Part shown: positions 1 to 38,171 of the stretch, piece after piece | How the letters are laid out: each line of letters begins with the position of its first letter | Numbering within the stretch: position 1 is the first letter of the stretch | Assembly (NCBI GenBank): GCA_022568195.1 | Contig: JADFFS010000015.1 | Location: 1-38,171, forward strand | Length of the DNA stretch: 38,171 bases | Direction of reading: 5' to 3' | From: Chloroflexota bacterium | GTDB taxonomy: Bacteria; Chloroflexota; Dehalococcoidia; Lucifugimonadales; UBA3495 | The notes under the pieces: model-generated | Databases searched by the model: none | The model's input: the letters and a program-made list of their open reading frames with translations, nothing else | What the model was told of the DNA's origin: nothing | Position numbers and translations under genes: made by a program

Positions 1-600
1 ATAGCTTGAACTCAGGGGCGTTGGTGAAACTGGCCAACTCCGTGTCCAATTGGGTGGAGTCCACCAACCGGTCTCTGTCTCCTGTAACGATCAGAACCGG
101 TACTTTGGATTCTTTCAGCGGCGTCCCTTCGATAGCCCGGAAGGGCGGAGACACCAGGGCGATGGCGTCGGTCTCGCCGTATAGTTCACTGTGCCCCAGG
201 ATCACCGAAGTCCCGAAGGAATAACCGGCCAGGCCAATTCTTCGGGAATCCACCCCTGGCCAGGCCTTCAGCAATTTCAAGGCGCCCAGCACTTCTTGTT
301 TCTCAAGTTCGCCCTTGGTGTGCTCGCCTTCGCTGTTCCCAACGCCGCGGAAGTTGAATCGCAAGGTAACGAACCCTTCTTTAGCCAGGGCAAAGCTCAG
401 CGACAGCACGACGTTGTTATCCATGTTGCCGCCGTATAAAGGGTGGGGATGGCAGATGACGACTCCGGGCATGGAGCCATTATGTTCCTCCGGTTGGGCC
501 ACCACACCCTCGAACCTCAGGCCTTCGACGTTGAATGCCACGGCGCTTTGTCGCAACGCGCTACCTCCGGTATTTACCACCACGCCCGGTTTATGCAAGG
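1..600 (-). CDS. alpha/beta hydrolase (dienelactone hydrolase-like), C-terminus cut by window edge
   Basis: Manual minus-strand translation gives ...GVVICHPHPLYGGNMDNNVV..., nucleophile motif LAGYSFGTSVILGH and PVLIVTGDRDRLV; no stop to the window edge. Exact start (TTG/GTG about 560-600) uncertain. Listed plus-strand ORFs here are shadows. Confidence 0.8.
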
Positions 601-782
601 AGTCTTGCTTCTATCTTACTTGCTTCCATCTTAAAGAAGGAAGCCCCCTTTGCAAGAAGCGCCCCAAATGACCGAGCCCTCCCGGATTTATAGTGCTTGG
701 CAGAATATGCTGCTAGAATAACCGATATCTTGCCGACCCTTACCTAGGCGTCTAGAGGTGGGATTGGCTTAGTTGCGGGATA

Positions 783-830
783 AAATCCCCCTTTAGTCCC
801 CCTTTAATAAAGGGGGATACAGGAGGATTT
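783..830. repeat. MITE-like palindromic repeat AAATCCCCC...GGAGGATTT
   Basis: AAATCCCCCTTTAGTCCCCCTTTAATAAAGGGGGATACAGGAGGATTT; inverted-repeat structure resembling the ends of the 16638-17124 element. Confidence 0.6.
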
Positions 831-1009
831 AGTCGTCCATATCTGAACGAGCAACATACTCAACCGATGACATTCCTGTCCACGCGTTGACGGCCCATAA
901 TGCCACTGATAGAGTGGTGCCAAGAAATCCAGCGGGATTGTTGCCGGTCGTTGGAGCCAAGACGCTGCGAAAATCGGTCGACTTTAACCAAAGCCTAGGA
1001 GGATGGACG

Positions 1010-2134
1010 ATGACCACAACCAAAGACCCGTTGCTGGTAGTAGTGCAGCTTACCGGTGGCAACGACTACATGAACACGGTCATCCCCTACGGCGACCCTC
1101 TCTACCAGGACAACCGGCCCACGGTGGGTATCCCAGTCGGACAGGTGCTACCCATCGACGACCACCTGGGCTTCAACCCGGCCATGCAGCCTATAAAGGA
1201 CCTTTACGACCAGGATAAGGTTGCGGTGATCAACGGCATCGGCTATCCCAACCCCAACCGGTCCCACTTCCGGGCAATGGACATCTGGCACACCTGCGAG
1301 CCGGACAAGATTGCCAACGAAGGCTGGTTGGGCCGGGTTATACGCGACCTGGACCCCAATGCAGAAAACGTTTTGACCGGAGTGAACTTTGGCAGGGGCC
1401 TGCCCCGGGCCATGGCACTGTCCGGAGTTCCCGTGGCTTCGGTGGCCGTGCTGGAAAACTACGGCGTGCTGACCGGCATCGCCGACCCTCAACAAAGGAC
1501 CGGCGCGCTGGAGCTCTTTGCCCGCATGTATGCTCCGGTGTCGGGTACCGGCCCGGTGATGGACTACCTGGGCCGGACTGGACTGGACGCCCTGAAAGGA
1601 GCCGACGTGCTGAAGACGGCCCCCAGTTTGTACCAGTCCACGGTGGAGTACGCCGACAGCCCCATCGGCCAGAACCTACAGGGCATCGCCAAGGTTCTTC
1701 TGGCCGGGCTGGGCACCAGGATTTTCTACACCCAACAGGCCGGCTACGACACCCATGCCAGCCAGACCACGGTGCAACCCAAGCTGCTGGGCGAGCTGGC
1801 CCAAGGCATAAGGGATTTTTGCGCCGACCTCCGGGAGCATGAAGCCTCGGACAATGTCTTGATTTTCGTGTTCACCGAGTTTGGCCGCCGCGTGAAGGAC
1901 AACGGGTCGGGCACAGACCACGGCTCCGGCGGCATGGCCATGGCCATCGGCGATCCGGTGAACGGCGGCCTCCACGGCGAGTTTCCGTCCATGAAGCAGG
2001 AGGACCTGCTGGAGGGAGACCTGCGCTTCAACGTCGACTTTCGCGGCGTTTACAGCACCATGGTGGAACGGTGGTTGGGGTTGGACCCAGTCTCTATCGT
2101 CGGCGGGAACTTCGAGCAGTTGGATTTCCTGTAA
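1010..2134 (+). CDS. DUF1501 domain-containing protein
   Basis: ORF 887-2134; internal ATG at 1010 follows AGGAGG. VVVQLTGGNDYMNTVIPYGDPLY, FVFTEFGRRVKDNGSGTDHGSGG are typical of DUF1501. Confidence 0.85.
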   Translation: MTTTKDPLLVVVQLTGGNDYMNTVIPYGDPLYQDNRPTVGIPVGQVLPIDDHLGFNPAMQPIKDLYDQDKVAVINGIGYPNPNRSHFRAMDIWHTCEPDKIANEGWLGRVIRDLDPNAENVLTGVNFGRGLPRAMALSGVPVASVAVLENYGVLTGIADPQQRTGALELFARMYAPVSGTGPVMDYLGRTGLDALKGADVLKTAPSLYQSTVEYADSPIGQNLQGIAKVLLAGLGTRIFYTQQAGYDTHASQTTVQPKLLGELAQGIRDFCADLREHEASDNVLIFVFTEFGRRVKDNGSGTDHGSGGMAMAIGDPVNGGLHGEFPSMKQEDLLEGDLRFNVDFRGVYSTMVERWLGLDPVSIVGGNFEQLDFL

Positions 2135-2474
2135 AGGCCGAAGCTGCCCTTGACACGCTATTAAGTCCCTGCAAAAGAAGCACGCCTCCTTCCGCCACTG
2201 GTTCTACCACGTGCTCCAAGGCGGCGAGCTAGGGGATTTCCAGTCCGCACTACCCAAGCCCTTCCGTTTCATGGGACCGGAGAGCGCCCGGATATGGCTG
2301 CCGGCGTCGGGCCGAGTGTCCAGGGAGCAGGCAGGGCACCAGCGGCCCTGCCACGTCCGCCACAACCTGCTACGAAACGGCTCGTACAGCTGCCGGCCGG
2401 AGTGCTATACTATGCCGGGCCGCCAAAGGCCGCCAAGTTAACTAGGTTCTCGCCGACCGCTGGGAGTAGGGTTA

Positions 2475-3575
2475 ATGGTAGTAGCCGCGGACGCAGTCCA
2501 GATGGACCCCCAAGCCCTGGACCGGGTGGAGGATCTGTTTCGAGAGCAGATTGCCAGGGGGTCACACCCCGGGGCTGTTCTGGCCGTGTACCGCCACGGT
2601 CAGCCGGTTCTGGACCTTCATGGAGGGATGGCCGACGCGGAAGCGGGCAAAACCGTAGCCAGCGACACCATGTTTGTGCTGTACTCTTCGACCAAGCCCT
2701 TGGCCGCTGCCTGCGTGCACATTCTGTGGGAGCGAGGCAAGCTGGACTGGGATGACCCGGTGGCAAAACACTGGCCCGGTTTTGCCAAGAACGGCAAAGA
2801 AGCCGTGACCTTGAGGCACGTTTTGACCCATCGGGGCGGATTCCCGGAGACCCCGCCCAAGCTTACCTGGGACAAGTGGCAGGACTGGGATGCGGTGGTG
2901 CAGGCGATGGAAGACATCAAGCCGGAGTATCCCGCGGGAGCCGTGTTTGCCTACCACCCCCGGAACTTTGGATGGGTTTTGGCCGAACTGGTACGGCGGG
3001 TCGACGGCCGTCCCTTCCGGGATTTCCTCCAAGAGGAGGTCACCGGTCCGCTGGGCATGCACGACACCTTCGTTGGACTGCCGCCGTCTCTGGAGGACCG
3101 GGTGTCCAAGCAACACGCCATGGAAGACTGCGACCGGCCTTCCCAGGTTTCCATGTACAACCGGCCCGAAGTCCATCAAGCGGTGCAACCGGCCGGTGGC
3201 GGCATAGCCACCGCCAGAGACCTGGCCCGGTTCTACGCAATGATGGAGCGAGGGGGCACGCTGGACGGGATCCGGGTGTTGGCCCCGGAAACGGTGGCCG
3301 AGGTTACCCAACTTCAGGTCGAAGGCCTGGATTTGACCAACGAGCGCCACTCCCGCCGCAGTCTAGGGCTGTCCCTGGGCGACCCTCGCATGGGCTCGTC
3401 GGGCACCGATGACATTCGCACCTTCGGGCACGGGGGCGCGGGGACTTCGGTGGGCTGGGCCGACCCGGATTCGGGCCTGGCGATGGCCTACATCACCAAC
3501 GGCTTCCGGGACGACTCGACCAACTACCCTCGACTGGCGGCCATGTCCCAGGCCGTCCGGGACGCCTGCCGCTGA
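2475..3575 (+). CDS. serine hydrolase, beta-lactamase/esterase (class C-like) family
   Basis: SxxK motif (LYSSTKPLAAA), GHGGAGTS near the C-terminus, overall beta-lactamase PF00144-like sequence. Confidence 0.88.
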   Translation: MVVAADAVQMDPQALDRVEDLFREQIARGSHPGAVLAVYRHGQPVLDLHGGMADAEAGKTVASDTMFVLYSSTKPLAAACVHILWERGKLDWDDPVAKHWPGFAKNGKEAVTLRHVLTHRGGFPETPPKLTWDKWQDWDAVVQAMEDIKPEYPAGAVFAYHPRNFGWVLAELVRRVDGRPFRDFLQEEVTGPLGMHDTFVGLPPSLEDRVSKQHAMEDCDRPSQVSMYNRPEVHQAVQPAGGGIATARDLARFYAMMERGGTLDGIRVLAPETVAEVTQLQVEGLDLTNERHSRRSLGLSLGDPRMGSSGTDDIRTFGHGGAGTSVGWADPDSGLAMAYITNGFRDDSTNYPRLAAMSQAVRDACR

Positions 3576-3643
3576 GCGGCTGGCGTGCCCAAGGGTGGGT
3601 GTGGCCCGGTTTTTGCCACGCGCCCGATTAAAATCTGTTGGGG

Positions 3644-4060
3644 TTATGGCGCTGCGGAAAGACCCGCGGCTTCGATCCCGGCTCGTGCCGAGTCCTCGTC
3701 CTGCTGAGCAGTGCCCCCGCTGCCTCCGACGGCGCCTACCAACTCCCCTCCCTTAAACACCGGCAAGGCGCCTTGCCCCGGAATCATGTGACCGCCCTCC
3801 ATGGCCATCAGACCGCGGAAGACCGGCGACATGGCGTTGTCGGTTAGATCGCCGCTGGGACGCCCAAAGCACGCCGCCGACACTGCCTTGGCCCGGGATA
3901 TGGCCGGAGTACGCCAGGAAGCGCCGTCGGTGCGGAACATGCCGATCAAGTCGCCCCTGGGGTCAACCACCGACACGCTCATCTTGGCCCCCATTTCAAA
4001 AACCTTGGCCTTGGCTGCCGCTAGAATCTGCTCGGACTCGGCCAGAGTCAAAGATGCCAT
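3644..4060 (-). CDS. GlcG/HbpS family heme-binding-like protein (DUF336)
   Basis: 138 aa; LTLAESEQILAAAKAKVFEMGAKMSVSVVDPRGDLIGMFRTDGA... and FKGGELVGAVGGSGGT are characteristic. Confidence 0.88.
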   Translation of the reverse strand: MASLTLAESEQILAAAKAKVFEMGAKMSVSVVDPRGDLIGMFRTDGASWRTPAISRAKAVSAACFGRPSGDLTDNAMSPVFRGLMAMEGGHMIPGQGALPVFKGGELVGAVGGSGGTAQQDEDSARAGIEAAGLSAAP

Positions 4061-4202
4061 GGTGAATCCTCCCTCATCAAGGTTTCGATTGCTGATTCAG
4101 GCCCACATTGTAGGTTAGAAATGCGCTGATTGGTACCACCTTGATTGCGTAACCGGGGGTGCTGTCCGGGCGGCCAAATCCGCTATTCGATAATTTCCAT
4201 GT

Positions 4203-5084
4203 TCAGGCCTCGTCAGCCCAACGCCTGGGCTGTTCCCTCAGCCGGGCGAACCCAAGCTCGTCGCACAAGGACTGGAAGGCCTGCTTGGGCACGCCGTGCC
4301 ACTGTAATTGATCCAGATCTTCCGATAATGGTACGTCCAGACGCAAAGTTGCCAGCTCGCGGTAAAGCATGGCTTCGGGTCGGCGTTCCGCCAGGCTGGC
4401 CGCGATGGCCTGGGCGCCCCGGGGCCGCACTTCCCACTGGGACCAGTCGTCGGGGATCTGCTCCAAGTGTAAATAGCGGTCCAGCACCTGCGCCGTGCTC
4501 TTGGCCCCCCACCGGGGAATTCCGGGAATCCCGTCGGCGGCGTCACCCACCAGGGCGAGGTAATCCGGGATGGACTCGGGGAGAACACCGAACTTCTCCC
4601 TCACTCCGTCTTGGTCCAGTATCAAGTCCCGGCGCCGGTCCAGACAGACGACTTTAGTCTGCCGTACCATTTGGGCCAAGTCCTTATCCGGCGTGCAGAT
4701 AACCACCTGCTCCACCCCATCGGCGTCTTGCCACCGGTTGGCCGCCGTGGCCAGGGCATCATCGGCTTCAAACTCCACCATGGGCCAGACCACGACTCCC
4801 AGGGAAGAAACGGCTCTTTCCGCCAGGCCGAATTGACTCATAAGCTCTTCGGGCGTACCCTCGCCGGTTTTGTAGCCATCGAAAAGCTGGTTGCGGAAAG
4901 ACTCTACGACGTGGTCGAAGGCGCAGGCCAGGTGGGTAACGTCTTCCTGACGTAGCAGGGTCAAGAAAGTCTGGATCAACCCTCGGACGGCGCCGACCGG
5001 CCTCCCGTCGGGGGCCGACAGGGGAGGCATGGCAAAATGGGCCCGAAACAACTCGTAGGTGCCGTCGACCAGGTGGACTTTCAA
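4203..5084 (-). CDS. stand-alone 5'-3' exonuclease (PolA N-terminal domain-like/FEN)
   Basis: 293 aa; VHLVDGTYELFRAHFA, FEADDALATAAN, DKDLAQMV, GDAADGIPGIPRWGAKSTAQVL (H3TH). Confidence 0.88.
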   Translation of the reverse strand: MKVHLVDGTYELFRAHFAMPPLSAPDGRPVGAVRGLIQTFLTLLRQEDVTHLACAFDHVVESFRNQLFDGYKTGEGTPEELMSQFGLAERAVSSLGVVVWPMVEFEADDALATAANRWQDADGVEQVVICTPDKDLAQMVRQTKVVCLDRRRDLILDQDGVREKFGVLPESIPDYLALVGDAADGIPGIPRWGAKSTAQVLDRYLHLEQIPDDWSQWEVRPRGAQAIAASLAERRPEAMLYRELATLRLDVPLSEDLDQLQWHGVPKQAFQSLCDELGFARLREQPRRWADEA

Positions 5085-5372
5085 GCAATCGCCTTTCTAG
5101 GGCTTAACCGCGTGTACTGGACATGGCTCAGCCCCGTTGGAACCACAAAGGTGTAAAAATGCAGTGTCCGGGCGCCATTCCCCGGGCACCTGCCGGGTCC
5201 AACTCTACCCCGGGGTCTGCCAGGTATATAGCGTATGACGGTCTAGGACCGGGAAATCCGAGTGTAATATCAGCTTCCCCTGGTGTCAAACCGGTCCGGG
5301 CTTGTCAGCGGCAGCAACGCCAGCGAGAAGACCTAGAAACCGGGATACACATGGGAACGCGGGGGCGGGATA

Positions 5373-6932
5373 TCATTTATGAATCAGGGTTGCTACTAAA
5401 TCAGCAGTTTCCGGATCCGGAGCGATCCCAACCAAAGTACGGTCCTGGTCCAGCACCAGGACTACCGACCGGCCCTCGGCGTCCCACCGGACCGAATTGC
5501 CAACGGCGTCTTTGGCCGCCCAGGTAGCTGTGGAGTCGGTAAACCCCTCATATACGTCGAAGAATTCCTGGGCGTCGTTGCCGGTGTCCCACTGATGGAG
5601 CATGACGAAGATCCGTCCGCCGGCGGAGTCTCGAAGCAAGCGAAATTGGTCACCGCCCCAACCACTGGCAGCCCGGGCGGCCGCGGGTTTGGCGACACCG
5701 GACTCCAAATAGGTGCGCAGTATGAACTCGCCCATGACGTCTTCCAGCAACAGTTCCCAGTCACCTGTCAGTAGAGGCAGCACAGGCGGCAGGGCAACTT
5801 TCTTGGGCGCTTCGCCAGCCAGATACCTGGCGGGATGCAGGATTTGCTCGGTGGACACCGGCGGCCGGCCGTAGGCCTCATTGACCGGACGCCAGACGCC
5901 GCGGCCCTGCCGCAGGGCAGTCACGAATCCCAGGCCGGCTTCATAAGGAAACAGCAGGGTCTTCTGAATCACGGGAGGGGCCTTGTCGTATACCGGCGTT
6001 GCCCCCGAGGCCCCTTCGGCTCCCAGCGCCAATATCTCCATCAGGTCCAGGTTGGTGGTGATGTAAACGACCGAGGACAGGGTCGCATCGCCCTCCAGCA
6101 AGGCCAGCATGGCCAGGGCACGGTCCTGGTTGACTTCCGACGCCTCCACCAGCGTACGGGCATCGAACCTTTGCTGCTGCAAGGCGTGGGTCAACTCGTG
6201 GGCCAGGGTTATTTTGCTCAGTGCATCCAAGGGAAGGGCCCCGGCAACCACCAGCAGGTCTTCGGTATCCAGGTCGAAGAGCCCGGCAACCTGTTCCCCC
6301 AGCAAGTCCAGGTACAACGGATACAGCTCGACGGACGGTCTCAGCAATCCCAACAGCCAGTAGAGCTCCTGTGTTTTGGCCAGTTCCTCCTGCTCTTCGG
6401 ATTTGATGGCTGAGCGAATATACGCGGCCATCTCTCCCCGGGTTACAAGCTGGGGCTTGACGGTGTCCCGGAAGCTCAGCCCCCGGCTGACCGCCAGAGA
6501 GTCCGAGACTACTTGGACTGCTCGGGCCAGCCTGGGGTCCGATGCCCGAGAACGGCCTGCCGGCTCACTTGGCCGCGTTGGCGCTACGCTGGGCTTAGGG
6601 ACGGTCGCGGATGTGGCTACCGGTGGGGCGGTGGCCGCCGCGATGTTCGCCGAACCAGGCGTGGGCCTGCGGACAGGTGTAAGCGTTAATGGGGATGCAG
6701 GGAGCGGCGTCAACCTGATAGCTGAGGTTGGCCGGGGGGCTATCGTTAGGGCGGGGATGGTATTTAGCGGCGGAGTCACTGTGGGCAATGCTGTCGGCGT
6801 GACAATCACGGCGGAAGTGGGCGTTGTCACCGGCGGAGGTTCGGTGGGCGCCGGTTGGGCGGAGCAGCCGGCCCAAACAAGCAGCAATGTCGTAAGCAGA
6901 GCCACCGCCGGTCTTACCACGGAGATTCCCAT
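5373..6932 (-). CDS. lipoprotein with gluzincin-like metallopeptidase motif and Pro/Thr-rich linker
   Basis: Lipobox-like LLLVWAGCS, TP-rich linker, HELTHALQQQRFD (HExxH) followed by EGDATL. Confidence 0.72.
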   Translation of the reverse strand: MGISVVRPAVALLTTLLLVWAGCSAQPAPTEPPPVTTPTSAVIVTPTALPTVTPPLNTIPALTIAPRPTSAIRLTPLPASPLTLTPVRRPTPGSANIAAATAPPVATSATVPKPSVAPTRPSEPAGRSRASDPRLARAVQVVSDSLAVSRGLSFRDTVKPQLVTRGEMAAYIRSAIKSEEQEELAKTQELYWLLGLLRPSVELYPLYLDLLGEQVAGLFDLDTEDLLVVAGALPLDALSKITLAHELTHALQQQRFDARTLVEASEVNQDRALAMLALLEGDATLSSVVYITTNLDLMEILALGAEGASGATPVYDKAPPVIQKTLLFPYEAGLGFVTALRQGRGVWRPVNEAYGRPPVSTEQILHPARYLAGEAPKKVALPPVLPLLTGDWELLLEDVMGEFILRTYLESGVAKPAAARAASGWGGDQFRLLRDSAGGRIFVMLHQWDTGNDAQEFFDVYEGFTDSTATWAAKDAVGNSVRWDAEGRSVVLVLDQDRTLVGIAPDPETADLVATLIHK

Positions 6933-7060
6933 CGGGCCTCACCAAATATAACCGGTACGCCGATGCATCGAGTCATAGTATGAGAGAGCCTACATGACAA
7001 ACTTCAATCTGGGTAGAGACGCAGGGCAATCATGTCTTATTCTCTGTCTTTAATATTTGG

Positions 7061-7153
7061 CATTCCACCATGACGGCGTCTTTGCGACTTTCGCCCTTGT
7101 GACGGGAGGCGCGCGTGCCCCGATTGCATCGGGGTGGCCTGCGCCGGAATGAC
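7061..7153. repeat. dispersed palindromic repeat (CATTCC...GGAATG outer arms, CCCCGATtgcATCGGGG core)
   Basis: Core palindrome 7118-7134; outer arms 7061-7066 and 7146-7151; related to copies at 30647-30743 and 37844-37870. Confidence 0.5.
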
Positions 7154-7385
7154 GAGGGTGAACCTGGGGGCCACATCTCTGACCATTTCAGAAGCTTGTG
7201 GCACGAACGGGAACGAACGCCCGCATTTATGACGCGATTGCCCTGGGTAGATACGTCAACGCTGCGGAAGGGGAGCGGTGCCGGTTCGATTCAGATGCCT
7301 ACCTGTTCATTACTCGAGGGTGTTGCCGCGTCTCAGCGGCCTGGTCGCCAGCGACACCGGCATCAATTCAACCATTGTGGAGGAC

Positions 7386-7424
7386 CCGAGGAGGATCTTC
7401 GGCTGTTTTTCGGCGGCTCCTCGG
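7386..7424 (-). terminator. possible stem-loop terminator downstream of the cohesin protein gene
   Basis: 8-bp perfect arms CCGAGGAG/CTCCTCGG, 46 nt past the stop of the minus-strand CDS 7470-8174; no strong T-tract. Confidence 0.3.
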
Positions 7425-7469
7425 CGGCTCTTCTACGGGAGCGACTGCATAATCTATCGGCCGCTGGTT

Positions 7470-8174
7470 CTAGCGGGGGAAACTCAGGCCTGGAGAGATG
7501 ACGGCTTTGCTCTCGAGGGTGAAGCTCCCTGCCGACGCCTCGGTGACGATGTCCAACAGAGACGTTGCGTTGTAGGCGTAGACGCTTTCCAGGGTCAGGG
7601 AAATCCTCTCCACACCGTTGCCCACCACATTGAAAGAGACCACCGCCACCGGCCCGTTGCCACTGATGCCGTTGGTGTCAATCACTGCAGTCCATAGACG
7701 TCCTGCGGTCCGGCTGCCCGAGTCAATCAACGCGGTGCGGGCCAGGGCGCCCTTTTCAACACTCACCACTTCCAGCACAGACGGCTCGTAAACCAGGACA
7801 AACTCCAGGCTGCCAACATTGGTGGCGCCGGTTAGGTAAACGGGAACCTCGATTCTGGGCGCCGCCATGGGGGTTGGCGGGGGGAGTGGAGTGGCCGTGG
7901 GTCCTTCCGGGGAAGGATGGGCCGTGGGCGTAGGAAACGGTGTGCTAGTGGGGACCCGCGTAGGAGAAGGCTCGGGAGTTGGCTCGGGTGTCGGCGCCGG
8001 GGTGGGCGCCACCGCTGGCCCCGGGGCAGCCAATGGTTCGGCCGGGCTACCAGAGAAGGCGCCTCCAATCCACAACCCGGCAACCACGACCCCCGCTACC
8101 ACGGGCAAAGCTACCAGCAACCACTTCTTACCGGCATTCAGCGCCATCAACGTCAAGCCAAACCACATTCTCAT
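7470..8174 (-). CDS. membrane-anchored cohesin-domain protein
   Basis: N-terminal TM (KKWLLVALPVVAGVVVAGLWIG), (TP/EP)n linker, C-terminal cohesin-like domain (IEVPVYLTGATNVGSLEFVLVYEPSVLEVVSVEKG...). Confidence 0.75.
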   Translation of the reverse strand: MRMWFGLTLMALNAGKKWLLVALPVVAGVVVAGLWIGGAFSGSPAEPLAAPGPAVAPTPAPTPEPTPEPSPTRVPTSTPFPTPTAHPSPEGPTATPLPPPTPMAAPRIEVPVYLTGATNVGSLEFVLVYEPSVLEVVSVEKGALARTALIDSGSRTAGRLWTAVIDTNGISGNGPVAVVSFNVVGNGVERISLTLESVYAYNATSLLDIVTEASAGSFTLESKAVISPGLSFPR

Positions 8175-8184
8175 GTTGGCCTAC

Positions 8185-8355
8185 CTATCCTCGCCTGGCC
8201 ATGGTCAGCAGTCGACGGGCATCGTCGGGAGTCACCCGTCCGTCTCCGTCCATGTCCATTACCAAGTCTTCTGTCTTCAACCCAACAAACATTTTGAGGG
8301 CGATCAAGGCGTCCACCGCAGTGATCCTCCCGTCCCCGTTGCCATCCCCGGTCAT
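8185..8355 (-). other. dockerin type I-like domain (two calcium-loop repeats)
   Basis: GDGNGDGRITAVDALIALKMFVG and MDMDGDGRVTPDDARRLLTMARRG. Confidence 0.8.
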
Positions 8356-11300
8356 CGGCTCTCCTACCGTCAATGTCCCATGAACAAGTTGGATAGACCT
8401 GGCCCTGTGAAGCGAGTCGGTGACCAAGCTTTCGGACAAGGTCAATGGAGTGGAGCTGCCCCGAGGTCCGATAATCTTGAACTCGATCCAAGCTGCAGAT
8501 CCATCGCCACTGGCGCTCTCGGAAGCGGCGGTGCCGAACCGTATCACCCCAGGGACCTCCGCGTTGTAGCTGAACAGCGCCGGGGAAACGCGGGAGCCCT
8601 GCATAACCTTGACCACCTCAACCACCGACGGATCGTAGTTGAGATTGAAACCCAGAGAGCTTACTTCTTGGGCTTTCTCCAAGCGAATTGGCAACAGGAC
8701 GGTGCCCCCGGGCCGCCCCATCCTGGACTCGGCCACCAGCAGGGCGCCGGTGGGCGCCGGCGTGGGCCGTGGTGTGTTGGTGGGCACCGGGGTGGGAGCC
8801 GGCGTCGGCTCAGGCAACTCGACCGGTGTAGCCACGGGCGCCGCTGGAGGGGGCAAATCACCGCGAATTAAAGTGACATTGTAGGTACCTACCGGGTCTC
8901 CCAACCGGGCGGACCCCGACACTACCACCACGTAGGTATCGGTGGTAGGTGCGGTCCACTGAAGACTTGTGCCAACGCCGTAATTGGACTCGGTAGTGCC
9001 CGTGCGGTAGTTGATCACGGTGATTCTGACGGCCTCGGCGGTGCCCAGCACTACCTGCAGAGTGTACTTGTCTCCCTGCTCGCCAGGAAATGCGAAGTAG
9101 TCGTAGTCGTCGGCCGGGCTGATGGCGCCGGCGATAGCGTTGCCGAATCCAAGCTGGGTTGCTCCGCCCGGCCCGCCTTTGTGCCTGTCCTCCAGAGACG
9201 TGTCGGCTTCGATCGTCAGCGAATAAGTCCCTGTGGGGTCCTCCAGCCTGGGGGATTTAGAGACTGCGATGTAGTAGAGCCCGTCGGAGGGAGCAATCCA
9301 AGATAGGTTGGTACCTTCGCCGTAGTTGCTGGCAACCGGCTCCAACGTAGGGTCGCTGTCCTCCAGCAGGATAGATACTGCTTCGGCTGAACCGTACTGG
9401 GGCGACACTGTATATCTCACGCCTCTCTTGGCCGGGAAGGAGAAATAGTCAACGTCCTCCGCCGGGCTGATGGCGCCGGTCACCTCGTTGCCAATGCCGA
9501 GCAAAGTGGCGTTGCCCGAGGTTTCGGCGTGGCGGTCTTCCATGGATGTATCCGCCACCACTTTGAGGGTGTAGGTACCCACGGTTTCTCTTAGTTGGGG
9601 AGGAGCCGACACTACGATGTAATAGGTCTGGTTGAAAGGGGCGATCCATTCCAGCTCGGTGGATATGCCGTCGCTGGACAGTTCGGTGCCCTGCACGGTC
9701 CGGTCCAATGAGAGACCGATGCGCTGGGCGGTTCCCAGTTCCGCCTGGACGCTGTACCTCACGCCGCGGCGGGCGGAAAAGGAGAAGTAATCCCGGTCAC
9801 CCACCGGGCTGATGGCGCCGGCGGCGGCGTTGCCGAAATCTATGGGCGTAGCACCGGCTCGTTGCTCGGCGTGCCGGTCCCTCAACGAAGTGTCGGTGCT
9901 GACTTTAAGGGTGTAGGTGCCGATGGAGCCGGCCGCTTGGGTGGGGGCGGAAACCACCACGTAGTAGGTGGCTTCTTCGAGCGCAATCCACTCGACCGTT
10001 GTGCCGAATCCGCCGTTGGAGACGTAGCTTCCCCCGTCCGGATTGTCCACAGCGATTTCGACATTACCGATAGTGCCCAACTCGGCCTCGATGATGTATT
10101 TGACCCCTCGTTGCGCTGGGAAAGCAAAGTAGTCCCGGTCATCTTCGGGGCTGACCGCGCCAGCCACGCCGCTGCCAAAGTTGATGGGCGTGGCCCCAAC
10201 CCGGTTTTCGCTGTGGCGGTCCTCCAGTGAGGTGTCCACGTCCACCTTGAGGCTGTAGGTCCCGACAACCCGTCTTACCTGGTTCGACGCGCTGATCGCG
10301 ACGTAGTAAGTGCCGCTGCTTGGAGCGATCCACCGCACGGTGGACCCAATTCCACCGTTGCTGGCTTCAACTACGTCGCCTGGGGAACGTATGGAGATGC
10401 CCACACCTTCAGCGGTGCCTGACTCGACCTGCACGGTGTATTTGTGGCCCCGCTTGGTCTGAAAGGAAAAATAATCTTCATCTTCGGCCGGACTTATCGC
10501 GCCTTTTTGAGCGTTGCCGAAGTTGATTGGCGTCGCTCCGGCACGGTTTTGAGAGTGTTTATCGATTAATGTGGTGTCCGCGACCACTCGGATGGCGTAG
10601 GTGCCTTCAGGGTCCCTTACCCTGGTGGTCCCGGAAATCACGGCGTAGTTGGTCCCGGTTCCGGGGGAGATCCATTCATGGGTGGTGCCTATACCGTCGT
10701 TGGAACTGACCGTTGATCCGGTGGCGTCGGCCACCGAGATGGTCAGGCCCTCGGCGCTACCCAACTCCACGTCTATGGTGTATTTGACACCGCGGTCGGC
10801 CAGGAAAGAGAAGTAGTCCTTGTCGTCGCCACCGTGGACGCTGCCGGAGTAGTAGGGCTGGTTGGACCAAGGGCTGACCGCCCCCTGATACTGGTTGCCA
10901 AGGGCGATGGGCGTGGCCCCATTGAATGTATCGCTGTGCCGGTCTTTCATATCGGTGTCCACGTCGACCCTGAGGGTGTAGGTTCCAAGGTAGACGGTAC
11001 CGGACAGGCGGTCCCAATCGGCGGACACTTCCACGAAATAGGTGTCGGTGGTGCGGGCGGTCCATTCGATCTTTTTCTGGTTTCCCTGCTGGTAGGTCAC
11101 CTGGCCCTCGGAGCTGCCGATCCCCCGGGCCACCGCATTGACCACCGTCAGGTTAGCTGATTCCACCGAGCCCATCTCCAGGCTAAACGTATAGCGTTCA
11201 CCCCGCTGGGCGCTAAAGGAGAAATAGTCCACGTCGAAGCCCGTGGGCGTCTGGTCAATCTCCCCCGTCATGTAACCGCGGGAAGAGTCGAAGGGAGTAG

Positions 11301-11427
11301 ACACGTTGCGGTAATCGCCGTGATCGTCGGCGGCCAGGACTGGATTTGGGGGGGCCACGATGCGGAAGCCGGCGGCCAAGGCAAGGACCACCAAGGCGGT
11401 AATCAGTAGCTTCGCCAGACTAGGCAT
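8185..11427 (-). CDS. secreted multidomain protein: signal peptide, 7 PPC-like repeats, Pro/Thr linker, cohesin, dockerin
   Basis: ORF 8185-11469; ATG at 11427 follows GGGAGGGGAGAGG and starts a signal peptide (MPSLAKLLITALVVLALAAG). Seven about 115-aa DYFSF...GTYTLKV.DTS units; cohesin; C-terminal DGNGDGRITAVD and DMDGDGRVTPDD dockerin loops. Confidence 0.85.
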   Translation of the reverse strand: MPSLAKLLITALVVLALAAGFRIVAPPNPVLAADDHGDYRNVSTPFDSSRGYMTGEIDQTPTGFDVDYFSFSAQRGERYTFSLEMGSVESANLTVVNAVARGIGSSEGQVTYQQGNQKKIEWTARTTDTYFVEVSADWDRLSGTVYLGTYTLRVDVDTDMKDRHSDTFNGATPIALGNQYQGAVSPWSNQPYYSGSVHGGDDKDYFSFLADRGVKYTIDVELGSAEGLTISVADATGSTVSSNDGIGTTHEWISPGTGTNYAVISGTTRVRDPEGTYAIRVVADTTLIDKHSQNRAGATPINFGNAQKGAISPAEDEDYFSFQTKRGHKYTVQVESGTAEGVGISIRSPGDVVEASNGGIGSTVRWIAPSSGTYYVAISASNQVRRVVGTYSLKVDVDTSLEDRHSENRVGATPINFGSGVAGAVSPEDDRDYFAFPAQRGVKYIIEAELGTIGNVEIAVDNPDGGSYVSNGGFGTTVEWIALEEATYYVVVSAPTQAAGSIGTYTLKVSTDTSLRDRHAEQRAGATPIDFGNAAAGAISPVGDRDYFSFSARRGVRYSVQAELGTAQRIGLSLDRTVQGTELSSDGISTELEWIAPFNQTYYIVVSAPPQLRETVGTYTLKVVADTSMEDRHAETSGNATLLGIGNEVTGAISPAEDVDYFSFPAKRGVRYTVSPQYGSAEAVSILLEDSDPTLEPVASNYGEGTNLSWIAPSDGLYYIAVSKSPRLEDPTGTYSLTIEADTSLEDRHKGGPGGATQLGFGNAIAGAISPADDYDYFAFPGEQGDKYTLQVVLGTAEAVRITVINYRTGTTESNYGVGTSLQWTAPTTDTYVVVVSGSARLGDPVGTYNVTLIRGDLPPPAAPVATPVELPEPTPAPTPVPTNTPRPTPAPTGALLVAESRMGRPGGTVLLPIRLEKAQEVSSLGFNLNYDPSVVEVVKVMQGSRVSPALFSYNAEVPGVIRFGTAASESASGDGSAAWIEFKIIGPRGSSTPLTLSESLVTDSLHRARSIQLVHGTLTVGEPMTGDGNGDGRITAVDALIALKMFVGLKTEDLVMDMDGDGRVTPDDARRLLTMARRG
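8865..11325 (-). repeat. seven tandem PPC-like protein repeats
   Basis: Seven copies of [ED]RHx..GATpi.fGn...GAiSP..D.DYFsF.a.rG..Yt...elGta..v.isv......vsn.giGt...WiaP...tYyv.vs......GtY.l.v.aDtsl. Confidence 0.8.
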
Positions 11428-11500
11428 CACCTCTCCCCTCCCACTACCCCAGAGCGTTGGCTTGCTCATCGCGATCCTATGACCGGATAGCGGGTCCGGC

Positions 11501-11519
11501 GTTAGGACGACGACCTAAC
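11501..11519. promoter_or_regulatory. near-perfect palindrome, candidate operator upstream of the dockerin protein gene
   Basis: GTTAGGACGACGACCTAAC, 8 of 9 arm positions match, about 75 nt upstream of ATG 11427. Confidence 0.3.
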
Positions 11520-11728
11520 AGGGTGGCTGTCTAAAATTTGGTACTTATATTAAAAAATTACAAAACTAATTTTAGGATGTCTTAAGTAGGGCGGTCAATC
11601 GATTTCGGCGCCTTTAATGACAGGTTTTGAAGGCTTGAAATATGAGTGTAGGCTCGGATGGGGAACAGATCGAAGGCGCCGAGCTGACTGATGCTGGCCG
11701 TGGGGAGCGTCCGCCCAGGGCTGATTCC

Positions 11729-14700
11729 TCACCCCCAGTTCTTCGACTTGGGCAGGTGCTGCAATCTGCGGGTATCTTCCACATGTTTGGCTACTATGTT
11801 CATGGTGCCGTCCCGGCGGGAAACCTCGCCGCGCACGATCAACACCGGCTCCCGCAGCACCAACCGGTACCGCATGAACATCTTGGGCCATACTATCAAG
11901 GGGACGTGGCCGAACTCGTCCTCCAGTGTGATAAACACGGCCTTGGCTAGGGGACGCTGGCGGCGGATGACCAGGCCGGCCACGGTTACCTCCGTGCCAT
12001 CGGGCAGGTCGAGCACCTGCTGGCTGCTCAGGACCTCGCTTCCCAAATGGGGCCGCAGCATAGCCATCAGGTGCCCCTTTGGGTGCATGCTCAAGGTGCG
12101 GTATTCCTCCAGCATGACCTCCCACTGGCTCTGGCCGGGCAACTCGGCCATGTCCTGCTCCACTGGCAGGGGCAGAGCCAGCTGATAGCCGGCGGGGCTA
12201 GAGTTCTTAGGACGATAGCGCAGTCCCACCTCCCACAGCCCTGCTCGGCGCTCCGGCACCAGGGGGTCGAAGGCCCCGGCAGTCACCAGGTTCTCCAGGG
12301 CTTCCCGCCGCAATCCGGTGCGCTCCATGGCATCGGCGAGGCTGCGAAAGGCGCCGTCTCGCTCCCTTGCTTGGACAATGGATGTTGCGGCAGCTTCTCC
12401 CACGCCCTTCACGTACAGGAGCCCCAGCAGCAGGGCTTCGTCTTTGATGACGCAGTGTTCCTTGCTGGCGTTGATGTCGGGGTTGAGCACCCGGATGCCA
12501 TGACGCCGGGCGTCTTCCTTCAATGTCTCGGTGTTGTAGAACCCCATGGGCTGCTGGTTGAAGATGGCAACAAAGAACTCCATGGGATAGTAGTGCTTGA
12601 GCCAGGCCATGTGGTAAGCGGTCACGCCAAAGGCAAAGGCGTGGGACTCGGGAAACATGTAGTGGCCGTTGAACTTCTTGAATATCTTCTCGGCCACTTT
12701 TTCCGGGACGCCCAAATTCATCGCTCCCCGCCGGAATTTTTCCCAGTAGAAAGCAATGAGGTCCTGGTTGTTTCTACGGATAAAAGCCCGGCGGAGCTGG
12801 TCGGCTTCCATGGCGCTGAAGCCGGCCACGTCCATGGCCACCTGGTTTACCTGGTCCTGGAACAGGATGATTCCCAAGGTACGCTCCAGCGCCCGCCGCT
12901 CCAGGGGATGGTCATAGTCCCAGGGTACGCCCTGGCTACGCCGCCGGATGAACTGGGTGACCCCGTCGTTTACCCCAACGCCGGGCCGGACCGCCCCCAC
13001 CTCATAAGCCATGTCGGTGAGGTTCAGGGGCTTGATCCGGGGGATGGTCTGCATCTGGGCCGCCGACTCCACCTGGAACACCCCGATGGTATCGCCTTTG
13101 TGCATCATTTCATAAACCGCCAGGTCGTTAAAATCGATGCGGCTCAGGTCGATGTAATGCCCTTCCCGCTCCTCGATGAGCTGGAGAGTCTCTTGCATCT
13201 GGGACAAAGCGCCCAGGGCCAGAAAGTCGATTTTTACGAAGCCGGCTTGGTCGATGCTGTCCTTGTCCCAGTGGCAGAGGTAGCGGCCGTCGATGGCAGC
13301 TTGCTGTACCGGCACCATGTCGGTGAGGGGCGAAGAGCTGATTACCATGCCGCCGGGGTGCTGGGCCAGGTACTTGGGAAACCCGTCCAGTTGGCTCGCC
13401 AGGTCAATGAGGTCGCGCCACACCGGAGCGTCCACCTTATCCTTGAATTCGGGTAGGGACAACATCTCCAGTCGCAAGCTTTTGGCGCTGTAGGAGTCGG
13501 CCCTTTTGGCCAGCTTGTCCACCTCCTGGGCAGGCAGTCCCAGGGCCTTGCCCAAGTCCCGCACGGCTCCCTTGAGCTTGTAGGTGCTGATCATCCCGGT
13601 TAGGGCGGCGCGTTCCCAGCCCCACTTCTCATGCACCCGTTTGATCAGCTCTTCCCGGATGTTACGGGGGAAATCCAGGTCGATGTCGGGGACCGAGCCC
13701 ATGCCGTCGGAGAGAAAGCGGTCCAGAGAGAGGTTGAACTCCAGTGGGTCGATGTGAGACAGACCGATCAAGTAACCCACCAGCATGGCCACCGACGACC
13801 CACGGCCCCTACCGGGAGGCCGCTCTTCCAGGGGTATCTCCACGTCGCTCAGGCCCAGCTCGATCATAATCTGGCGAGCCATCTGGATAATGTCGTAGTA
13901 AATCAGCAGGAACCCAGCCAGGTTATGTCTCTCTATGAGACGGAACTCCTCCTCCAGCCGAGTCTTCACACGGTCGGTAACCCGGCCGTAGCGGCGCTCA
14001 GCGGCCTGGTAGCACAGGTGCTCCAGGTAGCTCTGGGGAGTAAAACCTTCAGGCACCGGGTAGTCGGGGAACTGATAGTTCAGGTCTTTGGTGAGGACGA
14101 AGCTGCAGCGCTGGGCTATCCGCAGGGTGTTTTCGATGGCCTCGGGGCAATCAGCGAACAGGGCAGCCATTTCCGCCGGGGACTTGAGGTAGAACTGGCC
14201 GTTGGAGCGGCGCTGCCGGTGGGTTTCCTCCAGGCTCAGGTTGTTCTTGATGGCCACCAGAGCATCTTGGAGGCGGTGGCGTTCCGGGACGTGGTAGTGG
14301 ACGTTGTTGGTTGCGACCACCGGCAGCCCATGCTTGCGAGCCAGCTCCACCAGGCGCCGGTTGCGCGGGGTATCGCCCCGGACCAGGTTTTGCTGTAGCT
14401 CCACAAAGACGTTGGCTGTGCCGAACCAGTCCAGGTATTGCTCCAACCGGTCTTGGGCCCCGCGAAGGTCCCCTTCAGCTAGAAGGGAAGGGATTCGGCC
14501 ATTCCGGCAGCCGGTGAGCAGGATGATGCCCTGGGCCAGCTCCGGCAGATGCCTGGGGTCCAGCTTGGGGTTCCGGCGGTCGCCGCCAATGTAGGAGTGG
14601 GAGATCAGGTTGCACAGGTTGCTGTAACCCTGCCGGGTCTCGGCCAGCAAGGTCAGGTGGGAGCCGTCGTTCAGGGTGATCTCGGCGCCGGTGATGGCCT

Positions 14701-14884
14701 GCATCTCCAGGCTCTTGGCTACCTGGGCGAAGTGCATGGCGCCGCACAGGTTGTCGTGGTCGGTGAGGGCCAGGGCCTGGTGGCCCAGCTCCTTGGAGCG
14801 CACCAAGAGATCCTCAACGGAGGAGGCCCCCTCCTGGAAAGAGTAGTTGCTGTGGCAGTGGAGCTCGGCGTAGGTTGTGCTCAT
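11729..14884 (-). CDS. dnaE2: error-prone DNA polymerase III alpha subunit DnaE2/ImuC
   Basis: 1051 aa; N-terminal PHP domain (ELHCHSNYSFQEGASSVEDLL...ALTDHDNL), C-family core (RGSSVAMLVGYLIGLSHIDP, PDIDLDFP), DnaE2-like OB fold and C-terminus (LVIRRQRPLAKAVFITLEDEFGHVPLIVWP...LPKSKNWG). Confidence 0.92.
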   Translation of the reverse strand: MSTTYAELHCHSNYSFQEGASSVEDLLVRSKELGHQALALTDHDNLCGAMHFAQVAKSLEMQAITGAEITLNDGSHLTLLAETRQGYSNLCNLISHSYIGGDRRNPKLDPRHLPELAQGIILLTGCRNGRIPSLLAEGDLRGAQDRLEQYLDWFGTANVFVELQQNLVRGDTPRNRRLVELARKHGLPVVATNNVHYHVPERHRLQDALVAIKNNLSLEETHRQRRSNGQFYLKSPAEMAALFADCPEAIENTLRIAQRCSFVLTKDLNYQFPDYPVPEGFTPQSYLEHLCYQAAERRYGRVTDRVKTRLEEEFRLIERHNLAGFLLIYYDIIQMARQIMIELGLSDVEIPLEERPPGRGRGSSVAMLVGYLIGLSHIDPLEFNLSLDRFLSDGMGSVPDIDLDFPRNIREELIKRVHEKWGWERAALTGMISTYKLKGAVRDLGKALGLPAQEVDKLAKRADSYSAKSLRLEMLSLPEFKDKVDAPVWRDLIDLASQLDGFPKYLAQHPGGMVISSSPLTDMVPVQQAAIDGRYLCHWDKDSIDQAGFVKIDFLALGALSQMQETLQLIEEREGHYIDLSRIDFNDLAVYEMMHKGDTIGVFQVESAAQMQTIPRIKPLNLTDMAYEVGAVRPGVGVNDGVTQFIRRRSQGVPWDYDHPLERRALERTLGIILFQDQVNQVAMDVAGFSAMEADQLRRAFIRRNNQDLIAFYWEKFRRGAMNLGVPEKVAEKIFKKFNGHYMFPESHAFAFGVTAYHMAWLKHYYPMEFFVAIFNQQPMGFYNTETLKEDARRHGIRVLNPDINASKEHCVIKDEALLLGLLYVKGVGEAAATSIVQARERDGAFRSLADAMERTGLRREALENLVTAGAFDPLVPERRAGLWEVGLRYRPKNSSPAGYQLALPLPVEQDMAELPGQSQWEVMLEEYRTLSMHPKGHLMAMLRPHLGSEVLSSQQVLDLPDGTEVTVAGLVIRRQRPLAKAVFITLEDEFGHVPLIVWPKMFMRYRLVLREPVLIVRGEVSRRDGTMNIVAKHVEDTRRLQHLPKSKNWG

Positions 14885-14980
14885 GCCTTAAATGTTTGGT
14901 TTCATCACCACCCACCGGCCGGGAAGCCCCTATCAGCGGCTTCCCGGAGCCCCGACTAAACCTTCACCTCCTGTAGAAGG

Positions 14981-15000
14981 AAATCCCCCCATTAAAGGAC
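14981..15000. repeat. fragment of the AAATCCCCC repeat family
   Basis: AAATCCCCCCATTAAAGGAC. Confidence 0.35.
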
Positions 15001-15045
15001 GGTATTCAACAATTAGTACTGCGTCAACTTAAATTTGATGCCATA

Positions 15046-15143
15046 TCATTCCGAGTCCTTCCGGCGAAGGACGAGGGGTCTGAGGAGACGTAGGAGACGG
15101 CCCGCCCCAGATGCTTCGCCGCTGCGGCTGGCTCAGCATGACA
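15046..15143. repeat. dispersed TCATTCCGA...ATGACA intergenic repeat
   Basis: Starts TCATTCCGAGTCC, ends CTCAGCATGACA; ends resemble the 30647-30743 element. Confidence 0.45.
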
Positions 15144-15203
15144 TTTTCAAGGGAATGACAAGTGTACTTCCTGATCGCTGACGGCTGATAGCTGAATGCT
15201 TGT

Positions 15204-15530
15204 TCAATCCCTTTGCTGATACCACTCTCCGTCTAATAAGTCCCGAAAGAGGGTGATTAGTCTACCGTCTTCGACGCTCACCCGGTAGTACATCCTGGCC
15301 ACGGGCCTCTCTCGCCACCACTCGTCGTCGACTTCCCAAAGGTCGTCGATCGAGGCTACCTGGAGCCTTCGCCCACGTAGGGTCAGGGCCAGGGGCCGTT
15401 GACCGGCATCTTCTTCAACGGCTATAGGGACAGGAAGGTTCAGGGGTCGAAGGGCACCAGGGCCTGACGTCTCTCGGGGATTCTGGACCACGGTTCCACA
15501 TCCTTCATCTGGTAGATGGGCGGCTTGCAA
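15204..15530 (-). CDS. DUF6504-like small protein of the mutasome cassette
   Basis: PVPIAVEEDAGQRPLALTLRGRRLQVASIDDLWEVDDEWWRERPVARMYYRVSVEDGRLITLFRDLLDGEWYQQRD; overlaps the imuB 3' end; start is TTG 15530 or an internal GTG. Confidence 0.72.
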   Translation of the reverse strand: MQAAHLPDEGCGTVVQNPRETSGPGALRPLNLPVPIAVEEDAGQRPLALTLRGRRLQVASIDDLWEVDDEWWRERPVARMYYRVSVEDGRLITLFRDLLDGEWYQQRD

Positions 15531-16624
15531 CCCAAGAGGGCCTGGAGTTGCCGCATCATCTCCCTGAGTTGCTCCCGCTTGCGGACATCGGAGAAAAGGC
15601 TGGACTGTATGCCGGACTCCCCGGTGATCCCAGACAGGGTCAGCTTCATGTCCTCCAGGGGGCCGGGCAGCAGGACGGCGCCCAGGCGGCTCTTCATGGC
15701 GAAAATGGCTCTTTCTTTACTGCCCAGAGCTTCTTTGAAGCCGAAGCGCCTGATCCAGGGAGGTTTTTGCCCTGCCAGCCGGCTCTCGATGACGGCGGTG
15801 CGCACGTATTTGCCGCTGATTTCCGGGCGGGTGAAGGCCCTGGCCAGCAAGATCTCCATGGCCGTTAGAACAGCGTCCCGGGTTATGGTTGGCGAAGGAA
15901 AGGTGAGGAACTCGGTTACCACCTCTTCCCGGCGGCAGGGCACCAGCGGGCTGGGGTCGACGCCGCTGGCCAGTTCCCAGGCCCTCCTTCCTTCGCTCCT
16001 TAGCTGGGCCTGCAGGGAGCCCACGGACAGAGCGGCCAGCTGGCCCAGGGTATGCAGCCCGAAGCGGTGCAAACGGGTCTTGTTGTCCCAAGACAAGGGC
16101 AGCAGGTCCACGGACAGCTCCTTCAAGAACCCGGCCACGTCCTCGGGTACCTTGGTGGCCCGGCCGCCGCTGCTGGTCACTGCGGCGACGTAGGCCGGGA
16201 ATTTCCCCAGGGCCACTCCTACACGCGGGTTGAACTGGTGGGGCACTGCCTGGAGCAAGGATGTTATGAGCCTGGCTTCGCCATCGTACATGGCTTCCAG
16301 GCCGTCCAGTCCCACGTAGGCACAGCCCAACTGGGCCTTCTCCACCAGGGGGCTTCTTCCTTCCAGAGAAACGGCCATCTCGTCGAAAACCGAGTCGTAA
16401 TACGGCTCGTCGGCCTGAAGCAGGAGCGTATCCTTGCAGCGAGACACAGCTTCCTGAAGGGGCATACCGGCGATAACCCCTCGGGCCTCAGGGGCGCTGT
16501 CCAGGACCACTTGCTTCGAGCCGTAGCTTTCTGTTATAACAACCGGTCTTCCCACAAGCTCCGGATGCCGCCGGAGCTCTGCTTTCAAGGGAAGGTGGGT
16601 AATCAGCACGCAAGCAATTTTCAT
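15440..16624 (-). CDS. imuB: Y-family polymerase-like protein ImuB
   Basis: ATG at 16624. MKIACVLITHLPLKAELRRHPELVGRPVVI..., AYVGLDGLEAMY, QSSLF clamp-motif-like C-terminus, next to DUF6504 and dnaE2. Confidence 0.82.
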   Translation of the reverse strand: MKIACVLITHLPLKAELRRHPELVGRPVVITESYGSKQVVLDSAPEARGVIAGMPLQEAVSRCKDTLLLQADEPYYDSVFDEMAVSLEGRSPLVEKAQLGCAYVGLDGLEAMYDGEARLITSLLQAVPHQFNPRVGVALGKFPAYVAAVTSSGGRATKVPEDVAGFLKELSVDLLPLSWDNKTRLHRFGLHTLGQLAALSVGSLQAQLRSEGRRAWELASGVDPSPLVPCRREEVVTEFLTFPSPTITRDAVLTAMEILLARAFTRPEISGKYVRTAVIESRLAGQKPPWIRRFGFKEALGSKERAIFAMKSRLGAVLLPGPLEDMKLTLSGITGESGIQSSLFSDVRKREQLREMMRQLQALLGCKPPIYQMKDVEPWSRIPERRQALVPFDP

Positions 16625-16637
16625 GTTAGCTATCAGC

Positions 16638-17124
16638 AAATCCCCCCTAACCCCCCTTTTTCAAAGGGGGGAATTATGCACTCTCTTTTCAATGGGAGGA
16701 TGGGGGATTTTGGTCTAATCGTTCCATCAGAACCCGAGAGATCTTATCCACTACTGCATCAAGCTCTTGCAATACTTGTATGTTGCTAAACCGCAGCACC
16801 TGTAGGCCTTCGCTTGACAGACATGCATCTCGATATGCATCGTTTTGGACATGGACAGAATCCAGATGTTGAGATCCGTCCACTTCCACGATTAGCTTCG
16901 CCTTGGGTGCGTAAAAGTCCACAACATAACTTCCAATGGGCTTCTGCCGATAGAACTGCATGCCTGCAAGTTGTTTTCTACGTAGACGTGACCATAACAG
17001 TTGCTCACTTTCGGTCATTTCTGTTCGTAGGCGGCGCGCAATGTGTTTCAGATTGCGGTTATACCTGAGCATTGTTCGAAAAATCGCTCCATTCCCCCTT
17101 TGTTAAAGGGGGTTAGGGGGATTT
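16638..17124. mobile_element. putative 487-bp element: DUF559 endonuclease gene between inverted repeats
   Basis: Left 16638-16674 AAATCCCCCCTAACCCCCCTTTTTCAAAGGGGGGAAT; right 17091-17124 reverse complement AAATCCCCCTAACCCCCTTTAACAAAGGGGGAAT; DUF559 ORF in between. Confidence 0.55.
16689..17072 (-). CDS. DUF559 domain-containing endonuclease-like protein
   Basis: 127 aa; ARRLRTEMTESEQLLWSRLRRKQLAGMQFYRQKPIGSYVVDFYAPKAKLIVEVDGSQH. Confidence 0.9.
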   Translation of the reverse strand: MLRYNRNLKHIARRLRTEMTESEQLLWSRLRRKQLAGMQFYRQKPIGSYVVDFYAPKAKLIVEVDGSQHLDSVHVQNDAYRDACLSSEGLQVLRFSNIQVLQELDAVVDKISRVLMERLDQNPPSSH

Positions 17125-17322
17125 CTAGTGCTGAGAGACAACAACCGACTCATATCTCAAGTCCTCAGTTTTCAGCTTAAAAGCCGTCTCTTTGCTGATA
17201 GCTGATTGCTCCTAGGCGGCAGCGGGCCTCGCATTATATAGAACAAATGTACGCCTTATCAACAGGCTCCGGTCACTATTATTCGAACTTCGGATTTCGA
17301 GGGTAAAAATCGAGAGATGGGC

Positions 17323-17328
17323 TATAAT
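17323..17328 (+). promoter_or_regulatory. candidate -10 element for the 17382-18695 gene
   Basis: GGGCTATAATTAGCG about 55 nt upstream of ATG 17382; no clear -35. Confidence 0.3.
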
Positions 17329-17381
17329 TAGCGTCAAGGAGCCAAAACTCTTTGTTCTCTACCGCTGCCAAATCGAGGCTC

Positions 17382-18695
17382 ATGCGGCCGCCTCGTTGCC
17401 CGTGGCGCCCCAGCTCGCTGACCGGCCTGCTGGTTGGGTTGATGCTGACGTTGTCCTTGCTCGCCGCATCGCCACCGGCTCAAGCTTCGGGCCACGGCAT
17501 CACGGTGGTCACGGACCGCTGGGCCATCCAATTCCCCGGTCACGTGTCCTTTGACCTGACAGCGCAAGCCCTCCAGCAGATCGTCGAGGTCCGGTTACTG
17601 TACCGGACTACCCAAAGCCGCACTTGGGCCTACGCCTACCCCGAGTTTCAGCCGGGCCGGCAAGTTACAACCAGCTTTAACCTCAACACCAGTGGCGCCA
17701 ACTTCCTGCCCCTGGGCACGAAGCTGGAATATTACTACGTCATACGCGACGCTCAGGGAAACGTGCACCAGACCATGCCCACAGTGCTGGAATACACCGA
17801 CACGCGATTTCAATGGGAGCAGGCGCGGATCGGTCCATTGGTGCTCATGTACCACGACATTCCAGCGTCCAAGGTGACCCAGGTATCGGAGGAATTGGCC
17901 GGGGAACTGGAGCGGTTGAGGGACCTGCTGCAACTAAACACGGAACAGCCCATCAAAGGCGTCATCTACAACCACAGGTCCGCCGCCGTGGGCGCCTTCC
18001 CCAAGAGAAGCCGCACCATGACCGAGCAGCACGTGTTCGAGGGGTTTGCTTTTCCCACCCTGGGGTTGTTCGTCGGGCTGGGTTTGGAGCCACGCTTGAT
18101 CATCCACGAGTCGGCCCACTTGCTGTTACACCAAAAACTTGGACCCAGAGCGCTTCCAGTGCCCGCCTGGCTGGACGAGGGGTTCGCCAGTTACGTGGAG
18201 CCGGGCTCTGTAGCCTACAGCGGCCAAAGCCTCAGGGCCCTGGGCGCGCCACTGAAAAACATGGCTTCTATTCACGGGACCCCCCGGGACATCGGCATTT
18301 TTTACTTAAAAGCCGAAAGCGTGGTGTCCTACCTGGTAGAGGAGCACGGGGTTGAGTCTTTCCAGCGGTTTCTGGGCCTAATCAGCCAGGGCCGCTCTGT
18401 GAATAATGCCCTGAAAATCACTTACGGATTCGACATCGTCGAATTGGACTCCCTTTGGGGCGCCGGCTCCGACGGCCCGCCTGTTCGAGGCCGCATCACG
18501 CCCGGACGCCCGTCTCCATTCCTCTACTTCGACGCTTGGGTCTTCGGGCTTTTGGGCCTGGTGGTGATGGCCGCCGCGGCGGTCCGGTACGTGACCAGCA
18601 AGTTGCGCCCCAGCCTGGACCCGGAAGAGGGTCTCCAACCCTGGGAAGACCCTGACCTGCTGGAGCAAGAGCAGGACGACGACTGGCGACTATAA
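17382..18695 (+). CDS. exported peptidase MA-like (gluzincin) protein with C-terminal TM
   Basis: ATG 17382 starts a signal peptide (LTGLLVGLMLTLSLLAASPPAQA); HESAHLLLHQ...PAWLDEGFASYVE matches the HExxH...E peptidase MA pattern; C-terminal TM. Confidence 0.85.
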   Translation: MRPPRCPWRPSSLTGLLVGLMLTLSLLAASPPAQASGHGITVVTDRWAIQFPGHVSFDLTAQALQQIVEVRLLYRTTQSRTWAYAYPEFQPGRQVTTSFNLNTSGANFLPLGTKLEYYYVIRDAQGNVHQTMPTVLEYTDTRFQWEQARIGPLVLMYHDIPASKVTQVSEELAGELERLRDLLQLNTEQPIKGVIYNHRSAAVGAFPKRSRTMTEQHVFEGFAFPTLGLFVGLGLEPRLIIHESAHLLLHQKLGPRALPVPAWLDEGFASYVEPGSVAYSGQSLRALGAPLKNMASIHGTPRDIGIFYLKAESVVSYLVEEHGVESFQRFLGLISQGRSVNNALKITYGFDIVELDSLWGAGSDGPPVRGRITPGRPSPFLYFDAWVFGLLGLVVMAAAAVRYVTSKLRPSLDPEEGLQPWEDPDLLEQEQDDDWRL

Positions 18696-18705
18696 TCTCC
18701 TTCGC

Positions 18706-18742
18706 AAAGTCTGGCACAAAGTCTGGCACCAAGTCCGGACTT
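18706..18742 (+). promoter_or_regulatory. tandem 12-bp iteron-like repeats ending in a perfect palindrome, upstream of the thiolase/DUF35 operon
   Basis: AAAGTCTGGCAC / AAAGTCTGGCACC / AAGTCCGGACTT (last unit self-complementary), followed by -10-like TGCTATGCT 18745-18753. Confidence 0.45.
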
Positions 18743-18833
18743 TCTGCTATGCTCAAAGCCAAGCCAGTCGAGCCATCAGTCTCGCCGGCCTGAAGGCTGA
18801 TTACTGAACGCTGAAAGCTGATTGCGAGGTCCC

Positions 18834-19985
18834 ATGCTGGGCCGGGTTGCCATCGTTGGGATTGGTTACACTCCCCTTCGTACCGTGACACCGGAGGTCT
18901 CCTTTCGGGAGATGATCTTCGAGGCTGCGGTTAAGGCCTACTCCGACGCCGGCGTCGAGCCCGGCCAGGTCGACACCTTCGTCTCGGTCACTGAGGACTA
19001 TATAGAGGGCACGGCCATCGCCGACGAATACGTGCCCGACCAACTGGGCGCGGTGCTGAAACCGGTCCACACGGTGACCGCCGACGGCATTACCGGTCTG
19101 GCTTCTTTGGTGATGCAAATCGAGACCGGTCAGCTCGACCTGGCAGTCATCGAAGGACACAGCAAAGCATCCAACATCGGGCACCCGGCCCACATTGAAG
19201 CCCTGGCGTTGGACCCCATTTATGCCCGGCCGCTCGGTTTCCATCCCCGCTACGTTGCCGGACTGGAAATGCGGGCGTTTTTGGAAGAAACAGGCAACAC
19301 GGAACGGCAAGCAGCGCTGGTGGTAGCCAAAAACCGGGCCAACGCGTTGCGCAATCCTTTGGCGGCTTATCCCGCCCGGTTGTCCGCCGATGATGTGCTG
19401 GCCTCTCGGCCCGAGGCCGAACCCCTGAAACGATCGGACATCGCCGGATACGCCGATGGCGCCATCGTGATGGTGCTGGCCCGAGAATCCCTGCTTTCCC
19501 CAGGGACGAGCCAACCGGTATTTATCGACGGCATTGGTTGGAGCCAGCACACTCCCAACATCGAAGAGCGGGAGTTGCACCGGGCGATATACGCCGAGTC
19601 TGCGGCCCAGATGGCCTACCGGATGGCGGGCATCACCAGCCCCACGGGTGAAATCGATTTCGCCGAAGTAGACGACACCTTCTCCTACAAGGAGCTACAA
19701 CACCTGGAGGCGCTGGGGCTGGCTCGTCCCGGCGAATCCGGCATGCTGTTGGAAGAAGGGATGTTCTCGCCCACGGGTGATCTCCCGGTCAACGTCTCCG
19801 GGGGCAGCCTGGGCTGCGGCAACACGTACGACATGTCGGGTCTGCGCAGTGTCCTTGAGGTGGTGTTGCAAATAAGGAACGCGGCCGGCGAACGCCAGCT
19901 ACCGGGAGTCAAGACCGGCCTGGCCCAGTCCTGGCGCGGCATCCCCACGGCCACCGGTGGAGTAGCGGTGTTGAGGGGGGAGTAA
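18834..19985 (+). CDS. thiolase-like / lipid-transfer protein (SCP-x/Ltp2-like)
   Basis: RVAIVGIGYTPLR..., EVDDTFSYKELQHLEALGL, GGSLGCGNTYDMSG: thiolase fold motifs with altered catalytic positions. Confidence 0.82.
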   Translation: MLGRVAIVGIGYTPLRTVTPEVSFREMIFEAAVKAYSDAGVEPGQVDTFVSVTEDYIEGTAIADEYVPDQLGAVLKPVHTVTADGITGLASLVMQIETGQLDLAVIEGHSKASNIGHPAHIEALALDPIYARPLGFHPRYVAGLEMRAFLEETGNTERQAALVVAKNRANALRNPLAAYPARLSADDVLASRPEAEPLKRSDIAGYADGAIVMVLARESLLSPGTSQPVFIDGIGWSQHTPNIEERELHRAIYAESAAQMAYRMAGITSPTGEIDFAEVDDTFSYKELQHLEALGLARPGESGMLLEEGMFSPTGDLPVNVSGGSLGCGNTYDMSGLRSVLEVVLQIRNAAGERQLPGVKTGLAQSWRGIPTATGGVAVLRGE

Positions 19986-21163
19986 TGCCCTACAAGAATA
20001 AAGTCGCCATCTTGGGCGCGGGTCTGACCCGCTTCATGAGACGCGCTCTGGAGACTCCCAAGGAGCTGGCCTTTGAGGCCGCCAAGACCGCCTTGGAGGC
20101 CGCCGATCTGACCATCGACGACATCGATTGCGTGGTGTCGGTCACCGCTCCCGAGGCCTTCGACGGCGTCCACATGAACGGGGAGTACCTGGCCGACGGC
20201 TCGGGCGCCTGGGGCAAGCCCTACATGCGCACCTATGTCGGAGGCGGGTCCGGCGTGTTTGGGTTAATCACCGGCTGGTACCACATTGCCAGCGGCCACT
20301 TCGACACCTGCCTGGTGGTGGCCGAGGAAAAGATGTCTCCGGCGTTGCCTCACCCTCAGGGAGCCTTCAACGCCATCTACGACCAGTTCACCGAGCGACC
20401 CCTGGGAGTGAATCTACTGTGGATTTTCGCCTTGGAAATGAACCGGTACATGCAGACCTACGGCATACCCATGGAGACCTTCGCCCGGGTGGCGCAGAAA
20501 AATAAACGCAACGGCTTGGACCATCCCTCGGCCCAGTCCGGGGTCGCTGGGGACTTTGAGATTGAGCAAATCATGGCATCAGAGGTTATGGCCTGGCCGG
20601 TTCAACGCTTGATGGTATCTCCCATCAGCGACGGCGGCGGCGCCATGGTGCTGGCCTCGGAACGCTTTGCCCGCCGCATGAGCCGCCCTCCGGTGTGGAT
20701 TGAAGGGGTAGGTTGGAACCTGGACACGTCTTTCTGGACCAACCGTGACCTTTACTATCCGCAGTACCTGGAGAAAGCGGCCCGCATGGCCTACGACATG
20801 GCTGGGATTTCCGACCCCAAGAGGGAGATCCATGTGGTAGAGCCCTACGACCCCTTCGCCTACAAGGAGCTGCATCACCTGGAAGGACTTATGCTGGCAG
20901 ATAAGGGGCAAGCACCCCGGATGCTTGAAGAGGGATTCTGGGACCGTGACACGGAGACCGGAATTCCGGCCAGCCCTTCCGGAGGCTTGTTGGGCGTGGG
21001 CAACCCGATAGCCGCCGCCGGGATGATGAAATGCGCCGAAATCTACTGGCAGCTTCAAGGAGAAGCGGGGCCGCGGCAGGTCAAACGGGAGGTGCGCCGG
21101 GGCTTGGCGCAAGCCTGGGGCGACCTGATGCAGGTTGGCACCGTAGTGGTGATGGGGAAGTAA
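19985..21163 (+). CDS. thiolase-like / lipid-transfer protein, second copy
   Basis: KVAILGAGLTRFMRR..., EPYDPFAYKELHHLEGL, GGLLGVGNPIAAAGMMK; ATG overlaps the upstream stop (TAATG). Confidence 0.83.
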   Translation: MPYKNKVAILGAGLTRFMRRALETPKELAFEAAKTALEAADLTIDDIDCVVSVTAPEAFDGVHMNGEYLADGSGAWGKPYMRTYVGGGSGVFGLITGWYHIASGHFDTCLVVAEEKMSPALPHPQGAFNAIYDQFTERPLGVNLLWIFALEMNRYMQTYGIPMETFARVAQKNKRNGLDHPSAQSGVAGDFEIEQIMASEVMAWPVQRLMVSPISDGGGAMVLASERFARRMSRPPVWIEGVGWNLDTSFWTNRDLYYPQYLEKAARMAYDMAGISDPKREIHVVEPYDPFAYKELHHLEGLMLADKGQAPRMLEEGFWDRDTETGIPASPSGGLLGVGNPIAAAGMMKCAEIYWQLQGEAGPRQVKREVRRGLAQAWGDLMQVGTVVVMGK

Positions 21164-21164
21164 C

Positions 21165-21680
21165 ATGAAACCGTTCAGCGGCACGTCCTTGACCGACCAT
21201 GCCCTTACCACCGGCGAGGTGCTGGTATCCATGTGGCACGTCAAGTCGGACTACAATTGGGACGCCGGGATCGCCATGGGAGCCTACCTGGAGGGCTTGA
21301 AGCAGGGCAAGCTTCTGGGCATCCGCTGCCCCGAGTGCCGCCGTACGTTGGTGCCCCCAAGGGTGTTCTGCGAGCTGTGCTTCCGCCCCCTGGACGAATG
21401 GGTTGAGCTGTCAGACACCGGCAGGATCAACACCTACTCGGTCTCTTATGTGAACTGGGACGCTTCCCGCAGGCAGACTCCAGAGATCCCCGCAGTGGTG
21501 GAGATTGATGGGGCATCCCCGGGCATGGCTATTCTCCACTTGATCGGCGAGGCCGGTGACACCCTGGACGCCATCACCAGCCGGTTGAAGATTGGCACTC
21601 CGGTCCAAGCGGTGTGGAAGCCACCGGATCAGCGAGAAGGGGCTATCACAGATATCCGATATTTCCGGCCGATTGGCTGA
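21165..21680 (+). CDS. Zn-ribbon/OB-fold DUF35 protein (acyl-CoA-associated)
   Basis: YLEGLKQGKLLGIRCPECRRTLVPPRVFCELCFRPLDEWVEL...GRINTYSV. Confidence 0.88.
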   Translation: MKPFSGTSLTDHALTTGEVLVSMWHVKSDYNWDAGIAMGAYLEGLKQGKLLGIRCPECRRTLVPPRVFCELCFRPLDEWVELSDTGRINTYSVSYVNWDASRRQTPEIPAVVEIDGASPGMAILHLIGEAGDTLDAITSRLKIGTPVQAVWKPPDQREGAITDIRYFRPIG

Positions 21681-21713
21681 CCACCCAGCATGCAACCATA
21701 AGGAGCCATAGGA

Positions 21714-22178
21714 TTGCTGGAGAAAATTAAACAAATGGGTCAAGCGCGCCAGGTAGCCGGGGAGATTCCGATCTATCACCGGTACACCCTGGGAGTCGCC
21801 GGAGAGCGGTTCTTTAAAGCCATGCGGGACGGCCGGCAAATACTGGTTTCACCTTGTCCCAAGTGCCAGGACCGCCTGCTTCCGCCCAAGATGTATTGCG
21901 AGCGCTGCTTTGAAGAGACCTCCGACGATTGGTTGCCTCTGGAGGGGCCGGGTTACATTCGCAGCTTTACGGTGTTGCACCAGTCGTTGGACGAAGAACC
22001 CCTAGACCACCCCACGGTGGTGGCCCTGATTTCCTGGGAAGGAATTCGCGGCGGGTTGATCCACCGGGTGCTGGGGGTCGACCCTGCCCAAGTCACCACG
22101 GGAATGGCGGTGGAGCCCGTATGGGCTGAGGAACGTACCGGGGCCCTGTCGGATATCAGCCACTTTCGGGCCGCGTGA
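21714..22178 (+). CDS. Zn-ribbon/OB-fold DUF35 protein, second copy
   Basis: FFKAMRDGRQILVSPCPKCQDRLLPPKMYCERCFEETSDDWLPLEGPGYIRSFTV; TTG start after AAGGAG. Confidence 0.87.
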   Translation: MLEKIKQMGQARQVAGEIPIYHRYTLGVAGERFFKAMRDGRQILVSPCPKCQDRLLPPKMYCERCFEETSDDWLPLEGPGYIRSFTVLHQSLDEEPLDHPTVVALISWEGIRGGLIHRVLGVDPAQVTTGMAVEPVWAEERTGALSDISHFRAA

Positions 22179-22263
22179 GCCGGATGAACATTGGCCCTTG
22201 GCCAGACCGCCATGACGCAAGCGCCGGCAGGTATGGGTGTATGCCGCCATCGATGGTCTATAC

Positions 22264-22292
22264 TTGACACGGGATTTGCGGGTCGCTACGGT
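22264..22292 (+). promoter_or_regulatory. candidate promoter for the cyclophilin lipoprotein gene
   Basis: TTGACA (22264-22269), 17-bp spacer, TACGGT (22287-22292). Confidence 0.4.
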
Positions 22293-22382
22293 CTTAAAGG
22301 TTTATCAAGACAAACGATCTTCCGGATCCTAGCCACAATGGTGTTTAGGTGGTTTCCGGAGTCTCAACCGAGTTGATGAGGT

Positions 22383-23099
22383 ATGACATTGCTGAGGAAG
22401 ATAGGATACTTATCCGGCGTCGTGGCCACGGCATTTCTGGTGGCTGCCTGCCTGCCTACCCCGACGCCCCCACCAACTGAAGCTCCTGCGGCCAAAGTAG
22501 CGCCCACGGCGGTGCCCGCAGCCGTCTCGGGAGCGGAGGGCACTCCTACTCCCAAGATACAAGCCTATCAAGGCCTGTCCTTCAAACAATACGCCGCGCC
22601 GCCTTTGATGACCATCGACCCTTCGGCCAGCTACACCGCAACCATTCGTACCAATAAGGGGCTCATCGTTCTCGAGCTTTTCCCGGATTCGGCTCCGAAA
22701 ACCGTGAACAACTTCGTGTTTTTGGCAGAAGAAAAATTCTACGACGGCTTGCTTTTCCACCGGGTGATCGAAGGGTTCATGATTCAGGGCGGTGATCCCA
22801 CCGGCACCGGAGGCTCTGGGCCCGGCTATAAGTTTGGAGACGAGATTGACCCTAGGCGGGTTTTCAGTGAGCCCGGAAAACTGGCCATGGCCAACTCGGG
22901 ACCCAACACAAACGGTAGCCAGTTCTTCATCACCACGGTCCCTACCCCTCACCTGAACGGGGCTCACACCATATTCGGTAGGATACTGAACGGTCAGGAG
23001 GTGGCCGATGCCATATCCAAAGTGCCCAAAGACCAAAACGGCCGCCCAATTCAACCGATCACCATAGAAACAATCCAGATAGCCAAGACCGGCGGCTAA
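22383..23099 (+). CDS. cyclophilin-type peptidyl-prolyl isomerase, lipoprotein
   Basis: Lipobox FLVAAC; FHRVIEGFMIQGGDPTGTGGSGPGYKFGDE, NTNGSQFFITTVPTPHLNGAHTIFGRI. Confidence 0.93.
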   Translation: MTLLRKIGYLSGVVATAFLVAACLPTPTPPPTEAPAAKVAPTAVPAAVSGAEGTPTPKIQAYQGLSFKQYAAPPLMTIDPSASYTATIRTNKGLIVLELFPDSAPKTVNNFVFLAEEKFYDGLLFHRVIEGFMIQGGDPTGTGGSGPGYKFGDEIDPRRVFSEPGKLAMANSGPNTNGSQFFITTVPTPHLNGAHTIFGRILNGQEVADAISKVPKDQNGRPIQPITIETIQIAKTGG

Positions 23100-23133
23100 T
23101 CGGACCCGATCGGACAAAGAGGAGGAGGCAACC

Positions 23134-23955
23134 TTGGCATTCCAGTGCCTTACCTACGAACGCAAGGACAGGATTTGTTACCTGACCTTAAATCGTCCGG
23201 AAAAGCTCAACGCTATGAATGCCCAGATGATGAGCGAACTGCGAGAAGCTCTCGAAACCATCGAGGCCGACCCGGAAATCCGTGTGGTTATCCTTACCGG
23301 AGCCGGGCGCGCATTCTCCGCTGGATTCGACCTGGAGAGGGAGTCGGGAGGGATGGAGCCCGAGAACACTCAGCCGGACGATTGGAGAACCCACATCAAG
23401 AGCCACATAGATACTTTTTTGATGGTCTGGAACCTGAGCAAACCGGTCATCGCCGCAGTTAACGGCTACGCCCTGGCCGGAGCCTGCGAGCTGGTCCAGG
23501 TCTGCGACATCAAAATCGCCTCGGACCGCGCGATATTAGGCGAGCCGGAGATACGGGCAGGAGTGGGGCCGCCCTTTTTGATCACGCCCTTCAGCGTGGG
23601 GCTGGCCAAATCCAAGGAACTGCTGCTTACCGGTGACACCATCAACGCCCATGAGGCGGAGCGTATGGGGATGGTGGGCAGCGTGGTGCCTCACGACGAA
23701 CTTATGCAGGCGTGCGAGCGGACCGCCCGTAAGATCATCAATCTGTCCCAGGTCGGCGTGAAGATGACCAAGATAGCGGTCAACCGGGCCCTGGAAAACA
23801 TGGGGTTTCTAACCACCCTCCAGCACAATTTGGAGCTGATGACCCACTTCGACGCCAGCTCCGATCCCGAGCAAGAAGAGTTCAACACAATTCGGCGGGA
23901 CCATGGGCTGCGGGCGGCGCTGGACTGGCGGGACGCCAGGTTCAAGGACCTATGA
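23134..23955 (+). CDS. enoyl-CoA hydratase/isomerase family protein
   Basis: LNRPEKLNAMNAQM, GAGRAFSAGFDLE, KPVIAAVNGYALAGACELVQVCDIKIAS; TTG start after GAGGAGG. Confidence 0.92.
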   Translation: MAFQCLTYERKDRICYLTLNRPEKLNAMNAQMMSELREALETIEADPEIRVVILTGAGRAFSAGFDLERESGGMEPENTQPDDWRTHIKSHIDTFLMVWNLSKPVIAAVNGYALAGACELVQVCDIKIASDRAILGEPEIRAGVGPPFLITPFSVGLAKSKELLLTGDTINAHEAERMGMVGSVVPHDELMQACERTARKIINLSQVGVKMTKIAVNRALENMGFLTTLQHNLELMTHFDASSDPEQEEFNTIRRDHGLRAALDWRDARFKDL

Positions 23956-23973
23956 TTCAGGATCCAAAGAAAG

Positions 23974-24870
23974 CTACCCGCCCCGTTTAACCTCGACCTT
24001 TGCCATGCCTTCTAGGAAGTGGAGGATTGCCGCGTGATCGGCCTCCGACTCGCCTTCGTTGATCAGAGCCCCCAGCATCTGTTGTATCAGGGCCGTGACC
24101 GGCAAGGGTACGTTAAGCTCCTGGCCCGTCTGCAACACGTTGCGCAGGTCTTTTTGGTGCAGGCGGATCCTAAACCCGGCCGTGAAGTTCCGGTCCAACA
24201 TCATGGGCCCTTTGGCTTCCATTACCGCGCTGCCTGCCAGTCCGCCCCGGATAGCGTTAAACACCTTTTCCGGGTCCACACCAGCTTTTTGGGCCAGCAC
24301 CAGAGCTTCGCTGAGGGCCTCGATGTTGGCGGCAACGATAATCTGGTTGGCCAGTTTGGTAACCCCACCAGCCCCAATGTCACCGGTCAGTACCACATTG
24401 CTGCCCATGGTCTTGAGCAGGTCGAAGCACCCGTCGAAAACTTCCTGCTTTCCGCCGACCATGATGGCCAACGCAGCATTGATGGCCCCGGGTTCGCCTC
24501 CGCTGACCGGGGCATCCAGCATCTCAACGCCTTTTTGGGCGCACTCGGCAGCTATCTTCTTGGACACCAGGGGCGCGATGGAACTCATGTCGATGATTAT
24601 CGACCCGGATGCGGCGCCCTCCAGCACTCCCTCAGGACCCAGAATCGCGATTTCAGAATCCGCAGAGTCGGGCAGCATGGTAAAGATTTTGTCGCTATTA
24701 GCGGCCACTTCTTTGTTGGACGAGGCCCGCGCCGCTCCGTCGGTAACCAGTTCCTCAACAGGTTCTCCGACAATGTCGTACACCGTCAACGAGTAACCGG
24801 CTTTGAGCAGGTTCTTTGCCATGGGTTTGCCCATTATTCCCAGACCGACGAATCCGATCCGTTCCGCCAT
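23974..24870 (-). CDS. beta-hydroxyacid dehydrogenase (3-hydroxyisobutyrate dehydrogenase / tartronate semialdehyde reductase family)
   Basis: ATG 24870 after AGGAG; IGFVGLGIMGKPMAKNLLKAGYSLTVYD, DAPVSGGEPGAINAALAIMVGG. Confidence 0.92.
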   Translation of the reverse strand: MAERIGFVGLGIMGKPMAKNLLKAGYSLTVYDIVGEPVEELVTDGAARASSNKEVAANSDKIFTMLPDSADSEIAILGPEGVLEGAASGSIIIDMSSIAPLVSKKIAAECAQKGVEMLDAPVSGGEPGAINAALAIMVGGKQEVFDGCFDLLKTMGSNVVLTGDIGAGGVTKLANQIIVAANIEALSEALVLAQKAGVDPEKVFNAIRGGLAGSAVMEAKGPMMLDRNFTAGFRIRLHQKDLRNVLQTGQELNVPLPVTALIQQMLGALINEGESEADHAAILHFLEGMAKVEVKRGG

Positions 24871-25129
24871 GTTTCGCACTCCTCTGGATCGTTTAAACTT
24901 AGACGTTGGCAGATTTAAATGCTAGAAGTAGCTGCCACTCTATCACACATAATTTCAGCGAACCACTTCGATTATGCTCCGCGCTGCTTCCGGCCCATCC
25001 TTCACAATTCCCCTCGAGCCTCAACTGCGGGAGTTGGTTGGCTGGACAGCAGGGTTAAAGCCCATTGTGCTAACCTAATGGTAGGGTTATCATGTCGGGT
25101 GACTTGAGATAGGGGGACAGGAATTCTTC

Positions 25130-26074
25130 ATGTCCGAGGCGAAAACAGCCCTGGTAACCGGTGGCGCGGGGTTCATCGGGTCCCACCTGGTAGACCGGTT
25201 AGTCTCTCAGGGGTTCCGAGTAGTTGTAATCGATAACCTGAGCACCGGCAAGCTGAAAAATCTGAACCCGGCCGCTACTTTCCACCACGTAGACATCACC
25301 AATAAATCCGTGGTCGAGGTGTTCCAAAGGGAGCAACCGGACCTGGTTTTCCACCTGGCGGCCCAGGCCAGCGTGAGCGCTTCCACCAAAGACCCGATTC
25401 AAGACAGCGACATCAACGTCATGGGTACGTTGCGTCTCCTGGAAGCGGCCCGTCGTTGCGGCATTGAGAAGTTCATTTATTCATCCACCGGGGGAGCACT
25501 ATACGGAGAACCCCAATACACCCCCTGTGACGAGAACCACCCTATAGTGCCGCTATCGCCCTACGCCTTGTCGAAGTACGTGGGTGAGCTGTATCTCCAG
25601 CTTTACCACCGGTTGTACCTGCTCAACTACACTACTTTGCGATACGGCAATGTGTACGGCCCCCGCCAAGAGCCCCACGGCGAAGCAGGGGTCGTGGCTA
25701 TTTTCACCCAGGCGATGCTGGAAGGTAAGCAACCCCAGATATTCGGAGACGGCAATCAGGAAAGGGACTTTGTTTACATCGACGACGTGGTGGAAGCCAA
25801 CCTGGCCGCCATCGAGCGGGGCGATGCCGACGCCTTCAACATCGGCACCGGTGAAAAGACCAGTGTAAACAGAATCTTCGAATCGATCCAGAGCATCATA
25901 AAGTACAGATGGGGTCCGGAGCACGGGCCCGCGCGGCCTGGAGAAGTTTACCAGATTTCCTTGGACGGCAGCAAAGCGGCCCGGGAGCTGGGCTGGACAC
26001 CCCAGGCGACCCTGGAAGAGGGGCTAGGCCAGACGGTGGAATACTTCAGGGAAAACGTTAAAGCCGCTAGATAA
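25130..26074 (+). CDS. NAD-dependent epimerase/dehydratase (UDP-glucose 4-epimerase-like)
   Basis: ALVTGGAGFIGSHLVDRL, FHLAAQASVS, YALSKYVGE, RYGNVYGPRQ. Confidence 0.92.
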   Translation: MSEAKTALVTGGAGFIGSHLVDRLVSQGFRVVVIDNLSTGKLKNLNPAATFHHVDITNKSVVEVFQREQPDLVFHLAAQASVSASTKDPIQDSDINVMGTLRLLEAARRCGIEKFIYSSTGGALYGEPQYTPCDENHPIVPLSPYALSKYVGELYLQLYHRLYLLNYTTLRYGNVYGPRQEPHGEAGVVAIFTQAMLEGKQPQIFGDGNQERDFVYIDDVVEANLAAIERGDADAFNIGTGEKTSVNRIFESIQSIIKYRWGPEHGPARPGEVYQISLDGSKAARELGWTPQATLEEGLGQTVEYFRENVKAAR

Positions 26075-26105
26075 CCCGCAGGCAATGAGAGAGGAACCAA
26101 TCAGC

Positions 26106-27026
26106 ATGGAAGCAGAATACGATGTCATTATCCTCGGCGCGGGCGCCGCTGGCCTATCCGCTGGCTTGTACACGGCCCGAGCGATGATGAACACCCTGAT
26201 CCTCGAGTCATTGGGGCCGGGAGGTCAGCTCCTCATCACCGACGAGATCGAAAACTACCCCGGTTTTCGCAACGGAGTGAAGGGCCCCGAGCTGTCCCAA
26301 GAGATGGAGGAGCAGACTACCCGGTTCGGAGCCAAGCTGGAGTACACCGAGGTTGAAGGGCTGGACGACCTGGATAAGCCACTCAAAGTGGTCCACACAT
26401 ACGACCGGGACTACACAGCCCGGGCCATCATTATCGCCACCGGTGGCGCCCATAACAAACTGGGCGTGCCCGGCGAGGAGGCCTACGCCGGCAAGGGCGT
26501 TTCTTACTGCGCGGTATGCGACGGCAACTTCTTCCGGGGTCAGGACGTGGTGGTGGTCGGTGGCGGCGACTCGGCGCTGGACGAAGGCCACTATCTCAGC
26601 GGTATCGTCAACTCGGTCACCATTATCCACCGCCGGGATGAGCTACGGGGCACCAAGCTGCTACAGGATCGGGCGTTCAATAATCCCAAGGTCAAGTTCC
26701 TGTGGAGTCATGTGGTCGAGGAGTTTGTGGGGAACGACATCCTGGAAGTCGCCAGGGTTAAAGACTTGAAATCCGAGAAAGTCTACGACTACCCCACCGC
26801 CGGTGCCTTTATCTACGTAGGGTTCCATCCCTGCACCGAGTACCTCCAAGGCACCATGGAACTGGACCCGTTGGGCCACGTCTACACCGACATCCACATG
26901 CGCACCAACATTCCCGGTGTTTACGCCTGTGGCGACGCCCGGGCAGATTCCACCCGCCAGTTGGGTGCGGCCGTGGGCGATGGCATCACCGCAGCCCTGG
27001 CAGCCTACCACGACCTAAGCAGCTAA
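26106..27026 (+). CDS. trxB: thioredoxin-disulfide reductase
   Basis: YDVIILGAGAAGLSAGLYTARA, SYCAVCDGNFFRGQDVVVVGGGDSALDE, YACGDARADSTRQLGAAVGDG. Confidence 0.92.
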   Translation: MEAEYDVIILGAGAAGLSAGLYTARAMMNTLILESLGPGGQLLITDEIENYPGFRNGVKGPELSQEMEEQTTRFGAKLEYTEVEGLDDLDKPLKVVHTYDRDYTARAIIIATGGAHNKLGVPGEEAYAGKGVSYCAVCDGNFFRGQDVVVVGGGDSALDEGHYLSGIVNSVTIIHRRDELRGTKLLQDRAFNNPKVKFLWSHVVEEFVGNDILEVARVKDLKSEKVYDYPTAGAFIYVGFHPCTEYLQGTMELDPLGHVYTDIHMRTNIPGVYACGDARADSTRQLGAAVGDGITAALAAYHDLSS

Positions 27027-27154
27027 CCTGAGGGGGACAGACAGGCCTGGCTCATATTCACCGAGGTCGCGACGGGAGGGCCGGCTTGTTCGGAGATTTC
27101 TTCCCGCGGTCCTTCGACAGGCCCACGACCAGCGGATAGGGTTAGTCCGAGTCC

Positions 27155-27892
27155 TTATCCCACGAACTCCTGTCCCAGCAGCGCCGCGCTGCCGCCGATG
27201 ATTACCCCCGTAACGGCATAACGAAATATCCTCTGGTTGATCCGCCGCACCAGCAAGGTCGCCAGCCCAAATCCCGCTACCACACTGGGAACCATCATGC
27301 CGATGTTGGCCATTGTTTCCTGGTGCACCAAACCCGAGCGGGCGTAAAGTCCAAAGGCCGCCAAATAAGACACGATGAAGAAAAAGGCCAGCGAGGCCCG
27401 GATTTCCTGGTGCGGCCATCTTCGCGCCACCACATATAGCGCCGCCAGCGGCCCGCCGATGCTCAACGTGGTTATGGCCAAAGATGTAAGGAATCCCACC
27501 ACCCCTCCCACCCATCGGTTCTGCACCATTGGCAACTGGATGCTGGTCAGGTTGAGCACCGCCAAGGCCATGATGACCAGAATGATGGTTATGCGCAGGG
27601 TCGTGGGATCGGCACCGGACAAGGCAAGCACGCCGATGGGCGCCGCGGCCAATCCCCCTGCGGCCATCGGCCATAGCCGGAGCAGTCTCAGGTGCCGGTA
27701 CGACTGGGCCATAATCAATATCAGCAGCACGGTGATGATCCCGTTCACCGTAACCACCGTTTCCTGGGGCTCTAATAACAGCAAGAACACCGGCGCCACC
27801 ACCAGGCCGAAGCCGAAGCCCAGCGTGCCCATGACGGTGGCGCCGGCGAACACAATCAAGGCGGCGATTATCAGTTCCACGCCAGACAGCAA
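27155..27892 (-). CDS. sulfite exporter TauE/SafE family membrane protein
   Basis: 245 aa, multiple TM segments, duplicated GxxxGxxxxG...P architecture; TTG start after GGAGGAGC. Confidence 0.82.
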   Translation of the reverse strand: MLSGVELIIAALIVFAGATVMGTLGFGFGLVVAPVFLLLLEPQETVVTVNGIITVLLILIMAQSYRHLRLLRLWPMAAGGLAAAPIGVLALSGADPTTLRITIILVIMALAVLNLTSIQLPMVQNRWVGGVVGFLTSLAITTLSIGGPLAALYVVARRWPHQEIRASLAFFFIVSYLAAFGLYARSGLVHQETMANIGMMVPSVVAGFGLATLLVRRINQRIFRYAVTGVIIGGSAALLGQEFVG

Positions 27893-27944
27893 TAGCTCCT
27901 CCTGGGTCAGAGGGTGAAATCATGGGCAAGGTGGGGGGCCGGGC

Positions 27945-28967
27945 TTACTCTCTGAATATGCCCAGCTCGGCAGCCTGGCTCAAAGCAGCATCGACCTGGA
28001 CCACCGGGGGCCCGTTGCGGTTCACCCCCACTTCGACCCGCTGAGCTGGGGTCACGCTGAAGGCCCGCTCGCCGTCCAAGGCGATGGTGCAGTACCGCTG
28101 CTCCACGGGCGACAACTCACCGATGGGCAGGGGCCGCCAGCAAGCGATGGGCACCCGGCACACCACGCCCGGCGCGATGGGAGCCAACACGCTGGCGGAG
28201 TTGCCGGCGGCCTCTCTCCCGCCTTGGCCGTCTTGTCCTGCTGATTCCCCGATGCGGTAGTACAGGCCGCCTTCATCGGTCAGAGACAATGGTTGCAGAC
28301 GCGCTCCCACCGAAGACAAACCAATGGACGAGGGCTCGGCCCGAGTCAAAAACACCTCGAAGATGGTGCTCATGTCCCAGATAGCGCGGGTAGCTACGAA
28401 GCGTTCTCGAGACAGGGCCACGTCCACCAGGGCCATGTCCCGGTACTCTCCATCGACATGGACTTCCAGAAGCTTGCTAACCACCGAAACCTGCTCTAAG
28501 TCCAGGTGCCCCTGAACCAACAAACCAGCGGCCAGACCGGCCAAGGTACCCTCGACATTTGTAGGGAAAACGTTGTTGGTGCCGGTGGAAATCGCCACCA
28601 TGGGCATCGACACGCTGCCTTTGGCCGCCGCCCGGTTGGTCCCGTCCCCTCCCAGGGTCACCAGGCAGCCCACGCCCATCTGCTCCATCAGGGCGGCGGC
28701 GCGAACCGTGTCATCCTCGGTATAGAAGGCAGGCATCTCCAGCAGGTCCAGGTCCAGGGACAGCTGAGCGTCGTCCCGGGCACGCTGCACCAGGTGGGAG
28801 CTGTCCGGCATCGCCACGACGCGGCCGATCCCCACGGCTTGCAACCCCAGCAGCACCCGCCGAAGGGTGTTGACTTTTTCCCAATCGGGCACCACCCGGC
28901 CCTGGGCCACCAGCCGCCGGATGTCCTTGCTGGCCGAGGGGTTGGCGATGATTCCCACAAGCGTCAA
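27945..28967 (-). CDS. ATP-NAD kinase-like / AcoX-family protein
   Basis: MTLVGIIANPSASKDIRRLVAQG..., CLVTLGGDGTNRAAAKGSVSMPMVAISTGTNNVFP; TTG start after GGAGGAA. Confidence 0.83.
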   Translation of the reverse strand: MTLVGIIANPSASKDIRRLVAQGRVVPDWEKVNTLRRVLLGLQAVGIGRVVAMPDSSHLVQRARDDAQLSLDLDLLEMPAFYTEDDTVRAAALMEQMGVGCLVTLGGDGTNRAAAKGSVSMPMVAISTGTNNVFPTNVEGTLAGLAAGLLVQGHLDLEQVSVVSKLLEVHVDGEYRDMALVDVALSRERFVATRAIWDMSTIFEVFLTRAEPSSIGLSSVGARLQPLSLTDEGGLYYRIGESAGQDGQGGREAAGNSASVLAPIAPGVVCRVPIACWRPLPIGELSPVEQRYCTIALDGERAFSVTPAQRVEVGVNRNGPPVVQVDAALSQAAELGIFRE

Positions 28968-29054
28968 AGGGTTCCTCCTACTTGGGTGACGGGCCCTGGC
29001 ATCAAAACGGTCCCGGATGGCTGACCGGCCGTGAGGTAGCAGAGCCGTCAGATA

Positions 29055-29075
29055 CCTGCTGCTATAATAAGCAGG
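29055..29075. promoter_or_regulatory. candidate overlapping divergent -10 elements
   Basis: CCTGCTGCTATAATAAGCAGG between divergent genes; TGCTATAAT on + and TGCTTATTAT on -. Confidence 0.35.
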
Positions 29076-29204
29076 ATTTTAGCTAGGGTCGACAACACCG
29101 TCAATTGAACGGTGGTGTAGTCCTCGGCCTCGGTCCGAGTGTAACCCTTCCCGGCGTCACCCCCCGATGGGGATTTCAACTGAAAAAAACCAGGAGGCCC
29201 GAAA

Positions 29205-30620
29205 ATGGACGCGGATATGGCCTTCGCTCCGGCCACCGAACTGCGCCGGCTGATCCAGTCCAAGGAAGTGTCAATCGTGGAGTTGGTCGAGCTGTTTTAC
29301 CAGCGGATCGATTCCATCAACCCCCGATTGAACGCTTACCTGGCCCTGTGCCAGGACCAAGCCCTGGACCAGGCCCGCTCCGCCCAGGATGCTGTGCAGC
29401 GGGGGGATTCCCTGGGACCCCTGCATGGCATCCCGATTTCGGTGAAAGACCTGGAGATGACCAAGGGAATTCCAACCACCTTGGGCTCGGCGGTCTTCCG
29501 GGACCGGACTCCTGACATCGACTCGGTGGTGGTCGAGCGGATACGACAAGCGGGAGCAATCATCCTGGGCAAGACCAACACCCCGGAATTCGGCCTATCT
29601 GGGACCACGGAAAACAAGGTGAGCGACCCGTGCCGCAACCCCTGGAACACCGAACGGACCCCCGGCGGGTCCAGCGGCGGCGCGGCGGCGGCCCTGGCCT
29701 CTGGCTTGTGCACCCTGGCCACTGGGAGCGACGGGGGAGGCTCCATCCGAATCCCCGCCAGCTTCAGCGGTGTTTTTGGCATCAAGCCTTCCCAAGGCCG
29801 GGTGCCCCGCTACGGGGGTTATGGGCGTCCGGCGGCCAACCAGTTTTCCCAGTCAGGCCCACTGTCACGAACGGTGGGCGACGCGGCGCTGCTGCTCCAA
29901 GTGCTCTCCGGAGACGACCCCCGGGACCCCACCTGCCTGCGAGAGGATACACCCGATTTCTCGGCAGACCTGAACAATGGTGTCCGAGGTTGGCGCATCG
30001 CTTGGAGCCCCGACCTGGGCTACGCCGGGGTGGACCCGGAGGTGGTGCGAGTAACCAGCGAGGCGGCCCAGGTATTCCAAGAACTGGGCGCGGAGGTGGA
30101 GGAGCCCCAACTGGTGGTCGAAGACCCTTTCCCGGCTTTCTGGGACGCTTTTGCCACCGCAGCATACACGTCCTACGGCCATCTACTGCCCGAGCACGAG
30201 GAGGAATTCACCGACTATGGGCTGCGTTCCCTTCAGTATGGCGCGTCGGTCTCTGGGGCAGACCTTTCCCGAGCGCTGTTGAGGGTGGACCTTTTACGCC
30301 GGCAGATGGAGAACTTCTTCGACCAGTACGACCTGCTGCTGACTCCCACGATGGCAGTGGCCGCCTTTCCCATCGAACAACGCCCCGGGGTTATCGGGGG
30401 CAAGACGGTCGAGCCATTCTGGGGATACCTGCCCTTCACCTTCCCGATCAACATGACCGGCCAGACCGCGTCCAGCGTACCCTGCGGCTTCTCGGCCGAC
30501 GGGATGCCCATAGGACTGCACCTGGTCGGCCCCCATGGTTCCGAGGCCAAGGTGCTGCAGGCTTCGGCCGCATTCGAGCAAGCCCGGCCCTGGAGCCAGA
30601 AACGGCCTCCGGTTTCCTAG
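29205..30620 (+). CDS. amidase (amidase signature family)
   Basis: HGIPISVKDLEMTKGIPTT, TPGGSSGGAAAALASGLCTLATGSDGGGSIRIPASFSGVFGIKPSQGRVP. Confidence 0.93.
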   Translation: MDADMAFAPATELRRLIQSKEVSIVELVELFYQRIDSINPRLNAYLALCQDQALDQARSAQDAVQRGDSLGPLHGIPISVKDLEMTKGIPTTLGSAVFRDRTPDIDSVVVERIRQAGAIILGKTNTPEFGLSGTTENKVSDPCRNPWNTERTPGGSSGGAAAALASGLCTLATGSDGGGSIRIPASFSGVFGIKPSQGRVPRYGGYGRPAANQFSQSGPLSRTVGDAALLLQVLSGDDPRDPTCLREDTPDFSADLNNGVRGWRIAWSPDLGYAGVDPEVVRVTSEAAQVFQELGAEVEEPQLVVEDPFPAFWDAFATAAYTSYGHLLPEHEEEFTDYGLRSLQYGASVSGADLSRALLRVDLLRRQMENFFDQYDLLLTPTMAVAAFPIEQRPGVIGGKTVEPFWGYLPFTFPINMTGQTASSVPCGFSADGMPIGLHLVGPHGSEAKVLQASAAFEQARPWSQKRPPVS

Positions 30621-30646
30621 TACTACTTCCAGGTGAAAACGACCAA

Positions 30647-30743
30647 TGTCATTCCGACCATAGGGACCCCGATTACATCGGGGTGGGAATGGGTGGTACG
30701 GCCACACCCCAGATTCCTCGTCGCTGCGCTTCTCGGAATGACA
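30647..30743. repeat. dispersed palindromic repeat TGTCATTCCGA...TCGGAATGACA with CCCCGATtacATCGGGG core
   Basis: 11-bp perfect terminal inverted repeats plus core palindrome 30667-30683. Confidence 0.65.
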
Positions 30744-30875
30744 GGTCGCTTAGACTGGCCAATCTATCACAATCAACTCGCCGCTGTCCCAGTGGCTCGC
30801 GCGATGCTTGAGTGTAACGCTGGTGTGTTCTAACGTTAACACGCATGGAACCCTTGGCCGGAACCGGAGATATCC

Positions 30876-32933
30876 GTGCCCGCAGGCCAAATCTCTAAGG
30901 TCGTCACCGCCGTGCTGAGCATCTTTACCGTAAAGAGGCTATACCTCATCTACGGTGCGCCATTGATCCTGGCCCTTTGTTTACTGTCGGTGTTCGGGGT
31001 CTTTCACCAGCCAGAGCTGTTCTTCCTGGACCGGGCGTTCGAGTGGCGCCCCAAACAGGATCCCAGTCCCCACATTGCCATCGTGGCCATCTCCCAGCAG
31101 GACTTTGAACAGGGCGCTCCCCGTTGGCCGTGGCCCCGGAGCCTGATGGCCCGCCTCATCGACCAGGTAAGCAGCTACCGGCCAAGCGTGATCGCCATCG
31201 ACATTCTGTACACCGAGCGGAGCAGTTCAGAATCCGTGGTTACCCAAGACCAGTTCGAGCAGGTCCAACGCTACATCTACCATGTGTTATCGGGTAACCC
31301 CATAGAGGTCAAAAACCCCGAGGGCACACTGGTAATTGGCCCCGGCGTTCCTGTTTTCGATCAAATTGTTGCCGGCCGGGACTCCGCCCGGTCCCAAGAC
31401 CTGGAGCTGGCCAACGCCGTCCGCCGGGCCATCGAAGATGGGGTTCCCGTCGTGCTGGCGGCACAGACGGTATCGGGAATCCGAGTGTCCGGGCTGGACG
31501 AGCCCTACCCTGAACTGCTTGACGCAGCGGGAGGCTCCGTGGGTCTGGTGGGCATTCTGTCGGATTCGGATGGAGTGCTCAGAAGGTACCTACCCTATGG
31601 CCGGGACAAGGATGGCGCCTACGTTTACGCCTTGGGCCTGGCGGCCGTCGCCAATTTTGAGCAGGCCACTCTACCGCGATCCCCTCTCGACAACGGTGAT
31701 GTCCCCATTGGCGACAGCACTCTGGTGAGGGCCAGAGATGGCAGCTTCCTGGTAAACTTCCGAGGGCCTCCGGGCATCTATACTACCTCCAGCGCCGGAG
31801 AGATTCTCAGAGGAGAATTGGATTTTTCCCAAAGCCTCGCCGGCAAAATCGTCTTTATTGGTGTCACTGACCCCAGTTCCGAGGACCTTCGACCCACACC
31901 GCTGTCGGGGAGCAAACGGATGGCAGGGGTGGAATTTCACGCCGCGGCCACCGACACCATCCTCAGTGGGTCCTATATTGCCAGCGCCCCGCTGTACCAA
32001 CGGCTGCTAATCGTGGTGGCCCTGGGCATCGGAGCGATCGCTTTGGGCCGCTTTCCACGGCCCCTCTTTGGCGGCGCCGGTGTTTTGTTGGCGGCCGGCG
32101 CCCTCTTCGGAGGGTGGCTCTGGTCCTTCGCCGGAGCCAACTACCTCTTGCCCTTGGCCGCCTCCCTGACCGCCCTGGGCTCCGGTTACGCCTTTGCCCT
32201 GACCGACAGGGTGGGCGTGGAGCAGTTGGAGAAGCAACAGGCCCGGTCGATGCTCTCCAGGTACCTGCCGCCGGACGTTGTCAGGACGATGTTGAAAAAC
32301 CCGGTCGAAGCCCAACTAGGGGGCCGCCGCGCCGAACTGACGGTCCTTTTTTCCGACATACGCGGTTTCACGACCCTATCGGAAAAGCTGGAGCCGGAGC
32401 AGGTGGTCAGCTTACTCAACGAATATTTGACCGCCATGACCGACATTATTTTCCGTCATGGGGGCACTGTCGACAAATTTGAAGGAGACGCCATCCTGGT
32501 GTTTTTCGGGGCGCCCCAGTACCATGAGGACCACGCCGAGCGTGCCGTAAACACCGCCTTGGCCATGCAAGAGCGCCTGGCGGATTTTGAAGAGAAGTGG
32601 ATGGAGTTGACCCAATCATCACTGAACATCGGCATCGGGATACACAGCGGGGATGTCATGGTCGGCAACATCGGCTCTCAACGCCGGATGGAGTACACGG
32701 TCATAGGCGATACCGTGAACCTGGCGTCTCGATTGCAGGACCTAACTAAGGTGTACGATGCCTCGATCCTGATAAGCGACAGCACTCATCACCGGGTCAG
32801 CCACATGTGCCAGGCCCAGTCCCTGGGGTCGGTTGAGATAAGGGGCAGGCAGCAACCAGTTAACATCTACCAAGTGTCCGGCCTTAACAATAGCCCCACC
32901 CCCGTTGGGCGGGAAGCCCAACAAACCACTTAG
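30876..32933 (+). CDS. CHASE2-domain adenylate/guanylate cyclase
   Basis: CHASE2-like N-terminus (DRAFEWRPKQDPSPHIAIVAISQQDFE...WPWPRSLMARLIDQ), three TMs, class III cyclase (LTVLFSDIRGFTTLSEKLEPEQVVSLLNEYLTAM, DKFEGDAILVFFGAP); GTG start. Confidence 0.93.
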   Translation: MPAGQISKVVTAVLSIFTVKRLYLIYGAPLILALCLLSVFGVFHQPELFFLDRAFEWRPKQDPSPHIAIVAISQQDFEQGAPRWPWPRSLMARLIDQVSSYRPSVIAIDILYTERSSSESVVTQDQFEQVQRYIYHVLSGNPIEVKNPEGTLVIGPGVPVFDQIVAGRDSARSQDLELANAVRRAIEDGVPVVLAAQTVSGIRVSGLDEPYPELLDAAGGSVGLVGILSDSDGVLRRYLPYGRDKDGAYVYALGLAAVANFEQATLPRSPLDNGDVPIGDSTLVRARDGSFLVNFRGPPGIYTTSSAGEILRGELDFSQSLAGKIVFIGVTDPSSEDLRPTPLSGSKRMAGVEFHAAATDTILSGSYIASAPLYQRLLIVVALGIGAIALGRFPRPLFGGAGVLLAAGALFGGWLWSFAGANYLLPLAASLTALGSGYAFALTDRVGVEQLEKQQARSMLSRYLPPDVVRTMLKNPVEAQLGGRRAELTVLFSDIRGFTTLSEKLEPEQVVSLLNEYLTAMTDIIFRHGGTVDKFEGDAILVFFGAPQYHEDHAERAVNTALAMQERLADFEEKWMELTQSSLNIGIGIHSGDVMVGNIGSQRRMEYTVIGDTVNLASRLQDLTKVYDASILISDSTHHRVSHMCQAQSLGSVEIRGRQQPVNIYQVSGLNNSPTPVGREAQQTT

Positions 32934-32949
32934 GGAAGCAGAGTAAGCA

Positions 32950-34353
32950 ATGTCGAGCCGACGCCGTTGGACCATCTTTGGAACTATCTTCGTCGTGGCC
33001 ATTGTGGCCATCGCGGCGGTGGTGGTGTTTTTGCTCCTGGACAACGGCACGCCATCACCGGCCAATGCCCGCGTATCCGTGCAAGAAATCATTAACAAGG
33101 TCGAAACGGACCGGCGCAGGGAAACCGCTGCGCCAATCAGCAACTTTCTCCCTGCCCAGGTGGGGCAGGACTTGATGCCCGGAGATGGAGTCAAGACCTT
33201 TCCGGACAGCGAGGCGCGGGTGGACATCCTGGTTAATGAGTTCCTGCGGATTACCAGGACGACACCCAACACCGTGTGGCGCCTGGGCCAGTTCGCCCTG
33301 GACCAAACGACTATAATCGAGTTGGACCAAGGGAAGATGTTCCTGCTGGACGAAGGGTTCGCTGCGGGAGAGAACCCGGTTAAGGTGGTGACCCCGGCTG
33401 GTACAGCATCGCCTAGGGGCACCTGGATGAGCGTGGGATACGACCCGAAAACCGGGGTGACCGAGGTCCAGTGCTTCCGGGGAACATGTGAGCTGGAAAA
33501 CGATCTGGGGGTCCAGGTGCTGACCGACGAGCAAAAGAGCACGGTAACCGCCGAGACCAAGCCCACGGAGCCCATATTCCTGGCCCCCGTGGAACGTCAG
33601 ATATTCGTCGAGCTACCCGAAGCCAAGCGAGGAGAGGTACCGATTCCAACCCCGGTGGTGATCCCGCCAACGGTGACACCGGCTCCAACCCCGTCACCCA
33701 CGGACACACCACAGCCGGTACCCACCGAGGAGCCCACCTCCGTCCCCACCGCCACGCCCACCGTGGTCCCTACACTGGCTCCGACCGCTACACCGGTAGC
33801 GACGGACGTTCCGACGCCGGCTCCCTTGCCCACGCCTACCTGGACCACGTTACCGACCGCTACGCCGACGCCGGCGCCTAGGGTGCTGCCAACCGCCACT
33901 CCAGTGCCAACAGCAACGCCGGTCCCCACCCCGACTCCGACCCTGACTCCCACACCGACGCCCACACCCACACCCACACCCACGCCCACGCCAACCGCGA
34001 CACCGACGCCAACCGCCACACCTGAGCCGGCAGCCACGGCTACGCCAGCGCCGACGGCCTTGCCCGAGAGGCAAACAAACATAGGTCCCAACCTGTTCGC
34101 CGGCACGGCCAAGATAGACGGTGTTCCGGCGGCCGAAGGTACGACAATAACTGGCTGGGCCGAGGGATTTCTACAACCCGTGGGACAGGGCGTGGTAAAG
34201 GACGGCGCCTACTTTTTCAGTGTATTCCAGTACGGAAAGGCTTCTTTCGCTGGCAGGATCATAACCTTCAAGATTGGAGATCTGACCGCCAACGAGACCG
34301 CCGCCTGGGAGTCATTGGGTGTGACCGAGCTAAATTTGACCGCCTCCAACTAA
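32950..34353 (+). CDS. FecR-domain protein with TM anchor and long Thr-Pro linker
   Basis: N-terminal TM; FecR-like region (GDGVKTFPDSEARVDILVNEFLRI...VVTPAGTASPRGT); (TPTP)n tract. Confidence 0.8.
   Translation: MSSRRRWTIFGTIFVVAIVAIAAVVVFLLLDNGTPSPANARVSVQEIINKVETDRRRETAAPISNFLPAQVGQDLMPGDGVKTFPDSEARVDILVNEFLRITRTTPNTVWRLGQFALDQTTIIELDQGKMFLLDEGFAAGENPVKVVTPAGTASPRGTWMSVGYDPKTGVTEVQCFRGTCELENDLGVQVLTDEQKSTVTAETKPTEPIFLAPVERQIFVELPEAKRGEVPIPTPVVIPPTVTPAPTPSPTDTPQPVPTEEPTSVPTATPTVVPTLAPTATPVATDVPTPAPLPTPTWTTLPTATPTPAPRVLPTATPVPTATPVPTPTPTLTPTPTPTPTPTPTPTPTATPTPTATPEPAATATPAPTALPERQTNIGPNLFAGTAKIDGVPAAEGTTITGWAEGFLQPVGQGVVKDGAYFFSVFQYGKASFAGRIITFKIGDLTANETAAWESLGVTELNLTASN
33945..34020. repeat. 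CCCACA/CCGACG hexanucleotide-like low-complexity tract encoding (TP)n
   Basis: ACTCCCACACCGACGCCCACACCCACACCCACACCCACGCCCACGCCAACC... Confidence 0.7.
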
Positions 34354-34470
34354 CCATGGGAACCGGCTTCCCAACGGGTGGGCGGCCATCTTGTCGCTGC
34401 GGCCTGGCCAACGTTGAAACTGGGGGGGACTTGGGGAATCCCACTGGCCCCGCTGCATCCTGGCTAACCG

Positions 34471-34511
34471 TAAAGATGTAGCGAGGAGCGTTGCCCCTCA
34501 CTGCATCTTTA
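34471..34511 (+). promoter_or_regulatory. leader stem-loop upstream of the polysaccharide deacetylase gene
   Basis: TAAAGATG...CATCTTTA 8-bp perfect arms with additional inner pairing (GAGG/CCTC), ending 10 nt before the GGAGG. Confidence 0.4.
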
Positions 34512-34532
34512 GTATTTACGGGAGGTGACGGA

Positions 34533-35441
34533 ATGATGGACCGGGATTTGGTGGGATACGGCCGCAACGTTCCACGGGTTGACTGGCCCCAAGGCGCCAG
34601 GATAGCCGTCTCGGTGGTGGTCAACTACGAAGAAGGCGCGGAGTATTCCCTGCTGGACGGAGACTCTCACCACGAAACCAACGGCGAAGTGCCCTCACCG
34701 GTCCCGCCCAATGAACGGGACTTGAACAACGAATCCTTTTTCGAATACGGCAGCCGCGTGGGGGTATGGCGCCTTTTGAATTTGCTGGAGCGCTACCAGG
34801 TGCCCAGCACTTTTTTCTGCTGCGCGTTGGCCTTGGAGCGGAACCCGGAGGTGGCCAAAGAAATCGTCGCCCGGGGCCACGAGGTGTGCGGCCATGGCTA
34901 CCGTTGGGAGGAGTACCATTCCATGGACCGGGACTCAGAGCGGGAGGCTATTCAGAAAACCGTCGCGTCCCTGGAGACGACTACTGGGCAGCGTCCCGTT
35001 GGGTGGTTTACCCGCTATGGTCCCAGCGTAAACACCCGGGAATTGGTGGCCGAACACGGGGGCTTCCTGTACGACAGCGCCGGTCTCAACGATGACCTTC
35101 CCTACTACGTAACAGTCAAGGAAAAACCGTGGCTGGTGGTCCCCTATAGCATGGAAACCAACGACGCCCGGTTCTGGAGGGGAGGCCTGGTCAGCATCAA
35201 CGACTTCTACGACTACCTGAAGGATACCTTCGAGTGTCTGTACGAGGAAGGAGCGACCCATCCCAAGATGATGTCTGTTGGGCTTCACTGCCGCATCGCG
35301 GGCCGTCCGGCACGCTCCAAAGCAGTGGAACGCTTCCTGCAATACACGCGTGGTTTTCCGGGAGTTTGGTTCGCCCGGCGCGCCGACATCGCCAGGTGGT
35401 GGTTGGAACATTACCCTGCTGATGGAGCCCTCAAGCCCTAG
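34533..35441 (+). CDS. polysaccharide deacetylase family protein (PuuE/allantoinase-like)
   Basis: RIAVSVVVNYEEGAEYSLLDGD, VPSTFFCCALALERNPEVAKEIVARGHEVCGHGYRWEEYHSM; ATG 34533 after GGAGG. Confidence 0.9.
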   Translation: MMDRDLVGYGRNVPRVDWPQGARIAVSVVVNYEEGAEYSLLDGDSHHETNGEVPSPVPPNERDLNNESFFEYGSRVGVWRLLNLLERYQVPSTFFCCALALERNPEVAKEIVARGHEVCGHGYRWEEYHSMDRDSEREAIQKTVASLETTTGQRPVGWFTRYGPSVNTRELVAEHGGFLYDSAGLNDDLPYYVTVKEKPWLVVPYSMETNDARFWRGGLVSINDFYDYLKDTFECLYEEGATHPKMMSVGLHCRIAGRPARSKAVERFLQYTRGFPGVWFARRADIARWWLEHYPADGALKP

Positions 35442-35507
35442 CGGCTGACATCGCAGCTGCCTGTGTTGTAGGATTAGCGCCTACTCAATACGAAGGCGGG
35501 TAACGAG

Positions 35508-36407
35508 ATGAAATTCGGAGTGTGCATTCCCCACTACGGCAGGCCCATCGACGTGGACAGTTTGACGGATATGGCGGTGAGAGCGGAGCAAATGGGGTTC
35601 GACTCGGTGTGGGTCACCGACCACATCATTGTCCCCCACAATATCCCCGGCCGCGGCGACATTGTTTACCGGCACGACATGCTGGAACCCTTGAGCCTGC
35701 TGACTCACTTGGCGGCGGTTACCAACAGAGTCAACGTGGGCACCAGCGTGATAATCCTCCCCTATAGGAACCCCATCATATTGGCCAAGGCCATCGCCAC
35801 GGCCGACGTGCTGTCCAAGGGCAGGGTCATCTTTGGGGCCGCCGTGGGCTGGATGGAGGGGGAATTTGCGGCGCTGAAAGCGCCCTTCGCCGACCGGGGA
35901 AAGGTAGGCAACGAGTACCTGCGATTACTGAAGGAGCTGTGGACCAACGCCACCCCGTCCTTCCAAGGAGAGTATTTCCAATTCTCCGACGTCACCGTAT
36001 CACCCATGCCGGTGCAAAAGCCCCACCCGCCCATCTGGGTCGGGGGCAGAAGCCGCCGGGGAGTCCGGCGGGCCGTGGACTACGGGGACTTTTGGCACCC
36101 GTCCCAGATGGGTCCTGAGGAGCTGTCCAAAAACGCGGCGTACATGCGAAGATACTCAGCCTCGGTGGGCAGAGAGCACCCGCCCAAGCTCTCTTGCCGT
36201 GTGACCTTGAACTTTGGCAATGTCTCTGCCGGGGCGGAGCGGCCGCCGCTGCACGGCACCAGCGAAGACATAATCGGGGACTTGGCCGGCTATGCCGAAG
36301 CAGGGGTCGAGCACGTGATAATGGAGATCGCCGGGGACAGCTTCGACGACAAATTCCGGGCCATGGACCGTTTCATCAACGAGGTGAAGCCCAAGGTCCC
36401 CGCTTAA
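35508..36407 (+). CDS. LLM-class F420-dependent-like oxidoreductase
   Basis: MKFGVCIPHYGRPIDVDSLTDMAVRAEQMGFDSVWVTDHI, GRVIFGAAVGWMEGEFAAL, PPIWVGGRSRRGVRRA. Confidence 0.92.
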   Translation: MKFGVCIPHYGRPIDVDSLTDMAVRAEQMGFDSVWVTDHIIVPHNIPGRGDIVYRHDMLEPLSLLTHLAAVTNRVNVGTSVIILPYRNPIILAKAIATADVLSKGRVIFGAAVGWMEGEFAALKAPFADRGKVGNEYLRLLKELWTNATPSFQGEYFQFSDVTVSPMPVQKPHPPIWVGGRSRRGVRRAVDYGDFWHPSQMGPEELSKNAAYMRRYSASVGREHPPKLSCRVTLNFGNVSAGAERPPLHGTSEDIIGDLAGYAEAGVEHVIMEIAGDSFDDKFRAMDRFINEVKPKVPA

Positions 36408-36420
36408 TTCGATTCAACGG

Positions 36421-36435
36421 ACCGGACCATCCGGT
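36421..36435. terminator. short stem-loop between convergent genes
   Basis: ACCGGAccaTCCGGT, 14 nt after the LLM oxidoreductase stop; no T-tract. Confidence 0.35.
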
Positions 36436-36505
36436 GTTCAGGTTAACCATATTCTGGCAAACAGGAATTTCCTGCCTCACCCTCAGTTAGAGGCTGAACA
36501 ACCCA

Positions 36506-37798
36506 TCAGGTCGCGGGCACCCCACGAGCATAAAGCTGGCGCAGGGGCACCCGGGCGAAACTCAAGATAACGACGACCACGAAGCCGATCCCGCTGGCAG
36601 CCAGAATTATCGGCGCATTAAGCGCGCCAAGGCCGGCCAGGACACCGTTAACCAGGTTGAAGCTGGCCATAAAGCCGTTGGTATGCCAGTTATAAACGCC
36701 CAACAAACGGCCACGGATAGCGTCGGGCGCGATGGTCTGAATCATGGCGTGGCTCAGGGTCATGAACCCTCCCTGGGAGGCACCCATGCCTGCCGCTGCT
36801 GCGATGGCCAGGGGCATGTTTGGGGCCATGGCCAAAACCACCGGGGCTATACCGCTGAAAATCCCTAGCCAGAGCAACAACCGGCCCCTGGCCGCTTGGG
36901 ACCTAACACCAGCCAGACTCAGGGCCGTCACCAATGCCGCCAGGCCATATCCCACCATCAGGTTGCTAAATCCCGCCATGATACCGGCGCCATCGCCCGC
37001 GTCCAGTTTGTCCAACACCAGAACCGGAAACAAGGATTCGAAGGACATGGTCATCCCGCAGTGAGCCACCACCAGCAGAATCAAGGAGACGATCAGAGGA
37101 TGGTGGTACATGTAGCTCAACCCGGCCATCAGGTTGCTAAGGAATATCTCCCCGAACCTCCCGGCTTGCACCACTCCCCTGGAGACGGTCCGTATACTCA
37201 ACACTGCGAACAAGCCAAGGACATACATTGCGGCGCATAGGAAGAATACCCAGTTCTGGTGACCGGTGGCCCAAATGACCACGAGTATCAGGAAGGGGCC
37301 TGAGAACCGTGAGCCCTGAACGGTCGCTTGGTACAGGGATACGGCGTTAAGTATCCCTTCCCGGGAAACCATGTTGGCCAGTAACGCTTGTGCAGCCGGC
37401 ATCTGGGTTGACCGCGCCGACCCGGTGACAGCCGAAAGCACCAGCACCTGCCAAGGTTGGGCAACACCGGTCGCAACCAGGATGGCCAAAATCAGGTTGT
37501 CAACCACGTTCACGGCGTAGGCGCAGGCCAGGACGGTGCGGCGGTCGAACCGGTCGGCCAGGTAACCCGCCAGGGGCGAGACCAACACCGAGGGTATCAT
37601 GGCGGCGAAAATGACCGCTCCCGTCCAAGTGGACGACCCGGTTAGGTCCAAGATAAAAGCGGCCCGGGCCACGATCAAGGCCCAGGCTGCGGACTGGGAG
37701 CATAGGGTGGCCAGCCATAGCTTGCGATATTCGGGATATTCGAAGGACGAAAAGTAGCGGGACTTCAGACTTTGTCCCAGGCTGGCCAGACCGATCAA
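36506..37798 (-). CDS. MFS transporter (enterobactin exporter/TetA-like group)
   Basis: 430 aa, about 12 hydrophobic segments, SPLAGYLADRFDRRTVL (MFS motif A); TTG start after GGAG. Confidence 0.88.
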   Translation of the reverse strand: MIGLASLGQSLKSRYFSSFEYPEYRKLWLATLCSQSAAWALIVARAAFILDLTGSSTWTGAVIFAAMIPSVLVSPLAGYLADRFDRRTVLACAYAVNVVDNLILAILVATGVAQPWQVLVLSAVTGSARSTQMPAAQALLANMVSREGILNAVSLYQATVQGSRFSGPFLILVVIWATGHQNWVFFLCAAMYVLGLFAVLSIRTVSRGVVQAGRFGEIFLSNLMAGLSYMYHHPLIVSLILLVVAHCGMTMSFESLFPVLVLDKLDAGDGAGIMAGFSNLMVGYGLAALVTALSLAGVRSQAARGRLLLWLGIFSGIAPVVLAMAPNMPLAIAAAAGMGASQGGFMTLSHAMIQTIAPDAIRGRLLGVYNWHTNGFMASFNLVNGVLAGLGALNAPIILAASGIGFVVVVILSFARVPLRQLYARGVPAT

Positions 37799-37843
37799 CT
37801 TGTTAACTCCTCAAAGACACTCAACACCTTCCCAGGCAGGTCC

Positions 37844-37870
37844 GAATACCCCGATGCAATCGGGGTATTC
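37844..37870. repeat. perfect palindrome GAATACCCCGAT-gca-ATCGGGGTATTC
   Basis: 12-bp perfect arms, 3-nt loop; shares the CCCCGATnnnATCGGGG core with 7118-7134 and 30667-30683. Confidence 0.7.
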
Positions 37871-37971
37871 GGGGTAGCCCTGGGCAGGCCTGACCCTCCC
37901 CAAACAAGGCGAAAGGCGTTTTCCAGAGATATGGGCTTACCGTGATGGCGTTGGGAATACGGGGTGACCGG

Positions 37972-38171
37972 CTATCTGGGCGAGTAGGCCGTCGGCCGCA
38001 GGATGGTGCTTTGCGACTGGCTCACCAGCGGACCGTTGGCTTCCGACGCCGCCCGGGCCTTTTGCCATTCAGGGTCGGCGCAGCCGCATTGCGTACAGAA
38101 GCCCGATGGACAAGGGAATGGTGAGTATCAACAGCCCCAAGAAGGGCCACGACGGTCCACGGCCCCAATTG
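37972..38171 (-). CDS. C-terminus of a membrane protein, possibly frameshifted near 38072
   Basis: Minus frame from the window edge: NWGRGPSWPFLGLLILTIPLSIGLLYAMRLRRP* (stop 38070-38072); the adjacent frame continues EWQKARAASEANGPLVSQSQSTILRPTAYSPR* to 37972. Confidence 0.45.

Follow-up and report, generated by a model that had tools for sequence, protein, structure and literature searches.

A secreted cohesin-dockerin protein and an adjacent membrane-anchored cohesin in Chloroflexota: a probable one-cargo surface-display latch

Two neighbouring genes for cohesin-bearing proteins, A and B, are located in the analysed window (the whole 38,171-nucleotide stretch of a Chloroflexota contig; Table 1). 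The product of gene A is probably held on the membrane by its C-terminal dockerin, which would dock into CohB, the cohesin of the membrane-anchored product of gene B, the two together forming a dedicated surface-display latch for a single cargo. Behind this reading stand the domains themselves, the adjacency and co-inheritance of the genes, a closed count of modules, a linker of fixed length between the dockerin and the cis cohesin of A (CohA), and the conserved contact positions of CohB.

Table 1. Features of the A/B locus (positions are those of the window).
Feature	Coordinates	Strand	Size and evidence
Gene A ORF, secreted PPC-repeat protein with C-terminal cohesin and dockerin	8185..11469	-	1094 aa; ORF, Pfam, orthologues
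Signal peptide of A (MPSLAK...PVLA/ADDHGDY)	11332..11427	-	hydrophobic N-terminus and A-x-A-like site
Seven tandem PPC repeats of A	8854..11331	-	about 114 aa each; PF04151, repeat alignment, AlphaFold
Pro/Thr-rich linker, PPC to CohA	8743..8853	-	length variable, 16-53 aa among orthologues
CohA, cis cohesin of A	8365..8742	-	PF00963 52.1 bits; 2XDH match
Two-loop dockerin of A (DGNGDGRITAVD / DMDGDGRVTPDD)	8188..8349	-	PF00404 24.6 bits; family dockerin profile E 1e-28
Gene B, membrane-anchored single-cohesin protein	7470..8174	-	234 aa; ORF, Pfam, orthologues
N-terminal transmembrane helix of B	8064..8120	-	hydropathy in all orthologues; no lipobox or cleavage motif
Pro-rich linker of B	7860..8063	-	variable length (alignment)
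CohB, membrane-anchored cohesin	7518..7856	-	PF00963 38.2 bits; 2XDH match; contact positions 37/39 = Ser/Glu

The reading frame of gene A is open from 11469, but a start at 11427 (1080 aa), which the earlier note had also chosen, is likelier, as it is preceded by a better, strong Shine-Dalgarno sequence (GGGAGGGGAGAGGTGATG) and yields a normal signal peptide. The cleavage site precedes a DDHGDY-like stretch conserved in orthologues. Since A has a signal peptide and hydropathy shows no further membrane segment, it requires some other means of staying at the cell. The PPC repeats score 61.3 bits against PF04151, above the curated cut-off, and their number varies from six to nine in the orthologues according to the repeat alignment. 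An AlphaFold model of a PPC pair (pLDDT 84) has the tandem collagen-binding domains of ColG (5iku) as its nearest fold, with a poor whole-length overlay (TM 0.36). Judged from the model, this match points to a beta-sandwich module that binds or serves as a stalk, and not to collagen as the target.

Gene B lies 10 bp downstream of gene A on the same strand, and its product is anchored by an uncleaved N-terminal helix. Scanning of the genome contigs with B returned matches to its Pro-rich part only, and a promoter and terminator scan gave no more hits than shuffled sequences. The earlier note had described the adjacent cohesin and cohesin-dockerin proteins correctly down to the coordinates, 10-bp gap and dockerin loops.

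The modules are real cohesins and a real dockerin, neither chance matches nor generic Ig-like or EF-hand folds. CohA (E 1e-13) and CohB both score above the curated Pfam cut-off for cohesins (24.1 bits for PF00963). The dockerin exceeds the corresponding threshold for the type I dockerin profile PF00404 (22.9 bits), so that both profile checks proposed by the earlier note were passed. Both dockerin loops, acidic positions included, are found again in 13 out of 13 relatives aligned with the window. By sequence, the best PDB match of CohA and CohB alike is 2XDH, a non-cellulosomal cohesin of Archaeoglobus fulgidus. In the AlphaFold model of CohA with the dockerin, the cohesin core is fairly confident (pLDDT 70-85) and the dockerin mostly falls below pLDDT 50, so that the model speaks to the cohesin fold and not to docking in cis. 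A Foldseek search with this model again placed 2XDH first (E 2.5e-11, identity about 30%), cohesin entries filling the rest of the top 50; this fold evidence covers CohA, CohB being placed by sequence. The generic-fold alternative that the earlier note had raised is thus contradicted by the Pfam scores, the recurring loops and the cohesin fold matches.

The distribution of the pair was followed by searching 250 genomes from the order with Pfam and by a subsequent analysis with family profiles. Both genes are present in 19 genomes: 18 of the same family, our own included, and one of another family (G145). Wherever both are located on one contig, B is found downstream of A on the same strand, and in nine out of the first eleven relatives they are separated by 1-11 bp (in G224 they lie on separate contigs). 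In 14 out of the 17 other family genomes the Pfam count is exactly two cohesins plus a single dockerin; in G222, G223 and G224 the family profile recovered a module that Pfam had missed. No second Pfam dockerin was detected in family relatives carrying the pair. The genes flanking the pair mostly differ between relatives, but most family genomes keep an HbpS-like gene close by, so the linkage of A and B is only partly independent of the flanks. Scans of viral contigs with both alignments revealed no relative. In a wider sample of 301 genomes of the phylum, a dockerin is present in 31 of the 33 genomes that have a cohesin compared to 41 overall, these statistics taking no account of kinship. 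Dockerin matches are common in the order (57 of the 250 genomes), where cohesin-like domains also exist in genomes with no detected dockerin, e.g., G031, G246, G248 and G249. For this reason a cohesin match alone is no proof of a dockerin partner.

Our own genome has exactly two cohesins according to Pfam, CohA and CohB, and two dockerins: that of A and another one on contig C203, the composition of which fits the genome. The C203 dockerin belongs to a glucose/sorbosone-dehydrogenase-like lipoprotein and is of a different type; the family dockerin profile misses it. The search for further dockerins suggested in the earlier note therefore yielded one, though none of the A type, and family-profile searches of this genome gave no convincing further cohesin or dockerin of the A/B type. 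Weak extra matches to the cohesin profile fall in its Pro-rich linker part. Because the assembly is a draft (90% complete, 6.6% contamination), other dockerins may be absent from it.

Two residues of the Clostridium thermocellum cohesin, Asn37 and Asp39, make contact with the recognition motif of the dockerin (PMC5772552). At the equivalent positions CohB has Ser and Glu, without exception in the 17 family rows that have a letter there, and CohA is variable (S/N/K/G and G/E/T, respectively). Outside the family CohB has Ser/His in G362, a genome from another order of the class, and Gly/Gln in G145; the absence of Glu at position 39 in both is a point against the latch. Dockerin residues 10-11 differ in the same two genomes as well. 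This is suggestive, as far as two cases allow.

A comparable pair is known from A. fulgidus, where the dockerin is C-terminal in ORF2375 (432-506), the cohesin lies near the N-terminus of ORF2376 (29-162), and strong, specific binding between the two was reported (PMC9705933). A and B have the make-up of a non-cellulosomal pair of the Archaeoglobus type: they are encoded by adjacent genes, one protein combining a cohesin with a dockerin and the other carrying an anchored cohesin, with no cellulosomal enzymes; a dockerin of another type, that on C203, is present in addition. The Archaeoglobus pair differs in being archaeal, and cohesin identity is only about 30%. With a further cohesin presumably present in ORF2375, the pair would total two cohesins and a single dockerin. 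Voronov-Goldman and colleagues reportedly found in 2011 that A. fulgidus has two cohesins in its genome and that both bind its single dockerin. Non-cellulosomal pairs with such a gene arrangement are therefore already known, and A/B is a bacterial, lineage-wide variant of them. Together with the 19 genomes that have both genes and the 31 of 33 co-occurrence, this precedent supports the earlier proposal that the membrane cohesin is the dockerin receptor, which stays a prediction.

We propose that A is translocated through the Sec pathway and, once its signal peptide has been cleaved off, would be left unanchored. The dockerin at its C-terminus would then fold with Ca2+ and dock into CohB, which would stand on its Pro-rich stalk above the membrane. 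Docking would keep the seven-repeat PPC rod of A on the cell surface, where the rod may serve adhesion or form part of a surface layer. CohA would recruit no partner. The linker between CohA and the dockerin is 5 aa long in 16 out of 17 genomes, as opposed to the 16-53 aa in front of CohA, which argues for a rigid CohA-dockerin dyad being presented to CohB. In this dyad CohA would most likely play a part like that of the X-module next to the dockerin in type II cellulosome anchoring, where an Ig-like module is short-linked just before the dockerin. Unlike there, the companion module in A is itself a cohesin.

Other roles can be imagined for CohA. The earlier note had assumed that it lets A chain or recruit other proteins: A would sit on CohB, and CohA would engage either the dockerin of a second copy of A or one belonging to a third protein. 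In favour of this, CohA is a true cohesin, a second dockerin does exist in the genome on the C203 lipoprotein, whose contig has a fitting composition, and both A. fulgidus cohesins are said to share one dockerin. However, each protein has one cohesin, the genome has a single dockerin of the A type (that of C203 escaping the family profile), and the family relatives with the pair likewise lack a second Pfam dockerin. The variable contact positions of CohA and its fixed 5-residue link to the dockerin also argue against recruitment, so chaining finds little footing here and we regard such a scaffold as unlikely. Another possibility is that A and B are co-expressed and do not bind each other at all, the cohesins being Ig-like domains of the adhesion type and the dockerin a Ca2+-stabilised cap. 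The existence of cohesin-like domains in genomes with no dockerin and the abundance of dockerin matches in the order would agree with this. It is nevertheless quite improbable given the strict linkage of A and B in 19 genomes, the tight co-occurrence of cohesins and dockerins, the invariance of the CohB contact positions in the family, and a nearest structure from a cohesin with a known dockerin partner.

Cellulosomes offer a further parallel, namely the monovalent adaptor and non-SLH anchoring scaffoldins such as R. flavefaciens ScaC and the Acetivibrio Coh1-Doc1 bi-domain protein (PMC11557425). The modules of A and B match these, one protein having a single cohesin with a dockerin and the other a cohesin with a surface anchor, and the pair might be read as a reduced cellulosome, or the relic of one, that breaks down polysaccharides. 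In contrast to those scaffoldins, A and B come with no enzymes, multi-cohesin scaffoldin, SLH, sortase signal or carbohydrate-binding module; they use a helix anchor and one A-type dockerin. Pfam finds no glycoside hydrolase in either protein, and the other Pfam dockerin of the genome sits on a sugar dehydrogenase. With two cohesins in two proteins and no dockerin-tagged hydrolase in the draft genome, we reject this reading as hardly credible, and the earlier suggestion of a role unrelated to cellulose is upheld by the lack of a hydrolase and of a scaffoldin. Other related cases are the cohesin/dockerin proteins of ANME archaea and the hypothetical planctosome, which are likewise non-cellulosic surface systems; the planctosome model also includes an anchor and an adaptor with dockerin and cohesin (PMC9012536, PMC6461901). 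ANME proteins exist in many copies and the planctosome has peptidase cargo, whereas A/B is a closed pair with PPC cargo.

The design of the A/B pair recurs with other cargo and other anchors. In G362, a 390-aa protein combines other N-terminal domains with a cohesin-dockerin end and adjoins the gene for a 186-aa lipoprotein cohesin; this genome has two cohesins and one dockerin. In G145 an unrelated repeat takes the place of the PPC repeats, and in three more genomes (G047, G090 and G054) a different secreted cohesin-dockerin protein is paired with a small lipoprotein cohesin. In a tree including G362 and G145, the CohA sequences all group on the same side of one branch (88/77) and the CohB sequences all do so at another (94/71), supports that are fair but short of the tool's star. 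CohA and CohB are therefore old paralogues that have been inherited together. It is a real possibility, which we put forward tentatively, that the CohA-dockerin dyad and an anchored CohB make up a two-gene display cassette that is general in the phylum and indifferent to its cargo. Within it, the cargo (PPC rods, other beta-repeats or other small domains) and the anchor (helix or lipoprotein) would be exchanged and the latch passed on unchanged.

Cohesins and dockerins are often found outside cellulosomes, where their role is mostly obscure and a genome often offers many candidate partners. The A/B system is self-contained, comprising two genes, two cohesins and a single dockerin of its type in many genomes. 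Because of this, the assignment of partners can be tested with three recombinant domains. Protein engineers may also gain new orthogonal pairs from A/B. The pair is a candidate for a general means by which bacteria hold secreted proteins on the surface with neither sortase nor SLH, and the cassette, if real, would be the non-covalent counterpart of sortase anchoring.

The A dockerin has a single Pfam dockerin counterpart elsewhere in its own genome (G000), carried on another contig, C203, by a lipoprotein that is a possible second cargo. This lipoprotein resembles glucose/sorbosone dehydrogenases, and its C-terminal dockerin differs in type from that of A. Downstream of B, the order of B and the Hvo_1808-family-like gene is conserved in the two closest relatives (loci L039 and L043). 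The product of the latter contains a HELTH metalloprotease-like motif. In many relatives the HbpS-like gene still lies immediately downstream of B, even when the other neighbouring genes differ.

Features discussed, by sequence
Feature	Location	Strand	Remark
Hvo_1808-family-like surface protein	window 5373-6932	minus	downstream of B
HbpS-like gene (PF03928)	window 3644-4060	minus	orthologues in L037, L038, L042, L045, L046, L047
Dockerin-bearing lipoprotein	G000 contig C203, 6267-6410 (L003 1465-3120)	minus	Pfam dockerin
Dockerin protein and adjoining lipoprotein	L095 (G199) 2225-3319 and 3261-3884		

In genome G199, the C-terminal domain of the lipoprotein next to the dockerin protein is cohesin-like in appearance and looks like a cohesin that has diverged beyond the reach of PF00963. 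A cluster in G279, from another order (L105), combines three cohesin-like surface proteins, a phosphate-transport-like permease and one dockerin protein similar to a phosphate-binding protein, possibly a dockerin-tagged transporter-binding protein; dockerin tagging of other transporters has been reported in ANME.

The A+B pair is absent from other genera of the family, which instead possess a single Pro-rich lipoprotein-like protein with a cohesin and a single secreted protein with a dockerin (L021, L024, L025, L027, L029, L054-L056, L061-L063), encoded on different contigs or widely spaced. These genera apparently have an unlinked 1:1 version of the cohesin/dockerin system.
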